A model generated the notes under the pieces. That model was given only the letters and a program-made list of their open reading frames with translations, made no database searches and was not told the DNA's origin. This document shows positions 1 through 64,000 of a stretch of DNA of 64,000 bases, one piece after another. Numbering within the stretch: the stretch's first letter is position 1; each line of letters starts with the position of its first letter. The position numbers were made by a program, and so were the translations under genes. The stretch comes from Catenulispora sp. EB89 (GTDB lineage: Bacteria > Actinomycetota > Actinomycetes > Streptomycetales > Catenulisporaceae), in contig NZ_JBGCCU010000027.1 of NCBI RefSeq assembly GCF_041261445.1, positions 62,001-126,000 of the forward strand, read 5' to 3'.

Positions 1-645
1 GTCGAGGGCCAGGGCCAGATGCTGCCGGGCTGGGAGCAGGGGCTCAAGGGCCAGGCCGCGGGCAGCCGGGTGGAGCTCACCGTGCCGCCGGCGCTCGGGT
101 TCGGCGCCAAGGGCAGCACCGACGGCAAGATCACCATCACCGGCACCGACACGATCATCTTCGATCTGGACATCGTCGGCGTGTACCCGTCGGCGCAGGC
201 CGACATCCCGGCCGGCACCGGCGTGCTGAACGACCCGACGCTGCCGACCGTGGGCACCGCCGTGGGTACGGCCGACCCGAAGGTGACCATCCCGGCCGGC
301 AAGCAGCCGCCGGCCGGCGCCGTCTACAAGCCGGTCATCGTCGGCAAGGGCCCGCAGGTGAAGAAGGGCCAGACCCTCGTGGTCCAGTACGAGGGCCTGG
401 TCTGGCGCACCGGCCAGATCTTCGACTCCTCGTTCAGCAAGGGCAAGTCGATCTTCGCCACCCCGATCGGGGTCGGCGCGGTGGTGCAGGGCTGGGACGA
501 GGGCCTGATCGGGCAGACCGTGGGCTCCCGGGTCCTGCTGGTGATCCCGCCGGACAAGGGCTACGGCGCGCAGGGCCAGCCGAGCGCCGGGATCCAGGGC
601 ACGGACACGATGGTGTTCGTCGTGGACATCCTGGACGCCCGGTGA
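1..645 (+). CDS. FKBP-type peptidyl-prolyl isomerase, tandem domains (5' partial)
   Basis: The frame is already open at base 1, so the start lies upstream. The visible part encodes the C-terminal half of one FKBP domain (PGWEQGL, then TDTIIFDLDIVGV) and a complete second one from about residue 110 (QYEGLVWRTGQIFDSSF, VVQGWDEGLIGQ, PPDKGYGAQG). FKBP proteins catalyse cis-trans isomerisation of prolyl bonds in protein folding. Tandem actinobacterial FKBPs of this type are usually secreted lipoproteins, but the signal peptide would be outside the window. A second, single-domain FKBP follows 78 bp downstream. Family assignment is firm; substrate and location are inferred. Confidence 0.93.
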   Translation, partial: VEGQGQMLPGWEQGLKGQAAGSRVELTVPPALGFGAKGSTDGKITITGTDTIIFDLDIVGVYPSAQADIPAGTGVLNDPTLPTVGTAVGTADPKVTIPAGKQPPAGAVYKPVIVGKGPQVKKGQTLVVQYEGLVWRTGQIFDSSFSKGKSIFATPIGVGAVVQGWDEGLIGQTVGSRVLLVIPPDKGYGAQGQPSAGIQGTDTMVFVVDILDAR

Positions 646-674
646 CGCGGCGGTGACCGCCGAAGACGCCCTGA

Positions 675-680
675 TAGCGT
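675..680 (+). promoter_or_regulatory. -10-like hexamer upstream of the second FKBP gene
   Basis: TAGCGT lies in the 78-bp gap between the two FKBP genes. Transcription starting 6-7 nt downstream would give a leader of about 37 nt before the ATG at 724. It suggests that the second FKBP gene can be transcribed separately. No clear -35 box is visible. Confidence 0.4.
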
Positions 681-723
681 AACGAGAAGTCCACCCCCGA
701 GCAGGATTGGGAACAGCAAGCCC

Positions 724-1098
724 ATGAGTCTTGAAAAGCCTGAGATCGACTTCCCCGACTTCCCGGTCCCCGCGGACCTGGTCATCGAGGACATCACCGT
801 CGGGGCCGGCGAGGAAGCCAAGGCCGGCCAGCAGGTGAAGGTGCACTACGTCGGCGTCGCCTACTCCACCGGAGAAGAGTTCGACGCCTCCTGGAACCGC
901 GGCTCGGCCTTCGAGTTCCCGCTCGGCGGCGGCCGGGTCATCGCCGGCTGGGACCGCGGCGTGGCCGGCATGAAGGTCGGCGGCCGGCGCAAGCTCGTCA
1001 TCCCGCCGCACCTGGGCTACGGCGACCGCGGCGCGGGCGGCGCGATCAAGCCGGGCGAGACGCTGATCTTCGTGGTCGACCTGCTCGGCGTGAGCTGA
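724..1098 (+). CDS. FKBP-type peptidyl-prolyl isomerase (single domain)
   Basis: 124 residues making one compact FKBP domain with no signal peptide, so it is probably cytoplasmic. The family core is intact: VHYVGVAYSTGEEFDASW, then VIAGWDRGVAGMKVGG, then IPPHLGYGDRG, ending in TLIFVVDLLGV. The length is typical of stand-alone bacterial FKBPs. It catalyses prolyl isomerisation. The ATG at 724 follows only a weak purine-rich stretch. A strong hairpin terminator follows at 1111-1143. In actinomycetes a pair of FKBP genes often lies near the proteasome accessory genes, which fits pafB and pafC downstream. Confidence 0.95.
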   Translation: MSLEKPEIDFPDFPVPADLVIEDITVGAGEEAKAGQQVKVHYVGVAYSTGEEFDASWNRGSAFEFPLGGGRVIAGWDRGVAGMKVGGRRKLVIPPHLGYGDRGAGGAIKPGETLIFVVDLLGVS

Positions 1099-1110
1099 GC
1101 CAGCCGTTCT

Positions 1111-1143
1111 CGATGGCCGTCCCGGGCTCCGGGACGGCCATCG
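1111..1143. terminator. Hairpin terminator after the FKBP genes
   Basis: A perfect 15-bp stem (CGATGGCCGTCCCGG and its complement) closes a 3-nt loop 12 bp after the FKBP stop codon. There is no T-tract, as is common in high-GC actinobacteria. Confidence 0.75.
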
Positions 1144-1261
1144 GCGTGTCCGGCGGCGTGTCCGGCGGCGGTGCGCCCCACCAGGCCAATCCGCGGCGAG
1201 TGGCCCGGGACCAGCCCTCCGACCTGCCCCGCGGCGCTCCCGGCGTGGCAGCATCGTCGGT

Positions 1262-1891
1262 ATGCCTGTCGCGTCCTTCGCCGCGTTGCTGACCGTCTGG
1301 ACCCTGGCCCTGCTGATCCCCGGCCCCGACTTCCTCGCCGTCTCCCACGCCTCGGTGGCGCGCTCCCGCCGCGACGCGGTCTTCGTCGGCCTCGGCGTCG
1401 CCGCCGCGATGGCGGTCTGGGCCACCACCAGCCTGGTCGGCCTGACCGTGCTCCTGGTCCGCTTCCAGCCGGTGTTCGAGGCGGTCCGCGTGGCCGGCGC
1501 CGCCTACCTGCTGTGGCTGGCCTTCCAGCTCCTGCGCTCGGCTGCGCGCCGCCGCGTGCACGGCCCGGCCGCCGGCGCCGCCGGCATCCGTCCCCGGGGC
1601 GCCGTGTCCGCCTTCCGGGCCGGCTTCCTGTGCAACATCGGCAACCCGAAGGCCGCCGTCTTCTTCTCCAGCGTCTTCGCCGCGCTGCTCCCGCCGCACG
1701 TGGACTGGGAGTACCGCACCGCGATCGGCGTCGCGATCCCGGCGATCGGCGTGGCCTGGTACGTGCTCGTGGCCTGCCTGTTCTCCGCCAAGCGCATCGC
1801 GGCGGCGTATGCCAGGGCGCGCCGGGTCGTGGACGCGGTGACCGGGACGCTCTTCGCGGTGCTGGCCGGCGACCTGCTGATCGCCGAGTAG
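1262..1891 (+). CDS. LysE/RhtB family amino-acid exporter
   Basis: 209 residues with about six hydrophobic segments, the normal size for LysE-type translocators. The N-terminal PGPDF motif (around residue 20) and a conserved NPKAAVFF segment (around residue 128) identify the family. These proteins export amino acids or similar small metabolites across the inner membrane; the substrate cannot be told from sequence. The ATG at 1262 lacks a ribosome-binding site but lies 7 nt after a -10-like CAGCAT, so the mRNA may be leaderless. It is a single gene, convergent with the anti-sigma domain gene. Confidence 0.88.
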   Translation: MPVASFAALLTVWTLALLIPGPDFLAVSHASVARSRRDAVFVGLGVAAAMAVWATTSLVGLTVLLVRFQPVFEAVRVAGAAYLLWLAFQLLRSAARRRVHGPAAGAAGIRPRGAVSAFRAGFLCNIGNPKAAVFFSSVFAALLPPHVDWEYRTAIGVAIPAIGVAWYVLVACLFSAKRIAAAYARARRVVDAVTGTLFAVLAGDLLIAE

Positions 1892-1938
1892 CGGCACCGG
1901 GCCGCGTCAGCGGCCGGCAGCACCCGCGCGGCCCCGCA

Positions 1939-2538
1939 CTACCCCAGCGTCAGCTCGGCGATCGGCGTCCCCGACAGCGTGTGCGCGCCGCCCGAGGGCT
2001 CGACCGACACCACCAGCGAGGCGGCGGGCGCCGGGATCGACACCACGACGATGTCGTTCTGCGGTGCGTCGAAGCGCGAGGTGCCCGCCTCCAGCGGCGG
2101 CTGGCCGGCGCCGGTGCGGTACCAGAACTCGTAGGTCCGTCCCGTCTTGAGCGCGGGCAGGTCGTGGCCGGTGATGGCGAACCGGTGGAGCTTGGGGGAG
2201 TAGAACGCGGTCACCGAGCCGCCGCCGGCCGCCGCCTGCTCGGAGGTCTGCAGGCCCGGCGTCCCCAGCAGGAACGCGACCGCCTTCTCGTTCGCCTCCG
2301 CCGACATCTGGCGGTCGTGCACGCGCAGCGTCGTCCAGGCGAACGCCGCGGCCGCCAGGCCGAACACGACGCAGCTCAGGATGAGGACCGGGACCGCCCG
2401 GAGCTTGCGCTCGACCGGCGTCACGCTGTGTTCCTCGTGGCCCGCGCCGCCGGCTTCCCCGATGCTGATACTGACTTCCCCGACGCCTTCTTCGGCCTGA
2501 TCGTCGTCGATCCTGCCTTCTCCGACGCTCTCTTCCAC
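1939..2538 (-). CDS. Anti-sigma-K factor RskA-like C-terminal domain protein
   Basis: 199 residues if read from the GTG at 2538, which has GGGAGG 10 nt upstream; a TTG at 2544 is the alternative. The N-terminal ~50 residues are acidic and probably cytoplasmic, followed by one membrane segment (VPVLILSCVVFGLAAAAFAW), then an extracytoplasmic domain. That domain carries the RskA hallmarks: YEFWYRTGAGQPP and, near the end, VSVEPSGGAHTLSGTPIAEL. The zinc-binding anti-sigma domain usually found at the N-terminus is missing and no sigma factor gene is adjacent, so it may not bind a sigma factor. The family match is by motif; the role is unknown. Confidence 0.72.
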   Translation of the reverse strand: MEESVGEGRIDDDQAEEGVGEVSISIGEAGGAGHEEHSVTPVERKLRAVPVLILSCVVFGLAAAAFAWTTLRVHDRQMSAEANEKAVAFLLGTPGLQTSEQAAAGGGSVTAFYSPKLHRFAITGHDLPALKTGRTYEFWYRTGAGQPPLEAGTSRFDAPQNDIVVVSIPAPAASLVVSVEPSGGAHTLSGTPIAELTLG

Positions 2539-2611
2539 GGACAACGTCCCTCCCGGGTCTCGCCATTCAGGAGTGCAGCATCCCATAGTGCTGACAGCGC
2601 GGTGCAGGTGG

Positions 2612-3661
2612 CTAGACCGCCAGTCGGCCTGCGCACGCCGAGGCGAGGAATGCCGCGTAGTCCTCGTCCAAGCCACGGCCCATGGTGCTCAGCTTTACCG
2701 GACAGGAACGCAGGGCCGCATCCAGTCCGTCGACCGGTACGCGAATCACCGCATGCCTCTGCTCCAACTCCGCAGTCTGCGAAGCGACGCTGCTCCAGAA
2801 GGGGTCGTCCAGGTCCGGGAGCGCTACCTCTGCGCGTGCCAACGCGACCTTTCCATACGCGGTGAGACTGTGGTGGCTCAGCCCTTGGTGCCGGTCGCGC
2901 TTATCCCCTGAGGACACCCGCAGTGCGGCGATCGGGCGGCCGTCGAGTACCGCCGCGGCATTGATGGCCTCGCCACACGCGATCCCTGAGAACCCCCACT
3001 CCGTTCCGGTTCCGAGGTTCCCAGGTCCCTGCGTGACGATCGCGACGTCTGCCTTTAACACGTGGCGCGCCGCGAGGAGGCCGCTGTGCACCGTCACGCA
3101 CTCCAGATCCCCGCCGAACGCCTGCCCGACCGTGACGGTCCCCGCCGCGAGCCACCCTGCCGAACGCAGTGCGTCGACACTTCGTGAGAACCACAGGGGG
3201 AGCGCCCCTCCGTCAGTCATCACATAGGCGACGCGCGCAGAGGGGCGTTCAGCGCGGATCCCTGCGAGTACCGCAGGAAGAGCCGAGTGCAGATCCGCTA
3301 CTACTACCGGCATCCCCTCCAGAGAAGACGCCGTCGCTAGCTCTGGGTAGCGCTCCTCAGCGCCGTCCGCAACGGTCTGCAACGGCGTATAGCGCGCCTT
3401 CACCATGTGTCCCTGTAGAGGGGCGTCCTCAGGGAGCCGTGCCGGGATCGCCACGACCAGCGCATAGCCGCCGGTTCCCAACCCCAGCTCCAGCGCCGTG
3501 ACCGACAGCAGTACGTCGTCGCCGACCTCAGGCCGTCCGACAAGCGCTGGATAAGCGAGCGCGCGGAACATCTGCCCGTCTGCAGCCGTTACATCTACCT
3601 CTAGAGAACCGTGCCAGGCGCGGCCCACTACTGCCACCACCCCACGTCGCCACCGGATCAC
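2612..3661 (-). CDS. DUF3866 family protein
   Basis: 349 residues from a GTG at 3661. That start is chosen because a consensus -10 (TAGCGT, 3669-3674) ends exactly 7 nt upstream, as expected for a leaderless mRNA; an upstream GTG at 3712 would place the promoter inside the gene. The protein resembles DUF3866, a family often found near the actinobacterial proteasome and paf genes, with no established function. Visible features are an N-terminal beta-rich part, a central region with VAYVMTDGGALPLWFS, and TQGPGNLGTGTEWGFSG followed by RVSSGDKRDRHQGLSHHSLTA (split here only by wording). No signal peptide or membrane segment is seen. Confidence 0.78.
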   Translation of the reverse strand: MIRWRRGVVAVVGRAWHGSLEVDVTAADGQMFRALAYPALVGRPEVGDDVLLSVTALELGLGTGGYALVVAIPARLPEDAPLQGHMVKARYTPLQTVADGAEERYPELATASSLEGMPVVVADLHSALPAVLAGIRAERPSARVAYVMTDGGALPLWFSRSVDALRSAGWLAAGTVTVGQAFGGDLECVTVHSGLLAARHVLKADVAIVTQGPGNLGTGTEWGFSGIACGEAINAAAVLDGRPIAALRVSSGDKRDRHQGLSHHSLTAYGKVALARAEVALPDLDDPFWSSVASQTAELEQRHAVIRVPVDGLDAALRSCPVKLSTMGRGLDEDYAAFLASACAGRLAV

Positions 3662-3668
3662 CCGCCCC

Positions 3669-3674
3669 ACGCTA
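3669..3674 (-). promoter_or_regulatory. -10 box setting a leaderless start for the DUF3866 gene
   Basis: Read on the minus strand this is TAGCGT, separated by 7 nt from the GTG at 3661. The spacing places the transcription start on, or one base from, the start codon. Confidence 0.6.
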
Positions 3675-3862
3675 CCTGTCCGGTGACCCTCTGTTAGCCG
3701 ACCCGTCGTCACCCGCCCACCCGTCGCCCACCACCGCCCGTTGTGGGGACGCTTCGCGTCGCTGGTTCACTCGTTTGTGTTCGTCAATGTGTGCGACGCT
3801 GCGCCGTCCCACCGATTAGCGCTACCGTTCACGCGTAGCCGAGTTGTTGTAGGAGAGCGTCG

Positions 3863-4978
3863 ATGCCCGCCACGAAGACCGAGCGGTTGGTGAACCTGGT
3901 CATCTGCCTGCTCGCGTCCAAGCAGTACGTGACCAAGGAGCGCCTGCGCGCCACCCTGGAGCCGTATCGGGAGTGCCCCACGGACGACGCTTTCGAGCGT
4001 ATGTTCGAGCGGGACAAGGACGAGCTCCGCGAGATGGGCATCCCGCTGGAGACCGGCACCAACAGCGCGCTGTTCGAGGACGAGATCGGCTACCGCATCC
4101 CCAAGGACTCCTACAACCTGCCCGAGATCCGCCTGGAGCGGGACGAGGCGGCGGTGCTCGGCGTGGCCGCGCGCTTCTGGCAGCAGGCGGTCCTGGCCTC
4201 GGACGCCTCCTCGGCGCTGCTCAAGCTCAAGAGCGCGGGCATCGAGGTCGGCGACATCAGCCAGTCCGGCATCGAGCCGCGGGTGCGCACCGAGACCGGC
4301 GCCTTCGAACCGCTGCTGCAGGCCATCTGCGACCGGCGCCCGGTGTCCTTCCGCTACCGCAAGTCCGGCGAGGTGGACCCGGCGCTGCGCAGGGTCGAGC
4401 CGTGGGCCATCGACTCCTGGCGCGGGCACTGGTACCTGGCCGGCTACGACCGCGACCGCGGCGCCGACCGCATGTTCCGGCTGGACCGGATCGTCGGCGA
4501 GCCGGTGCTGATGGCCGGGCACCTGACCGAGCCGGTGCCCGACGACATGGACGTGCACGCCAAGGTCGCCGACTTCGCCTGGAAGCAGAACCGCAACGTC
4601 GGCACCGCCCGGCTGCGGCTGCGGGCCGAGACCGGCTTCCTGCTCCGCCGCCGCGCGACCGAGTGCGAGCAGGAGCTGCTGGACGGCGAGCCGACCGGCT
4701 GGGACGTGCTGACCGTGCCGCGCAACACCGGCATGGCCGGCTGGCTCGCCGAGTTCGGCCCCGACGTGCAGGTCCTGGAACCCCCGGAGCTGCGCGCCGC
4801 GGTGATCAACCGGCTGCGCGCCGCCGTCGAGGGCAACGCGCTGGCCGCCAGCGACGAGATGACGCACCCCGGAGCCCGGATCGGTACCCGTTCCAAGACC
4901 AGTACCCATTCCAAAATCGGTGCGCAGGCCGGCGCCGACCGCTCCGACACCGGCGAGATGACGGGAGCCACCCGATGA
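3863..4978 (+). CDS. pafB: WYL-domain transcriptional regulator PafB
   Basis: 371 residues. An N-terminal winged helix (LVNLVICLLASKQYVTKERL, residues about 8-27) is followed by a WYL domain (about 150-215, with VSFRYRKSG and GHWYLAGYDRDRGADRMFRL) and a C-terminal WCX-like part. PafB works with PafC as a heteromeric activator of the RecA-independent mycobacterial-type DNA-damage response; the WYL domain senses a single-stranded nucleic acid signal. TAGGAGAG precedes the ATG by about 7 nt. The stop codon overlaps the start of pafC (ATGA), so the two are translationally coupled. Gene order onward to tatA, tatC and helY matches that of mycobacteria and streptomycetes. Confidence 0.92.
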   Translation: MPATKTERLVNLVICLLASKQYVTKERLRATLEPYRECPTDDAFERMFERDKDELREMGIPLETGTNSALFEDEIGYRIPKDSYNLPEIRLERDEAAVLGVAARFWQQAVLASDASSALLKLKSAGIEVGDISQSGIEPRVRTETGAFEPLLQAICDRRPVSFRYRKSGEVDPALRRVEPWAIDSWRGHWYLAGYDRDRGADRMFRLDRIVGEPVLMAGHLTEPVPDDMDVHAKVADFAWKQNRNVGTARLRLRAETGFLLRRRATECEQELLDGEPTGWDVLTVPRNTGMAGWLAEFGPDVQVLEPPELRAAVINRLRAAVEGNALAASDEMTHPGARIGTRSKTSTHSKIGAQAGADRSDTGEMTGATR

Positions 4979-5946
4979 GCGGCGCCGCGGCCCAGGTCCG
5001 CCGGCTGTTGAACCTGGTGCCCTACCTGCTGGAGCACGAGGGCGCGAAGCTGACCGAGGTGGCCGGCGAGTTCAACGTCTCCGAGAAGCAGCTCCGCAAG
5101 GACCTGGAGACGCTGTGGATGTGCGGGCTGCCCGGCGGCCTGCCGGACGACCTGATGGAAGCGCACATCGGCGAGGGCGGCACCATCCACCTGGAGAACG
5201 CCGAGGCCATCGTCCGGCCGCTGCGCTTCTCGGTGCGCGAGGCGGTGGCCCTGCTGGTCGCCCTGCGCGCGCTGGCGCAGCTCCCCGGCGTCGCCGACCG
5301 CGACGCCCTGCTGCGCGCCATCGCCAAGCTGGAGGAGGCCGCCGGCGAGCGCGGCGCGGAGGCCTCGCAGCGGGTGACGGTCGCCTTCGAGGCGCGCGCC
5401 ACCGTCCTGGACCGCATCCGCCAGGCCCTGGACTCCGGACGCCGCCTGCGGCTGGAGTACTTCGTCCCCTCGCGCGACCAGGTCACCGAGCGCGACGTGG
5501 ACCCGATGCGCGTGATCCTCTCCGACGGCCACGCCTACCTGGAGGGCTGGTGCCGCCGCAGCGAGGCGGTCCGCGTCTTCCGCCTGTCCCGCATAGTGGC
5601 CATCGACGTCCTGGACGTCGCCGCCGAGATCCCGGAGTCCGCCGAGCCCCAGGACTTGGACGACGGCGTCCTCCGCCCGGCCGCGGACGACCCGCTGGTG
5701 ACCCTGGAGGTCACCCGCTACGCCCGCTGGGTGGCGGAGAACTACCCGAACGAAGGCGTCGAGGAACTGCCCGAAGGCGGCCTGCGCATCGCCCTGCGAG
5801 CCCCCGACCAGGGCCGCATCCTGCGCCTGGTGCTCCGCCTCGGCGCCGACGGCCGCATCGTCGACCCCCCGGCCCTGGCCGACCAGGTCCGCAAGACCGC
5901 CGCCGAGGCGCTGGCCCTGTACGGAGACGCCGAGGACGCGGCGTGA
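4975..5946 (+). CDS. pafC: WYL-domain transcriptional regulator PafC
   Basis: 323 residues from the ATG that overlaps the pafB stop. The N-terminal winged helix (RRLLNLVPYLLEHEGAKLTE) and the WYL domain (about residues 150-212, including RLEYFVPSRD, GHAYLEGW, VRVFRLSRI) mirror PafB, its partner subunit in DNA-damage regulation. The C-terminal third is a WCX-like domain. The downstream zinc-ribbon gene starts at a GTG overlapping this stop codon (GTGA), so three genes form one coupled operon. Assignment rests on domain order and on synteny. Confidence 0.92.
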   Translation: MSGAAAQVRRLLNLVPYLLEHEGAKLTEVAGEFNVSEKQLRKDLETLWMCGLPGGLPDDLMEAHIGEGGTIHLENAEAIVRPLRFSVREAVALLVALRALAQLPGVADRDALLRAIAKLEEAAGERGAEASQRVTVAFEARATVLDRIRQALDSGRRLRLEYFVPSRDQVTERDVDPMRVILSDGHAYLEGWCRRSEAVRVFRLSRIVAIDVLDVAAEIPESAEPQDLDDGVLRPAADDPLVTLEVTRYARWVAENYPNEGVEELPEGGLRIALRAPDQGRILRLVLRLGADGRIVDPPALADQVRKTAAEALALYGDAEDAA

Positions 5947-6644
5947 GCGGAGCGGGGGAGCCGCACGACTGGTTCGGCGGGGCCCGGCCGGAGACGGCCG
6001 ACCGTGCGCCGACTCCGGTCGCTGAGGCGTTCGGGCACCTGCGCAGGACGGACGAGGACGCGGCCGGCGAGTCGGACTGGTTCGCCGCGAGCGCCGCCGA
6101 GCAGCCTCCCGCCGCGAGTGTGCCCGCCGGACTCGCCGAGGTTTCCGCTGCGAGCGCGCCGGAGCGCATGCCCGCCGCCCCGGCTGCCAGCGCGCTCGGT
6201 GACTTTGCCGCCGCCGAACCCGCCGCCGAGCCAAAGCCTGAACCGGCAGCCCCGCCAGCTCCGGCCCCCGCTCCCGAAACCGACCCCCGCGTCCGTCTCC
6301 GAGCCCTGACCGGCGGCCTGGCCGACCTCTCCGACGCGATGGCCGCCATCGGTATCGAGTCCGTCGCCCTGCGTAGCGGACCCGAGCGCCCCGCCGCGCC
6401 GGCCCCCGCCCCGGCCGCCGACTTCCGGGTCCGCTGTCCGGACTGCGGACCGCAGTACGTCGCCGTCGCCGACGTCCGCTTCGTCGAGACCGGCGACGGC
6501 GCCGACGCCAACCGCTACCTGTTCACCTGCCCCGCCTGCGGTGCGCGGGTGCGCCGGCCGGCCGGGCCGGAGCTGGCCGAGATCCTGAAATCCGCCGGTG
6601 TGGCCACCCTCGCCCTGCGTCGCGGGCCCGGCCAGGCCCTATAG
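5943..6644 (+). CDS. Zinc-ribbon protein of unknown function, coupled to pafBC
   Basis: 233 residues from a GTG overlapping the pafC stop. Residues 1 to about 120 are low-complexity, rich in Ala, Pro and Glu and probably disordered. A predicted helix (LTGGLADLSDAMAAIGI) follows. The C-terminus is a treble-clef-like zinc ribbon with two Cys pairs, CPDC (about 165-168) and CPAC (about 196-199), followed by a short helix. Nothing in it shows catalysis; it might bind nucleic acid or a protein partner. Coupling to pafC suggests a link to DNA-damage regulation, but that is inference. The stop codon overlaps the -10 box of the next gene. Confidence 0.8.
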   Translation: MSGAGEPHDWFGGARPETADRAPTPVAEAFGHLRRTDEDAAGESDWFAASAAEQPPAASVPAGLAEVSAASAPERMPAAPAASALGDFAAAEPAAEPKPEPAAPPAPAPAPETDPRVRLRALTGGLADLSDAMAAIGIESVALRSGPERPAAPAPAPAADFRVRCPDCGPQYVAVADVRFVETGDGADANRYLFTCPACGARVRRPAGPELAEILKSAGVATLALRRGPGQAL

Positions 6645-6645
6645 T
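6640..6645 (+). promoter_or_regulatory. -10 box overlapping a stop codon, upstream of the small membrane gene
   Basis: TATAGT overlaps the TAG stop at 6642-6644 and lies 8 nt before the ATG at 6654, so the tat region can start its own leaderless or near-leaderless mRNA. Confidence 0.55.
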
Positions 6646-6653
6646 TTCCTCAC

Positions 6654-6863
6654 ATGTACTGGGTCCTGCTGATCACGATCACCGCCGTCGTCGTCCTGGT
6701 GATCACCGCCGCGTTCGGCTGGCGGGTGTTCGCCGCGGCCAAGGGTCTGATCCGGGAGCTGAAGAAGACCTCCGCGGTCCTGAACGACGCGAGCGAGACA
6801 TTGCGCGGTGTTCAGGAAATGGAAGGCGTCAAGGCGATGCGTGCACGGGCCCAGCACGATTAG
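6654..6863 (+). CDS. Small single-pass membrane protein
   Basis: 69 residues. One N-terminal membrane helix (VLLITITAVVVLVITAAFGW, about 4-23) is followed by a charged amphipathic helix (about 27-65) containing KGLIRELKKTS and a possible short coiled coil. The layout resembles TatA/TatB-like or DUF948-like small membrane proteins, but the Phe-Gly hinge of TatA is not evident. It sits 75 bp upstream of tatA, so a role alongside Tat export is plausible but unproven. The start follows a -10 box with 8 nt spacing and there is no ribosome-binding site. Confidence 0.7.
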   Translation: MYWVLLITITAVVVLVITAAFGWRVFAAAKGLIRELKKTSAVLNDASETLRGVQEMEGVKAMRARAQHD

Positions 6864-6938
6864 TCTTCGCATCGTGGCCGTGTTCATATCCGTGACGCCC
6901 TTCTGCCCGGGGCGTGTCGCACTGAAGGGGGTCGGCCC

Positions 6939-7163
6939 GTGTTCATGAGGCTGATCGAGATCGGTCTGATCGTGGTGGCGGCCTGGGCGCTGTTCGGGCG
7001 CAAGCGGCTGCCCGATTCGGTGCGCAACATCCGCAAGTCGGCGCAGATCATGAAGTCGGAGATGCAGGCCGCGGCGGATGACGTGGAGCTGCCCGAAGCC
7101 AAGGTGATCCCCGGCTCGATCGTCGACGGCGGTGCCAAGCGCGCCGACAACGCCCAGAACTGA
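6939..7163 (+). CDS. tatA: Sec-independent protein translocase subunit TatA
   Basis: 74 residues. A short membrane helix (IEIGLIVVAAWALF) is followed by the FGRKRLPDSVRNI hinge and amphipathic helix, the TatA/E signature, and a charged tail. TatA forms the pore-like assembly that moves folded proteins carrying twin-arginine signal peptides across the membrane. The GTG at 6939 is chosen because AAGGGGG lies 7 nt upstream; an ATG two codons later is possible. tatC follows after 15 bp. No separate tatB is present, as is usual at this locus. Confidence 0.92.
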   Translation: MFMRLIEIGLIVVAAWALFGRKRLPDSVRNIRKSAQIMKSEMQAAADDVELPEAKVIPGSIVDGGAKRADNAQN

Positions 7164-7178
7164 AGGACCTCCGAGACC

Positions 7179-8144
7179 ATGACCACGCAGGCCAGCGCCA
7201 ACGGGACCCGGCCCAAGGGCAAGAGCAAGCCGCCGAAGTCCGTGAAGGTCCCCAAGGACCCCGAAGGCCGGATGCCGCTCGGCGAGCACATCCGCGAGCT
7301 GCGCACCCGGCTGTTCCGCTCCTCCGTGGGCATCGCGCTGGGCGCGGTCGCCGGCTGGCTCGTCCACAAGCAGGTCATCCACGCCCTGACCCGCGCGGTC
7401 TGCGACACGAACGTCAAGGGCGTCGCCTACAACGTGACGAGCACCTGTAAGAGCGGCGTGCTGACCTCCTCGGGCACCACTTCCGGCATCGCGGTCGACT
7501 TCAAGGTCTCGCTGATGGTCGGCATGATCCTGGCCAGCCCGGTCTGGCTGTACCAGCTGTGGGCGTTCATCGCGCCTGGCCTGCACAAGAACGAGAAGAA
7601 GTACAGCCTGGGCTTCGTGGCCGTCGCGGTGCCGCTGTTCGCCGGCGGCGCAGCGCTGTGCTACGTGCTCGTCCCGCACGTCATGAGCGTGCTGCTCGGG
7701 TTCACCCCGTCCGAGTCGCCCAACGCGATCCCGCTGACCGACTACATCGGCTTCTTCCTGCGGATGGTGCTGGTCTTCGGCGCTTCCATGGAGGTGCCGC
7801 TGATCGTCGTGGCCCTGAACCTGACCGGCGTGCTGTCCTCCGAGCGCCTGAAGAAGTCCTGGCGTTACGTGACCTTCGGCATCTTCATCTTCGCCGCCGC
7901 CGCGGTCCCGACCGGCGAGCCGCTGGGCATGACGGCCCTGGCCGTCCCGATGTGCCTGCTGTACTACTCGGCCATCGGCATCGCGATCATGAACGACAAG
8001 CGCCGCGCCGCGCGCAACATCAACGCGAACCTGTCCCCGGACGAGGCCTCCGACCTCGACCTGAGCCCGGTCCCGGTGGACCAGGCGCGGCCGGTCGAGC
8101 AGGTCCGGCGCAGCTTCGACGACGACTACGACGACCTGACGTAG
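7179..8144 (+). CDS. tatC: Sec-independent protein translocase subunit TatC
   Basis: 321 residues with six predicted membrane helices. The TatC hallmark MPLGEHIRELRTRL is present near residue 30, after a basic N-terminal extension. VSLMVGMILASPVWLYQLW and WAFIAPGLHKNEKKY, the conserved cytoplasmic loop, follow. TatC recognises twin-arginine signal peptides and recruits TatA. AAGGA about 11 nt upstream serves as ribosome-binding site and overlaps the end of tatA, so the two genes are one operon. The acidic C-terminal tail of about 50 residues (ending in FDDDYDDLT) is longer than the minimal family fold. Confidence 0.95.
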   Translation: MTTQASANGTRPKGKSKPPKSVKVPKDPEGRMPLGEHIRELRTRLFRSSVGIALGAVAGWLVHKQVIHALTRAVCDTNVKGVAYNVTSTCKSGVLTSSGTTSGIAVDFKVSLMVGMILASPVWLYQLWAFIAPGLHKNEKKYSLGFVAVAVPLFAGGAALCYVLVPHVMSVLLGFTPSESPNAIPLTDYIGFFLRMVLVFGASMEVPLIVVALNLTGVLSSERLKKSWRYVTFGIFIFAAAAVPTGEPLGMTALAVPMCLLYYSAIGIAIMNDKRRAARNINANLSPDEASDLDLSPVPVDQARPVEQVRRSFDDDYDDLT

Positions 8145-8222
8145 GCCCGGCGGCCGCCACCCGGCGCACGCCCGGGATAACGCGCCGGTCACGGCGCCAT
8201 GACGGACGGGGCCACGCGCTGC

Positions 8223-8228
8223 TAGCGT
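8223..8228 (+). promoter_or_regulatory. -10 box of the lipid kinase gene
   Basis: TAGCGT is followed by 6 nt and then the GTG at 8235, which supports a leaderless mRNA. Confidence 0.6.
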
Positions 8229-8234
8229 TCGCGC

Positions 8235-9191
8235 GTGCCTAGCCCTTCCAGCCAACCTAGCCCTTCCAGCCAACACAGACCCGAACACGTCGTCGCCCTG
8301 ATCAACCCCACGTCCGCCAAGGGCGCGGGCGCCGAAGCCGGCCGGCGCGCCGTGGCCGCGCTGCGGGCCGCCGGGATCGAGGTGACCGACGTCGTCGGCC
8401 GCGACGCCTACGACGGCGAGCAGCGGGCGAGCGACGCGCTGCTGAAGAACCACGAGGCGGCCCTGGTGGTGGTCGGCGGCGACGGCATGGTCTCGGCCGG
8501 CCTGCGGTTGCTGACCGACCACCCGGAGACCGTGCTCGGCATCATCCCGGCCGGCACCGGTAACGACACCGCGCGCAGCCTGGGCATCCCGCTGAAGGAC
8601 CCGGAGGCCGCGGCGCGCGTCATCGCCGCCGGCGAGGTCGGCCGCATCGACCTCGGCGAGGCCACCGTCGGCGCCGGCACCTCCGCCGAGGTGGTCCGCC
8701 GCTTCTCCACGGTGCTGGCCTGCGGCCTGGACTCCAAGGTCAACGACCGGGCCAACCAGATGCGCTGGCCGCGCGGCAAGCGCCGCTACGACCTGTCGAT
8801 GCTGCTGGAGCTGCCCCGTTTCAAGGCGCCGCGCTTCGGCATCCGGCTGGACGACCTCGAGCTGACGGACGAGTGCATGCTGATCGCGGTCGGCAACGGC
8901 CCCTCATACGGCGGCGGCATGCTCATCTGCCCCGAGGCCCGCATGGACGACGGCCGCTTCCAGCTCACCGAGGTCCGCAAGATCTCCAAGCCGACCCTGC
9001 TGACGATCTTCCCGAAGGTCTTCAAGGGCCGGCACGTGAACCACCCCAAGGTCGAGGTGCATCACGCCGCCGAGATCGAGCTGCACGCCGAGGGCGTCAG
9101 CTGCTGGGCCGACGGCGAGCGGATCGGCGCGCTGCCGGTGGCGCTGCGGACGCTGCCGGCGGCATTGCGCGTCTTTCGTCCCGCAGGGTGA
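8235..9191 (+). CDS. Diacylglycerol/lipid kinase family protein (DagK-like)
   Basis: 318 residues. The catalytic domain of the diacylglycerol kinase family is at the N-terminus: ALINPTSAKGAGAE, then LVVVGGDGMVSAGL (the GGDG nucleotide-binding motif, about residue 80), then IPAGTGNDTARSLGIP. The C-terminal lobe carries VGNGPSYGGGM and CWADGERIGALP, typical of the fold. The protein transfers phosphate from ATP to diacylglycerol or a related lipid in phospholipid metabolism; the exact substrate is unproven. Two 18-bp direct repeats encode the start of the protein (PSPSSQ twice). Between tatC and helY is its usual actinobacterial position. Confidence 0.9.
   Translation: MPSPSSQPSPSSQHRPEHVVALINPTSAKGAGAEAGRRAVAALRAAGIEVTDVVGRDAYDGEQRASDALLKNHEAALVVVGGDGMVSAGLRLLTDHPETVLGIIPAGTGNDTARSLGIPLKDPEAAARVIAAGEVGRIDLGEATVGAGTSAEVVRRFSTVLACGLDSKVNDRANQMRWPRGKRRYDLSMLLELPRFKAPRFGIRLDDLELTDECMLIAVGNGPSYGGGMLICPEARMDDGRFQLTEVRKISKPTLLTIFPKVFKGRHVNHPKVEVHHAAEIELHAEGVSCWADGERIGALPVALRTLPAALRVFRPAG
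8238..8273 (+). repeat. Two 18-bp tandem repeats in the start of the lipid kinase gene
   Basis: Two exact copies of CCTAGCCCTTCCAGCCAA lie directly after the GTG start and encode PSPSSQ twice. The unit length keeps the frame. It looks like a replication-slippage duplication. Confidence 0.9.
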
Positions 9192-9243
9192 GCACCGTCC
9201 GGACCGCCTCACAAACCTGAGGCGCAGCGATCAAGCTTGCGGT

Positions 9244-9249
9244 TAGGGT
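9244..9249 (+). promoter_or_regulatory. -10 box of helY
   Basis: TAGGGT followed by 6 nt and then the ATG at 9256, consistent with a leaderless transcript. Confidence 0.6.
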
Positions 9250-9255
9250 GGAGAC

Positions 9256-12129
9256 ATGTCATCGCCCGCTGAGCCCCTGCGGGCTCCCGATGTGCCTGCC
9301 CTCTCCGAGTTCCAGCGCTTCCGCGGCGGCTACGACTTCGACCTCGACGGGTTCCAGATCGAGGGCTGTCGCGCGCTGGAGGCCGGGGACAGCGTCCTGG
9401 TCGCCGCCCCGACCGGTTCGGGCAAGACCGTCGTGGGGGAGTTCGCCGTCCACCTGGCCCTCGCGCAGGGCGTCAAGTGCTTCTACACCACCCCGATCAA
9501 GGCGCTGTCCAACCAGAAGTACACCGACCTGGTCGCCCGGCACGGAGCGGCCAACGTCGGCCTGCTGACCGGCGACAACACGGTCAACGGCGAGGCGCCG
9601 GTGGTCGTGATGACGACCGAGGTGCTGCGCAACATGCTCTACGCCGGCTCCGGGACCCTGTCCGGACTCGGCTACGTGGTCATGGACGAGGTCCACTACC
9701 TCGCCGACCGCTTCCGCGGCGCGGTCTGGGAAGAGGTCATCATCCACCTGCCGGAGTCGGTGCGCCTGGTGGCGCTGTCGGCGACGGTGTCGAACGTGGA
9801 GGAGTTCGCCGGCTGGCTGCGCACCGTGCGCGGCGACACGAAGTCCATCGTCTGGGAGCACCGGCCGGTCCCGCTGTGGCAGCACGTGCTGTCCGGCAAG
9901 CGGATGTTCGACCTGTTCGCCAACGGCGCCGACGGCGAGGCGATGCCCGGCGCCAACGGCCAGGGCGGCATCTCGGCGGCCCGCGAACTGCGGGTCAACC
10001 CCGAGCTCGTGCGCCTGAACCGCGAGGGCTCGGAGTCCCTGTACAAGCGGGGCGGCCCGCGCGGCGGAGGCGGTGGCGGCGGTGGTGGCGGCAACCACGG
10101 CAACCGCGGCCAGCGCGGCCGGGTCAACCGGCGCGGCCGCGGCGGCTGGGTGCCCAGCCGGGTCGACGTGATCGAGAAGCTGGACAGCGAGGGCCTGCTC
10201 CCGGCCATCACCTTCATCTTCAGCCGGGCCGGCTGCGACGCCGCCGTCCAGCAGTTCCTGCACGCCGGTGTCAGGCTCCTGAACTCCGACGAGCGGGCCC
10301 GGGTCAAGACGCACGTGCTGGAGCGGACCGGCAGGATCCCGTCGGAGGACCTCAACGTCCTGGGCTTCCACGACTGGTTCGACGGCCTCCAGCGCGGCGT
10401 GGCCGCGCACCACGCGGGCATGCTGCCGACGTTCAAGGAGATCGTCGAAGAGCTCTTCGTCCAGGGCCTGGTCAAGGCGGTGTTCGCGACCGAGACGCTG
10501 GCGCTGGGCATCAACATGCCGGCCCGCACCGTGGTCCTGGAGGCGCTGACCAAGTGGAACGGTGAGAACCACGTCGACCTGACCGCCGGGGAGTACACGC
10601 AGCTCACCGGCCGCGCGGGCCGCCGCGGCATCGACATCGAGGGGCACGCGGTCGTGCTGTGGCGCCCCGACCTGGACTCCAAGGCGCTGGCCGGGCTGGC
10701 CGGGACGCGCACGTACCCGCTGCGCTCGTCGTTCAAGCCGTCGTACAACATGGCCGTGAACCTGGTCGGGCAGTTCGGCGCGGAGCGGGCGCGCAACCTG
10801 CTGGAGACGTCGTTCGCGCAGTACCAGGCCGACCAGGCCGTCGTCGGCCTGACCCGCCAGGTCCGCAAGAACAGCACGGCGCTGGAGGGCTACTCCGAGG
10901 CCATAACATGCCACCTCGGCGACTTCGACGAGTACATGGCGATGCGCCGCCAGCTCTCCGAGCGCGAGGCCGACCTGTCGCGTCAGGGCGCTGCGAACCG
11001 CCGTGCCGCGTCCCTGGAGTCCCTGGAGAAGCTCCAGCCGGGCGACATCATCGTGGTCCCGGCCGGCAAGCGCGCCGGCGTCGCCGTGGTCCTGGACCCG
11101 GGGATACCGGCCTCGACCGCGGGGCGCCCGAAGCAGGTGACCGGCGACGGCCCGCGCCCGGTGGTGCTGACCGTCGACCGCCAGGTCGTGCGGCTGTCGG
11201 TGACGGACTTCCCGAGCCCGGCGGAGCCGCTGGACCACATGCGCGTCCCGAAGTCCTTCAACGCCAAGTCCCCGCAGTCCCGCAAGGACCTGGCGGCGGT
11301 GCTGCGCAGCAAGGCCGGCGACAAGGAGATCCCGCCGTACCGCAAGACCCGCTACCGCGCCGAGGCGGCGGACGACACCGAGATCAGCCGCCTCCGCAAG
11401 GCGATCCGCGCGCACCCCTGCCACGGCTGCCAGGACCGCGAGGACCACGCGCGCTGGGCCGAGCGCTTCCACAAGCTGGACCGCGAGACCAAGCAGCTGG
11501 AGCGGCGCGTTGCCGGGCGCACCAACAGCATCGCCAAGGTCTTCGACCGCGTCTGCGGCCTGCTGGAGCAGCTGGGCTACCTGGACGGCGACGAGGTCAC
11601 CCCGATCGGCAAGCGCCTGGGCCGCCTCTACACCGAGCTGGACCTGCTGACCGCGGAGACCCTGCGCGCCGGCCTGTGGGAGGGCCTGACCCCGCCGGAA
11701 CTCGCCGCCTGCGTGTCAGCGCTGGTGTACGAGGCACGCCGCGCGGACGACGCGGGCCCGCCCCGCCTGCCGGGCGGCGCCGTCCCGAAGACCCTGGACG
11801 AGATGGTCCGCCTCTGGGCCAAGCTGGAGGAGCTGGAGACGGACCACCACCTGGAGTTCCAGCGCGAGCCGGACCTCGGCTTCGCCCTGCCGGCGTTCCA
11901 CTGGGCCTCCGGCAAGGCGCTGGAGGAGGTGCTGTGGGACGTGGAGATGCCCGCGGGCGACTTCGTCCGCTGGTGCAAGCAGCTCATCGACCTGCTCGGC
12001 CAGGTCGCCAACGCCGCCGCGGAGCTGAAGGCCACCGGCGGGAAGACGAGCACGGTACGCGCCGCGGCCCAGGAGGCCATCGACGGCATGCGGCGCGGCG
12101 TGGTCGCGTACTCGATGATGAACGGCTGA
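9256..12129 (+). CDS. helY: Ski2-like DEAD/DEAH-box helicase HelY
   Basis: 957 residues. RecA-like domain 1 carries motif I APTGSGKT (about 50-57), motif II DEVH (about 144-147) and motif III LSATV (about 174). RecA domain 2 carries motif VI QLTGRAGRRGID (about 448-459). A long C-terminal part matches the arch and DSHCT region of Ski2/Mtr4-like helicases. Such enzymes unwind structured RNA, probably in RNA decay or processing. An unusual run of nine Gly, then Arg/Gly-rich RGG-type sequence (about 270-297), is inserted between the two RecA domains. The position after tatC and the lipid kinase matches helY in mycobacteria and streptomycetes. Confidence 0.93.
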   Translation: MSSPAEPLRAPDVPALSEFQRFRGGYDFDLDGFQIEGCRALEAGDSVLVAAPTGSGKTVVGEFAVHLALAQGVKCFYTTPIKALSNQKYTDLVARHGAANVGLLTGDNTVNGEAPVVVMTTEVLRNMLYAGSGTLSGLGYVVMDEVHYLADRFRGAVWEEVIIHLPESVRLVALSATVSNVEEFAGWLRTVRGDTKSIVWEHRPVPLWQHVLSGKRMFDLFANGADGEAMPGANGQGGISAARELRVNPELVRLNREGSESLYKRGGPRGGGGGGGGGGNHGNRGQRGRVNRRGRGGWVPSRVDVIEKLDSEGLLPAITFIFSRAGCDAAVQQFLHAGVRLLNSDERARVKTHVLERTGRIPSEDLNVLGFHDWFDGLQRGVAAHHAGMLPTFKEIVEELFVQGLVKAVFATETLALGINMPARTVVLEALTKWNGENHVDLTAGEYTQLTGRAGRRGIDIEGHAVVLWRPDLDSKALAGLAGTRTYPLRSSFKPSYNMAVNLVGQFGAERARNLLETSFAQYQADQAVVGLTRQVRKNSTALEGYSEAITCHLGDFDEYMAMRRQLSEREADLSRQGAANRRAASLESLEKLQPGDIIVVPAGKRAGVAVVLDPGIPASTAGRPKQVTGDGPRPVVLTVDRQVVRLSVTDFPSPAEPLDHMRVPKSFNAKSPQSRKDLAAVLRSKAGDKEIPPYRKTRYRAEAADDTEISRLRKAIRAHPCHGCQDREDHARWAERFHKLDRETKQLERRVAGRTNSIAKVFDRVCGLLEQLGYLDGDEVTPIGKRLGRLYTELDLLTAETLRAGLWEGLTPPELAACVSALVYEARRADDAGPPRLPGGAVPKTLDEMVRLWAKLEELETDHHLEFQREPDLGFALPAFHWASGKALEEVLWDVEMPAGDFVRWCKQLIDLLGQVANAAAELKATGGKTSTVRAAAQEAIDGMRRGVVAYSMMNG

Positions 12130-12158
12130 CGCGGGCGGCCGGGGGTGTGACCGAGGCC

Positions 12159-12986
12159 ATGGCGACGGTGAACTCCGTCGACATATGTGTGGAGACATTC
12201 GGCGAACCGGCCAGCCCGGCGATCCTCCTGATCGCCGGCGCCGGCGGTTCGATGGACACCTGGGACCCGGACTTCTGCACGGCACTCGCCGCCACCGGCC
12301 GCCTCGTCATCCGCTACGACCACCGCGACACCGGCCGCTCCACGCACTACCCGCCAGGCGCCCCCGACTACAGCTTCTACGACCTCCTCGCCGACGCCAC
12401 CGCACTGATCGACCGCTTCGCCCACGGCCGAGCGCACGTGGTCGGCATGTCGATGGGCGGCACCATCGCGCAGTACCTCGCCGTGGACCACCCGGACAAG
12501 GTGGCCGCCCTGGCGCTGGTCTCCACCAGCCCGATCTTCCCCGCAGGCCTGCCCCCGCTGACCCAACGCCTACTCGACGCCTACGGCCACATGCCCACAC
12601 CGAACTGGGCCGACAAAGAGGCGACACTCGACCACCTCGTCCAAGGCGCCCGCATCCACGCCGGCCGCACCACCTTCGACGAGCACTCGGCGCGCGCCAC
12701 CGCCCGCCGCATCATCGACCGCAGCCTCGACCTCCGCACCGCGGGCAACCACAACGCGATGAGGCAGGAGGCACGCCCGGAGCGCGACTTTCGGGCCCTG
12801 CTCGCCGAGGTGGCGGCACCGGCGCTCGTCATCCACGGCACAGACGACCCGATGCTGCCGCAGGAGCACGCGATAGCCCTGGCCGCCGCCATCCCGCACG
12901 CCGAGCTGATGTTGCTGGAGGGAGTCGGGCACCAGGCGCCGCCCCGCTCCAGCTGGGATCAGGTGATCACGGCACTGACCCGCTGA
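12159..12986 (+). CDS. Alpha/beta-fold hydrolase
   Basis: 275 residues, a typical single-domain alpha/beta hydrolase. The nucleophile elbow GMSMGG puts the catalytic Ser near residue 98; the acid is probably the Asp in HGTDDPM (about 227) and the His lies in GVGHQ (about 256). The oxyanion-hole region is AGAGGSMDTWD. It is likely an esterase or hydrolase of small substrates; the substrate is not predictable. An in-frame GTG at 12147 is an alternative start, and the sequence does not decide between them. It begins 29 bp after helY and may be read through from it. Confidence 0.85.
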   Translation: MATVNSVDICVETFGEPASPAILLIAGAGGSMDTWDPDFCTALAATGRLVIRYDHRDTGRSTHYPPGAPDYSFYDLLADATALIDRFAHGRAHVVGMSMGGTIAQYLAVDHPDKVAALALVSTSPIFPAGLPPLTQRLLDAYGHMPTPNWADKEATLDHLVQGARIHAGRTTFDEHSARATARRIIDRSLDLRTAGNHNAMRQEARPERDFRALLAEVAAPALVIHGTDDPMLPQEHAIALAAAIPHAELMLLEGVGHQAPPRSSWDQVITALTR

Positions 12987-13466
12987 CGCGACGCCCGGCA
13001 GCCTCGCATTCGCGACGATCGCAGGACTGTGGCACCGGGATGCCGGCGCTGTCGGTGGCCAACGCTATAAATGCGTATAAGGGGCGATAATTCCCTAACA
13101 AAATGGGCGCCCTTGCTTGATGTGTGGGTGTGGGTGGCTGGGGTGTGGTGGGTGCAACGGGTGCGGTTTGTTGGTGGGTTTTAGGAGCTTTTTACGGCTT
13201 CGCAGGGTTTTAAGAAGGATCCGCTGGGTGGCGCAGTTCGGTGGTGTGCCTGGGGATGCGTTGGCGGCCGGCGGTTGTTCATGTGCACGACCGCGCGCGG
13301 GTCCGGGTCACTGCGCACGCGTTTGGTCTGGCGGCTGGCGGCCGCGTGTGGTGGGTGCCTGAAAGTCAAGGGCAGGGCCTCCGGCGGCGCCTGCGCGGCG
13401 AGCGGCACTCGCTCCGGGGAGGGGGGCCGCGCTGTCTGCCGGCGGACACTGCTTGTGGTCGCCTAT

Positions 13467-13623
13467 GTCCCGGGTTCCCCGTCGCATCGTCGCCTCACGG
13501 AAGCAGACCGGTCCGGTGGTATCAAGTCGGATCACACGCTGCTTGGGTCGGGTTTCATGCGACTTGACACCACCGGCCCGGTCAGCTTGGCTACGCCCGC
13601 CGACGCGACGGGGAACCCGGGAC
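13467..13623. repeat. Stem-loop element A (157 bp)
   Basis: The ends are a perfect 19-bp inverted repeat (13467-13485 with 13605-13623, beginning GTCCCGGGTTCCCC). An inner stem (13507-13529 with 13560-13582) pairs at 21 of 23 positions. The 30-nt apical loop (13530-13559) includes CACACGCTGCTTGGGTCGGG. An asymmetric internal region of about 21-22 nt on each side separates the two stems. The element could act as single-stranded DNA or as RNA from either strand. Confidence 0.9.
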
Positions 13624-13726
13624 AACCCCGGCCTGTGGTGTGGACATGGTCCACTCGGGTGCGCACACCTGCGGGTGGTGACGTGGCGCGCCCAAGGGCG
13701 CGGGAATCCTTCCCACAGGTGGGGTT

Positions 13727-13888
13727 GTCCCGGATCCCTCGTCGCTGTCGGCGGTGCTTGCACAACCAGCCCGGACTGGCGGGGTCAAGCCGAACGAAAC
13801 CCGACCACAGCAGCGTGTGATCCGGCTTTACCCCGCCAGGCCGGGATGGTTCCCTTTAGGGCGACGTCAGCGACGAGGGATCCGGGAC
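13727..13888. repeat. Stem-loop element B (162 bp), inverted copy of A
   Basis: The ends are a perfect 21-bp inverted repeat (13727-13747 with 13868-13888, beginning GTCCCGGATCCCTC). The inner stem (13770-13792 with 13823-13845) pairs at 21 of 23. The loop (13793-13822) matches the reverse complement of loop A at 26 of 30 bases. Stem bases that differ from A are matched by changes in the partner strand. Confidence 0.9.
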
Positions 13889-14389
13889 GAGGTGACCAAC
13901 ACTCGAACCGCCGCCGAGGCGGGGGGTTGGGGATCCCTCAGAGTCTCGAGTGCCCCCGCCGGAGGCGCCTGCTTTTGACTTTCAGGCACCCACCACGCCC
14001 GACGATCGCCGCCTACGCAACGCATGCGCAGTGACTCGGACCGGTGCGTGGTCGTGCACAAGAACAACCGCCAGCCGCCAGCGCAACCAGCGGGGCACCA
14101 CCGAACTGCGTCCCCCAGCGAGGTCACCAAACCTTAGGCGAAGCCGTAAAAAAACGCCTTTGACTGTCAACCCACAAACAAACCGCAGCCGCCACCAGCA
14201 CCCACACATAGGTCAGCAGCGCCACAAAATGCCGCCGCCGAGCTCGCAGACCACGAGCCCCGCGCCACGACGGTCCGGCCAGCCCGCCAAGCGAGTACCG
14301 CCGGTCCCAACCGCGCCGCCGACCTCGCACACTGCGAGTCCGGCGCCGCCTCTACCGCCCGGCCATTCCCGACCGCGCCGCGCCGCCCC

Positions 14390-15337
14390 CTACCGCTCCG
14401 CCATCACCCGCGTCACCCGAGCCATCGCCGCCTTCACCCCGAACTTCTCCGCCAGCATCGTCGCCATCACCGGGTCCTTCGGCTCGCGCGGCAGCACGTC
14501 GTCGTGCTCCACCACCGGTGCGTCGCGCACGACGCGCACCACCGTCGGTGCCGCGTCCAGGTAGGCCACCGCCTCCGCGATGCGCTTGCGCTGCGCCGGC
14601 TTGAGCGTTGACGCCGGGTCCGTCGCCGCCGCGCGTACGCCTGCCAGGTCGCGGTACTGCGAGATCAGTGCGGCCGCCGTCTTCTCGCCGATGCCCTGGA
14701 CGCCAGGGAGGCCGTCGCTCGGGTCGCCGCGCAGCGCGGCGAAGTCCGCGTACTCGCCGCCGCTGATGCCGTACTTCTCGCGGAGGACCGCGTCCGTGAC
14801 CGGCTCAAGCTTGGTCACGCCCTTGCCGATGTTCAGGACGCGGATCTCGCGCGTGTCGTCGACCAGCTGGTACAGGTCGCGGTCCATCGTCACGACGTCC
14901 ACCGGGCCGCGGCCGTCCCAGCGCTCGGCCAGGGTCGCGAGCACGTCGTCGGCCTCGAAGCCCGGTGCCTCGGCGCGGGCGATGCCCAGGGCGTCCAGCG
15001 CGGCCTCGATCACCGGGACCTGGGGGCTCAGCAGGTCCGGGACTTCTTCGACGTCCACGCCCGCCTCGCCCGCCGGCGCCTCCTCCAGTACCCGGTGTGC
15101 CTTGTACGACGGGATCGCCTCCACCCGGAACGCCGGGCGCCAGTCCGCGTCGAAGCACGCCACCAGCCGGTCCGGCTTGTACGTGGCGATCAGGTAGCTG
15201 ACGGACTCCAGCGTGCCGCGTACCGCGTTCACCACCATCCCGTCGGGGGAGCGGATGGTGTCGGGGACGCCGAAGAAGGCGCGGAAGTACAGCGTCGGGG
15301 TGTCGAGCACCATCAGCCGCTCGGGGTTCTTCGCCAT
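14390..15337 (-). CDS. 5'-3' exonuclease, FEN-type, stand-alone
   Basis: 315 residues equal to the N-terminal exonuclease domain of DNA polymerase I, with no polymerase part. Metal-binding regions are visible: MVLDTPTLYFRAFFG at the start, VACFDADWRPAFR, EADDVLATLA (about 130) and TMDRDLYQLVDD. The helix-hairpin-helix clamp is GVQGIGEKTAAALI. Such enzymes cut 5' flaps and RNA primers during replication and repair. The ATG at 15337 follows TAGGAT with 6 nt spacing (minus strand), indicating a leaderless mRNA. It is divergent from the symporter gene, with a tandem repeat between them. Confidence 0.92.
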   Translation of the reverse strand: MAKNPERLMVLDTPTLYFRAFFGVPDTIRSPDGMVVNAVRGTLESVSYLIATYKPDRLVACFDADWRPAFRVEAIPSYKAHRVLEEAPAGEAGVDVEEVPDLLSPQVPVIEAALDALGIARAEAPGFEADDVLATLAERWDGRGPVDVVTMDRDLYQLVDDTREIRVLNIGKGVTKLEPVTDAVLREKYGISGGEYADFAALRGDPSDGLPGVQGIGEKTAAALISQYRDLAGVRAAATDPASTLKPAQRKRIAEAVAYLDAAPTVVRVVRDAPVVEHDDVLPREPKDPVMATMLAEKFGVKAAMARVTRVMAER

Positions 15338-15343
15338 GGGCCG

Positions 15344-15349
15344 ATCCTA
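15344..15349 (-). promoter_or_regulatory. -10 box of the exonuclease gene
   Basis: On the minus strand this is TAGGAT, 6 nt before the ATG at 15337, supporting a leaderless transcript. Confidence 0.6.
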
Positions 15350-15409
15350 GAGGGCCGCGCTGACTTGACCGGCCCGAAACCCGCGCCTCGGCCCGCGCCT
15401 CGGCCCGCT

Positions 15410-15463
15410 CCGATCGACCCGGTCCGATCGACCCGGTCCGATCGGCCCGGTCCGATCGGCCCA
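15410..15463. repeat. Four 14-bp tandem repeats between divergent genes
   Basis: The unit CCGATCGACCCGGT occurs twice (15410-15437), then once as CCGATCGGCCCGGT (15438-15451) and once truncated (15452-15463). Each copy holds the palindrome CGATCG. The array lies between the divergent exonuclease and symporter starts. It is preceded by two copies of a 12-bp CGCGCCTCGGCC-like repeat (about 15382-15405). Confidence 0.85.
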
Positions 15464-15504
15464 AAACATCTTTCAACCCCGCCACCCCGGAACATCACCA
15501 CCCC

Positions 15505-16938
<1,434 letters not shown>

Positions 16939-17091
16939 GCGGATCCAGCCCTTTTCATACGCTCCCTGATTCTCTACTGACCATGCGATCGTGTAGTGTG
17001 CAGCGCGTCGCGTACGGTCGCGTGCCGTCCGTGTCCCCCCACGCAAGGCTCTGGCATGACAAGCGACGAGTGACAGAAAGCGCCCCGGTCT

Positions 17092-18297
17092 ATGGCGATA
17101 GTGCGGTCGGTGTCCCCTGGACGTCGATACGGGTCCATCACGGCGCGCCTGGCCGCGGTGACCGCCGCCGTGGCGCTGGTCGCCGGCTGCTCCTCCGGGC
17201 CGGGATCCGGCACCGCCGGCGCCTTCGTGCCCCCGCCGGTGCCGATGGCCGAGCCCGGCGCGGTCTCCGAGGGCGACCTCTACATGGTGGTGTGGGACGG
17301 CTACGCCGAGCCCCAGTGGGTCCAGCCCTTCGAGCACCAGACCGGCTGCACCGTGCACGCCGACAGCGCCGGCAGCTCCGACGAGATGGTCGCCGACGTC
17401 AAGTCCGGCCGCTACGACCTGGTCTCCGCCTCCGGTGACGCCAGCCTGCGGATGATAGCCAGCGGAGACGTGGCCCCGGTCGACGTCTCCAAGGTCCCCA
17501 GCTACGCGCAGATCAACACCACGCTGGAGAACAAGCGCTGGAACTCGGTGAACGGCGTGCCCTACGGCATCCCGCAGGGCCGCGGCGCCAATGTCCTGAT
17601 CTACAACAAGGACAAGGTGGCCGCGCCGACCTCGCTGGGCGCGGTGTTCGAACCCGATCCCTCGGTGGCCGGCCACCTGTCGGTGTACGACTCCCCGATC
17701 AGCATCGCCGACGCCGCGCTGTACCTCATGCACAGCCAGCCGTCGCTGGGCATCAAGGACCCTTACTCGCTGCACCCGGCCCAGTTCCAGGCCGCCGTCG
17801 CCCTGCTGACCAAGCAGCGCGCCGCGGTCGGCGACTACTGGCCGAACACCGCGGCCCAGCAGGCCGCCTTCGCCAAGGGCGCGGACAGCATCGGCATCGG
17901 CTGGCAGGCGGTGGTGAACGGCCTGCAGAAGTCCGGGCACGCCGACATCGCCACCGCCAAGCCGGTCGAGGGCAGCACCGGCTGGTCGGACACCTGGATG
18001 GTCACCTCCACGGCGAAGAACCTGTCCTGCGCCTACAAGTGGCTGGACTACATCACCTCCGCCCCGATCAACGCCGAGGTCGCGGAGTACGTCGGCGAGG
18101 CCCCGGCGAACACCCAGGCGTGCACCAAGACCGCCGACCCTGGGTTCTGCGCCACGTACCACGCCGATGACCCGTCGTACTGGGCCAACGTCTACTACTG
18201 GGCCACGCCCACCGCGCACTGCCTGGACGGCACCGGCGACGACTGCGCGTCCTACCCGCAGTGGGTCGCGGCTTGGAACCGGATCAAACAGCAATGA
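17092..18297 (+). CDS. Polyamine-type substrate-binding lipoprotein (PotD-like), coupled to the conservon
   Basis: 401 residues. A lipoprotein signal with lipobox LVAGC (Cys about 33) precedes a periplasmic-type binding domain of the spermidine/putrescine class: YMVVWDGYAEPQWVQPF, SDEMVADVKSGRYDLVSASG, NGVPYGIPQGRGANVLIYN. It should bind a polyamine or similar ligand outside the cell. No permease or ATPase genes are adjacent. Instead its stop overlaps the ATG of the sensor-kinase-like cvnA (ATGA), so the two are translationally coupled. It may present ligand to that receptor rather than serve transport; that is inference. A -10-like TAGTGT lies at 16994-16999. Confidence 0.87.
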   Translation: MAIVRSVSPGRRYGSITARLAAVTAAVALVAGCSSGPGSGTAGAFVPPPVPMAEPGAVSEGDLYMVVWDGYAEPQWVQPFEHQTGCTVHADSAGSSDEMVADVKSGRYDLVSASGDASLRMIASGDVAPVDVSKVPSYAQINTTLENKRWNSVNGVPYGIPQGRGANVLIYNKDKVAAPTSLGAVFEPDPSVAGHLSVYDSPISIADAALYLMHSQPSLGIKDPYSLHPAQFQAAVALLTKQRAAVGDYWPNTAAQQAAFAKGADSIGIGWQAVVNGLQKSGHADIATAKPVEGSTGWSDTWMVTSTAKNLSCAYKWLDYITSAPINAEVAEYVGEAPANTQACTKTADPGFCATYHADDPSYWANVYYWATPTAHCLDGTGDDCASYPQWVAAWNRIKQQ

Positions 18298-21200
18298 CCG
18301 CTCGGGGCAAGGGAGGCGGTGCGGACGTGACGCAGGGCTCGGGCGCCGATGTCGCCAACACCGGCACCACGGCCGGCACGACGGCCGGCAGCACAGCCGC
18401 GGCCACGGCCAAGCCGGTGGCGTTCCGCGGCCGGCTGCCGTTCCGCCGCCGCATGGACCTGCTGGTCGTGCTGCCCACCGTGGCCATGGCCGCGCTGATG
18501 ACCCCGGTGGCGGTCCACGAGGTCAACGTGGCCGGGCAGTGGAACTCGGCGGCGGACTTCCTGTCCTCCTCCAAGTCCGTCAGCCAGCTGATCCAGGACC
18601 TGTCGCTGGAGCGCGACAAGGCCCAGGCGGCGATGAGCGGCGACCCGGACAAGGACCGCGAGTACCAGAGCGCCATCGCGGCCACCGACGCCCAGGTCGA
18701 CCAGGTCACCCGGGACTTCGGCCAGACCGCCACGCCGACGCTGAAGGCCGCGCTGGCCGCCGTCTCCGACCTGAGCTATGTGCGTGAGCTGCCGGCCAGC
18801 GAGGGCATGTCGCAGAACTATGTGCTGCAGGCGCACGTCCAGCAGCTCGTCGACACCGTGTACGGCGCCATCGACTCGCAGATGGTCTCGGCCCTGGACT
18901 TCGGCGGCCACGCGGCCGCCGGGGGCCCGGCCGCCTCGCTGGAGTCCGAGCTGTCCGCGCTGTACTCCGGCGACATGGCCGAGAGCCAGCGCGAGGCCTC
19001 GCTGACCGCCTTCGCCTCCGGCCCCACCGAGTACAACGCCGGCGAGCAGTACGCCACCGCGCTGCGCTGGGACCAGGTCGCGCAGGTGCAGTTCGGGCTG
19101 GTGCAGCAGTCCACGGCCGCCTCCGACCGCGACGCCATCGCCGCGCTGCTGGACTCCACGCAGGCCCAGGTCTTCCGGAACTACCAGGGCAAGGCCGAGG
19201 CCCTGTACGGCCAGGCCTTCGACCCGGTCCGCGGGGTCAACGGCAACACCCAGGTCAACCTGCAGGACATCCAGACCCTGAGCGACCGCACCTCGCTGAC
19301 CGCGGCCTTCGAGACCGCGAGCAACCAGCGCGAGGCCGCCGAGGCCCAGATCACCGACCGCATCATCGGCCTGGCCCGGGACAACGCCCGGCAGGCCGAG
19401 TTCACCGTCGGTCTGCTGATCGGGGTCGGCGTGCTGGCCGCCGGGGCGCTGATGGTGCTCTCCGCGCTGATCCGGCGCTCGGTGGTGCAGCCGGTGGTGG
19501 CGCTGACCGCGGCCGCCACCCGGGTGGCCCGGGCCGCCGCGGCCGACCTGGAACGCGTCACCGACGAGGACCTCGGCGCCAACGGCGAGCTGCCGGACTT
19601 CGAGGCCATCCCGGTGCCCACCGACGACGAGCTCGGCGACCTGGCGCTGGCGTTCAACAAGGTGCAGGAGACCGCGCTGCTGATGCTGGAGCGGCAGGTT
19701 ACCATCCGGCGCAACACCGCGGAGATGTTCGGCAACGTAGGGCACCGGATCCACAACCTCACCGGGCGCCAGCTCTCGATCATCGACCAGGTGGAGCGCA
19801 CCGAGACCGATCCGGTGCTGCTGGACCGGCTCTACCGCATCGACCACCTCGCGGTGCGTCTGCAACGCGGTGCCGACAGCCTCATCCTGCTCTCCGGCGA
19901 GCGCGAGGCGAACATCTCCGGCTCGCCGATGCGCCTGACCGACGTGGTCCGCTCGGCCGTCGGCCGGGTCGAGGGCTACCAGCGCGTGGTGCTGATCGCC
20001 GAGGACGACGCCATGGTCGCGCCGTCCGCGGTCGGCGACATGACGCTGATGGTCGCCGAACTGGTCGAGAACGCGGTGTCGTTCTCCCCGGCCAGCCAGC
20101 GGGTGGAGATCGCGGTCGGGCTGTCCGCGCGCGGGTTCGTGATCGAGATCGTGGACCGCGGCATGGGCATGTCCCCGGAGCAGATGGCGCAGGAGAACGC
20201 GCGCCTGGTGCGCCGCGAGCGCCTGGACCTGGCGCCGACCCGGGTGCTGGGGCTGTTCGTGGTGGGCCGGCTGTCGGTGCGCACCGGCGCCGCCGTGGAG
20301 CTGTCGCCGACCACCGGCGGCGGGACCACGGCGCGGGTGTACGTGCCCGGATTCCTGCTGGCCGGGCCGGTCACGGAGTCGGCCTCGACGCGGGCCCCGC
20401 GCGGGGACGCCGCCGAGGCCGCCGCGACCGGGGTGCCGGCCGCGGCGCCGGCGCCGCCCGCCAACGGGGTGCCGGCGCTGCCGTCCAGCCCGGCGCAGGC
20501 CCATGCTCAGGCCCTGGAGATGCGCGGGCGGCCGCCGCTGACGCCGGCGCAGCCGTTGCACGCGCCGCCGCCTTCGCGGCCGCGCGCGAATCCGGGCCCT
20601 GCGGCCGCGCTGCCGCCGGGGGCCGAGGGGCTGCCGCGCCGGGTGCCCGGGGCGTCGCAGCCGGGGGAGGCTTTCAGCCTGCCCACGCCGACTTCGGAGT
20701 TCGACGCTTACGCCACGCCGGGGAGTGCTGCCGGTTCGCCGGCCGCTCCCACCGCTCCCACTGTGCCCTTCGGGCCCGCCGGATACGCCGCCGACCAGGC
20801 CGGGCCGTACGCGGCTCCGTCGTATCAGCCTGCTCCCGTCGACTCTGCCGAGGCCGCCGCAGCTGCGGCCGCAGCCGCTGAAGGTGCCGCCGGATTTGTT
20901 GACGGCCAGCCAGGCGAGTTCGGCCAGAACAGCCAGCCGGGCCAGCCCGGGCAGCCCTCGTTCCAACGCTTCGAGCGCCCGGCGAACCCTGCCGAAGGCC
21001 AGTCGAAGTCGCCCTCGTTCCAGCAGTTCGACCGGACCCCGAACGCCGCCGAAGGCCAGTACGCACCGCCTTCGCCGGCGCCGGCAGCGTCACCCTCGCC
21101 CGCACCCTCGTATCAGCCGATCCAGCCCCAGGCGCCGGCGGGCCACCAGCCCCACCAGCCGCCGGCCGCCGGACCGGACGGCTCGTCGCTCCAGGCGTCC

Positions 21201-21818
21201 GGACTCGACGCGCTCGGCCGGCCCGGCGCGCCGGACGCCCCCGGAGCCCGGTACTCGCTCGGTCCGCTGGCCCCCGTGCCGCCCGAAGGCCTCGGCCGCC
21301 GGCGCGCGCTGGCCGGCGGCGAGACGCAGCACCTGCCGCACCAGCCCGTGCCCGAACCGCGCCGGGAGACCGGGATGCTGCCGGTGCGCCGGCCGCCCAC
21401 GGTCCCGGCGCCGCCGCCGGCACCCGCTCCGGAAGCGCCTGGAATGGTTCCTCCCCACCAGCCGGCGCCGGAGCCGCCGCGGTTCGCCGCCGGCTCCGCC
21501 CCGGCCGCCCCGGCTGCCCCGCCCGGCGCCGTCACGCCGCCGAGCGCCACCACCCCGCAGCCCGCCGACGGGGCCCTGCCCCGCCGGGTCCGCAAGACGC
21601 CCTCGCATCCGGACTGGCCGACCAGCCAGATGCCGGTCGTGGGCGCCGACGGACCGGCCCAGCCGCAGGACGCGCGGGCCGTGCGGGACGCTTTGGAGGA
21701 GTTCGAAGCGGGCGTGGAACGAGCGAACCGCGACAGCGCCGACCAGATTCCGACCCGACGGCAGGCGGCCCGCCACGCGGGCCCGACCACGCCGGAGCGG
21801 GACGGGGAAGACCAATAG
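18294..21818 (+). CDS. cvnA: Conservon sensor-kinase-like protein CvnA, NIT domain
   Basis: 1174 residues from the ATG overlapping the lipoprotein stop. Order: cytoplasmic low-complexity N-terminus; membrane helix (about 54-75); extracellular nitrate/nitrite-sensing-type (NIT) domain (about 85-360); second membrane helix (about 369-392); HAMP-like linker; dimerisation helix with RIHNLTGRQLSIID and the IDHLAVRLQR segment; ATPase domain with N-box ELVENAVSFSPA and VDRGMGMSPEQM. From about residue 692 the protein is a 480-residue Pro/Ala/Gln-rich disordered tail. CvnA proteins work with CvnB-D in a membrane-associated, G-protein-like signalling complex of actinomycetes. Kinase activity is not established here. 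Confidence 0.9.
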   Translation: MTARGKGGGADVTQGSGADVANTGTTAGTTAGSTAAATAKPVAFRGRLPFRRRMDLLVVLPTVAMAALMTPVAVHEVNVAGQWNSAADFLSSSKSVSQLIQDLSLERDKAQAAMSGDPDKDREYQSAIAATDAQVDQVTRDFGQTATPTLKAALAAVSDLSYVRELPASEGMSQNYVLQAHVQQLVDTVYGAIDSQMVSALDFGGHAAAGGPAASLESELSALYSGDMAESQREASLTAFASGPTEYNAGEQYATALRWDQVAQVQFGLVQQSTAASDRDAIAALLDSTQAQVFRNYQGKAEALYGQAFDPVRGVNGNTQVNLQDIQTLSDRTSLTAAFETASNQREAAEAQITDRIIGLARDNARQAEFTVGLLIGVGVLAAGALMVLSALIRRSVVQPVVALTAAATRVARAAAADLERVTDEDLGANGELPDFEAIPVPTDDELGDLALAFNKVQETALLMLERQVTIRRNTAEMFGNVGHRIHNLTGRQLSIIDQVERTETDPVLLDRLYRIDHLAVRLQRGADSLILLSGEREANISGSPMRLTDVVRSAVGRVEGYQRVVLIAEDDAMVAPSAVGDMTLMVAELVENAVSFSPASQRVEIAVGLSARGFVIEIVDRGMGMSPEQMAQENARLVRRERLDLAPTRVLGLFVVGRLSVRTGAAVELSPTTGGGTTARVYVPGFLLAGPVTESASTRAPRGDAAEAAATGVPAAAPAPPANGVPALPSSPAQAHAQALEMRGRPPLTPAQPLHAPPPSRPRANPGPAAALPPGAEGLPRRVPGASQPGEAFSLPTPTSEFDAYATPGSAAGSPAAPTAPTVPFGPAGYAADQAGPYAAPSYQPAPVDSAEAAAAAAAAAEGAAGFVDGQPGEFGQNSQPGQPGQPSFQRFERPANPAEGQSKSPSFQQFDRTPNAAEGQYAPPSPAPAASPSPAPSYQPIQPQAPAGHQPHQPPAAGPDGSSLQASGLDALGRPGAPDAPGARYSLGPLAPVPPEGLGRRRALAGGETQHLPHQPVPEPRRETGMLPVRRPPTVPAPPPAPAPEAPGMVPPHQPAPEPPRFAAGSAPAAPAAPPGAVTPPSATTPQPADGALPRRVRKTPSHPDWPTSQMPVVGADGPAQPQDARAVRDALEEFEAGVERANRDSADQIPTRRQAARHAGPTTPERDGEDQ

Positions 21819-21831
21819 GAGGACGACACTC

Positions 21832-22329
21832 ATGATCGGTTCTAACAGTGCCGCCCCGTGGGAGAGCGATGAACAGCGGCTCGCGGCCGACGCCGCGGAC
21901 TTCACGTGGATGGTCGCCCGCTTCGCCAACGAGACCGCCGGCGTGGTCGACGCCATCGCGGTGTCGTCTGACGGGCTGTTGATCGCCGTCTCGCGCCCGC
22001 AGGACCCGGGGTCCTCCGAGCGGCTGGCCGCCGTGGTCTCCGGGATGACCTCGCTGGCCGCCGGCGCCGGCGGCAACTACGGCCTGGGCGCGCTGAACAA
22101 GGTCATCATCGACATGGAGGGCGGCTACCTGCTGATCACCCGGATCGGCAACGGCGCCGTGCTCGGCGCGGTCACCACGGCCGACGCCAAGCTGGCCAAC
22201 GTCGCCTACGAGATGACGCTGTTCGCCAACCGCGTCGGCGCCGTCCTGAGCCCGGCGCTGATCATCGAGCTGAAGAACACCGTCGGCATGGGCGTCCCCG
22301 CGCGCAGACCGGGCGGTGGGCAGGGGTGA
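21832..22329 (+). CDS. cvnB: Roadblock/LC7 domain protein CvnB
   Basis: 165 residues covering one roadblock/LC7 domain (FTWMVARFANETAGVVDAI, VSSDGLLIAVSR, YLLITRIGNGAVLGAVT). In conservons this subunit is thought to regulate the CvnD GTPase, as MglB does for MglA. A perfect AGGAGG lies 9 nt before the ATG, 13 bp after cvnA. The stop overlaps the GTG start of cvnC. The basic, Pro-rich C-terminal tail has no recognised motif. Confidence 0.93.
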   Translation: MIGSNSAAPWESDEQRLAADAADFTWMVARFANETAGVVDAIAVSSDGLLIAVSRPQDPGSSERLAAVVSGMTSLAAGAGGNYGLGALNKVIIDMEGGYLLITRIGNGAVLGAVTTADAKLANVAYEMTLFANRVGAVLSPALIIELKNTVGMGVPARRPGGGQG

Positions 22330-22751
22330 CCGAGGCAGGCGGGGCGGGCCCCGCCGAGCAGCAGCAGGGCGACGCCGCCGAGCAGGTCTCGGCGGTGCGC
22401 CCGTTCCTGCTCACCGAAGGACGCGTGGTCGCCGAGGAGCAGTCGCTGCCGATGGAGACCCAGCTGGTCGCCACCCCCGAGGCGCTGGCCCAGCTGGAGG
22501 AGCCGCACCTGGCCTTCGAGCGCCGCGCCATCATCGAGACCTGCCGCGTCCCGGTCTCCCTGGCCGAACTGGCCGCCCGGCTGCGCCTGCACCTGAACGT
22601 GGTCCGCGTCCTGGTCGGCGACCTGCACACACGACAGCTGCTGACCGTCCACGTCCCCCGCGCGGCAGGCGGCTCGGATCTGGACATCTTGAGAAGGGTG
22701 ATCGATGGCCTCCGCGCAATCCACACGTCAGGCGGACCCGGCCATGACTGA
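22326..22751 (+). CDS. cvnC: DUF742 protein CvnC
   Basis: 141 residues, DUF742 family. Visible parts are VRPFLLTEGRVVAEE near residue 25 and a winged-helix-like segment with FERRAIIETCRVPVSLAELA and RLHLNVVRVLVGDL. It is the small third subunit of conservons, with probable adaptor function. It starts at a GTG overlapping the cvnB stop (GTGA), and its 3' end overlaps cvnD by 47 bp, so translation of the operon is tightly coupled. Confidence 0.9.
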   Translation: MTEAGGAGPAEQQQGDAAEQVSAVRPFLLTEGRVVAEEQSLPMETQLVATPEALAQLEEPHLAFERRAIIETCRVPVSLAELAARLRLHLNVVRVLVGDLHTRQLLTVHVPRAAGGSDLDILRRVIDGLRAIHTSGGPGHD

Positions 22752-23328
22752 AGCCGCCACCACGGCGACCGCCACCCGCCCCCCGCAGCCGGTGAAGATG
22801 GTGATCTCCGGCGGCTTCGGCGTCGGCAAGACCACCGCCATCGGCGCGGTGAGCGAGATCGAGCCGCTGACCACCGAAGCCGCGATCACCGAGGTGGCGG
22901 CAGGCGTGGACGACACCAGCCTGACCCCCCGCAAGACCACCACCACCGTCGCGATGGACTTCGGCTGCCTGACCCTGGACCCCACCCTGAAGCTGTACAT
23001 CTTCGGCACCCCGGGCCAGGACCGCTTCGGCTTCATGTGGAAGGACGTCACCGCCGGCGCCCTCGGCGCCCTGGTGGTCGTCGACTCCCGCCGCCTCGAC
23101 GAGTGCTTCCCCGCCGTGGACTACTTCGAACGCGACGGAACCCCCTTCGCCATAGCGGTGAACGCCTTTGACGGCGTGCTGTCGCACTCCCTGCCCGCGG
23201 TGCGCTCGGCACTGGACGTCGCCCCGGAGGTCCCGGTCGTGGCTTTCGACGCGCGCAGCGCCGACTCGGTGCGGGAATCGCTGATCGTGGTTCTGGAGCA
23301 TGCTCTGACGCGGGCTCGGGGGTATTAG
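22705..23328 (+). CDS. cvnD: Conservon small GTPase CvnD
   Basis: 207 residues. The P-loop GGFGVGKTT lies near residues 36-44, the switch II motif GTPGQDRFGFMW near 100-111, and VVDSRR in the next strand. The base-specificity motif reads VNAFDG where classical GTPases have NKxD, as is common in this Ras-like MglA/CvnD group. It should cycle between GDP and GTP forms under control of CvnA-C. The ATG at 22705 has AAGGGTG 8 nt upstream and lies inside the end of cvnC. Confidence 0.93.
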   Translation: MASAQSTRQADPAMTEAATTATATRPPQPVKMVISGGFGVGKTTAIGAVSEIEPLTTEAAITEVAAGVDDTSLTPRKTTTTVAMDFGCLTLDPTLKLYIFGTPGQDRFGFMWKDVTAGALGALVVVDSRRLDECFPAVDYFERDGTPFAIAVNAFDGVLSHSLPAVRSALDVAPEVPVVAFDARSADSVRESLIVVLEHALTRARGY

Positions 23329-23358
23329 GCGCGGGGCTGGGTGCGGTTCGGTCACTCG

Positions 23359-23409
23359 TTCGGGCGGAAAACCGGCCGGTATGCCCGGTTCGATGGTTTT
23401 TCCCCGAAC
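23359..23409 (+). terminator. Probable terminator of the conservon operon
   Basis: GTTCGGGCGGAAAACC pairs with GGTTTTTCCCCGAAC around a 20-nt loop about 30 bp after the cvnD stop. The stem is imperfect. Confidence 0.5.
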
Positions 23410-23441
23410 GGGGGGATCGTGGCGCTATGTAGTGTCCCGAT

Positions 23442-23686
23442 ATGAGCTTCCGTTGGTACTACGTTGATGATTCCGGCTCACCTCAGAGCGGCTGGATCTG
23501 AAGTCTGAGCGCCGGATCATCGAGGACCCGGCACATCAACAAGCTCATCAGAGCTACCTCGTGCAGGCTGTCGACCTCGTGTCCTACGTGGCATACCAGG
23601 CGGTGCTGCGGGACCCGGTCCGGATGGCGGTGCACGACTGGTTCTACGACTACCTCGGGTCGGTCGGCGCGATTGTGCGGGTCTGA
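23442..23686 (+). pseudogene. DUF3800 gene remnant
   Basis: Bases 23442-23501 encode 19 residues beginning MSFRWYYVDDSGSPQSGW, like the conserved N-terminus of DUF3800 proteins (Tyr, Asp-Asp/Glu, Ser-Gly), and end at TGA. A second frame up to the stop at 23684-23686 encodes a typical DUF3800 C-terminus, including YLVQAVDLVSYVAYQAV and WFYDYLGS. The two pieces are in different frames and the central part of about 150-200 residues is missing, so this is an internal deletion with a frameshift. DUF3800 proteins look like RNase H-fold enzymes and are often found on mobile DNA. Confidence 0.7.
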
Positions 23687-23886
23687 TTCGAGGTTCGCGA
23701 GGCAGAAAAAAGCCGGAGCAGTTCCCAGGAAGTCCTGGCCGCCCCAGCGCGGCCACTATACGCACATCCCCCGAAACCGTACAACTGGTATCCCATCGCA
23801 AATCCCGTTGCCCCACCCCTATCGCGCATGGCCTCATAGTTCTCGTCTTCCAACGAACACGAATGCGAAAGAGGCAGGGTAGAAGC

Positions 23887-25095
23887 ATGTACACGACAGT
23901 TCCCGGATCGACCGAGCAGAGCTCGCCGATCCGGATGTGGGCCGACCCGGAGTCTGTCGAACCGCAGGCGCTGGACCAGCTCCGAAACGTCGCGGCCCTG
24001 CCCTGGACGCACGGCGTCGCCGTGATGCCGGATGTGCACCTCGGGATCGGGGCGACGGTCGGGTCGGTCATCGCGATGAAGGGGGCTGTCTCGCCGGCGG
24101 CGGTGGGGGTCGACATCGGCTGTGGCATGTCCGCGGTCAAGACGACGCTTGTGGCCGATCAGCTGCCTGACAACCTCGGCAAGCTGCGGACGCGCATCGA
24201 GCAGGCGATTCCGGTCGGGCGGGGTGTGCACCACAAGGACGTGCGCCTCGACGCCGTGCAGGAGCCCGGTGCCAAGAAGCCGCTGCGGGGGTGGCACGAC
24301 TTCTGGGAGGGCTTCGACGAGCTTGAGCCCTCCGTCACCCGGGGGAAGCGGGGGCGGGTGTCCGAGCAGATGGGGACGCTCGGCGGCGGCAACCACTTCC
24401 TCGAGGTGAACCTCGACGCGCAGGGCGGCGTCTGGCTCATGCTGCACTCCGGCTCCCGGGGCATCGGCAACCAGCTCGCCGCGCACCACATCGAGGTCGC
24501 GCGGACGCTCCCGCAGAACCAGGACCTCCCCGATCCGGACCTCGCGGTCTTCCTCGCGGACACGCCGCAGATGGCGGCCTACCGGCGCGATCTGTTCTGG
24601 GCGCAGGAGTACGCGCGGCGCAACCGGGCCGTGATGCTCTGGCTCTTCGCGGAAGTCATACGTAAGGAGTTCCCTAAGGTCGGCTTCGACAAGGCCATCT
24701 CCTGCCACCACAACTACGTGGCGGAGGAGACCTACGACGGTGTCGACGTCCTCGTCACCCGCAAGGGTGCGATCCGGGCCGGCGGCGGGGACCTGGGCAT
24801 CATCCCCGGCTCCATGGGCACCGGCTCCTACATCGTCCGGGGGCTGGGGAACGACGCCGCGTACAACTCCGCCTCGCACGGTGCCGGCCGGCGCATGAGC
24901 CGGAACCAGGCGCGCAAGCAGTTCACCGTCGAGGACCTGAAGAAGCAGACCAAGGGTGTCGAGTGCCGGAAGGACCCCGGGGTCGTCGACGAGATCCCCG
25001 GCGCGTACAAGGACATCCGGTCGGTCATGGCGCGGCAGACCGACCTGGTGGAGATCGTCGCGGAACTCAAGCAGGTGGTCTGCGTCAAGGGCTGA
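23887..25095 (+). CDS. rtcB: RNA-splicing ligase RtcB
   Basis: 402 residues. RtcB motifs are in order: [14 protein letters not shown] (about 53-66), [12 protein letters not shown] (metal ligand Cys, about 77-88), [10 protein letters not shown] (about 165), [31 protein letters not shown] and [11 protein letters not shown] with the active-site His region near residue 340. RtcB joins RNA 3'-phosphate or 2',3'-cyclic phosphate ends to 5'-OH ends using GTP and Mn2+. The ATG at 23887 is preceded by a weak AGGGTAG sequence. No archease or rtcA gene is adjacent. The stop codon lies in a tandem repeat that repeats it in frame. Confidence 0.95.
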
Positions 25096-25125
25096 CCACC
25101 CGGCTGACCACCCGGCTGACCACCG
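25091..25125 (+). repeat. Three 12-bp repeats carrying in-frame stop codons
   Basis: GGCTGACCACCC occurs three times from the rtcB stop codon onward, the last copy with one change. Because the unit is 12 bp, each copy places a TGA in the rtcB frame, at 25093, 25105 and 25117. Confidence 0.85.
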
Positions 25126-25217
25126 AACCCGCCTGCCTTCCCCAGGCCGATGACCTCGGCCACCTTCGAACGGAAGGCAGGCGGCGCGTCAACCCGTACG
25201 ATTTCCGGCTCTCAGCT

Positions 25218-25230
25218 TGACACGCTGTCA
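25218..25230. promoter_or_regulatory. Operator-like dyad upstream of ald
   Basis: The perfect 13-bp dyad TGACACGCTGTCA lies 25 bp upstream of a -10-like TACACT. Alanine dehydrogenase genes are usually controlled by a transcription factor, but no regulator gene is adjacent. Confidence 0.35.
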
Positions 25231-25288
25231 CCGATCCAACCGCTCGCTCGGAGATACACTCGCCACATCGCCTTTGGCGCGAGTCGGT

Positions 25289-25319
25289 CACTCGATCACA
25301 TTCACCACCATATCGAGTG
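25289..25319. promoter_or_regulatory. Second dyad in the ald leader
   Basis: CACTCGAT and ATCGAGTG are separated by 15 bp, downstream of the putative -10. It may form an mRNA hairpin or bind a dimeric regulator. Confidence 0.3.
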
Positions 25320-25403
25320 CATCTGGCATTTCTGTATCGAGCACCGGCGGAGCCGACAGCGAGGTCGGTTCCGTTTTCGAACCGAACGAAGGATCTGGTC
25401 GCC

Positions 25404-26519
25404 ATGAAGGTCGGCGTTCCCCGCGAACTCAAGAACAACGAGTACCGCGTCGCGATCACCCCCTCCGGGGTCCACGAGCTGGTCCGCAACGGCCACGAGG
25501 TCTTCGTCGAGAAGGACGCCGGCGCCGGCTCGTCCCTGTCCGACGAGCAGTACGTCGCCGCCGGCGCCACCATCCTGGCCACCGCCGACGAGGTCTGGGC
25601 CACCGGCGACCTGATCCTGAAGGTCAAGGAGCCGATCGCGGCGGAGTACCACCGCATGCGCCGGGACCAGATCCTGTTCACCTACCTGCACCTGGCAGCC
25701 TCCCGCGAGTGCACCGACGCCCTGCTGGACTCCGGCATCACCGCCATCGCCTACGAGACCGTGCAGCTGCCCGACGGCTCGCTGCCGCTGCTGGCCCCGA
25801 TGTCCGAGGTGGCCGGCCGGATGGCGGCCCAGGTCGGCGCGGCCACCCTGCAGAAGGCCAACGGCGGCCGCGGCGTGCTGATGGGCGGCGTGCCCGGCGT
25901 GCAGGCCGCGAACGTGGTGGTCATCGGCGGCGGCGTCTCCGGCATCAACGCCGCGGTCATCGCCAAGGGCATGGGCGCCCAGGTCAAGCTGCTCGACAAG
26001 AGCATCGCCCGGCTGCGCCAGGTGGACGCCGACCAGTTCGGCTCGATCCAGACCCTGGCCTCCAACGCCTTCGAGATCGAGCAGGCCTGCCTGGAGGCAG
26101 ACCTGGTCATCGGCGCGGTCCTGGTCCCCGGCGCCAAGGCGCCCAAGCTGGTCAGCAACGACCTGGTCTCGCGCATGAAGCCGGGCTCGGTGCTCGTCGA
26201 CATCGCCATCGACCAGGGCGGCTGCTTCGAGGACTCGCACCCGACCACGCACGCCGAGCCGACCTTCCAGGTCCACGACTCGGTCTTCTACTGCGTGGCC
26301 AACATGCCCGGCGCGGTGCCCTACACCTCCACCTACGCGCTGACCAACGTCACGCTGCCCTACGCGGTCGAGATCGCGAACCTGGGCTGGAAGGAAGCCT
26401 GCCAGCGCGACCACGCCCTGGCGCTGGGCCTGAACACGCACGCCGGCCAGCTGACCTACCCGCAGGTCGGCGAGGCGCACGGCCTTCCGTCGCTGAAGCT
26501 GGACGAGGTCCTGGCCTGA
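25404..26519 (+). CDS. ald: Alanine dehydrogenase
   Basis: 371 residues, the normal length. The N-terminal catalytic domain begins [20 protein letters not shown] and carries LKVKEP (catalytic Lys, about 74) and TYLHLAAS (catalytic His, about 95). The Rossmann fold has [13 protein letters not shown] (about 172-184). [15 protein letters not shown] and [16 protein letters not shown] are conserved C-terminal segments. The enzyme interconverts L-alanine and pyruvate with NAD and ammonia. The ATG at 25404 has AAGGA about 10 nt upstream; the open frame extends further up but lacks a better start. A strong bidirectional terminator follows. Confidence 0.95.
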
Positions 26520-26555
26520 CGGCTGACGCTCCGAGCCAACTGAAAACGGCGCCGA

Positions 26556-26586
26556 AAAGGGCCCTGGCAAAGCGCCAGGGCCCTTT
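26556..26586. terminator. Bidirectional terminator between ald and the membrane protein gene
   Basis: A perfect 13-bp stem (AAAGGGCCCTGGC with GCCAGGGCCCTTT) closes a 5-nt loop. The A-flank on one side and T-flank on the other let it serve both convergent genes. Confidence 0.9.
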
Positions 26587-26610
26587 CAAGCTTGCCCGAA
26601 AGGCCTTCGG

Positions 26611-27276
26611 TCACTGCTGGTTGTACGGCGGCTGCTGCTGTCCCTGGTACGGCTGCTGCTGCCCCTGATAGGGCTGCTGTCCCTGGTAGGGCTGCTGCGC
26701 CTGGTACGGCTGCTGGGCCTGGTACGGGGCCTGGTTCGGGTCGAACGCCGGACCCGAGGGGCCGGCCGGTCCGCCCGGACCGCCCGCGCCGCCCTGGAAC
26801 ACCGCGGCCAGGTTCTTGATGTCGCCGCCCTTGGCGGTGAAGTCCAGGTAGGCGAACACCGCGACGATGACCGCCAGCACGACGCCCACGTACGTGCCCC
26901 ACAGCGCGCCGACGCTCACCCCGACGCCGGAGGCGCTCGGGTAGGTCATCCAGCGCAGCAGCAGGACGACCACGGCCAGCACGCTGCCGGCGGCCTCCAC
27001 GAACCCGACCATCAGCGGGGCGAGCGGCAGCCGGCCCATCGCCCCCAGCACGGCCACGGCCGCGACCGCGACGATCAGCAGCACCGAGAACCAGGCCCCG
27101 AACCCGGCACTCCACCCGCTGACGCTGGTCTGCACGCCCATCGCCTTCAGCTGCGAGCTGTCGCCGCCGCTGAGGCCGTACCAGCCGAAGAAGCTGTCGA
27201 TCAGCATCAAAATTCCGCCGGCCACGATGACCTGGCCGTTGCGGCCCAGTCTGGCCTGGAGTTGCTTGAAGTCCAT
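26611..27276 (-). CDS. Four-helix membrane protein with PYQGQQ-repeat tail
   Basis: 221 residues from the ATG at 27276. After a short N-terminal helix (MDFKQLQARLGRNGQ) come about four membrane segments (around residues 17-35, 58-78, 84-106 and 123-145). A Gly/Pro-rich linker and about seven copies of a PYQ(A/G)QQ motif follow to the end. No enzymatic motif is seen. Such proline/glutamine tails are common on actinobacterial envelope proteins and may be disordered or bind partners. It is a single gene, ending at the shared terminator with ald. Confidence 0.75.
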   Translation of the reverse strand: MDFKQLQARLGRNGQVIVAGGILMLIDSFFGWYGLSGGDSSQLKAMGVQTSVSGWSAGFGAWFSVLLIVAVAAVAVLGAMGRLPLAPLMVGFVEAAGSVLAVVVLLLRWMTYPSASGVGVSVGALWGTYVGVVLAVIVAVFAYLDFTAKGGDIKNLAAVFQGGAGGPGGPAGPSGPAFDPNQAPYQAQQPYQAQQPYQGQQPYQGQQQPYQGQQQPPYNQQ

Positions 27277-27458
27277 TGTGCCCGAAACCCCCACAAATTC
27301 AGTGCGTGACGAACGCACGTCCGGCACAGTGCCGGAACGACTGTTTTACGCCATGGGACCCCCACAAGTAAGGTCCCGCCCACAAAGCCCCGAGCAAACA
27401 TCAGCCGAACGACACCCGACCTGCCGACCCATCAGAAACCTGATGGATCGCCGCGGGG

Positions 27459-27464
27459 TACGGT
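27459..27464 (+). promoter_or_regulatory. -10 box of xerD
   Basis: TACGGT followed by 6 nt and then the GTG at 27471, supporting a leaderless mRNA. Confidence 0.6.
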
Positions 27465-27470
27465 GACCCC

Positions 27471-28382
27471 GTGTCCGACGAGCTTGAATACCGTGTCAAG
27501 GCCCATCTGGAGCACCTGTCGGTCGAGCGGGGCCTGAGTTCCAACACCCTCGCCGCCTATCGGAGAGACCTCGCGCGGTACAGGGTTTTCTTGGATACGC
27601 GCGGGCGTGCAAATCTCAGCGATGTCGACCGTTCGGACATCGGCGCGTTTCTTGCGAGCCTCCAGGGCGGCGCGGCGTCGTCCGCGGCGCGGACGATGTC
27701 GGCCGTACGCGGTCTGCACCGCTTTGCGTTGTCCGAAGGCTGGGTCGGCGTCGACGTCACCGACGACGTGGCGCCGCCGCAGGTGCCGCTGCGGCTGCCC
27801 AAGGCGCTGCCGCTGGACGACATTGAGCGGCTGCTCGCGGCGACCGAGATCGACGAGCCCCTGGCGCTGCGCGACAGAGCCCTGCTGGAGTTCCTGTACA
27901 GCACCGGCGCGCGCGTCAGCGAGGCCGTGGCGCTGGACGTGGACGACGTCGACCGCGAAGACCGCACGGTCATCCTCGACGGCAAGGGCGGCAAGCAGCG
28001 CCTCGTCCCCGTCGGCTCCTACGCCTGCCGCGCCATCGACGACTACCTGGTCCGGCTGCGTCCCGAACTCGCGCGCAAAGCCAGATCAGGGACCGCGGGC
28101 GCGCTGTTCCTCAACGCGCGCGGCGGACGGCTGACACGTCAGGGCGCGTGGACGATCCTCGGCGCCGTGGCCGAGCGCGTGGGCCTGGCCGGCAAGGTCT
28201 CCCCGCACACCCTGCGGCACTCGTTCGCGACCCATCTGCTCGACGGGGGAGCGGACATCCGCACCGTGCAGGAGTTGTTGGGTCACAGTTCGGCCACGAC
28301 CACCCAGATCTACACACGCGTGACCGTCGATCGGCTCCGTGAGGTGTACGCCACCAGCCATCCCAGAGCTCTGAACGGCTGA
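27471..28382 (+). CDS. xerD: Tyrosine recombinase XerD
   Basis: 303 residues. The N-terminal SAM-like core-binding domain begins with [17 protein letters not shown], and the catalytic domain holds the full set of residues: Arg in [13 protein letters not shown] (about 147), Lys in [20 protein letters not shown] (His and Arg), [11 protein letters not shown] (His) and the nucleophile Tyr at about 281. XerD with XerC resolves chromosome dimers at dif during division. Its place just upstream of parA and scpAB is conserved in actinomycetes and favours a housekeeping Xer over a mobile-element integrase. A GTG start after a -10 box indicates a leaderless mRNA. Confidence 0.93.
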
Positions 28383-28420
28383 TCGCGGTACGCTGACCGC
28401 TCGGGAAGCGCAGTCGCGCG

Positions 28421-28459
28421 GGGTGTCACGGGTACTCGGATGTGTACTGTGACACACCC
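28421..28459. terminator. Hairpin after xerD
   Basis: GGGTGTCAC pairs with GTGACACACCC (a two-base bulge) around about 19 nt, 40 bp after the xerD stop. It could be a terminator or a protein-binding dyad in front of the parA promoter. It does not match the parS consensus. Confidence 0.45.
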
Positions 28460-28577
28460 GTGACCAACCATCCTGATATGAGATGACAGATAGCGGCCGC
28501 GCATACCGGTTCGGGTGATTTATCTCCTGTTTTCCGCCAGGAACCGGGTTGAAACGACCCCTGTGTGTCTCATTGCC

Positions 28578-28606
28578 TTGCTGTAATGACACCGTGCCCA
28601 TAGAGT
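28578..28606 (+). promoter_or_regulatory. Probable sigma-70-type promoter of parA
   Basis: TTGCTG (28578-28583) and TAGAGT (28601-28606) are separated by exactly 17 bp. Transcription would start near 28613, leaving a leader of about 42 nt with AAGGAGG before the GTG. Confidence 0.65.
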
Positions 28607-28654
28607 CACTCCAGCGATGAGAGTGGGCAAGTCGGTAAGGAGGTAGAACGACTT

Positions 28655-29809
28655 GTGAATGAGTCGACATTTGCCGCCGGTCAGGTGGTAGCACCGACCT
28701 CCGCCGCCCAGGGCGGCTCCGCCGGCGCGATGGCGTCTCAGACGGGGATCACGCCTGCTCCTCGTAATCCACAGCGTTCCGAGGACATGATGAACACGAC
28801 TGACAAGACCTCCGACGCCGCTCGCGCCGGAGTGGAGTTCGACGATCCCTACGGCATCATCGAGGACGAACTCCGCTACCAGGACGGGTTCGACCCGGAC
28901 GCGGAGATAGAGCCGGACCCCGACTACGCCGCCACGCTCGCGCCGGACCCGGCGACGCAGCGCCGCGAGCGGGTGGGGCCGACCGGCCGTCCGATGCCGC
29001 GGTTCCCGGTGCCCCGCCCCCCGGTCGAGCACGGCCCGGCGCGCATCATCGCGATGTGCAACCAGAAGGGCGGCGTCGGGAAGACCACGTCGACCATCAA
29101 CCTGGGCGCCGCGCTGGCCGAGTACGGGCAGAAGGTGCTGCTGGTCGACTTCGACCCGCAGGGCGCGCTGTCGGTGGGCCTGGGCGTGAACCCGATGGAG
29201 CTGGACCGCACGGTCTACAACCTGCTGATGCACCGCGGGGTGAACGTCGAGGACGTGCTGCTCAAGACGGTGACGCCGGGCATGGACCTGCTGCCGTCGA
29301 ACATCGACCTGTCGGCCGCCGAGGTGCAGCTGGTCACCGAGGTCGCCCGGGAGTCGGCGCTGGCGCGCACGCTCAAGCCGGTGATGCAGGACTACGACTT
29401 CATCATCATCGACTGCCAGCCCTCGCTGGGCCTGCTCACCGTCAACGCGCTGACGGCCGCGCACAGCGTGATCGTCCCGCTGGAGTGCGAGTTCTTCGCG
29501 CTGCGCGGCGTGGCGCTGCTGACCGAGACCATCGAGAAGGTCCGCGAGCGGCTGAACCCGGAGCTGGAGCTCGACGGCATCCTGGCCACGATGTACGACG
29601 CCCGCACCGTGCACGGCCGCGAGGTGCTGGCCCGCGTGGTCCAGGCCTTCGGCCCGCAGGTGTTCCACACCGTGATCGGCCGCACCGTCCGCTTCCCGGA
29701 GACCACCGTCGCCGGCGAGCCCATCACCTCGTACGCCTCGGCATCGGTCGGCGCCGCCGCCTACCGCCAGCTGGCGAGGGAGGTTCTGGTCCGGTGCCAC
29801 GCCGGGTGA
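28655..29809 (+). CDS. ParA/Soj-family ATPase of the scp locus
   Basis: 384 residues. The first ~125 residues are acidic and low-complexity, then the deviant Walker A motif QKGGVGKTT (about 138-146), VLLVDFDPQGALSVGLG and the Walker B strand IIIDCQPSLGLLTVNAL. ParA ATPases bind DNA in the ATP form and position or segregate DNA or other cargo. There is no adjacent parB or parS; the partner may be the ribbon-helix-helix-like protein encoded next. This is the actinobacterial paralogue near scpAB, not the parAB pair near oriC. The GTG at 28655 follows AAGGAGG (28636-28642). Confidence 0.9.
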   Translation: MNESTFAAGQVVAPTSAAQGGSAGAMASQTGITPAPRNPQRSEDMMNTTDKTSDAARAGVEFDDPYGIIEDELRYQDGFDPDAEIEPDPDYAATLAPDPATQRRERVGPTGRPMPRFPVPRPPVEHGPARIIAMCNQKGGVGKTTSTINLGAALAEYGQKVLLVDFDPQGALSVGLGVNPMELDRTVYNLLMHRGVNVEDVLLKTVTPGMDLLPSNIDLSAAEVQLVTEVARESALARTLKPVMQDYDFIIIDCQPSLGLLTVNALTAAHSVIVPLECEFFALRGVALLTETIEKVRERLNPELELDGILATMYDARTVHGREVLARVVQAFGPQVFHTVIGRTVRFPETTVAGEPITSYASASVGAAAYRQLAREVLVRCHAG

Positions 29810-30402
29810 GGATGCCCGCGGCTGACGAGCTGTTCCGCACCACGGCCGGCAACGGCACGCTGGTGCGCGAGGGCCGGGAGGCCCGCGAGGACGAGAGCGC
29901 CGAGCGTCCGCCGGGCCGCGACCGGGGCGACCGGGGCGACCGGGGTCACACTCCGGTCGCGCCGCCGGCCGCGTCCGACGCGGCCGGGCCGAAGGCGCCG
30001 GGCAAGACGGTGCCCGCGCCGGCGGTCTCCGCCGAGGAGGCGGCGGCCGCGGTACAGGCTTCAGCGACGTCGGCGACTTCAGCGGCATCGGCGGCATCGG
30101 CGGCTGAGCCGGCGGTTCCGGCACCGGAAGTCGCCCCGCCGGCCCCGCCGGCTCAAACCCGCAAGGTCACGGCCCCGCGCCGGCCGAGCGGCCGCGAGCG
30201 CCACGACGAGAAGATCACCGTCTACGTGTCCCCGGACGAGCTCATCGGCTTGGAGCACGCGCGCATCATGCTGCGCGGCGAGTACGGCCTGGCGGTGGAC
30301 CGCGGGCGCATCGTGCGCGAGGCCGTGGCCGCGCTGCTGGCCGACCTCGACGCGCGCGGGCGGGACAGCATCCTGGTCAAGCGGCTGTCGGCCGGCGGGT
30401 GA
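29794..30402 (+). CDS. Ribbon-helix-helix-like DNA-binding protein, possible ParA partner
   Basis: 202 residues from a GTG with GGGAGG 10 nt upstream, overlapping the end of parA by 16 bp; an ATG at 29812 is the alternative start. The first ~140 residues are Ala/Pro-rich and probably disordered, with a short Asp-Arg-Gly repeat. The last ~60 residues (EKITVYVSPDELIGLEHARI, then GRIVREAVAALLADLDARG) look like a ribbon-helix-helix or CopG-type fold. Small DNA-binding partners of this type are known beside ParA ATPases, so it may act as centromere-binding or adaptor protein. That function is inferred. Confidence 0.72.
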   Translation: MPRRVRMPAADELFRTTAGNGTLVREGREAREDESAERPPGRDRGDRGDRGHTPVAPPAASDAAGPKAPGKTVPAPAVSAEEAAAAVQASATSATSAASAASAAEPAVPAPEVAPPAPPAQTRKVTAPRRPSGRERHDEKITVYVSPDELIGLEHARIMLRGEYGLAVDRGRIVREAVAALLADLDARGRDSILVKRLSAGG

Positions 30403-30406
30403 CCGC

Positions 30407-30412
30407 TAGAGT
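30407..30412 (+). promoter_or_regulatory. -10 box of scpA
   Basis: TAGAGT followed by 6 nt and then the GTG at 30419, so scpAB probably has its own leaderless mRNA in addition to any read-through from parA. Confidence 0.6.
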
Positions 30413-30418
30413 GCAAGC

Positions 30419-31432
30419 GTGACTCTGGAAGTGGACCAAGCCGCGGCGGATGCGGATGCGGCGAGTGCGGGGGACGTGGCGGACGCGTCCAGCACTCCTG
30501 GCACGTCCGATGCCGCTGCGGCCGAGGCTGCTCCCGCCGAGAAAGCCCCGGCCGGCACCGAGGACACCGCGGTCCGCGTCGAGGGCTTCCAGGTCAGCCT
30601 CCCGGAGTTCGAGGGCCCCTTCGACCTGCTCCTGGGCCTGATCGCCAAGCACAAACTGGACGTCACCACCCTGGCGCTGTCCAAGGTCACCGACGAGTTC
30701 ATCGCCTACATCCGCGCCATGGGCGACTCCTGGGACCTGGACCAGGCCTCGGAGTTCCTGGTCATCGCCGCGACCCTGCTGGACCTGAAGGCAGCGCGTC
30801 TCCTCCCGGCCGCCGAGGTCGAGGACGAAGGCGACCTGGCCCTGCTGGAAGCGCGCGACCTGCTGTTCGCCCGCCTGCTCCAGTACAAGGCCTACAAGCA
30901 GGTCGCCACCGACCTCGGCCGCCGCCACGCCGCCGCCGGCCGCATGTTCCCGCGCTCGGTGAAGCTGGAACCGTCCTTCGCGGACCTGCTCCCCGAAGTG
31001 ATCATCAACCTCACCCCCGAGCAGTTCGCCGCCCTTGCGATCAAGGCCATGACCCCGAAGACCCCGCCGGAGGTCTCGGTCACGCACCTGCACGGCAGCA
31101 AGGTCAGCGTCCGCGAACAGGTGGCGGTCCTGATCGCGAAGATGCGCGAGTTCCGCAAAGCCTCCTTCGAAAAGCTGTGCGAAGACGCCCCGGACACCCT
31201 GACCATCGTCGCCCGCTTCCTCGGCCTCCTGGAACTCTTCCGCGAAGCGGCGGTGATGTTCGACCAGCCCGACGCCTTCGCCGAACTGACCATCTCCTGG
31301 ACCGGCACCGAGGAAGGCGACCTGAAGGTCGCGGTCGACGAGTTCGACCGCAGCGCCCCGGCGGACGAGGAGACGGCCGAGGCGGAGCTGGAAGCGGTGG
31401 ACGAACAGTGGGAAGCGGGAGAGCTGGAATGA
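30419..31432 (+). CDS. scpA: Segregation and condensation protein A
   Basis: 337 residues. After an Ala-rich extension of about 50 residues, the ScpA/kleisin N-terminal signature FQVSLPEFEGPFDLLLGLI and KHKLDVTTLALSKVTDEFI are present. The middle binds ScpB, and the C-terminal winged-helix region (LTIVARFLGLLELFREAAV) should contact the SMC head. ScpA, ScpB and SMC form the bacterial condensin. The stop codon overlaps scpB (ATGA), so the two are translationally coupled. Confidence 0.95.
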   Translation: MTLEVDQAAADADAASAGDVADASSTPGTSDAAAAEAAPAEKAPAGTEDTAVRVEGFQVSLPEFEGPFDLLLGLIAKHKLDVTTLALSKVTDEFIAYIRAMGDSWDLDQASEFLVIAATLLDLKAARLLPAAEVEDEGDLALLEARDLLFARLLQYKAYKQVATDLGRRHAAAGRMFPRSVKLEPSFADLLPEVIINLTPEQFAALAIKAMTPKTPPEVSVTHLHGSKVSVREQVAVLIAKMREFRKASFEKLCEDAPDTLTIVARFLGLLELFREAAVMFDQPDAFAELTISWTGTEEGDLKVAVDEFDRSAPADEETAEAELEAVDEQWEAGELE

Positions 31433-32355
31433 GCGACGACTGGGAGTACGAGAGCCCGGAGTACGCCGCCGAGGGCGACGACGGCGCTGCTGCCGAGACG
31501 GCTTCCGCTGCCGCCGAATCTTCGGCTGCCGGCGAGCAGGCCGCCGGGCCCGCTGCTGCCGCCGCTGCCGAGTCTTCGGCCGCCGACCAGGTTGCTGAGC
31601 CTGCTGAATCGCCCGCTGCCGAGGCTTCTGCTGGCGCCGATCAGGTCGCTGAGCCTTCTCTGCCGCGCGCCGAGCCCGCCATCACCACCGCCTTCCCCGC
31701 CCCGCGCAGCGAATCCAAGTCCCCGCTGCCGTCCCCGCGCACCGAGGCCGAGCCCTCCCTCGCCGCCCTCGACGAAGCCACCTGGCAGCTCTCCACCGAC
31801 ATGGCGCCCCTCCCGCCGCTGCGGCAGTGCCTGGAGGCGATCCTCCTGGTGGTCGAGGAACCGGTCGCCGACGTCGTCCTGGCTCAGATCACCGAGCGCC
31901 CGCGCGACGAGGTCGTCCAGACTCTCCACGAGCTTTCCGCCGAGTACACCGAGCAGCAGCGCGGCTTCGACCTCCGGCAGGTTGCCGGCGGCTGGCGCCT
32001 CTACACTCGCGCGGCGTGTGCGCCGCTCGTCGAGAAGTTCGTTCTCGACGGTCAGCAGGCCAAGCTCAGTCAGCCCGCGCTGGAGACCCTCGCCGTCGTC
32101 GCGTACCGCCAGCCGGTCAGCCGGTCGCGCATCTCTGCGGTGCGCGGCGTGAACTGCGACGGCGTCATGCGCACGCTGCTCACCCGCGGCCTGATCGAGG
32201 AGGCCGGCACCGACGTGGACTCCGGCGCCATCCTCTACCGCACCACGCTTCTCTTCCTGGAGAAGATGGGCATGCGCACGCTCGACGAGCTGCCGGAGCT
32301 GGCACCGTTGCTGCCCTCGGTGGAGTCGATGGAGGAAAACGAGTCGCTGGCCTGA
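31429..32355 (+). CDS. scpB: Segregation and condensation protein B
   Basis: 308 residues from the ATG overlapping the scpA stop. Residues 1 to about 120 are an acidic Ala/Glu-rich tail that most ScpB proteins lack. Two winged-helix domains follow: PLRQCLEAILLVVEEPV and GWRLYTRAACAPLVEKF, then ALETLAVVAYRQPVSRSRIS, AVRGVNCDGVMRTLLTRGLI. ScpB dimers bind ScpA and help load SMC near the origin. The two-gene order and overlap are conserved across bacteria. Confidence 0.94.
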   Translation: MSDDWEYESPEYAAEGDDGAAAETASAAAESSAAGEQAAGPAAAAAAESSAADQVAEPAESPAAEASAGADQVAEPSLPRAEPAITTAFPAPRSESKSPLPSPRTEAEPSLAALDEATWQLSTDMAPLPPLRQCLEAILLVVEEPVADVVLAQITERPRDEVVQTLHELSAEYTEQQRGFDLRQVAGGWRLYTRAACAPLVEKFVLDGQQAKLSQPALETLAVVAYRQPVSRSRISAVRGVNCDGVMRTLLTRGLIEEAGTDVDSGAILYRTTLLFLEKMGMRTLDELPELAPLLPSVESMEENESLA

Positions 32356-32482
32356 CACGCCGGCCTCATCCGCGCTGGTGGCGGCATTTCGACCCACGCC
32401 GAAACCGGGATGAATCAGGCATCGATCATCTCTGTGTCAACTGAGCAATACGTTGTCGGCGCGGCCCACTACTCTTCCCGCC

Positions 32483-33196
32483 ATGACCGAACCTCAAACC
32501 AACCAGCCGCCCTACCAGGGCATATCTGGTCCCGGCGGGAGCTACGCGCCGGTTCAGGACCAGATGCCCTATGGTGCGCAGCCGCAGAACCCCTATGGCC
32601 AGCAGAACCCGCATGGCCAGCAGCAGAACCCTTACGCCCAGGCCCCGCAGAACCCGTACGGCAACGGCGGCCCCGCCAACTACGGCCCGGCCCCCAAGCG
32701 CAAGCGCCGCCCGATCCTGCTGTACGTCCGCCTCGGCGTGGTCGCCGTCATCGTGATCGGTGGCGGCATCAGCTACCTGGTCAACAACGCCCACAAGTCC
32801 CACCGCGACGCCTCCGGCACCATCAGCAAGGCCGGCACCCTGGACGCCGTCAGCCTCCACGCCGGCGACTGCTACGAGAAGCCGACCGACGCCGCGACCG
32901 GCTTCGCCTCGGTGAAGGCGATCCCCTGCACCCAGCCCCACGACGCGCAGGCGTTCTACAGCTTCACCTACCCCGGTGCCACCTCCGTGGCCCCGACCGA
33001 CGACGAGCTGACGACCAACGCCCAGCCGCTCTGCGAAAGCGCGGCCAAGACCAAGGTCGACGAGTCCAAGCTGCCGCAGAACGCGCAGCCGAGCATGCTC
33101 TTCGCCGACGACAGCACCTGGGCGCAGGGCTACCATGACATCACCTGCGTCTACGAGAACGACACCGACTACACCGGCTCCATCATCAAGAGCTGA
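32483..33196 (+). CDS. Septum-formation-like single-pass membrane protein
   Basis: 237 residues from the ATG at 32483, placed 7 nt after the -10-like TACTCT (32470-32475). A cytoplasmic Pro/Gln/Tyr-rich segment (about 1-72, with several NPYGQQ-like units) precedes a membrane helix (LYVRLGVVAVIVIGGGISYL, about 80-99). The extracytoplasmic part has AGDCYEKPTD and VKAIPCTQPHDAQAFYSF, resembling the septum-formation domain (GDC...VpC..PH). The function of that family is poorly defined. A 14-bp repeat carries the stop codon. Family match is by motif. Confidence 0.7.
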   Translation: MTEPQTNQPPYQGISGPGGSYAPVQDQMPYGAQPQNPYGQQNPHGQQQNPYAQAPQNPYGNGGPANYGPAPKRKRRPILLYVRLGVVAVIVIGGGISYLVNNAHKSHRDASGTISKAGTLDAVSLHAGDCYEKPTDAATGFASVKAIPCTQPHDAQAFYSFTYPGATSVAPTDDELTTNAQPLCESAAKTKVDESKLPQNAQPSMLFADDSTWAQGYHDITCVYENDTDYTGSIIKS

Positions 33197-33232
33197 ACGG
33201 CCAGAGCTGAACAGCCAGAGCTGAACGGCCAG
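33191..33232 (+). repeat. Three 14-bp repeats at a stop codon
   Basis: AGCTGAACGGCCAG is repeated three times, the middle copy with one change, beginning at the last codon of the upstream gene. The first copy supplies the TGA stop (33194-33196). The 14-bp unit shifts the frame, so later copies do not repeat the stop in frame. Confidence 0.85.
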
Positions 33233-33326
33233 AGCCAGACGGCCGCCGGCCCGCACACATCGGGCGTGTAGCCCGGCTGAACGAGGGCGGACGAGCGGGG
33301 GTCCCAGATAGGGGACAATGGTTGCC

Positions 33327-34337
33327 ATGAACACCCCCGCTCGCCGTTCCCAGCCCAGTAAGTCCGGTGGAGGCCGCGGCTCCGGCTCCGCCGGTGGATC
33401 CCGGGGATCCGGCTCCGGCGGCTCTGGCGGCTCCGCGGGCTCCCGGCAGACCGGAGCGGGATCCGGCGGACGCAAGCCCGCCCCCGCCGGCGGACGTTCC
33501 CCCGGCAAGTCCAGCGCCCGCCCCGCAGGCGCCGGTTCCGGCTCTGCATCCGGTGCCGGAGCAACCTCCGGCGGCCGCGACTGGCGCGACTACGACCCCT
33601 TCGCCGACCCCAACGAAGAAGGCGTCCGCCTCCAGAAAGTCCTGGCCCAGGCCGGCGTCGGCAGCCGCCGTGTCAGCGAGGACCTGATCGCCGCCGGCCG
33701 CGTCGAGGTCAACGGCGAGATCGTGCGCCACCAGGGCATGCGCGTGGACCCCGAGACCGCGGTGATCCGCGTGGACGGCATGCGCATCTCCACCGCCGAG
33801 GGCATCGTCCACTTCGCCTTCAGCAAGCCGGTCGGCGTGGTCTCCGCGATGGACGACCCGGACCGCCCCAACCTCGGCGACTACGTCCGCGGCCGCAACG
33901 AGCGCCTGTTCCACGTCGGCCGCCTCGACATCGACACCGAGGGCCTGATCCTGCTCACCAACGACGGCGAGCTCGCGCACCGGCTGGCGCACCCCTCCTA
34001 CGAGATCCGCAAGGTCTACCGCGCGCAGGTCTACGGCACCGTCCCGAAGGACCTGGGCCGCCGCCTGCGCGAGGGCGTGGACCTGGAGGACGGCCTGGCC
34101 CGCGTGGACCACTTCCGCCTCCTGGACTCCGTGGGCCGCAACGCGCTGGTGGAGATCACCATCCACGAGGGCCGCAACCGCATCATCCGCCGCATCATGG
34201 AGGCCGTCGGGCTCCCGGTGCGCGGCCTGGTGCGGACCAAGTTCGGGCCGATCTCGCTCGGCGACCAGAAGCAGGAGCGGCTGCGTCCGCTCAACAAGGA
34301 AGAGGTCGGCGCGATCTACAAGGCCGTCGGGCTCTAA
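33327..34337 (+). CDS. Ribosomal large-subunit pseudouridine synthase (RluB/RsuA family)
   Basis: 336 residues. The N-terminal ~85 residues are Ser/Gly-rich and disordered. An S4 RNA-binding domain (VRLQKVLAQAGVGSRRVSED) and the RsuA/RluB catalytic domain follow, with GRLDIDTEGLILLTNDG (catalytic Asp at about 201) and RNRIIRRIMEAVG. It converts a specific uridine of 23S rRNA to pseudouridine; RluB is likely from the scpAB context. The ATG at 33327 is preferred over 33318 because a -10-like GACAAT (33314-33319) lies 7 nt upstream. A bidirectional terminator follows. Confidence 0.9.
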   Translation: MNTPARRSQPSKSGGGRGSGSAGGSRGSGSGGSGGSAGSRQTGAGSGGRKPAPAGGRSPGKSSARPAGAGSGSASGAGATSGGRDWRDYDPFADPNEEGVRLQKVLAQAGVGSRRVSEDLIAAGRVEVNGEIVRHQGMRVDPETAVIRVDGMRISTAEGIVHFAFSKPVGVVSAMDDPDRPNLGDYVRGRNERLFHVGRLDIDTEGLILLTNDGELAHRLAHPSYEIRKVYRAQVYGTVPKDLGRRLREGVDLEDGLARVDHFRLLDSVGRNALVEITIHEGRNRIIRRIMEAVGLPVRGLVRTKFGPISLGDQKQERLRPLNKEEVGAIYKAVGL

Positions 34338-34380
34338 AGAGCACTACAGAAAAGCGCCACAGAAAAGCACCACCAACGCG

Positions 34381-34409
34381 AAGCGCCCCCGGATCATCCG
34401 GGGGCGCTT
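34381..34409. terminator. Bidirectional terminator between the rluB-type gene and the MFS gene
   Basis: AAGCGCCCCCGGAT and its complement form a stem of about 13 bp with a very short loop, between convergent genes. Confidence 0.85.
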
Positions 34410-34437
34410 CGCGATTTACTTCAGTACTTCAGGCACC

Positions 34438-35994
34438 TCACGCCGCAGCAGCCACAGCCTTCGCGGCCCGCTCGTGCTTGTCCAGCCGGTACAGGTGGAA
34501 GGAGAACACCACCGCCACCAGCGTCACCACCACGCCGGCGCCCGACAGGTAGGCCATGGCGTGGCCCGCGGAGTGCACCGCGTGCCCGGCGGCGATCGTC
34601 AGGTACAGCGTGCCCAGCGAGGCGATGCCCACGACCTGCGCCAGCTGCGCGTTCGTGGCCAGCGTGCCGGAGGCGTCGGCCGCGTCGGTGACCGGCACCC
34701 GCATCAGGGCCAGCGTCATCGTCGGGGCGTTGCCCAGGCCGATGCCCAGACCGAAGACCATCTGGTTCAGGTAGAACCACAGGCCGCCGTAGCCGCCGTC
34801 CTTGAACATCCAGATCTGCGCCGCCATGCTGGCCGCGCCGACCAGCAGGCCGAGCACCGACAGTCGGCGGACCAGGTGCGCCGGGATGTTCCGCCAGAAG
34901 TAGCTCACCAGGCCGAACGAGGCCGCGCACGGGGCGAAGGCCAGGCCGGTCTTCAGCGCGCTGAAGCCCAGCGCGCCCTGCAGGTGGATCGCGGTGGCGA
35001 ACAGGTTGCCGGCGTAGACCGTCATGACCAGGAAGATCACGACCAGCGAGGGCTTCATCCCGGACATCGACAGGATCCGGCCCGGCAGGATCGGCGGGGT
35101 GCCGCGGCGCGCCACCCGGCGCTCGACGGCCAGGAACAGCGCCAGCAGCGGCACGGTCAGGGCCAGCAGCACCCAGCCCCAGACCGGCCAGTGCTCGTCG
35201 TGGCCCAGCACCAGCGGCACCACCAGGGCCAGGATGGTCGGCGACAGGGTCAGCACGCCGGCCAGGTCCACCTTGTTGCCGGCCGCGGTGTTCTGCGGCT
35301 TCACCGAGGGCAGCGAGCGCATCGCCGCGATGTACAGCACGATCCCGATCGGCACGTTCACCAGGAACACCGGCCGCCACGACCACCCGAACAGGTTCGC
35401 GGTCACCAGCACGCCGCCGAGCACCTGCCCGACCACGATCCCGGAGGCCAGCACCGCGGTCCAGGCGCTCATCGCCTTGGCCCGGGCCTCGCCCTGGAAG
35501 TTCTGCTGGATCAGGCTGAGCACCTGCGGCAGCATGATCGCCGCGGCTATGCCCTGGATCACCCGGAAGACGATCAGCTCGCCGCTGTTCTGCGCGACGC
35601 CGCAGGCCAGCGAGGCGATGGTGAAGCCGGCCAGCCCGGCCTTGAACAGCCGCTCGTGGCCCAGGATGCGGCCCAGCCGGGCCCCGGTCACCAGCAGCAC
35701 CGCGTAGGCGATGATGTAGCCGGCGGCGACCAGCTGCAGGCTGGCGCCGTTGGCGTGCAGCTTCTCGCGGATGCTGGGCAGTGCCACGTTGACGATCGAG
35801 CCGTCCAGCAGGGCCATGAAGTAGCCGACCAGGATGGTGGCCAGGATCAGCCCCGACCGGCGGTTGCCGGCCGGGGCGTCCGCAGCGCCCGGCGTACGCT
35901 GGTGTCTTGGCGGGTTTAAGGTCGCGGCGCCCGCGCCGGCGGAGGTCGTCATCTGGTTCGGTCCGGTCCCGGACGCGCTCAAGGTCTTGGTCAC
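34438..35994 (-). CDS. MFS drug exporter, DHA2 (14-helix) family
   Basis: 518 residues with about 14 membrane helices. Motif A-type GARLGRILGHERLF (about 105-118) and motif C-type VLASGIVVGQVLGGVLV identify a proton-driven antiporter of the EmrB/QacA group; LDGSIVNVALPSI is the DHA2 motif D1. It probably exports hydrophobic drugs or metabolites. The ~45-residue N-terminal extension is low-complexity. It starts at a GTG divergent from a helix-turn-helix regulator gene about 100 bp away, the usual arrangement for a controlled exporter. A TAGGAT on this strand at 36040-36045 may be the -10. Confidence 0.9.
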   Translation of the reverse strand: MTKTLSASGTGPNQMTTSAGAGAATLNPPRHQRTPGAADAPAGNRRSGLILATILVGYFMALLDGSIVNVALPSIREKLHANGASLQLVAAGYIIAYAVLLVTGARLGRILGHERLFKAGLAGFTIASLACGVAQNSGELIVFRVIQGIAAAIMLPQVLSLIQQNFQGEARAKAMSAWTAVLASGIVVGQVLGGVLVTANLFGWSWRPVFLVNVPIGIVLYIAAMRSLPSVKPQNTAAGNKVDLAGVLTLSPTILALVVPLVLGHDEHWPVWGWVLLALTVPLLALFLAVERRVARRGTPPILPGRILSMSGMKPSLVVIFLVMTVYAGNLFATAIHLQGALGFSALKTGLAFAPCAASFGLVSYFWRNIPAHLVRRLSVLGLLVGAASMAAQIWMFKDGGYGGLWFYLNQMVFGLGIGLGNAPTMTLALMRVPVTDAADASGTLATNAQLAQVVGIASLGTLYLTIAAGHAVHSAGHAMAYLSGAGVVVTLVAVVFSFHLYRLDKHERAAKAVAAAA

Positions 35995-36021
35995 AACACC
36001 AGGATGCGCCGGACTTTATGG

Positions 36022-36070
36022 GGGTACCAGGAGTCCCGTTATCCTATTACCAGCAGTACCTGGCACCAGG
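36022..36070. promoter_or_regulatory. Divergent promoter/operator between MFS gene and regulator
   Basis: GGTACCAGG-type half-sites occur here in both orientations (36023-36031, and again within 36054-36070), around an AT-rich block that contains the minus-strand TAGGAT. This is a plausible operator for the adjacent regulator. Low confidence without binding data. Confidence 0.35.
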
Positions 36071-36095
36071 ATGTCCGAGGATGCATCATGGTGGT

Positions 36096-37025
36096 GTGAG
36101 CATAGACGTTTCCCTCCCGCCGCTGTCCCCGGTTCGTGCCCCCGCCAAGGACGCCGCGCCGCGCCGCTCGGAGCTGGCCTCGTTCCTGCGCAGCCGGCGC
36201 GAGCGGCTCGACCCGGAGGTTCTGGGCCTGCCCACCGGCACCCGGCGCCGCACCCCGGGCCTGCGCCGCGAGGAGGTCGCGCAGCTCGCCGGCGTGGGGG
36301 TGACCTGGTACACCTGGCTGGAGCAGGGCCGGCAGATCAACGCCAGCGTCCAGGTCCTGGACGCGGTGGCCCGCACGCTGCGCCTGGACCCGGCCGAGAC
36401 CGAGCACCTGTACCAGCTGGCCGACGTCCCGGCGGTCCCCGCGGTGAGCGGGTGCCGGCGCCTGGACCCGGAGGTCCAGGAGATCCTGGACGGCCTGGAC
36501 CCGCTGCCGGCTTCGGTGATCAACGGCCGCAACGACATCCTGGCCTGGAACCGCCCCTACGCGCTGCTGTTCCCGTTCCTGGTGAACCTGCCCGAGGACA
36601 AGCGGAACTCGCTGTGGTCGTGCTTCACCAGCCCCAAGTGCTGCCACCCGTTCGTGAACCGCCAGGAGGACCTGGCCCGGATGGTCGCGAACTTCCGCGC
36701 CCGCTACGGCCGGCACGTCGGCGAGCCGGCCTGGGACGAGTTCGTGAAGCGGCTGTGCGCGGCCAGCCCGGAGTTCGCCGAGCTGTGGGCCGAGCACGGC
36801 GTGGCCGACGGCGGCGTCCGGGTGAAGGTCTTCCGGCACCCGGCGATCGGCGAGCTCAACGTCGTGGTCACCACGTTCGACGTGGCCGCGACCCCGGAGA
36901 CCCGGATGACCGTCTACACCCCGAACGACGCGGGCACCCGCGAGCGCTTCGAGCTGCTGCGCAGCGAGAGCCTGCCGACCGGCATGACCTACCCCTGCGG
37001 CCACAGCTTCGACGCTCCGGCGTAG
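36096..37025 (+). CDS. Helix-turn-helix regulator with MmyB-like ligand domain
   Basis: 309 residues from the GTG at 36096, 6 nt after a -10-like CATCAT; an ATG at 36081 is the alternative. The N-terminal XRE-type HTH (about 22-95) has LRREEVAQLAGVGVTWYTWL and the QGRQINAS segment. A C-terminal domain of about 180 residues (VINGRNDILAWNRPYALLF, then a late FRHPAIGELNV) matches the MmyB-like ligand-binding domain. These regulators often control an adjacent transporter or dehydrogenase, here probably the divergent MFS exporter. Ligand unknown. Confidence 0.85.
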   Translation: MSIDVSLPPLSPVRAPAKDAAPRRSELASFLRSRRERLDPEVLGLPTGTRRRTPGLRREEVAQLAGVGVTWYTWLEQGRQINASVQVLDAVARTLRLDPAETEHLYQLADVPAVPAVSGCRRLDPEVQEILDGLDPLPASVINGRNDILAWNRPYALLFPFLVNLPEDKRNSLWSCFTSPKCCHPFVNRQEDLARMVANFRARYGRHVGEPAWDEFVKRLCAASPEFAELWAEHGVADGGVRVKVFRHPAIGELNVVVTTFDVAATPETRMTVYTPNDAGTRERFELLRSESLPTGMTYPCGHSFDAPA

Positions 37026-37071
37026 GCCGCAGATTTTCATAGGGTGCAGATCTTCGTGGGGTACAGATCAG

Positions 37072-37077
37072 TAAAGT
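37072..37077 (+). promoter_or_regulatory. -10 box of aroH
   Basis: TAAAGT followed by 6 nt and then the ATG at 37084, consistent with leaderless translation. Confidence 0.6.
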
Positions 37078-37083
37078 GGTCGC

Positions 37084-37446
37084 ATGGCAGTCCGGGCGGT
37101 ACGAGGCGCGATCCAGTTGGACCACGATGACCGGGACCACCTGTTGGCCGGCACCACGGAGCTGGTCAAGGAGGTGATGGAGCAGAACGGCTTCGCCGTC
37201 GACGACCTGATCAGCATGCTGTTCACGGCTACCCCGGACCTGCACAGCGAGTTCCCGGCGCTGGCCGCGCGCGAGCTCGGCATCGTCGACGTGCCGCTGA
37301 TGTGCGCGCAGGAGATCGACGTCGCCGGCGCGATGCCGCGTGTGGTCCGCCTGCTGGCGCACGTAGAGACCCTGCGTAGCAAGCATGAAATTCAGCACGT
37401 TTACCTCGGTGGCGCGGCGGCTTTGCGCAAGGACATCGCGCAGTAG
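37084..37446 (+). CDS. aroH: Chorismate mutase, AroH type
   Basis: 120 residues, the size and fold class of Bacillus-type monofunctional chorismate mutase. The pattern is complete: VRAVRGAIQLDHDDRDHLL (active-site Arg near residue 6), MLFTATPDLHSEFPALAARE (about 59-78), VPLMCAQEIDVAGAMPRVVR (catalytic Arg). It rearranges chorismate to prephenate, the branch to tyrosine and phenylalanine. tyrA follows after 30 bp with its own -10 box, so the two steps of tyrosine synthesis are adjacent. Confidence 0.93.
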   Translation: MAVRAVRGAIQLDHDDRDHLLAGTTELVKEVMEQNGFAVDDLISMLFTATPDLHSEFPALAARELGIVDVPLMCAQEIDVAGAMPRVVRLLAHVETLRSKHEIQHVYLGGAAALRKDIAQ

Positions 37447-37476
37447 TTCGCCTGTCGGGCCGATAGGGTTGCTTTT

Positions 37477-38562
37477 ATGCGCTCCGCCCTCGTCGTCGGT
37501 ACCGGACTCATCGGCACGTCCATCGCCTTGGCGTTGGCGCGTCGCGGTATCGAGGTGTACCTGAGCGACACCGACGAGGCCGCCGCGCGGACCGCGGCCT
37601 CCCTGGGCGCCGGCCACAACGGCCGCCCGACCCAGCCGGTGGACGTCGCCATCCTGGCCGTGCCGCCGGCGCGCATAGGGCGCGTCCTGGCCGAGGCGCA
37701 GCGCGAGGACTGGGCCCGCGTCTACACCGACGTGGCCTCGGTCAAGGCGCTGGTGCACGGCTCCGCCGAGGAGGCCGGCGCCGACCTGAGCCGCTTCATC
37801 GGCGGCCATCCGCTGGCCGGCCGCGAGCGCTCCGGCCCGCTGGCCGCCCGCGCCGACCTGTTCGAGGGCCGTCCCTGGGTGCTGACCCCCGGCCCGACCA
37901 CGTCCCGTGACGCCCTGAACCAGGCACTGGAGCTGGTCTCGCTGTGCGGCGCGGTGCCGGTGGTGATGGATACCGAGGAGCACGACCACGCCGTGGCGCT
38001 GATCTCGCACGCGCCGCACCTGGTCGCCGCGCTCATGGCCGCGCGCCTGGAGAACGCCCGCGAGGAGTCGGTGCGCATCTCCGGTACCGGTATCCGGGAT
38101 CTGACACGCATCGCCGGCGGCGCCCCGGAGCTGTGGGAGGACATCCTGTCGGCCAACGCCCCGGCGATCGCCGAGGTCCTGGCCGCCTACGCCGCGGACC
38201 TGAACGAGGCCGTCGACGCGCTGCGCGCGGTGGCCGGCTCCGATGCCGACGCCGCCAAGCGCGGGGCCACCGACCTGGCCGAACTGCTGCGCCGCGGCAA
38301 CGCCGGCCACGCCCGCATCCCCGGCAAGCACGGAGCGGCTTCGGCCTCTTACACCGCGGTACCGGTGCTGATCTCCGACCGTCCCGGCGAGCTGGCGCGG
38401 CTGTTCGCCACCGCCGGCAGCCTGGGTGTGAACATCGAGGACGTCCGCATCGACCACTCCCCGGGCCGCGAGGCCGGCCTGGTGGAACTGCTGGTCGACC
38501 CGGCCGTGGCCGACCGCCTCTCGGCGGATCTGGCCGCGTCCGGCTGGCGGGTCCAGTCCTGA
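37477..38562 (+). CDS. tyrA: Prephenate dehydrogenase
   Basis: 361 residues. The N-terminal Rossmann motif is VVGTGLIGTSIALALA (about 5-20), followed by DVASVKALVHG and IGGHPLAGRERSG with the catalytic His region (about 109-120), then an alpha-helical dimerisation domain. A C-terminal ACT domain (about 295-360, LISDRPGELARLFATAGSLG) probably gives feedback control by tyrosine. The enzyme oxidatively decarboxylates prephenate with NAD. The ATG at 37477 lies 7 nt after TAGGGT (37464-37469), which suggests a leaderless mRNA. Confidence 0.93.
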   Translation: MRSALVVGTGLIGTSIALALARRGIEVYLSDTDEAAARTAASLGAGHNGRPTQPVDVAILAVPPARIGRVLAEAQREDWARVYTDVASVKALVHGSAEEAGADLSRFIGGHPLAGRERSGPLAARADLFEGRPWVLTPGPTTSRDALNQALELVSLCGAVPVVMDTEEHDHAVALISHAPHLVAALMAARLENAREESVRISGTGIRDLTRIAGGAPELWEDILSANAPAIAEVLAAYAADLNEAVDALRAVAGSDADAAKRGATDLAELLRRGNAGHARIPGKHGAASASYTAVPVLISDRPGELARLFATAGSLGVNIEDVRIDHSPGREAGLVELLVDPAVADRLSADLAASGWRVQS

Positions 38563-38613
38563 CCGCGCCGATCCGCCACGGGCTGACGGTCCCACCGTCT
38601 ACGGTGGACCTCT

Positions 38614-39804
38614 ATGCGATTCCTGCACACCGCCGACTGGCAGCTCGGCATGAGCCGCCGGTTCCTGGACCCCGAACGCCAGGGCCAGTTCGACGCCGCG
38701 CGGCGTGACGTGCTCGCCACGCTCGGCCGCCTGGCGGTGTCCGAGGGCTGCGAAGCGGTGGTGGTCGGCGGGGACGTGTTCGAGACGAACGCCGAGTCAG
38801 CGCGCACGGTGCGGCAGGCCATGGAGAAGCTGAAGGACCTGCCGCTGAAGGTGTTCCTGCTGCCGGGCAACCACGATCCGCTGAACGCGGCGTCGATCTG
38901 GGACTCGGAGCGCTTCCTGCGCGCGTGCCCGGAGAACGTGGTGGTGCTGCGCGACGAGAAGCCCGTCGAGGTGCGTCCCGGCTTCGAGGTCGTGGGCGCG
39001 CCGTGGCGCTCCAAGCGGCCGACGTCGGACCTGCTCGGCGACCTGCTCACCGCCCTCGACCCGGCCTCGCCGGGCGTGGTGCGCGTCGCCGTCGGCCACG
39101 GCGCGGTGGACGCGGTCGCCCCGCAGTCCGACCCGGTGGCGCTGATCCGGATCGCCGGCGTGCGCGCGGCGCTGGAGGCCGGGAAGGCACACTACGTCGC
39201 GCTCGGTGACCGGCATTCGACCACTGAGGTCACGCCCCGGGTGTGGTACTCGGGGGCGCCGGAGCCGACGGACTTCGACGAGGTGGACGCCGGCAACGTC
39301 CTGATCGTGGAGATCGACGAGGCCGACCTCCAGGGGCCGCCGACAGTGACCCGGCACCGGGTCGGGACCTGGCGGTTCGAGCCGGTCACGGTCGAGGTCT
39401 CCGGCGCGGCCGACGTCGCGGCGCTCCGCGACCGGCTGGCGGCGCGGCCGGACAAGGACCGGACGATCCTGAACTTCGCGCTCCGCGGGACCCTGTCGGT
39501 CGCCGAGAAGGACGCGCTCGACGCGGTCCGGGAGGAGGCCGCCGACCTGTTCGCCGGCTTCCGCGACTCGTCGAGCCGCACCGACCTGGCGATCCGCCCC
39601 GCCGACGACGACTTCGACGCGCTCGGCCTGACCGGCTTCGCGGCGCGGGCGCTGGAGGACCTGCGGGAGCTGGCGGCCGCCGGCGATGAGGCGACCGCGC
39701 GGCAGGCTTCGGACGCGCTCGGGCTGCTGGTGCGGCTCTCGGGCTCCGGTTCCGGTTCCGGCTCCGGTTCTGTCGTCGGTTCCGTCTCCGGGAGGGCTTC
39801 GTGA
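38614..39804 (+). CDS. Metallophosphoesterase nuclease subunit (YhaO/SbcD-like)
   Basis: 396 residues. The Mre11/SbcD-type calcineurin fold is complete: RFLHTADWQLG, VVVGGDVFETNAESA, LLPGNHDPLN (about 87-96), VAVGHGAVD (His) and YVALGDRHS. Partnered with the ATPase encoded next, it should form an SbcCD/YhaON-type complex that opens hairpins and processes DNA ends. The C-terminus ends in a Ser-Gly run coded by repeats of GGYTCC (about 39739-39795). The stop overlaps the ATPase start by 4 bp. The start lies 8 nt after TACGGT. Confidence 0.88.
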   Translation: MRFLHTADWQLGMSRRFLDPERQGQFDAARRDVLATLGRLAVSEGCEAVVVGGDVFETNAESARTVRQAMEKLKDLPLKVFLLPGNHDPLNAASIWDSERFLRACPENVVVLRDEKPVEVRPGFEVVGAPWRSKRPTSDLLGDLLTALDPASPGVVRVAVGHGAVDAVAPQSDPVALIRIAGVRAALEAGKAHYVALGDRHSTTEVTPRVWYSGAPEPTDFDEVDAGNVLIVEIDEADLQGPPTVTRHRVGTWRFEPVTVEVSGAADVAALRDRLAARPDKDRTILNFALRGTLSVAEKDALDAVREEAADLFAGFRDSSSRTDLAIRPADDDFDALGLTGFAARALEDLRELAAAGDEATARQASDALGLLVRLSGSGSGSGSGSVVGSVSGRAS

Positions 39805-42707
39805 GGCTGCTGCGGATCCGGCTGACCGACTTCCGCGGCGTCGCCGACCGGGAGCTGACGTTCGCCGAGCACGGTGTGACCGTGGTCGAGGGCCCGAACG
39901 AGTCCGGCAAGAGCAGCACCATCGAGGCCTTCGGCCTGCTGCTGGACGAGCTCGACTCCTCCCGCAAGGAGGCGGTGCGCGCCGTCAAGCCACGGCACAG
40001 CGACGCCAGCCCCGAGGTCGAGGCCGAGTTCCGGGTCGGCGGGTACCACCTGGTGTACCGCAAGCGCTGGCTGCGTCCGCTGACCGAGCTGCGGATCCTC
40101 GCGCCGTCCCCGGAGACGCTGACCGGACGCGAGGCGCACGAGCGGGTCCTGGCGATCCTGAATCAGGCCACGGACTACGACCTGTTCAAGGCCCTGCGCG
40201 TGTTGCAGGACAAGCCCTTCGACGTGGACCGCATCGCCGGCAGCGCCTCCCTGCGCGCGGCCCTGGACACGGCCGCCGGCGGTGCCTCGGGCCCCGGCGC
40301 GGCTGACGAGGACACGCTGGTCCAGCGCGTCGAGAAGGAGTTCGCGCGCTACTTCACCGCGAAGAACCGCCAGCCGACGGGGGAGTACCGGACCAAGCTG
40401 GACGCGTCCGCGACCGCCACGTCCGAGGCCGCCGAGCTGGCGGCGACGCTGGCGCGCGTCGAGGCCGACACCGAGCGCCACGGCGAGGTCACCGCGCGCC
40501 TGACCGACCTGCAGCAGCGGCTGCTGACCGACCGCGGCGACGTCGAGAAGTACGGCCGGCGCGCCAAGCACGTGGAGACCCTGCGGGCCCGCCGCGACGG
40601 CGCCGACGCGCTGGTGGACCGGGCCTCGCGCGACGCGGAACTGGCCGCCGGCGCCTGGGAGGCGCGGCAGGCGCTGGTGCAGAGCGTGAGCGACTACCAG
40701 GGCGAACTCGCCACGCTCACCACGCAGATCGCCGCACACGCCGAACTCCGCACCGAAGCCGACGACCGCCGCACCGGCGCCCTGGCGATGCACCGCACCG
40801 CCGACGAGGCACACCGCCACGCGCTGCGCCGCTACCAGGAAGCCGACGCCGACTACCGCTGGATGCGCGACGCCTACGAACTCGAACGCGTCCGCGCCGA
40901 CCGCGAAGCCCTGTCCGAATCCGACCGCGAAGTCGAGCTCGCCGCCGCCGAGACCGCTGCCACCGAGATCGACGACCGCGCGGTCGACGCGATCGACAAA
41001 GCCGACCGTAGCGTCCGCGACGCCCGCACCACGATCGAGGTCGCCGCCGCGACGGTCCGCGTCGAGCGGCTCGGGAGCGCGGTGGTGACGGTGTCGGCGG
41101 CCGACGCGCTGGCGGCCGGCAGTTCAGGGATGCTCGGCACCGAGCAGACCAGCCAGTCCGCCGCCGCAGCGCTTCCTGAAGCGCGCGCAGCAGGCTCGCT
41201 GGCGGCCGAGCAAACCGGTGCTACTGCGGTGCTCGCGGCGCATGCTGGTCTGCTTGATGCCGAGCAAGCAGGCGCTTCTGTGCCTGAAGCCCGCGCCGGC
41301 GCGGCGGCATCGCTGATCCCCGAAGCCCGCACTGTCGCCGCGCTCGCCGACCCCCTCGTCCGCCGCATCACCGACCACCTCGTCATCGAAGCCGAAGGCG
41401 TCCTGCGCGTCACCCTCGCCCCCGGCGCCAGCGAGCGCGAGCTCCGCGCCGAGCTCGACACCGCCGAGGCCGCCCTCGCCACGCTCTGCCTCCAGGCCGG
41501 CGTGCGCGACCTCGCCTCCGCCCGCGTGCGCCTCCAGCGGCACGTCGAGGCGCGGGCCGCGCTGGCCGCCGCCGAGTCCGCGCGCAAGAAGCTGAGCAAG
41601 GACCCTGCCGCGCTCGCCGATGAGCAGGCTCGGCTTGAGGCGCGCATCGCCGACCACCTCGATCGTCGCGATCCCTCCGTCCTGCCGCCGGTCGATCGCG
41701 ACGAGGCCGACACCGTCGCCGAGCTCCGGCGCGCCGAGTCCGAGGAGACCGCCGCCAACCTGGAGCGCGCCTCCGACGCTCTGCGGCTGGCCGAGGTGCG
41801 GGCCAACGAGCTCGCCGCCGAGGCCCAGAAGCTCGCCGGGCGCGCCGAGCACCTGGCCGCCGAGTACGAGGCCGCCGGGGCCCGGCTGGCCCAGGCCCGG
41901 CTCGCCGCCGCCGATCCGGTGGTCGAGGAGCGCGACGCCGACGCGGCCAAGGCGCTCGCCACCGCCGTCCAGGACCGGGCCGCGCACGAGGCCGCCTACC
42001 GCGAGGCCGAGCCCGAGCAGGTCGAGCTGCTGCTGCGCAATGCCCGTGACGTCGTGGGCCGTACCGAGTCCGAGATCAAGGACACCCGCGAAGCCCTCCA
42101 GCACCTCGCCGGGCGCCTGGACGCCGTCGGCGACGACCTCGCCGACCGGCACCGCGAAGCCGAGGCCCGCCGCGACGCCGCTGAGCGCGACCTGGCCTCG
42201 GTCACGGCCCGCGCCGAGGCCGCGCAGCTGCTCCACGAAACCCTCCTGCGCCGCCGCGACGAGGCCACCCGCGCCTATCAGGGCCCGTTCAAGGAGCAGG
42301 TCGAGCGCTTCGGCCGCCTGGTGTTCGGGGCCTCGTTCGGCGTCGCCGTGGACGCCGACCTGCGCATCGCCTCCCGGACCCTCGACGGCCGCACCGACCC
42401 CTACGCCGAGCTCTCGACCGGTGCGCGCGAAGCCGTCGCGATGTGCGTGCGCCTGGCGTGCGCCGCGCTGGTCGGGCCGGACGGCGGCGTCCCGGTGATC
42501 ATCGACGACGCGCTCGGCGCCGCCGACCCCGGCCGCCGCCGCATGCTCGGCGCGCTCCTCAACCACGCAGGCGGCGCCGGAAGCACGCCCGAACCCACCC
42601 AAATCATCATCTTCACCTGCGACCCGGACCGCTATCGAGCCGTTGGCTCGGCGCAAGTCCGCTCGCTGGGCCACAATAACGATCGTGACGAAAGCGCGGC
42701 CCAGTGA
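39801..42707 (+). CDS. AAA ATPase with coiled coils (YhaN/SbcC-like)
   Basis: 968 residues, coupled to the nuclease gene (GTGA). The N-terminal Walker A is EGPNESGKSS (about 32-41). Long Ala/Glu/Arg-rich coiled coils fill the middle, and the C-terminus has the ABC-type signature YAELSTGAREAVAMCVRLA and Walker B VPVIIDDALGAAD. It is the SMC/Rad50-like partner of the preceding nuclease. No Cys-x-x-Cys zinc hook is present; at the midpoint (about 436-513) there is instead an Ala-rich stretch with recurring PEARA and EQxG elements. The missing hook favours YhaN over classical SbcC. Confidence 0.85.
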   Translation: MRLLRIRLTDFRGVADRELTFAEHGVTVVEGPNESGKSSTIEAFGLLLDELDSSRKEAVRAVKPRHSDASPEVEAEFRVGGYHLVYRKRWLRPLTELRILAPSPETLTGREAHERVLAILNQATDYDLFKALRVLQDKPFDVDRIAGSASLRAALDTAAGGASGPGAADEDTLVQRVEKEFARYFTAKNRQPTGEYRTKLDASATATSEAAELAATLARVEADTERHGEVTARLTDLQQRLLTDRGDVEKYGRRAKHVETLRARRDGADALVDRASRDAELAAGAWEARQALVQSVSDYQGELATLTTQIAAHAELRTEADDRRTGALAMHRTADEAHRHALRRYQEADADYRWMRDAYELERVRADREALSESDREVELAAAETAATEIDDRAVDAIDKADRSVRDARTTIEVAAATVRVERLGSAVVTVSAADALAAGSSGMLGTEQTSQSAAAALPEARAAGSLAAEQTGATAVLAAHAGLLDAEQAGASVPEARAGAAASLIPEARTVAALADPLVRRITDHLVIEAEGVLRVTLAPGASERELRAELDTAEAALATLCLQAGVRDLASARVRLQRHVEARAALAAAESARKKLSKDPAALADEQARLEARIADHLDRRDPSVLPPVDRDEADTVAELRRAESEETAANLERASDALRLAEVRANELAAEAQKLAGRAEHLAAEYEAAGARLAQARLAAADPVVEERDADAAKALATAVQDRAAHEAAYREAEPEQVELLLRNARDVVGRTESEIKDTREALQHLAGRLDAVGDDLADRHREAEARRDAAERDLASVTARAEAAQLLHETLLRRRDEATRAYQGPFKEQVERFGRLVFGASFGVAVDADLRIASRTLDGRTDPYAELSTGAREAVAMCVRLACAALVGPDGGVPVIIDDALGAADPGRRRMLGALLNHAGGAGSTPEPTQIIIFTCDPDRYRAVGSAQVRSLGHNNDRDESAAQ

Positions 42708-43962
42708 ACCGCTGACCACCAGCGAACTGCAGAAGCGCCACGGGATGCGCCGCATGAAGAGCGTGGCGACCGGGTTCCTGCTGGGAGCCGCGGTCGTCTA
42801 CATCACCATGAAGATCCTCCAGAACCACGGCGTCACCGGCTGGACCGGCTACATCCAGGCCGCCGCCGAGGCCGGCATGGTCGGCGGCCTGGCCGACTGG
42901 TTCGCCGTCACGGCCCTGTTCAAGCACCCGCTGGGCCTGCCGATCCCGCACACCGCGATCATCCCCAAGCGCAAGGACGCGTTCGGCGAGGGCCTGGGCG
43001 AGTTCGTCGGCGAGAACTTCCTGTCCGAGGACGTCATCCGCGGCCGGCTGTCCGCCCTGGGCATCTCCCGCCGCACCGGCCAGTGGCTCTCGCAGCCGGA
43101 GAACGCCGCCCGCGTCACCAAGGAGCTGGCCACCGCGGTGCGCGGCGTGCTGACCGTGCTGCGCGACGAGGACATCCAGAAGATCCTCGGCGAGGCCGTC
43201 ACCACCCGGCTGGCCAAGGCCGACCTCGCCACCCCGCTCGGCGGCCTGCTCCAGCGCGTCACCGAGTCCGGGAACCACCACCAGGTCGTCGACATGATCG
43301 CGGTGCGCGCCCACGACTGGCTGGAGGCGCACCCCGAGGCGATCAACAACGCGGTCTCCAACGAGGCCCCGCTGTGGTCCCCGCGCTTCCTGGACGACGC
43401 CGTCGCCCGCCGCATCCAGCGCGAGCTGGTGAAGCTGGCCGGCAGCGTCCGCGACGACCAGAACCACCCGGTGCGCGGCGCGCTGGACCGCTTCCTCGCC
43501 GACTACGCCCAGGAGCTGAAGACCGACCCGGCGACCCGCGCGCGCGTCGACAAGTTCAAGACCGAGCTGCTGGACCACCCCGCGTTGCAGGGCCTGGTCG
43601 GCTCGGGCTGGACCGCCATGCGCCAGGCGGTGATAGAGGCCGCCGAGGACCCGGGCAGCGACCTGCAGATCCGGGCGCGCGAGGGTCTGCAGAGCCTGGG
43701 CCACCGCCTGGAGACCGACACCACCATCCAGGAGAAGGCCGACGGCTGGGTCCGCGAGGTGGCGGTGCATCTGGTGACCACCTACCGCCAGGAGATCACG
43801 TCCCTGATCACCGACACCGTCGCGGCCTGGGACGGCCCGGCCACCTCCCGCAAGATCGAGCTCCAGGTCGGCCGGGACCTGCAGTTCATCCGGATCAACG
43901 GCACGGTGGTCGGCGCGCTGGCCGGGCTGCTGATCTACACGATCACGCAACTCACGCTGTAG
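42685..43962 (+). CDS. DUF445 family membrane protein
   Basis: 425 residues from a GTG at 42685, 7 nt after the -10-like CACAAT (42672-42677), inside the last 23 bp of the ATPase gene. Family marks are the N-terminal membrane helix (ATGFLLGAAVVYITMKIL), EAGMVGGLADWFAVTALFKHP (about 62-82), PIPHTAIIPKRKDAFGEGLG, a long helical middle and a C-terminal membrane helix (GALAGLLIYTITQLTL). The function of DUF445 is unknown. Confidence 0.88.
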   Translation: MTKARPSEPLTTSELQKRHGMRRMKSVATGFLLGAAVVYITMKILQNHGVTGWTGYIQAAAEAGMVGGLADWFAVTALFKHPLGLPIPHTAIIPKRKDAFGEGLGEFVGENFLSEDVIRGRLSALGISRRTGQWLSQPENAARVTKELATAVRGVLTVLRDEDIQKILGEAVTTRLAKADLATPLGGLLQRVTESGNHHQVVDMIAVRAHDWLEAHPEAINNAVSNEAPLWSPRFLDDAVARRIQRELVKLAGSVRDDQNHPVRGALDRFLADYAQELKTDPATRARVDKFKTELLDHPALQGLVGSGWTAMRQAVIEAAEDPGSDLQIRAREGLQSLGHRLETDTTIQEKADGWVREVAVHLVTTYRQEITSLITDTVAAWDGPATSRKIELQVGRDLQFIRINGTVVGALAGLLIYTITQLTL

Positions 43963-44043
43963 GCACTCCTCCGCTGTAAGCACTCCTACGCTGTCGGCAG
44001 ACAGAGGTGGCCCCCGCCCTCCGCCCCCTGCGAGGGTGGCCCC

Positions 44044-45075
44044 ATGCGACTTCTCATACTCGGCGGCAGCGCGTTCCTCGGCCGGGCCGTCGCGGCCGAG
44101 GCGCTGGCGGCCGGCCACGAGGTGACCGTCTTCAACCGCGGCCGCACCGCCCCGGACGTCCCCGGGGTCGAGTCCGTGCGCGGCGACCGCGAGTCGAAGG
44201 AGGACCTGGCCCGCCTGGCCGACCAAGGCCCCTGGGACGCGATCGTCGACACCTCCGGCTACGTCCCGCGGGTGGTCGGTGACTCCGTCCGCGCCCTCGC
44301 GGACCGCGCCGCGGCCTACGTGTTCATGTCGACCATCAACGTCTTCCCCGCCTGGCCGACCGAGGCCGTCGCCGACGACTCGCCGCTCCACGACTGCTCC
44401 CCGGACGCCGGCCCCGACGACGGCGACTACGGCACCCTCAAGGCCGGCTGCGAACGCGTCGTCGAGCGCGACTTCCCCGGCCGGGCCCTGTCCCTGCGCC
44501 TGGGCCTGCTGCTCGGCCCGCACGAGGACGTCGGCCGGCTGCCCGCGCTCCTGCTCCGGATGGCCGCCGCCGGCACCACGCGCGATCTGCGAACCCTGGC
44601 TCCCGGCGAGCCCGGCTACCTCATCAACCCGATCGACGTCCGGGACATCGCACGGTTCACCCTCGGCGCCATCGACCAGGGCCTGACCGGCGGCTACATC
44701 GTCGCCGGCACCCCCTCCAACGCCTCCACCTACGGCGAACTCCTCGAAGCCTGCATCGACGCCACCGGCTCCCCGGCCCAGCTGGAGTGGGTCGACGGCG
44801 CGTTCCTGGAGACGCAGCCCGACGTCGGCTTCTGGAGCGAGCTGCCGATCTGGATCCCGCCGGGCGACGTGCCGTGGGACGCGGACACCTCCCGGGCCGA
44901 GGCGGCCGGCCTGCGCTGCCGTCCACTGCGCGAGACGGTCCGCGACACTTGGACCTGGATGGCGGCCGACGGCGGGACCGTCCGGCGTACCTACCAGCCG
45001 CGCCGGCCGCACGGGCTCAGCGAGGACAAGGAGCGTGCCCTGTTCGCCGCCTGGGACGCCCGGCGAAGTTCGTAA
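44044..45075 (+). CDS. NAD-dependent epimerase/dehydratase family protein
   Basis: 343 residues of the extended short-chain dehydrogenase type. The N-terminal nucleotide motif is LILGGSAFLGRAVAAEALAA (GxxxxxG), VFNRGRTAP follows strand 2, and the active-site pair YxxxK is in DDGDYGTLKAGCE (about 131-138). It probably acts on a nucleotide sugar or another hydroxyl substrate; the reaction is not predictable. The ATG follows GAGGGT with 6 nt spacing. No sugar-biosynthesis genes lie nearby. Confidence 0.87.
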   Translation: MRLLILGGSAFLGRAVAAEALAAGHEVTVFNRGRTAPDVPGVESVRGDRESKEDLARLADQGPWDAIVDTSGYVPRVVGDSVRALADRAAAYVFMSTINVFPAWPTEAVADDSPLHDCSPDAGPDDGDYGTLKAGCERVVERDFPGRALSLRLGLLLGPHEDVGRLPALLLRMAAAGTTRDLRTLAPGEPGYLINPIDVRDIARFTLGAIDQGLTGGYIVAGTPSNASTYGELLEACIDATGSPAQLEWVDGAFLETQPDVGFWSELPIWIPPGDVPWDADTSRAEAAGLRCRPLRETVRDTWTWMAADGGTVRRTYQPRRPHGLSEDKERALFAAWDARRSS

Positions 45076-45169
45076 CGGAGGTCGTGACGGAGGTCGTGAG
45101 CGAACTCGCGACAGGAACCGTGACAGACGCGCGGCAAAAACACCGTCATCGCGGGTATCGCAGTGTTCG

Positions 45170-45175
45170 TACGCT
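45170..45175 (+). promoter_or_regulatory. -10 box that sets the start of the next gene
   Basis: TACGCT followed by 6 nt and then the GTG at 45182. The open frame extends 147 nt further upstream but would then include this promoter. Confidence 0.6.
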
Positions 45176-45181
45176 CACGGC

Positions 45182-46381
45182 GTGGCGGATCAGATCGAGC
45201 AGACCATCCGGTCGCTGCGCGAGCTCGGCCGCACCCACGGCGCCGAGAGCGAGAAGGTCGTCCGCTGGGTCCGCGGCGAGTCCGAGCGGCGCTGCGCCGA
45301 CGGCGACAGCTGGTACCTCGGCGACCTCGGCGTCGCGCTGCTGGCGGCGCACCGCGCCGAACCGCGGGCCTGGCAGTACCTGTACATCTTCGACCACCTG
45401 ATGAAGCTCCTCGTCGAGGTGTCCGGCAAGGGCGACCTCCCGCAGACGCTCCGGCTGATCGCGGCCAGCCGCGCGGCCGGGCACGACATCGACCGCATCG
45501 CCGCCGCGCGCCTGGCCGCGCACCGGCGGCGTGCGACCTTCGCCGACGCGTTCATCGGCCAGGGCCTGGCGGACGACGTCGGCGACACCTTCCGCGCCTG
45601 CCTGGTGCACGAGATCGTGCTCCGCGAGGGCACGGCGCGCGGCCGGTCCTGGATCACCGAGTGGGCCGCCACGGCCGCGATGCGCCGCCATCCGCTGGGC
45701 TGGCTGCCGCTGGACCTGGCCGGGTTCGAACGTGGCTGGGACCGGGGCCCTTCGGTCCGTGGCACAAGCGGTACCAGGGCCGGCGGCGCCCTCAGCGGCG
45801 GCTTCAGCGGCACGGTCAACGGCACCGTAGGCCGCGAGATCACCCTCCATCCCCGCGCGCACCGCAGGCGCTTCGCCGCCGACCTGACCACCCCGATGGC
45901 CTCGATCAGGTTGTCCGCCGCCGTCATGAACTGGGTCGAGGACTCCCACGGCCGGATCGAGGCGAGGGTCTTCGACCTCGGCGGGCCGGTCCCGCCGCCG
46001 AACGTTCCCGAGACCCTGGCCACGCTCGGCCTGCGGTGCATCGAACCCGGCGACATGCCGGTCCGGCTGTCGGTCTCCGGCATCGCCGTGGACGAAGCCT
46101 GGTGGTCTCTGTTCCATGCGGCCCTGGACGGAGGCGCCCACGGCCGGGGCCGCTTCGGCGCCTACAGCCGCCTGTTCGCCTGGCGCTCGCTGGCCGCGCT
46201 CGCCGGAGCGCCGGAGGATGCCGGCGCGCTGGACGTGGTGCTGTGGGCCCAGCGCTGCGCCTGGTATCGCTTCGACGCGGACGCGCCTTGGTACTCCGGG
46301 ATCATCTGCGACATCGGGCTGGTCGCCGTCCGGCCCGACGGCCGCAGAATGGCCGTGCTCGCCGCGACTGATTCGGAGTGA
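45182..46381 (+). CDS. Hypothetical protein, tentatively DUF6183 family
   Basis: 399 residues from the leaderless GTG at 45182. The N-terminal half looks all-helical (VADQIEQTIRSLRELGRTHG, SWYLGDLGVALLAAHRA, IFDHLMKLLVEVSG). The C-terminal half is mixed and contains FHAALDGGAHGRGRFGAY and SRLFAWRSLAALAGAPED, segments I associate with the DUF6183 family from memory; this is not certain. No catalytic motif, signal peptide or membrane helix is seen. It is a single gene, convergent with the lactonase gene. Confidence 0.65.
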   Translation: MADQIEQTIRSLRELGRTHGAESEKVVRWVRGESERRCADGDSWYLGDLGVALLAAHRAEPRAWQYLYIFDHLMKLLVEVSGKGDLPQTLRLIAASRAAGHDIDRIAAARLAAHRRRATFADAFIGQGLADDVGDTFRACLVHEIVLREGTARGRSWITEWAATAAMRRHPLGWLPLDLAGFERGWDRGPSVRGTSGTRAGGALSGGFSGTVNGTVGREITLHPRAHRRRFAADLTTPMASIRLSAAVMNWVEDSHGRIEARVFDLGGPVPPPNVPETLATLGLRCIEPGDMPVRLSVSGIAVDEAWWSLFHAALDGGAHGRGRFGAYSRLFAWRSLAALAGAPEDAGALDVVLWAQRCAWYRFDADAPWYSGIICDIGLVAVRPDGRRMAVLAATDSE

Positions 46382-46466
46382 GGTCGGTCCTCTTCGGGAT
46401 CGGGTTCTTTTTGAGCTCCGATTTCCGGAAGAGAACACCCGCTCGATCGAGTTGAAGTCCCCGGAG

Positions 46467-46512
46467 GGGAGAACCGCGGTGGTGGTGTCATCACTGCCGC
46501 CGCGGTTCCCCT
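46467..46512. terminator. Terminator between convergent genes
   Basis: GAACCGCGG (46471-46479) pairs perfectly with CCGCGGTTC (46500-46508), extended by flanking GGGG and CCCC; the loop can form further pairs. It lies between the DUF6183-like gene and the lactonase gene. Confidence 0.75.
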
Positions 46513-46545
46513 TGTTCGTTCTCGCCGTGCGTAGAGCGCCGCGCG

Positions 46546-47601
46546 TCAGGCCGAGATCGGCAGCACCGACGCCGGGGTCTTGACCGGGTACGGCGCCCCG
46601 ACCGGCGTCAGCCGCCCGCTCTCGTCGTCCACCCGGAACACCGTGATCGAGTCAGAGTGCTGGTTCGCGCTGAACAGCAGCGTCCCGTCCGGGGACAGCA
46701 CGATGTCCCGCGGCCAGGCCCCGCCGGCCGGCACCACCTCGACCGGGACCAGGCCCGCGCCGTCCTCGACGATCGCGAACACCGCGATGGTGTCGTCGAT
46801 GCGGTTGGACGCGTACAGGAAGCGGTCGTCGGCGGACACCCGGATCGCCGCGCACCAGGCCTCGTCGGACTTCACGCGGTCGACCTCGGCCCGGCTCTGC
46901 ACCTCCGGGCCCGCCTTGCCGACGCCGGTCGCCTCGTCCCAGGAGCACACCGCGATCGTCCAGGAGACTTCGTTCAGCACGTAGAAGTGGTTCCCGGAGC
47001 CGTGGAACGCCAGATGGCGCGGACCCGAGCCGCCGGGCAGCGTGACGTGGCTGTGCGCCGAGAGGCGGCCGTGCTCGTAGGCGTACACGTAGACCGTGTC
47101 CGTGCCGAGGTCCACGGCCAGCAGCCAGCGCCCCGACGGCGACACCACGACCTGGTGCGCGTGCGGGCCCTCCTGCCGGTCGGCGCGCGGCCCGGAGCCG
47201 CTGTGCTGGATCACCTGCGCGGGCTCGGAGCCGGTGACCCGGCCCTCGGCGTCCAGGGGGAAGACGCCGACGGTGCCGGAGACGTAGTTGGCGACGAACA
47301 GCGTGTTCCGGTCCGGGTGCAGCGCCAGGTGGCACGGCGCCGCGCCGCCGCTGGCGGTCTGGTCGCGCACGTCGGCGCCGCCCTCGGCGACGGTGAAGCG
47401 CGCCGAGGCGACCCGGCCCTCGGGCTCCTGCTCCACCACCGCCGTCAGGACGCCGCGTGCGTCGTCGTAGACGACGTAGGAGGGATCGGCGATGTCCACC
47501 GACGTCACCGGGGACAGCGTGCCGTCGGCGTCGTAGCGCAGGCAGTGCACGCCCACGCCGTAGCCGCCGACCAGAAGATAGGAGTTCGCAGAGTCGACCA
47601 T
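46546..47601 (-). CDS. Lactonase-family seven-bladed beta-propeller protein
   Basis: 351 residues of the 6-phosphogluconolactonase/YbhE-type propeller family, with blade motifs: NTLFVANYVSGTVGVFPLD, GPHAHQVVVSPSGRWLLAVD, GPRHLAFHGSGNHFYVLNE and WPRDIVLSPDGTLLFSANQ. The residues GPHAHQ and the Arg of PRH are those conserved around the active site. It may hydrolyse a sugar lactone in the pentose-phosphate pathway or another lactone. The ATG is preceded at 7 nt by GAGAAT on the minus strand, so it may be leaderless. Confidence 0.85.
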   Translation of the reverse strand: MVDSANSYLLVGGYGVGVHCLRYDADGTLSPVTSVDIADPSYVVYDDARGVLTAVVEQEPEGRVASARFTVAEGGADVRDQTASGGAAPCHLALHPDRNTLFVANYVSGTVGVFPLDAEGRVTGSEPAQVIQHSGSGPRADRQEGPHAHQVVVSPSGRWLLAVDLGTDTVYVYAYEHGRLSAHSHVTLPGGSGPRHLAFHGSGNHFYVLNEVSWTIAVCSWDEATGVGKAGPEVQSRAEVDRVKSDEAWCAAIRVSADDRFLYASNRIDDTIAVFAIVEDGAGLVPVEVVPAGGAWPRDIVLSPDGTLLFSANQHSDSITVFRVDDESGRLTPVGAPYPVKTPASVLPISA

Positions 47602-47637
47602 GGTCGGTATTCTCGCCCAAACGCCGGTGACGTGCCT

Positions 47638-48846
47638 CTAGTGTTCGCCGTGGTGCATCGCGCCGTGCTCGTGCTCGTCTCCTGCCCCGTCGCCGTGGGC
47701 ATGCCCGGCCATGTCGTCCGGACCGCCGCCCATCATCCGCATCATCGCCATCCCCCCGCTGCGCACGAAGCGCACCACCAGAACAAGCGCCAGCACCAGG
47801 AACACGATGTTCAGCCACGACGTGTAGTTCCACTTCACGCCCTCGCTCATCACCGCCATCCCCCCGCGTCCCGGCACCCACCCGAACGCGTCGAACAGCA
47901 GCTCCACCACGTACCCGGCGCCGGCCATCGCGATGAAGAACGTCCACAGCAGGAACCACGCGGCCCGCCGCCCGTAGTACTTCTTGTAGATGTTCAGGAT
48001 CGGCAGGATCAGCAGGTCCGCGAAGATGAACGCCGTCACCCCGCCGAAGCTGATCCCGCCCTTCCACAGCACCAGCGCGAGCGGCACGTTCCCGATCGAG
48101 CACACGAAGCTCACCACCGCCACCAGCGGTCCGACCAGCGGCCCCCACACTCCGGCCAGCACAGGGTGCCCGGCCAGGAAGAAGTGCCGCCAGAACGAGT
48201 CCGGCACCCACGCGGCGATCGCCCCGGCGATGAACAGCCCGACCACCAGGTCCCGCAGGATCGCGGCCCACTCCATCACGAACACGTGCGACACCGACGT
48301 GAACCCGGCGCGCGACAGCAGCCGCCGCAGGAACGGGCCGTCCCCGGCGACCGACATGTCCATCGCCGCGTGCCCCTCCATGGAGCCCGCGATCCCGCGG
48401 TCCGCCTGCTCCCGCGCCTCCCGCACCAGCCCCGGCGTCAGGAACCGGCGGAACAGCACGGCCAGCACCACGATCATGACCGGCCCGCCGATGAACTCGG
48501 CCAGCGTGAACTGCCAGCCCAGCAGCAGCCACAGGATCACGCCGAGCTCCAGCACCAGGTTCGTGGAGCCGATCTCGAACGCCATTGCCGCGGTGAAGTT
48601 CGCACCCTTGCGGAACAGCGAGCGCGCCAGCGCCACCGCCGCGTACGAACACGACGACGACGCCGCCCCCAGCAACGAGGCCACGGCCAGCGTCCGCGGC
48701 CGGTCGTCGCCGAGCAGCCGCACGATCGTGGACTTGCGCACCACCGCCTGGATGATCGCCGAGAGCGTGAACCCCAGGATCAACGCCCAGGTGATCTCCC
48801 ACGTCATCGAGCCCGTGATCTTCAACGCGTGCGTGATCGCACCCAT
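47638..48846 (-). CDS. Metal-linked permease (UPF0718/ArsP-type family)
   Basis: 402 residues with eight or more membrane helices in two related halves. The family marks are LGAASSSCSYAAVALARSLF and GSTNLVLELGVILWLLLGW in the first half, and VSFVCSIGNVPLALVLWKGG with SFGGVTAFIFADLLILPIL in the second. The C-terminus is His-rich (GHAHGDGAGDEHEHGAMHHG), suggesting metal binding. Members of this permease family export metals, metalloids or organoarsenicals. GGGAGG lies about 8 nt before the ATG. A TACC/GGTA dyad in the divergent promoter and the neighbouring genes suggest copper control. Confidence 0.83.
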   Translation of the reverse strand: MGAITHALKITGSMTWEITWALILGFTLSAIIQAVVRKSTIVRLLGDDRPRTLAVASLLGAASSSCSYAAVALARSLFRKGANFTAAMAFEIGSTNLVLELGVILWLLLGWQFTLAEFIGGPVMIVVLAVLFRRFLTPGLVREAREQADRGIAGSMEGHAAMDMSVAGDGPFLRRLLSRAGFTSVSHVFVMEWAAILRDLVVGLFIAGAIAAWVPDSFWRHFFLAGHPVLAGVWGPLVGPLVAVVSFVCSIGNVPLALVLWKGGISFGGVTAFIFADLLILPILNIYKKYYGRRAAWFLLWTFFIAMAGAGYVVELLFDAFGWVPGRGGMAVMSEGVKWNYTSWLNIVFLVLALVLVVRFVRSGGMAMMRMMGGGPDDMAGHAHGDGAGDEHEHGAMHHGEH

Positions 48847-48866
48847 GGTCTCCGCCTCCCGAGGGT

Positions 48867-48881
48867 TACCCTATACCGGTA
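48867..48881. promoter_or_regulatory. CsoR-like operator between divergent metal genes
   Basis: TACCCTATACCGGTA is a dyad with TACC and GGTA ends, overlapping a minus-strand TATAGG and a plus-strand TATACC. CsoR-family copper sensors recognise TACCC/GGGTA-type sites. It lies between the permease gene and the DUF6153-like gene and could control both. Confidence 0.45.
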
Positions 48882-48906
48882 GCTGGTATCGAGCGCGGGA
48901 GGAACG

Positions 48907-49299
48907 ATGGCCGCAGGGGCCGGGCGGCGGCGCGCGATGCTGCTGTTCACGGTGCTCGCGGGGCTGTTCCTGATGCACGGGCTCAGCGCCCCGTCGATGC
49001 ACGGGATGCCGATACCGGCGTCTTCGCATATGGCTTCAGTCATGCCGCCGCACGCTGACGCACCCGCCACGGACGGCGATCCGGGTCCGATGTCTGACCA
49101 CATGCAGGCCGACATGACCTGCGTCCCGCTCCGTCCGGAAGGTCTGTCCGGCCTGTTCCTCGCGCTGTTTCTCATCGTCATAGCGCTGTGGCGACCCCGG
49201 CTCGCCTTCCGCGTGTGCCTCATCGGCCCCCGCTGGCCGCATGGCCCACCGCGGCACGGCATCCAGATCCTGCGCGAACTGAGCGTCTCCCGGACGTGA
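48907..49299 (+). CDS. Small His/Met-rich membrane protein, DUF6153-like
   Basis: 130 residues. An N-terminal hydrophobic segment (AMLLFTVLAGLFLMHGLSAP) is followed by a short extracytoplasmic stretch with many Met and His (MHGMPIPASSHMASVMPP, then DHMQADMTC), a second hydrophobic segment (LSGLFLALFLIVIALW) and a basic tail. The layout matches DUF6153, small proteins found near copper genes in actinomycetes. Met/His clusters suggest Cu(I) binding outside the membrane. GGGAGGA lies just before the ATG. Confidence 0.72.
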   Translation: MAAGAGRRRAMLLFTVLAGLFLMHGLSAPSMHGMPIPASSHMASVMPPHADAPATDGDPGPMSDHMQADMTCVPLRPEGLSGLFLALFLIVIALWRPRLAFRVCLIGPRWPHGPPRHGIQILRELSVSRT

Positions 49300-49353
49300 C
49301 AGACGGCTTCCTCCGCCGTCAGTTCACGTATTCACCGGAAGGCTCCCGTTCTC

Positions 49354-50211
49354 ATGCGTTCGACCAATCGTGTCCGTTTCCTCGTGCTCGTCCCGGCACT
49401 GGCAGGCATTCTGCTCGTGACCGCCTGCGGCTCCGGTTCCGCCGGCCACCACTCCTCGATGGCCGGCATGGCCCATACCGACGACGACCCCATGTACATG
49501 GGCGACGGCCTGGCCACCACCGCGCAGGGCTACACCTTCGCCCCGACCGCCGACTCCGTCGCGACCGCCGGCTTCGGCTTCCGCATCCTCGGCCCCGACG
49601 GCAAGCCGGTCACGGCCTTCGAGGCCGAGCAGACCAAGCTCATGCACTTCTACCTGATCCGCTCGGACCTGTCGGGCTTCCAGCACGTGCACCCGACCAT
49701 GGCCCCGGACGGCACGTGGACCGCGCCGACCGAGGCCGCCGGCCCCGGCACGTACCGGGTCTACGCGCAGTTCATCGCCAAGGGCGCCGATGGCAAGGCG
49801 GTGCCGCTGGTGCTGTCCAAGCAGGCGACGTCCGCGGGGTCGGCTCCGGACCGGCCGCTGCCTGCCGCATCCGCCACGACCACGGTCGACGGCTACACCC
49901 TGACCGTCGACTCCTCGCAGCTCATGGCCGGGATGGCGATGCCGCTGAAGGTGTCGGTGGCCAAGGACGGCAAGCCGGTGACCGACCTGGAGCCGTACCT
50001 GGAGACCTACGCGCACCTCTCCGGTTTCCACGCCGGGGACCTGGCGATGGCGCACCTGCATCCGCAGGGCGGGGTCGCGACCACCCCGACCGGGGGTCCG
50101 GACCTGACCTTCGAGGCGACGCTGCCGAAGGCCGGGTTGTGGCGGATGTACCTGCAGTTCCAGACCGGCGGCGTGCTGCACACGGCGGCGGTGACGCTGG
50201 ACGTCCGCTGA
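49354..50211 (+). CDS. Metal-linked secreted lipoprotein
   Basis: 285 residues. A lipoprotein signal (FLVLVPALAGILLVTAC, Cys about 25) is followed by a His/Met stretch (HHSSMAGMAHTDDDPMYM). Two similar beta-sandwich-like halves follow, each with a His pair: SGFQHVHPTMAPDGTW (about 108) and LAMAHLHPQGG (about 230). The HxHP elements could be metal ligands. No enzyme motif is seen. Probable role: extracytoplasmic copper binding or sensing together with the neighbours; inferred from context. Confidence 0.78.
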   Translation: MRSTNRVRFLVLVPALAGILLVTACGSGSAGHHSSMAGMAHTDDDPMYMGDGLATTAQGYTFAPTADSVATAGFGFRILGPDGKPVTAFEAEQTKLMHFYLIRSDLSGFQHVHPTMAPDGTWTAPTEAAGPGTYRVYAQFIAKGADGKAVPLVLSKQATSAGSAPDRPLPAASATTTVDGYTLTVDSSQLMAGMAMPLKVSVAKDGKPVTDLEPYLETYAHLSGFHAGDLAMAHLHPQGGVATTPTGGPDLTFEATLPKAGLWRMYLQFQTGGVLHTAAVTLDVR

Positions 50212-50234
50212 CGGTCGCCGACCGACGCCCCGGA

Positions 50235-50264
50235 GCCCTGCTGTGAGTGAGATCACAACAGGGC
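50235..50264. terminator. Terminator between the lipoprotein and copper chaperone genes
   Basis: GCCCTGCTGTGA pairs with TCACAACAGGGC (11 of 12 positions) around a 6-nt loop, 23 bp after the lipoprotein stop. Confidence 0.7.
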
Positions 50265-50276
50265 CCCGGGGCCGCA

Positions 50277-50296
50277 ATACCCTAGGGGGGTATAGT
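50277..50296 (+). promoter_or_regulatory. CsoR-like operator overlapping the -10 box of the copper chaperone gene
   Basis: ATACCCTAGGGGGGTAT (50277-50293) is a near-palindrome of the ATACCC...GGGTAT type bound by CsoR. The -10 hexamer TATAGT (50291-50296) overlaps its right end and lies 7 nt before the ATG. A bound repressor would block RNA polymerase directly. Confidence 0.65.
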
Positions 50297-50303
50297 TGCC
50301 GTC

Positions 50304-50630
50304 ATGACCGAGCTGACCGTGATCCAGGACGAGGCGACCGCCGCCTCGGGCTGTTCTTGTTGTGCCGCCCCTGCCGCCGAAGCCGTCGCCGCCGAGCCGA
50401 AGGAGACCATCGTGTCCGAGAACGTGACCACCGCCGTCTACACCGTCTCCGGCATGACCTGCGGCCACTGCGTCAACTCCGTGACGGAGGAGGTCGGCGC
50501 GATCGACGGCGTGCGGAACGTGGACGTGGTGCTGGAGACCGGCGAGGTCACCGTCACCAGCGCCGCGCCGCTGACGGTCGAGGCCGTCCAGGCCGCCGTC
50601 GACGAGGCCGGCTACACGCTGGTCCACTGA
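50304..50630 (+). CDS. Copper chaperone, HMA domain (CopZ-like)
   Basis: 108 residues. A 35-residue N-terminal extension containing SGCSCCAAP precedes a heavy-metal-associated domain: TVSGMTCGHCVNSVTEEVG with the Cu(I)-binding Cys-Gly-His-Cys, then VDVVLETGEVTV and VDEAGYTL. It should carry Cu(I) in the cytosol to an exporter or to the sensor. The extra Cys trio in the extension is unusual and may bind metal too; an internal GTG at 50412 would give the classical 72-residue chaperone. No copper ATPase or csoR gene lies in this window. Confidence 0.9.
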   Translation: MTELTVIQDEATAASGCSCCAAPAAEAVAAEPKETIVSENVTTAVYTVSGMTCGHCVNSVTEEVGAIDGVRNVDVVLETGEVTVTSAAPLTVEAVQAAVDEAGYTLVH

Positions 50631-50680
50631 CCGCCGGGGGCGACCCTGCCGCCAGATTCACCATTTGACACAGATTCACC

Positions 50681-50716
50681 AGACCCCTGACGCACGTTCG
50701 CGTGAGTCAGGGGTCT
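50681..50716. terminator. Terminator after the copper chaperone gene
   Basis: AGACCCCTGAC and GTCAGGGGTCT form a perfect 11-bp stem with a 14-nt loop, followed by TCTCC. Confidence 0.85.
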
Positions 50717-50769
50717 TCTCCATTGGTCATCAGCCCTCTACACTCCCGCAGCAGGTTGCGAGGTGTGGG

Positions 50770-51549
50770 ATGAAGATCGTCGTTTTGACCAAGCATGTCC
50801 CGCGGGCCATCGGGGAGGTGTCGTTCGCCCAGGACCTGACGGTGGACCGCGCGGCGGTGCGCTGCCGCCTGCAGGACGCCGACGAGTACGCGGTCGAGCA
50901 GGCCGCGCGCATCGCCTGCCGTCGTCTCGACGTGCAGGTGACCGCCCTGACCATGGGGCCGTCCGGCGCCTCCGCCGCTCTGCGCACGGCCCTGGCGCGC
51001 GGCGCGGACGAAGGCGTGCACGTCCTGGACGACGCCCTGCACGGCAGCGACGCCCCGGCCACCTCCCTGGTCCTGGCCGCCGCCTGCCGCCGCCTCGGTT
51101 TCGACCTGGTGCTCTGCGGCACCGCCTCCACCGACTCGGCCATGTCCGTGATCCCCGCGATGCTCGCCGAACGCCTCGGCGTCCCGGCCCTGTGCTACTG
51201 CGACACCCTGCGCACCGACGAGGACATGCTCCACGCCACCCGCGACGACGGCGACACGATCGAGGACCTCACCGCCGCCATGCCCGCAGTGGTCTCGGTG
51301 ACCGCCCGCAGCGGCGAACCCCGCTACCCCCGCTTCGAGGCCATCGCCGACGCCCGCCAGAAGCTGGTCCGCACCTGGTCCCTCCCGGACCTGGGCATCG
51401 ACCCGGCCGAGGTCGGCCTCACCGCCGCCGCGACGAAGGTCACCCGCGCCACCCGCACCGAAGACCACATCAAGGCCGTCCACGACGAAGACCCCGCCGG
51501 CGCCGCGACCCGCATCGCCGACTTCCTGACCCGACGACAGTTCCTCTGA
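50770..51549 (+). CDS. etfB: Electron transfer flavoprotein beta subunit
   Basis: 259 residues starting MKIVVLTKHVPRAIGE. The EtfB/FixA pattern is present: DEYAVEQAARI, VTALTMGP, ALRTALARGADEGVHVLDD, ATSLVLAAACRRLGFDLVLCG and the AMP-binding region STDSAMSVIPAMLAERLGV. With EtfA it forms the soluble carrier that takes electrons from acyl-CoA dehydrogenases. TACACT (50738-50743) is a candidate -10. etfA follows after 32 bp and etfD after that, matching the mycobacterial EtfBA-EtfD system. Confidence 0.93.
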   Translation: MKIVVLTKHVPRAIGEVSFAQDLTVDRAAVRCRLQDADEYAVEQAARIACRRLDVQVTALTMGPSGASAALRTALARGADEGVHVLDDALHGSDAPATSLVLAAACRRLGFDLVLCGTASTDSAMSVIPAMLAERLGVPALCYCDTLRTDEDMLHATRDDGDTIEDLTAAMPAVVSVTARSGEPRYPRFEAIADARQKLVRTWSLPDLGIDPAEVGLTAAATKVTRATRTEDHIKAVHDEDPAGAATRIADFLTRRQFL

Positions 51550-51581
51550 CAGCACAACCGACATCACGGCAAGGAGGCCGG

Positions 51582-52790
51582 ATGGCGAAAGTGGCGGCGC
51601 TCGTCGATCACGACGCGCGCGAGGGCACGGTGCGCCGCTCGACGTGCGCCCTGCTGACGCTGGCCCGCCGGCTGGGTGAGCCGATCGCGGTGTGCTCGAC
51701 GGTGCCGGACGAGGCGACGATCAGTGTTCTGGGGCGCTACGGGGCGACGGAGATCTGGTACCCGGACAGTTCTCCCACACAAAACACCGAAACCGATCTC
51801 GTGGCCGCCGTCGCGCGGCGCCTCACTCCAGCGGCCATCCTCATAGCCTCCACTTACCGAGGCCAGGAAACCGCCGCCCGCCTGGCGATCCGCCTCGACG
51901 CCGGCATCATCACCGATGCCATCGACATCCGCCCCGGCCCAAGCTCCAGCCTTGCTTCCGGCTCCGGCTCCGCTTCCGGCTCCGGTTCCGGCTCCGGTTC
52001 CGCTTCCGGTTCCGGCTCCGGCTCCGGTTCCGGCTCCGGTTCCGCTTCCGGTTCCGGCTCCGGTTCCGCTTCCGGCTCCGGTTCCGGTTCCGGCTCCGGT
52101 TCCGCTTCCGGCTCCGGTTCCGCTTCCGGCTCCGGTTCCGGTTCCGGTTCCGGTTCTGTTTCTGCTTCTGGTTTTGCTTCCGGCCCGGTCGCCACCCAGC
52201 GCTGCCTGGCCGACTCCCACCTCGTCGAATCCACCGTCGTCCGCGGCACCCCGATCATCACCGTCCGCCCCGAAGCCGCCGTCCCCGAAGCGGCTCCGGC
52301 GACCCCGGCCCTCCGCGGCATCACCGTCGCGCCGTCCACAGCCCGCACTCCGCGAATAGCCGCGACCCCCAAGCCCCGCCCCGCGCACCCCGCCCTCGAC
52401 CACGCCGACATCGTCGTCGCCGGCGGCCGCGGCGTCGGCTCCCGCGCTGTCTTCGCCGTCCTCGCCGACGTCGCCGAAGCCCTCGGCGCCGCCCTCGCCG
52501 GCTCGCACACCGCCGCCGAGCTCGGCTGGATCCCGGCGGAGGCGCGCGTCGGGCTCACCGGCAAGACCGTGCGGCCGCGGCTCTACCTCGCCTGCGGGCT
52601 GTCCGGCTCGGTGCGGCACCGGGCCGGGATGCAGGGTGCGGAGACCGTCGTGGCCATCGGCGACGATCCGGCCGCGCCGATCTTCAAGCTCGCCGAGCTC
52701 GGGGTCGTCGGCGACGCGCGCACTATCCTGCCCGCGCTGCTCGCGGAGATCCAAAGCAGGGCTCGAATACCCATGTCCGATCCCGCCTGA
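51582..52790 (+). CDS. etfA: Electron transfer flavoprotein alpha subunit with Ser-Gly insertion
   Basis: 402 residues; AAGGAGG lies 5 nt before the ATG. The N-terminal EtfA domain ([31 protein letters not shown]) and the C-terminal FAD domain ([38 protein letters not shown] split over two motifs, [16 protein letters not shown], and the late [20 protein letters not shown]) are complete. Between them, residues about 125-201 are almost purely Ser, Gly and Ala, coded by a hexanucleotide microsatellite. Typical EtfA has about 320 residues, so the insertion accounts for the extra length. It carries the FAD that passes electrons to EtfD. Confidence 0.92.
51954..52183 (+). repeat. Ser-Gly-coding microsatellite inside etfA
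   Basis: About 230 bp of GGYTCC-type hexamers (mostly GGCTCC and GGTTCC) interspersed with GCTTCC, all in frame, coding SG and SA dipeptides. The 3' end has decayed (TCTGTT, TCTGCT, GGTTTT). It lies at the junction of the two EtfA domains. Confidence 0.95.
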
Positions 52791-52824
52791 CCGTTCCACC
52801 ATCCCTCAACGGACGGAGGCCCCT

Positions 52825-55008
52825 GTGGCTGTACGACTCATCATCGGCGCGGCGATCACGCTCACGGCGTTCGCACTGGCCGGACGCCGGGTGCTGATGC
52901 TCTATCGCCTGGGCCGCACGATGCAGCCGGCCGAGCCCGGGCGCGCCGACCAGCCGGCCACCCGCCTGTGGGCGGTGGTCACCGAAGTCCTCGGGCAGCG
53001 CAAGCTCCTGCGCTGGTCCGGCCCGGGGCTGGCGCACGCCGCCGTCTTCTGGGGCTTCATGATCCTCGGCGCCACCATCGTCGAGGGCTTCGGGGCCCTG
53101 TTCGACCGGGACTTCCACATCCCGCTCATCGGCACCGACACCTGGCTGGGCTTCCTGGAGGACTTCTTCATCGTCGCGGTCCTGGTCGGCCTGCTGGCCT
53201 TCACCGCCATACGCGTCAAGCAGAACCCCGACAAGCGCGGCCGCAAGTCCCGCTTCTTCGGCTCGCACACCACCGCCGCGTGGGTCGTGCTCTTCATGAT
53301 CTTCAACGTCATGTGGACCCTGCTGCTCTATCGCGGCGCGCAGATCAACACCGGCAACTTCCCCTTCCCGCACGGCGCCTTCGCCAGCCAGGCCGCCGGC
53401 CACCTGCTGCACGGCGCCGGCAAGACCGGCAACGACGTCCTGGAGACCGTCGGCCTGCTGGCCTCCCTCGGCGTGGTCCTGAGCTTCCTGGTGCTGGTCG
53501 TGCACTCCAAGCACCTGCACATCTTCCTGGCCCCGTTCAACGTCGCCTTCTCCCGCCGCCCCCGCGCCCTGGGCCCGCTGCTGCCGGTCTACTCCGGCGG
53601 CAAGGCCGTGGACTTCGAGGACCCCGGCGAGGACGACAAGATCGGCCGCGGCGCCATCGAGGACTTCACCTGGAAGGGCCTGCTGGACCTCGCCACCTGC
53701 ACCGAGTGCGGACGCTGCCAGTCCCAGTGCCCGGCCTGGAACACCGAGAAGCCGCTGAGTCCGAAGCTGCTCATCATGGCCCTGCGCGACCACGCGCTGA
53801 ACAAGGCCCCGTACCTGCTCGCCGACGGCGAGGAGGCCAAGGCGGCCCTGGAGACGACCGCGGTGGACGTCTTCAAAGAGGCCCAGCGCCCCCTCGTCGG
53901 CGGCGCCGACGTCAACGGCGTCATCGACCCCGACATCCTCTGGTCCTGCGTCACCTGCGGCGCCTGCGTCGAGCAGTGCCCGGTGGACATCGAGCACGTC
54001 GACCACATCGTCGACATGCGCCGCTACCAGGTCCTCATCGAGGCCGAGTTCCCCCGCGAGGCCGGCACGATGCTCCGCAACCTGGAGAAGAACGGCGACC
54101 CGTGGGGCCGCGGCGCCAAGGCCCGCCTGGAATGGACCGCCGGCCTGCCCTTCGAGGTCCGCGTCCTCGGCGGAGGAGGCGAGGAGCGCATCCCCGAAGA
54201 CGTCGAATACCTCTTCTGGGTCGGCTGTGCGGGCTCGCTCGACGACAACGCCAAGAAGACCTCCCGCAACGTCGCCGAGCTCCTGCACGAGGCCGGCGTC
54301 GAGTTCATGATCCTGGGCTCGGGGGAGACCTGCACCGGCGACGCCGCCCGCCGCCTGGGCCAGGAGTTCCTGTTCCACGAGCTGGCGTCGCAGAACGTGG
54401 AGACGCTGAACTCCGCCGGCGCCAAGAAGATCGTCGTCACCTGCGCGCACTGCTTCAACACCCTCGCCAACGAGTACCCGCAGCTCGGCGGCCACTACGA
54501 GGTCGTGCACCACACCGAGCTGCTGGCCCGCCTTATCAAGGACGGCCGCATCAAACCGGTCGGCGAGGTGGATGTCGCGGTCACCTACCACGACCCCTGC
54601 TACCTCGGCCGCCACAACCGGGTCTTCGACGCCCCGCGCGACATCCTCGGCACCATCCCCGGCGTGAAGCTCACCGAGATGCCGCGCAACCGCGAGAAGT
54701 CGTTCTGCTGCGGGGCCGGAGGCGCGCGGATGTGGATGGAGGAGACGATCGGCTCGCGGATCAACGAGACCCGCACCGACGAGGCGCTGGGCACGTCGCC
54801 GGATCTGGTGACCGCCGCCTGCCCCTACTGCATCGTGATGCTCACCGACGGCGTGAACACCCGTAAACAGCAGGGGAAGGCCGACGACGCGGTGCGGGTC
54901 GCGGACGTCTCCGAGGTGCTGCTGCGCTCGGTGCGCAGGCCGGAGGAACGCGCAGCCGCAGCCGAGCCACCTACGACTCCGCCCACGACTCCGCCTACGA
55001 AGCCGTGA
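52825..55008 (+). CDS. etfD: Membrane-bound Fe-S oxidoreductase EtfD
   Basis: 727 residues from a GTG with GGACGGAGG just upstream. About five to six N-terminal membrane helices of nitrate-reductase-gamma type, probably haem-binding, are followed by two 4Fe-4S motifs: CTECGRCQSQCPAWN and CVTCGACVEQCPVDIE. Two CCG domains (CAGSLDDN..., CTGDAAR, CAHCFNT; then DPCYLGRHN, CCGAGGARMWME, CPYC) follow. It resembles mycobacterial EtfD, which takes electrons from EtfBA during fatty-acid oxidation and passes them to menaquinone. The adjacent etfBA genes support this. The 3' end overlaps the convergent HAD gene by 14 bp. Confidence 0.9.
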   Translation: MAVRLIIGAAITLTAFALAGRRVLMLYRLGRTMQPAEPGRADQPATRLWAVVTEVLGQRKLLRWSGPGLAHAAVFWGFMILGATIVEGFGALFDRDFHIPLIGTDTWLGFLEDFFIVAVLVGLLAFTAIRVKQNPDKRGRKSRFFGSHTTAAWVVLFMIFNVMWTLLLYRGAQINTGNFPFPHGAFASQAAGHLLHGAGKTGNDVLETVGLLASLGVVLSFLVLVVHSKHLHIFLAPFNVAFSRRPRALGPLLPVYSGGKAVDFEDPGEDDKIGRGAIEDFTWKGLLDLATCTECGRCQSQCPAWNTEKPLSPKLLIMALRDHALNKAPYLLADGEEAKAALETTAVDVFKEAQRPLVGGADVNGVIDPDILWSCVTCGACVEQCPVDIEHVDHIVDMRRYQVLIEAEFPREAGTMLRNLEKNGDPWGRGAKARLEWTAGLPFEVRVLGGGGEERIPEDVEYLFWVGCAGSLDDNAKKTSRNVAELLHEAGVEFMILGSGETCTGDAARRLGQEFLFHELASQNVETLNSAGAKKIVVTCAHCFNTLANEYPQLGGHYEVVHHTELLARLIKDGRIKPVGEVDVAVTYHDPCYLGRHNRVFDAPRDILGTIPGVKLTEMPRNREKSFCCGAGGARMWMEETIGSRINETRTDEALGTSPDLVTAACPYCIVMLTDGVNTRKQQGKADDAVRVADVSEVLLRSVRRPEERAAAAEPPTTPPTTPPTKP

Positions 55009-55693
55009 CCTCCCGCAGCACACTGATCAAAGCGTCCGGCCGCTCCTCGACCGGCACCAGATCGACATAGAAAGTACGCACGCCGAGCGCGGACCCGCCG
55101 CCGTCGGCCGCGTGGTCGCCGACCATGACGGCCGAGGCCGGGTCCACGCCGAGCGTGTCGCACGCCAGCTGGAAGATCTTCGGGTCCGGCTTGATCAGCC
55201 CGACCTCGTAGCTGAGCACCACCGCGTCCAGCAGGTCCAGCAGTCCGGCGTGCTTCAGGTGCGGCCGGATGTCGAAGGAGATGTTGCTGATCACCGCGGT
55301 CGCCAGCCCCCGGTCCTTGGCCTCGCGTACCGTCTCCAGCGCGTCCGGGTACGGCAGCCACGCCTCCGCGGCGTTACTGCGGTCGTACAGCGGCTCGACC
55401 AGCTCCGGCCACGGCCACCCGGACTCCCGGATCAGCCCGGTGTAGCAGGCGCGGTGGTGCGGCTCGTCCAGATCGCGCGCCTCGTAGAGCTCCGCGAGGT
55501 GTTCCGGGACATGCGTCGGATAGGCGCCGTACCAGGCCCCGGCCTCGATCAGGCGACGGGCCCAGTGCTCGACCTCGCCGTCGTCCAGGGCGAGCCCGCC
55601 CTCCTCGGCGACGGCGCGGACCCACCGCTCCGCCGGCTCGATGCGCATCAGGGTGCCGGAGAAATCGAAGAGCATCGCTCGGGGGTGGTCCAT
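54995..55693 (-). CDS. HAD-superfamily hydrolase
   Basis: 232 residues. Motif I is FDFSGTLM, with Ser in place of the usual second-Asp neighbour (DxSGT instead of DxDGT); motif II is AVISNISFD, the Lys lies in LIKPDPKIF, and motif III is VMVGDHAADG. The family dephosphorylates small metabolites, but the altered motif I (Asp-Phe-Ser) removes the second Asp normally needed for phosphatase chemistry and fits other HAD subfamilies. The start follows TAGAGT (minus strand, 55701-55706) by 7 nt. It overlaps etfD tail to tail. Confidence 0.87.
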   Translation of the reverse strand: MDHPRAMLFDFSGTLMRIEPAERWVRAVAEEGGLALDDGEVEHWARRLIEAGAWYGAYPTHVPEHLAELYEARDLDEPHHRACYTGLIRESGWPWPELVEPLYDRSNAAEAWLPYPDALETVREAKDRGLATAVISNISFDIRPHLKHAGLLDLLDAVVLSYEVGLIKPDPKIFQLACDTLGVDPASAVMVGDHAADGGGSALGVRTFYVDLVPVEERPDALISVLREVTAS

Positions 55694-55715
55694 GCCCCAG
55701 ACTCTAGATGACTCC

Positions 55716-56354
55716 TTACCGCAGCAGCGCGCCGATCCAGTCCGCGACCGCCGCCACCAGCGCGTCCAGCACGGGCGGATCAGTCTTCTTCACCTTGTAC
55801 GCGTGGTCGCCGGCCGGCAGCCCGACCAGCCGGTGCGTCGGCGGCAGCCCGGGGAACTCGGCCGCGGTGCCGAACGTGTCGGCCCCGGCCTGGACGACCA
55901 GCGTCGGCAGCCCGGTGTCGAGCAGTTCCTCGGCCCGCGACTTCTCCGGCTTGCCCGGCGGATGCAGCGGGAACGCGAGCGCGACGACGCCGGCCGCGCC
56001 GGTGCCGAGCGCGGTCCGGCAGGCCACGCGGGCCCCAGCGCTGCGTCCGCCGGCCAGGAACGGCGTCGCGCGGGCGCGCTTGCGCAAGGCCTCGGCCACC
56101 GGGATCCAGCCCTCGTCGAGCGTCTTCGGCGCCGGCGCGATCTTCTTGCCCGCCACCCGCCACGGCTGCTCGACGAGCACCACCTCGATCCCGCTCGGCG
56201 GCAGCGCCACGGCCAGAGCTTGCAGATCTGCCGCCTCGATGCCGCCGCCGGCCCCGTGCCCGAGCGCCAGCAGCGCCCGGCGCTTGGTGCGCGACGGAGT
56301 CGGGAAGCGGGTCAGGCGGGCGTCGCCGGCCGGGGTGGTGATCAGTTCCTGCAC
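55716..56354 (-). CDS. Alpha/beta hydrolase family protein (dienelactone-hydrolase-like)
   Basis: 212 residues from the GTG at 56354, chosen because TACTTT lies 6 nt upstream on this strand; an ATG at 56384 would overlap the promoter. LALGHGAGGG is the oxyanion region, FLAGGRSAGARVA the nucleophile elbow (Gly-Arg-Ser-Ala-Gly), LPTLVVQAGADTFGT the acid region and LPAGDHAYK the His region. It is a small hydrolase of the KANL3/Tex30 or dienelactone-hydrolase type; substrate unknown. Confidence 0.83.
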   Translation of the reverse strand: MQELITTPAGDARLTRFPTPSRTKRRALLALGHGAGGGIEAADLQALAVALPPSGIEVVLVEQPWRVAGKKIAPAPKTLDEGWIPVAEALRKRARATPFLAGGRSAGARVACRTALGTGAAGVVALAFPLHPPGKPEKSRAEELLDTGLPTLVVQAGADTFGTAAEFPGLPPTHRLVGLPAGDHAYKVKKTDPPVLDALVAAVADWIGALLR

Positions 56355-56360
56355 GGTCTC

Positions 56361-56366
56361 AAAGTA
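56361..56366 (-). promoter_or_regulatory. -10 box that sets the hydrolase start
   Basis: On the minus strand this is TACTTT, 6 nt before the GTG at 56354. Confidence 0.6.
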
Positions 56367-56406
56367 GCCGCCGCCGATCAGCACAGCGCGGCGGACACTC
56401 GCCGAA

Positions 56407-56494
56407 ACCCGGACCCGATCCGGCCCCCACCCGGACCCGATCCGGCCCCCACCCGGACCCGATCCGCACCCCGTCCGGACCCGATCCGCACCCC
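56407..56494. repeat. Four 22-bp tandem repeats in a divergent intergenic region
   Basis: The unit ACCCGGACCCGATCCGGCCC plus two C occurs twice exactly (56407-56450), then twice with GGCC changed to GCAC (56451-56494); partial copies continue to about 56525. It lies between the divergent hydrolase and lipoamide dehydrogenase promoters. Confidence 0.88.
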
Positions 56495-56682
56495 GCCCGG
56501 ACCCTCATCCATCCGCACCCCACCCGCGCCACCCCGCATCACCGGCCCCACCAGCCGCGACCCGGCCGGCGCGCGCCCTACCCCGCCCGCCCGACCCGCA
56601 AACAACCCCCGGACCAGCCCTTTCCAACGCCGTGAGTCCCACACCCCCACCGGTCACCAGGCGTGCCATATGTCCCGGCGGT

Positions 56683-56688
56683 TAGAGT
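56683..56688 (+). promoter_or_regulatory. -10 box of lpdA
   Basis: TAGAGT lies 7 nt before the ATG at 56696; the open frame reaches further upstream, so this decides the start. Confidence 0.6.
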
Positions 56689-56695
56689 CGGAGCC

Positions 56696-58099
<1,404 letters not shown>

Positions 58100-58219
58100 A
58101 TCAGCGCCTTGACGTGGTGCCCGGCCGCCCCCCGCCGGCCCCCACCCGGACCGACCGGGCACCACGGCAGCACACCCGCCCCCCACCTGCGGGAACCCCA
58201 CACCCGGAAGGTTCCAGAC

Positions 58220-59056
58220 ATGACCGACAGCAGACCGGAATGGGCCCCGGCCGCCATCAACCTGGACCAGCCCAGCTCGGCCCGGGTCTGGGACTACTTC
58301 CTGGGCGGGTCGCACAATTTCGAGGTTGACCGCCGGGTCGCCGAGCAGGCCATCGCCTTCAAGCCGGACATGCCCGACCTGGCCCGCCAGGTGCGGATGT
58401 TCCTGCAGCGCGCGGTCCGCACCGCCGCAGCCGCCGGGATCGACCAGTACATCGACATCGGCGCCGGCGTCCCGACGATGGGCCCGGTGCACGAGACCGC
58501 CCGCGAGACGGTGCCCGGGGCGCGCGTCGTCTACGTCGACCACGACCCCGTCGCGGTCGCGCACGGCGAGGTCATCCTCGCCGACGATCCCGGCGCGGTG
58601 TTCATCCAGGCCGACGCCCGCTCCCCGCAGGCCATCCTGGACCACCCCGAGGTCCGCGCGCTGATCGACTTCGACCGGCCGGTCGCGGTGCTGCTGTGCT
58701 CGCTGCTGCACTTCGTCTCCGCCGCCGACGACCCCGCGGCCCTGGTCAAGACGCTGCAGGCGGCCATGGCGCCGGGCAGCCACCTGATCGTCCAGCACGC
58801 CTCCAACGACGGCCAGTCCGGCGACGTCGTCAAGATGCTCCAGATGTGGAACACCAACTCCCCGGAGCCGATGTACTGGCGCACGCACGACGAGATCGAG
58901 GCATTGCTCGACGGGTTCACGATCCTGGAGCCCGGCGTGGTGCAGGTGCAGCTGTGGCGCCCGGACGCCGAAGAGCAAGCGCGTGCCGAGCAGGATCATG
59001 ACCGCTACGCTTCCTACGCCGCGGTCGGGGTCAAGCCCGGCTCCACGACCGGCTGA
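58220..59056 (+). CDS. SAM-dependent methyltransferase, DUF574 (Methyltransf_19) family
   Basis: 278 residues from an ATG with GGAAGG 8 nt upstream. The family start pattern is PSSARVWDYFLGGSHNFEVD (about 15-34), followed by YIDIGAGVPTMGPVHE, the SAM-binding loop (about 75-90), VYVDHDPVAVAHGE and ADARSPQAIL. This family is abundant in mycelial actinomycetes and its substrates are unknown. GTG-start gene 59076 follows after 19 bp and may be co-transcribed. Confidence 0.9.
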   Translation: MTDSRPEWAPAAINLDQPSSARVWDYFLGGSHNFEVDRRVAEQAIAFKPDMPDLARQVRMFLQRAVRTAAAAGIDQYIDIGAGVPTMGPVHETARETVPGARVVYVDHDPVAVAHGEVILADDPGAVFIQADARSPQAILDHPEVRALIDFDRPVAVLLCSLLHFVSAADDPAALVKTLQAAMAPGSHLIVQHASNDGQSGDVVKMLQMWNTNSPEPMYWRTHDEIEALLDGFTILEPGVVQVQLWRPDAEEQARAEQDHDRYASYAAVGVKPGSTTG

Positions 59057-59075
59057 TCAGGCGGAGAGGCGGCCG

Positions 59076-61517
59076 GTGGTGGCACGGTACACGGAGTTCG
59101 GGGTCGGGGGTTCCGATCCCGGATCCGGGCTGGGGGCTTCCACGGCGCCGCTGGAAGCTCATACGGGACCGCTGGAGGCGCATACGGCGCCGCCGGCGCA
59201 CACGGGGCCTCGGGCCGTCTTCGAGCCTGGTGCGTCGCGGTCCGATTCCGGCGATGCGACGAACGGCGCCACGTCTGAGGCCGCTGCCGCCGACGTCGCT
59301 TCCCCCGATATCGCCGCTCCCGACGTCGCCGCCTCCGACATCCCCGGCCTGGTCGACGTCAGCTTCGCCACCACCACCGACCCGGCCGCCCGCGAAACCG
59401 CCGACCTGTCCGGCACGGCCGCCCCGTCGGTGTCCGCCGATCCCGACCCCGACGCCGGCCCCATCGACGCCTTCGCCCGCGCCTGGGCCGTCGCCCTGTC
59501 CGCCGCCGCGGCCACGCCGCTCGGCTTCGACCACGCGCTGCGCGTCGTCACCCCGCTCGCCGAGCAGGTCGTGGCCGTCCCCGACGACCCCGAGCTGGCC
59601 CGCAAGATCGGCGTGCAGGCGGCCGGCGTGCTCATCGACGCGCACTGCTTTCAGGGCGCCTGCGTCGCGGTCACCATCGAGGTGCTGGACCGCCACCTGC
59701 CGCCCTACCTGCGTCCCGAGACCCGCTCCGCGCTGCGCGCCGGCCTGGCCTCCGCCTTCGCCGAGGGACTGCGCGAGCGCACCCGCGCCGAGCAGGCCTC
59801 CATCCACGAGGCCGTGCTCACCGCCTACCGCGCCGGCGAGGCCCGCTTCCGCACCGTCTTCCGCAACGCGGCGCTGGGCATCGTCATCACCGACAAGCAC
59901 GGCCAGGTGCTGGAGGTGAACCCGGCGCTGGCCGAGATGCTCGGCGTCGACGCCTACGCCGCCCGCGGCCGCACCATAAGGAACCTGATAGACCCGACCG
60001 AGCCCGGCGAGTACTGGCGCGGCTACAACGCCCTGCTGGCCGGCGAGCAGACCGAGGCCGAGGCCGACACCCGGATCCGGCGGGTCGACGGCGGCGTGGT
60101 GTGGACGCACGTGCGCACCACCGCCGTGCGCGACGACGGCGGCGAGGTCGCGCTGGTCATCGCGCTGCACGAGGACGTCACCGAGCGCCGCCGCGCCACC
60201 GACCAGCTGCGCCACCAGGCCACCCACGACGCGCTCACCGGCCTGCCGAACCGGGTCCGGCTGCTCGACGCGGTCGAGGAACTGCTGCGCTGCGCCGGTC
60301 CCGAGGACCGCCTCGGCCTGTGCTTCCTGGACCTGGACGGCTTCAAGGGCGTCAACGACACCCTCGGCCACCAGGCCGGCGACGAGCTGCTGACGGTCAT
60401 AGCGCACCGGCTCTCCGCGGCCACCGACCCGCGCCGGCACGTCGTGGCCCGCATGGGCGGCGACGAGTTCGTGATCCTCTTCCGCCGCACCCAGGGTGCG
60501 CAGTCGGTCTTCCCGGTGATCGAGAAGGTCCTGGACGCCGTCCGCCAGCCGGTCATGCTCGACGGCCACAGCGTCACCGTCACCGCCAGCGCCGGCCTGG
60601 TCGAACGCCCCGCCGCCGCGGCCTCGGCCACCGAACTGCTGCGCGCGGCCGACATCACGCTCTACTGGGCCAAGTCCGCCGGCAAGGCCGACTTCGCGCT
60701 GTTCGACGAGGACCGCAACGCCCGCGAGGTGCACCGCTACGCGCTGGCCCAGGCGCTCCCGGCGGCCCTGGAGTCCGGCGAGATGTTCCTGGACTACCAG
60801 CCGATCGTGAGCCTGTCCGGCGGCCGCCCGCCGACCGTCGAGGCCCTGGTCCGCTGGCGCCACCCGGAGCGCGGCCTGCTCCGGCCCGAGGAGTTCATCC
60901 CGGTCGCCGAGGAGACCGGCGCCATCGTCGAGCTGGGCCGCTGGGTCCTGGACCGGGCCGTCCACGACGCGGCGTCCTGGCCGGACGGCCCGGCGGTCGC
61001 GGTCAACGTCGCGGTGCGCCAGGTCCACGACTACGGCCTGGTCCGCGAGGTCGCCACCGCGCTGGAGGCCTCGGGGCTGCCGCCGCGGCGGCTGTGCCTG
61101 GAGATCACCGAGACGGCGCTGATGGACACCGAGGGCGACGCCCTCCCCGGCCCCGGCACCCTGCGCACGCTCGCGGACATGGGCATCGGCATCGCCGTCG
61201 ACGACTTCGGCACCGGCTACTCCAACCTGGCGCGCCTGCGCCACCTGCCGGCCACCTCGCTGAAGATCGACGCCTCCTTCGTCGCCGACCTCGGCAGCCC
61301 GGACGCCGGCGGCTTCGCCGAGTCGGTGATCACCAGCCTGGTGGTGCTGGCGCACGCCGCCGGCATGACCGTCACGGCCGAGGGCATCGAGACCGCGGAC
61401 CAGGCCGAGCGGCTGACCGTGCTCGGCGTGGACTACGGGCAGGGGTTCTACTACTCGCGGCCGGTGCCGGCGGGGGATATCCAGGCGGTGTTGGAGCGGT
61501 TGGTCGCCAAGGCCTGA
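59076..61517 (+). CDS. PAS-GGDEF-EAL cyclic-di-GMP protein
   Basis: 813 residues from a GTG with GGAGAGG 6 nt upstream. Low-complexity residues 1 to about 125 are followed by a helical sensor-like region (about 130-255), a PAS domain (about 260-375, with AALGIVITDKHGQVLEVNPA and a PAC-type end), GGDEF (about 385-540, motif GGDEF intact in RMGGDEFVILF) and EAL (about 560-805, motif EAL intact, with EITET and DDFGTGYSN). Both active sites look complete, so it could make or break cyclic-di-GMP. No membrane helix is seen, so it is cytoplasmic. In actinomycetes this messenger controls development. Confidence 0.92.
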   Translation: MVARYTEFGVGGSDPGSGLGASTAPLEAHTGPLEAHTAPPAHTGPRAVFEPGASRSDSGDATNGATSEAAAADVASPDIAAPDVAASDIPGLVDVSFATTTDPAARETADLSGTAAPSVSADPDPDAGPIDAFARAWAVALSAAAATPLGFDHALRVVTPLAEQVVAVPDDPELARKIGVQAAGVLIDAHCFQGACVAVTIEVLDRHLPPYLRPETRSALRAGLASAFAEGLRERTRAEQASIHEAVLTAYRAGEARFRTVFRNAALGIVITDKHGQVLEVNPALAEMLGVDAYAARGRTIRNLIDPTEPGEYWRGYNALLAGEQTEAEADTRIRRVDGGVVWTHVRTTAVRDDGGEVALVIALHEDVTERRRATDQLRHQATHDALTGLPNRVRLLDAVEELLRCAGPEDRLGLCFLDLDGFKGVNDTLGHQAGDELLTVIAHRLSAATDPRRHVVARMGGDEFVILFRRTQGAQSVFPVIEKVLDAVRQPVMLDGHSVTVTASAGLVERPAAAASATELLRAADITLYWAKSAGKADFALFDEDRNAREVHRYALAQALPAALESGEMFLDYQPIVSLSGGRPPTVEALVRWRHPERGLLRPEEFIPVAEETGAIVELGRWVLDRAVHDAASWPDGPAVAVNVAVRQVHDYGLVREVATALEASGLPPRRLCLEITETALMDTEGDALPGPGTLRTLADMGIGIAVDDFGTGYSNLARLRHLPATSLKIDASFVADLGSPDAGGFAESVITSLVVLAHAAGMTVTAEGIETADQAERLTVLGVDYGQGFYYSRPVPAGDIQAVLERLVAKA

Positions 61518-61535
61518 TCGCCGACGCCTGATCGG

Positions 61536-62342
61536 TCAGTGTTCGGCGAGGAAATCCAGCACGACCGGTCCGGCGACGTCCCGGAACTCGTCGAAGTACG
61601 CATGCCGGGCACCCTCGATCAGCACCATCCGCGCATCAGGAATCCGTTCAGCGATCAGCGGGGCGTTCGCCGTCGGATTGAACACGTCGTCGGTGCCGTG
61701 GACCACCAGTGTCGGCGCCACGATCGACGGCAACGCGTCCCACGCGTCGTGCCTGCCACTGGCCGTCAGATGCCGCCCCTTCGCATACGCCGGCATGTCC
61801 GGATCGCCGACCACATAATAAGGGCCCTGATGTTCCGCCAACCAGCCCGGCGTGTACATCAGCTCCAGCAGATACCTGTCCGCCGCGGCCCGATCGGCCT
61901 GCGCCAGTGCCTGCCGCACCGAACGATCCCGCTCGATCGCGTGCGGGCCGCCCGGCGACGTGCAGCCCAGCACCAGCGCGTCGATCCGCTCCGGGTGGTC
62001 CGCGGCCAGCCACTGCGCGACCCGGCCGCCCATCGAGGTGCCGTAGACGTGCGCCCGCGCGACGCCCGCCGCGTCGAGCACCGCCACGACGTCCGCGGCG
62101 AACTCCCTTGTGCTGTAAGGCTCGTCGGGCTTGTCGCTGGCTCCGGTGCCGCGCCAGTCCAGCGTGATCGTGCGGTAGCCGGCGTCCTCGAAGTCGGCGC
62201 GCGCCGAGTCCCACCACCGGTGCGTGTTGGACTGCCCGGCCAGCAGTACCAGCGGCGTGCCGTTCCCCGTGCTCTTCCCCGCGCTCTGGAACGCGATCGC
62301 CGTCCCGTCCGCCGCGACCGCCTTTCCGGCCTCTAGTCTCAT
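61536..62342 (-). CDS. Alpha/beta-fold hydrolase
   Basis: 268 residues. [13 protein letters not shown] is the oxyanion region, [11 protein letters not shown] a conserved turn, [11 protein letters not shown] the nucleophile elbow (Ser about 105), HGTDDVFNP the acid region and GARHAYFDE the His region. It resembles esterase, lactonase and haloperoxidase-type hydrolases; substrate not predictable. The ATG at 62342 faces the glcD ATG only 27 bp away. A -10-like CAGGAT lies 7 nt upstream on this strand. Confidence 0.86.
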
Positions 62343-62343
62343 G

Positions 62344-62369
62344 CCGATCATCCTGCCAGGCTGGGGTTC
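62344..62369. promoter_or_regulatory. Compact divergent promoter between hydrolase and glcD
   Basis: Only 27 bp separate two divergent ATG codons. CAGGAT on the minus strand and CAGGCT (62357-62362) on the plus strand each lie 7 nt from their start codon and partly overlap, so both mRNAs would be leaderless and compete for polymerase. Confidence 0.45.
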
Positions 62370-63749
62370 ATGGACAAGATCCCTCCTGCGGCGGTCGCCG
62401 ACCTGAAGGCCTTGCTGGGCGAGCGCGTGCTCACCGAAGCCGGAGCGCTGGCCGCGTACGGCCGGGACGCCACTCCGCTGTTCCGGCACGCGCCGGACGT
62501 CGTGGTGCAGCCGCTGACGACCGAGGAGGTCGCCGGGGTGATGCGGATCGCGACGCGGCACCGGGTGCCGGTCACCACGCGCGGGGCCGGGACGAACCTG
62601 TGCGCGGCGACCGTGCCGCTGTCCGGCGGGATCGTGCTGTCCACGACGCGGATGACCGCGCTGCTGGAGGTCAGCCGCGACGAGATGCTGGCGGTGTGCC
62701 AGCCGGGGGTCACGGCCGGCGCGTTGAACCTCGCGGCTTCCACCGTGGGCCTGATCTACGTCCCGGACCCGGGCAGCAAGGAGGCCTCGACGGTCGGCGG
62801 CAACGTCGCCACCTGCGCCGGCGGACTCCGAGGGCTGAAATACGGCGTCACCCGCCAGTACGTGCTCGGCCTGGAGGCGGTCCTGCCGGACGGCGAGGTC
62901 ATCCGCACCGGCGGCCGCCTGGTGAAGGACGTCGCCGGCTACGACCTGACCCGCCTGCTGGTCGGCTCCGAGGGTACCCTGGCGGTGATCACCGAGATCA
63001 CCATGGCCCTGGTCCCGACCCCCGCCGCCGCGCGCTACGGCGTGGCCTACTTCGAGACCATGACCGACGCCGCCGAAGCGGTCCGCGACATCGTCGCCAC
63101 CGGCCCGGCCCCGGCCACCCTGGAGTTCATGGACGCGGTCTGCGTCGCCGCCGTCGAGGACTTCGCCCACCTCGGCCTGCGCCTGGACGCCGGGGCGCTG
63201 CTGCTGTTCGGCGACGACGGCGAACCCGACGCCGTCGACCGCTCCCTGTCCCGCATGGCCGAGGTCTGCGCCAAGAATGCCACCCAGATCGAACTCGCCG
63301 AGTCGGTGGCCGCCGCCGAGGACCTGCTCGCCGCCCGCCGCTGCAACCTCCCGGCCCTGGCCCGCAGCGGCAGCATGACGATCCTGGAGGACGTGACCGT
63401 GCCCCGGCCCAAGCTGGCCGAAATGGTCGCCTTCATCGCCGCCACGGCACAGAAGCACGGCGTCCGCATCGGCACCTTCGGCCACGCCGGCGACGGCAAC
63501 CTGCACCCTACCGCCGTCGTCGACGCCGACGACCCGGCCGAGACCGAAGCAGCCATGGCAGCCTTCGACGAGATCTTCCGCCACGCGGTGGATCTCGGCG
63601 GTACGATCACCGGCGAACACGGCGTGGGGGCGGCGAAGCTGCCCTACCTGGAACACCGATTGGGGCCCGAGCAGATGGCGCTGCTGCGACGGATCAAGGC
63701 CGCCTTCGACCCCCTGGGTCTGCTGAACCCCGGGAAGCTGGGCTCATGA
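62370..63749 (+). CDS. glcD: FAD-linked oxidase, glycolate oxidase subunit GlcD-like
   Basis: 459 residues of the FAD_binding_4/FAD-oxidase_C type. The FAD domain shows [20 protein letters not shown] (about 65-84), [20 protein letters not shown] (about 133-152) and [19 protein letters not shown]. The C-terminal domain has [14 protein letters not shown] (about 371-384) and [10 protein letters not shown] with the catalytic His pair. It oxidises glycolate or a similar 2-hydroxy acid such as D-lactate. The stop overlaps the next ATG (ATGA), coupling it to the iron-sulfur subunit. Confidence 0.88.
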
Positions 63750-64000
63750 GCGAGGAAGCCACCTCCAACAGCATCTTCACCAAAGACCTCCTCGACGCCT
63801 GCATCTCCTGTGGCTTCTGCCTCCCGGCCTGCCCGACCTACGCGCTCACCGGCCAAGAACAGTCCTCCCCGCGCGGCCGCATCACCCTGATGCGCCTGCT
63901 CGAAACCGGCGACCTCGCGCCCGACGATCCCACTCTCGCCGAGGAGTCCTCGCTCTGCCTGGGCTGCCGCGCCTGCGAGACCGTCTGCCCGGCCGGCGTC
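63746..64000 (+). CDS. glcF: Glycolate oxidase iron-sulfur subunit GlcF-like (3' partial)
   Basis: The first 85 residues are visible; the gene runs off the window. Two 4Fe-4S motifs are present, [14 protein letters not shown] (about 21-34) and [14 protein letters not shown] (about 71-84), with [10 protein letters not shown] between them, as in GlcF/LutA-type subunits. It should take electrons from the FAD subunit encoded upstream and pass them to the quinone pool. Start by ATGA overlap with glcD. Confidence 0.88.

What the first reader, a model, noticed from the sequence alone, without database searches (positions are those of the whole stretch)
13467..13888. Two stem-loops with conserved loops and compensated stem changes
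Elements A (13467-13623) and B (13727-13888) are inverted copies. Three outer-stem positions differ between them (13474/13734, 13476/13736, 13479/13739) and each is matched by a change in the partner base (13616/13881, 13614/13879, 13611/13876). At least five inner-stem pairs also covary. The unpaired 30-nt loops stay 26 of 30 identical. Conserved loop plus covarying stem is the pattern expected of selection on structure, which suggests an undescribed structured RNA or a single-stranded DNA recognition hairpin.
Basis: partly seen in the sequence, partly recalled or inferred. Interest (0 to 1): 0.88.

Follow-up and report, generated by a model that had tools for sequence, protein, structure and literature searches.

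The report
Paired structured hairpins in mobile repeats
The two stem-loops are real and belong to a repeated mobile DNA element of soil actinobacteria whose hairpins keep their shape while their letters change, with signs that the fold of one strand is what matters, and in a sister genus similar hairpin pairs enclose genes for an HNH nuclease of unknown function.

Summary
Alone it is weak: the three compensated outer-stem pairs are one fixed A/B subfamily difference, present in all 11 full-length copies found in this genome. One-sided transitions are mostly wobble on one strand (about 46 events against 6), which assigns a strand: both hairpins read outward from the element's centre. The hairpins lie in a 1.1-kb gene-less element (13106-14223) with inverted ends and 8-bp target duplications, often between convergent genes. 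There 5 of 6 DUF222 loci, coding HNH proteins, carry such hairpins on one or both sides. Four single matches, three of them weak, fall in two other families. Best reading: a mobile element with an inverted pair of structured nucleic acids (RNA favoured, ssDNA possible), the window copy being a gene-less relative of an HNH-nuclease-bearing type. Transcription, mobilising enzyme and protein binding are unshown.

The parts
13098..13105 (.). left copy of the 8-bp target-site duplication ACAAAATG
   Evidence: uninterrupted target repeat elsewhere in the genome
13106..13466 (+). left end (inverted repeat GGCGCCC...ATGTGTGGG) and left arm of the element
13189..13203 (-). conserved arm motif GCGAAGCCGTAAAAA (left copy, read outward)
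13467..13623 (-). hairpin A; minus is the strand on which one-sided changes tend to be wobble
13624..13726 (.). central spacer between the divergent hairpins, no gene seen; motif GGGAATCCTTCCCACAG
13727..13888 (+). hairpin B; plus is the strand on which one-sided changes tend to be wobble
13754..13763 (+). side mini-hairpin on the 5' side of B (GTG-CUUG-CAC; GGC-GNA-GCC in other copies), read by eye
13852..13861 (+). side mini-hairpin on the 3' side of B (CCC-UUUA-GGG; CCG-UUUA-CGG in other copies), read by eye
13889..14223 (+). right arm and right end (inverted repeat) of the element
14138..14152 (+). conserved arm motif GCGAAGCCGTAAAAA (right copy)
14224..14231 (.). right copy of the 8-bp target-site duplication ACAAAATG

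Best explanation
Window 13106-14223 is one copy of a transposable, gene-less element of a Catenulispora-type genome that carries an inverted pair of about 160-nt structured hairpins. Shown here: many copies; inverted ends and 8-bp target duplications; neighbouring hairpins divergent; stems held complementary while their letters change; one-sided transitions mostly wobble on the strand that reads outward from the centre; the same anatomy in a sister genus, where pairs of such hairpins enclose DUF222-HNH genes. Inferred: each half is transcribed outward (or exposed as single strand), folds into a cruciform-like hairpin with two side hairpins, and that fold is bound by the element's protein, in the full-length version the DUF222-HNH nuclease, to mark element nucleic acid for mobilisation. 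The window copy has lost, or never had, the gene and was moved in trans.
For: Copies: (11 full-length, about 30 partial places; only 40 of 210 candidates scored). Mobility: of 100 held loci tried, 29 have both ends; 143 of 232 flank letters match at spacing 8 against 70.7 in permutations (z 8.7, 0 of 2000 as high), 7 of 29 exact; uninterrupted target repeats at 8 places. Covariation. Strand: about 46 to 6 events on a tree, 36 to 6 genome-by-column cases, p 3e-6; loops lean the same way but much less (81 to 61; Fisher p 3e-5); stem-only folds more stable on that strand in 109 of 121, whole hairpins in 95 of 121. Orientation: 40 of 40 neighbouring pairs divergent; 36 of 39 sister-genus loci hold both hairpins, all 36 divergent (loci chosen by DNA likeness to a two-hairpin copy). 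Gene-bearing relatives.
Against: A sigma-70 scan found no promoter and no expression data exist here. PF02720 gave no match in any of the 7 Catenulispora-type genomes searched, so there the hairpins are kept, and copies moved, without that protein or by another enzyme. The 8-bp duplication is a transposase signature rather than an HNH one (general knowledge); no transposase with these ends was found. Hairpin-free elements with the same ends exist (L249, probably L247), so the hairpins are not needed for movement. No clear target duplication was seen in the sister genus. DUF222 loci of G279 and G280, held with 1.5-kb flanks, and one of six in G012 show no such hairpin. About 21 further one-sided events gave other mismatches.
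Confidence: 0.45

Rival explanations
1. The selected molecule is single-stranded DNA: each strand of the element carries one well-formed hairpin in its 3' half, recognised during excision, replication or recombination.
For: G-T is also the better mismatch in DNA (general knowledge), so the strand result fits. The 5' side hairpin is often GC-GNA-GC, recalled as an unusually stable DNA mini-hairpin (sequences). In G337 and G433 single hairpins lie 576 and 366 bp from a phage-integrase gene.
Against: I saw no relaxase, HUH or integron integrase with the repeated copies, though I did not search for those families. 8-bp duplications point to cut and paste of double strands. The integrase link rests on two weak model matches (E 2.0e-3 and 4.1e-3).
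Confidence: 0.3
2. Matched changes come from hairpin-templated copying or gene conversion between arms and copies, with no selection on a fold.
For: Double transversions occur, copies look like mosaics, and hybrids are seen.
Against: It does not predict wobble mainly on one strand (about 46 to 6), nor recurring side hairpins. The giant dyad formed by the two element halves is kept less well (76-84% in its two longest arm pairs; 70% over the element) than the local hairpins (96.8% standard cells).
Confidence: 0.1
3. The hairpins are bidirectional terminators or 3'-end stabilisers, tolerated or useful between convergent genes.
For: Flanking genes by a GC3 heuristic: own genome 7 convergent, 2 tandem, 0 divergent, 2 undetermined of 11; G012 15 convergent, 13 tandem, 1 divergent, 9 undetermined and 1 too near a locus end of 39. 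Very stable folds.
Against: The favoured strand is not that of the transcript first entering each hairpin from its neighbouring gene. The main stems are not listed as terminator-like. Gene-bearing relatives exist.
Confidence: 0.12
4. An ordinary miniature element whose palindromes are leftover structure without function.
For: Inverted ends, 8-bp duplications, no gene, hairpin-free siblings.
Against: Structure kept over two genera with unrelated stem letters.
Confidence: 0.1

Closest known systems
REP13E12 / DUF222-HNH repeats of mycobacteria
   Same: Repeated DNA linked to HNH/DUF222, without defined function (search passages of PMC13061034 and PMC10589994); sister-genus copies here carry the same domain pair.
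   Different: The window copy has no gene. I did not test whether REP13E12 has a hairpin pair; DUF222 loci of G279 and G280 show none.
HEARO / omega-RNA with IscB (mobile HNH nuclease plus structured RNA)
   Same: HNH protein and structured nucleic acid in one mobile element, gene-less copies common (recalled for HEARO).
   Different: Only the HNH stretch matches IscB, far below its cut-off (19.7-22.5 against 175 bits); no Rfam match at gathering score in the window region; two inverted hairpins instead of one RNA.
Miniature inverted-repeat elements (MITEs), BIME/REP, ERIC
   Same: Non-coding, dispersed, palindromic, often at gene 3' ends, with target duplications (MITE); comparison recalled.
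   Different: About 1.1 kb with two covarying hairpins of about 160 nt and a strand-specific wobble excess.
IS110 bridge RNA, integron attC
   Same: Structured nucleic acid of a mobile element (recalled).
   Different: 8-bp duplications and inverted ends; IS110-type genes in L288 and L292 look like nested insertions; no integron integrase was searched for.

Membership tests
Miniature inverted-repeat transposable element | terminal inverted repeats | tested here: met
   [26 protein letters not shown] ends, (47 pattern hits in the genome, 0 for the reversed control)
Miniature inverted-repeat transposable element | target-site duplication of fixed length | tested here: met
   8 bp, z 8.7, 29 loci with both ends of 100 tried
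Miniature inverted-repeat transposable element | autonomous transposase with the same ends | tested here: inconclusive
   none found; ISL3 genes checked and end pattern scanned
REP13E12 / DUF222-HNH repeat | DUF222 plus HNH reading frame inside | tested here: not met
   window copy has none; no PF02720 match in 7 Catenulispora-type genomes; met in relatives of G010 and G012
HEARO / omega-RNA | match to an Rfam model or to IscB above cut-off | tested here: not met
structured RNA | covariation beyond phylogeny | tested here: met
   own R-scape-like test, 6 of 49 pairs, 0 off-structure (A2 and A3); 6 of 45 on and 1 off in A4
structured RNA | transcribed | not testable with these tools
   no expression data; sigma-70 scan found nothing
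intrinsic terminator | stem followed by U-tract | tested here: not met
   main stems not listed
integron attC | integron integrase partner and core sites | not tested
   considered from memory only

The most novel reading that the evidence does not exclude
The outward-read hairpins are RNAs (two per element) that load a DUF222-HNH nuclease, forming a ribonucleoprotein mobile system unrelated to IscB/Cas9 outside the HNH module; gene-less elements such as the window copy are passengers. DUF222-HNH repeats such as mycobacterial REP13E12 might then be relatives of an RNA-assisted mobile system.
Probability: 0.2. Interest if true: 0.92.

Novelty: new variant of a known kind. Interest (0 to 1): 0.74.

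Why it matters
It gives a structure-conserved hairpin of mobile elements a strand, an anatomy, a range (two genera of one family, Catenulisporaceae by recalled taxonomy, with four single matches in two other families) and a candidate protein partner of unknown function. DUF222-HNH repeats remain unexplained; a bound RNA or ssDNA would make their function directly testable.

Tried and rejected
Rfam: five matches, microRNA-like and HCV names, all below gathering scores (E 0.0017 to 0.71), which suit any long hairpin; discarded. ISL3 as source transposase (8-bp duplications): 3 genes in the genome, no matching ends. A neighbour gene shared by solo hairpins: none stood out; most shared frames lie inside the repeat. 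Other places with the element's ends and no hairpin: short elements or contig ends, no transposase seen. Plasmid and phage collections: no match (DUF222-HNH protein against plasmids). A first target-duplication script was off by one base at each end (p 0.33) and replaced. Deamination as cause of the wobble excess: loops lean the same way by 81 to 61 (terminal branches 51 to 25) and junctions by 25 to 17, less than stems; that the loop is A/C-rich is my count by eye. Strand test inside G012 with strictly shared pairs is uninformative (6 against 6 cells); a wider G012/G010/G013 set gives 398 G-T against 24 A-C, but was aligned to a model of that strand and includes badly placed columns. Models were first made on the less favoured strand (R1) and rebuilt (R2, R3). 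Rows left out: one search used 81 chosen sources and kept 121 matches at E up to 3e-22, so weak or broken hairpins seen (for example in L024, L026, L031, L033, L041, L088, L097, L101, L102) are not in A2, which favours well-paired copies; one search was cut at E 3e-9. Counts (98, 121, 139 ...) probably include both strands of one hairpin; counts from searches that score 10, 15, 40 or 150 candidates are lower bounds. Weak DNA matches in G011, G015 and G024 were not found again by models. Papers: on DUF222 and REP13E12 I saw listings and passages of two papers; on Catenulispora repeats and related subjects listings only; none of what I saw mentions a hairpin pair; 9 of 10 paper searches used.

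Full report
WHAT IS THERE. The two palindromes exist at the stated coordinates, and the three named stem differences are compensated. They are the core of a larger imperfect dyad, 13106-14223, between a plus-strand alpha/beta-hydrolase-like frame ending at 12986 and a minus-strand exonuclease-like gene at 14390-15337 (gene names by reading, not by a search). I take the dyad to be gene-less: the frames that overlap it differ between strands and phases, and indels between copies are not multiples of three.

A MOBILE REPEAT. Searching the window's own 11.9-Mb genome with the 1.2-kb region gives 113 matches, 11 of them (nearly) full-length at 87-100% identity, and about 30 further partial places; 40 of 210 candidates were scored. 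All 9 other same-genus genomes searched hold it; of 31 genomes outside the genus 3 had weak DNA matches. Ends read GGCGC..ATGTGTGG (47 pattern hits in the genome, none for the reversed control). For 29 of 100 held loci tried, both ends could be placed; flanking letters match at spacing 8 (143 of 232, permuted mean 70.7, z 8.7), with 7 of 29 exact and a sharp peak at 8. Four of the seven, the window copy included, share ACAAAATG on one strand or the other, apparently because they sit in copies of another small repeat; that repeat occurs uninterrupted, allowing one mismatch, at 8 places (6 exact). An element of 260 bp with the same ends and no hairpins exists (L249), and probably one of about 200 bp (L247).

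THE A/B DIFFERENCE COUNTS ONCE. Each of the 11 full copies has one A-type and one B-type hairpin, in either orientation. Evidence had to come from more lineages.

COVARIATION OVER THE FAMILY. A covariance model found hairpins in 10 of 16 genomes tried, all ten of the genus. An alignment of 121 hairpins, 117 distinct (40 own, 34 G009, 21 G001, 14 G004, 8 G007, 2 G008, 1 G002, 1 G006; weaker matches left out), has 96.8% standard cells, 26 of 50 pairs with double changes and covariation 0.260 against 0.029-0.098 for slid partners; further pair types do not exceed shuffles. A third stem type (GTTCTGGGTCCC/GGGACCCAGAAC) and others are each complementary. With a 173-nt subfamily (G002, G003, G008), G005 and the sister genus added, 36 of 45 pairs show double changes, and the test gives 6 on-structure and 1 off, next to a pair.

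WHICH STRAND. In the first orientation the non-canonical transition-type stem cells were A-C rather than G-T. On the tree there are about 46 Watson-Crick to A-C events, 6 to G-T and 21 to other mismatches; by genome and column 36 against 6 (p 3e-6), by column 13 against 3 with 2 ties (p 0.02). On the other strand the A-C cells are wobble pairs. The alignment was fitted to the first orientation, which works against this result. A mutation bias explains at most part: loop substitutions lean the same way by 81 to 61, junctions by 25 to 17 (stem against loop Fisher p 3e-5; terminal branches only, p 0.03). Folds are more stable on the other strand in 109 of 121 (stems only) and 95 of 121 (whole hairpin). 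Realigned on that strand, 45 representatives give 49 pairs, 27 with double changes; 26 of 2205 cells are broken or gapped by my sum of the table. For the window this means minus for A and plus for B, both outward from the spacer 13624-13726. All 40 neighbouring pairs in that alignment are divergent in this sense; 41 hairpins stood alone in their held stretch.

ANATOMY. P1 of about 19-20 pairs; a 5' side mini-hairpin (GGC-GNA-GCC or GTG-CUUG-CAC); P3 with a conserved GUGUCAAG/CUUGAUAC part; a loop of about 30 nt with ACCACAGCAG in many copies; and a 3' side mini-hairpin CC(C/G)...(G/C)GG. RNAalifold did not draw the side hairpins; they are read by eye from the alignment.

SISTER GENUS AND BEYOND. 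G012 (same family, other genus, one 9.9-Mb contig) gave one hit with the second model (11 of 197 genomes of the order had a match, the other ten being of the genus). DNA search then gave about 40 element places there (40 of 308 candidates scored), and the third model 150 matches, the number it scores. G010 and G013 have 4 and 1. Of 39 G012 loci held and chosen by likeness to a two-hairpin copy, 36 contain both hairpins, always divergent. Stem letters are unrelated to Catenulispora's. Of 16 longer G012 elements examined, five (L286, L289, L290, L295, L296) encode one protein 78-97% identical between copies, interrupted by a Mutator-type transposase in L286; nine (L287, L288, L291-L293, L298-L301) hold IS-type transposases by Pfam or by likeness to a Pfam-named one; L294 and L297 were not identified. 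The protein is DUF222 (E 7.6e-12 in L290; not reached in L295) plus HNH. A PF02720 search, independent of hairpins, found 6 loci in G012: hairpins lie on both sides in four (L309, L322, L324, L317/L290), on one side in L320, and none was found at L313. In G010, L308 has both hairpins; L312 and L316 lie at contig starts and could not be judged. These proteins are 44-47% identical to that of L308, and their hairpins have their own complementary stems. Among 296 genomes of the class, four outside the family have one match each (G279 E 9e-8; G280, G337, G433 E 1.6e-3 to 4.1e-3); in G337 and G433 a phage-integrase gene lies 576 and 366 bp away. DUF222 loci of G279 and G280, with 1.5-kb flanks, show no such hairpin, and the 7 Catenulispora-type genomes searched have no PF02720 match.

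POSITION. By a GC3 heuristic, 7 of the 9 determinable own copies and 15 of the 29 determinable G012 copies lie between convergent genes, and 0 and 1 between divergent ones. Selection against promoter damage would give this too.

READING. Shown: a transposable repeat, structure-preserving evolution, strand preference, divergent pairing, and enclosure of DUF222-HNH genes in the sister genus. Inferred: outward RNA or exposed ssDNA, protein recognition, mobilisation in trans. The absence of DUF222 in the Catenulispora genomes searched and the transposase-like 8-bp duplication are the main difficulties: either a different enzyme moves these elements, or the nuclease was lost recently.

Noticed in passing
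window 13060-13105 and 14224-14240; L130, L238-L245: Another small repeat (TATAAGGGGCGANAATNCCCTAACAAAATGCCG) seems a preferred target of the element; 8 uninterrupted copies in the genome.
   Followed up: partly
L249 (G000:C29:41858-42117), L247 (from G000:C2:11862): Hairpin-free mini-elements with the same ends and arms (second end of L247 read by eye).
   Followed up: partly
L130-L141, L042, L044: Third hairpin type occurs singly, preceded by arm sequence with one to several 60-85-bp tandem units and followed by a small GGTCC-TTCGGACC hairpin; no second end seen.
   Followed up: partly
G012: L287, L288, L291-L293, L298-L301 (and L290, L286): The space between the divergent hairpins is often occupied by IS-type transposases (IS4, IS110, DUF772, ISL3, Mutator), as if a landing site or a trap.
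   Followed up: partly
L303:3815-5111, L304:3830-5234: Single hairpin a few hundred bases from a tyrosine integrase gene in two genera of another family (weak model matches).
   Followed up: partly
contig ends of G000 (for example C11, C18, C21, C27, C28, C31, C55, C56): Assembly breaks fall in this repeat.
   Followed up: no
arms of both genera (window 13189-13203, 14138-14152; G012 arms): GCGAAGC recurs in arms of otherwise unlike elements.
   Followed up: no
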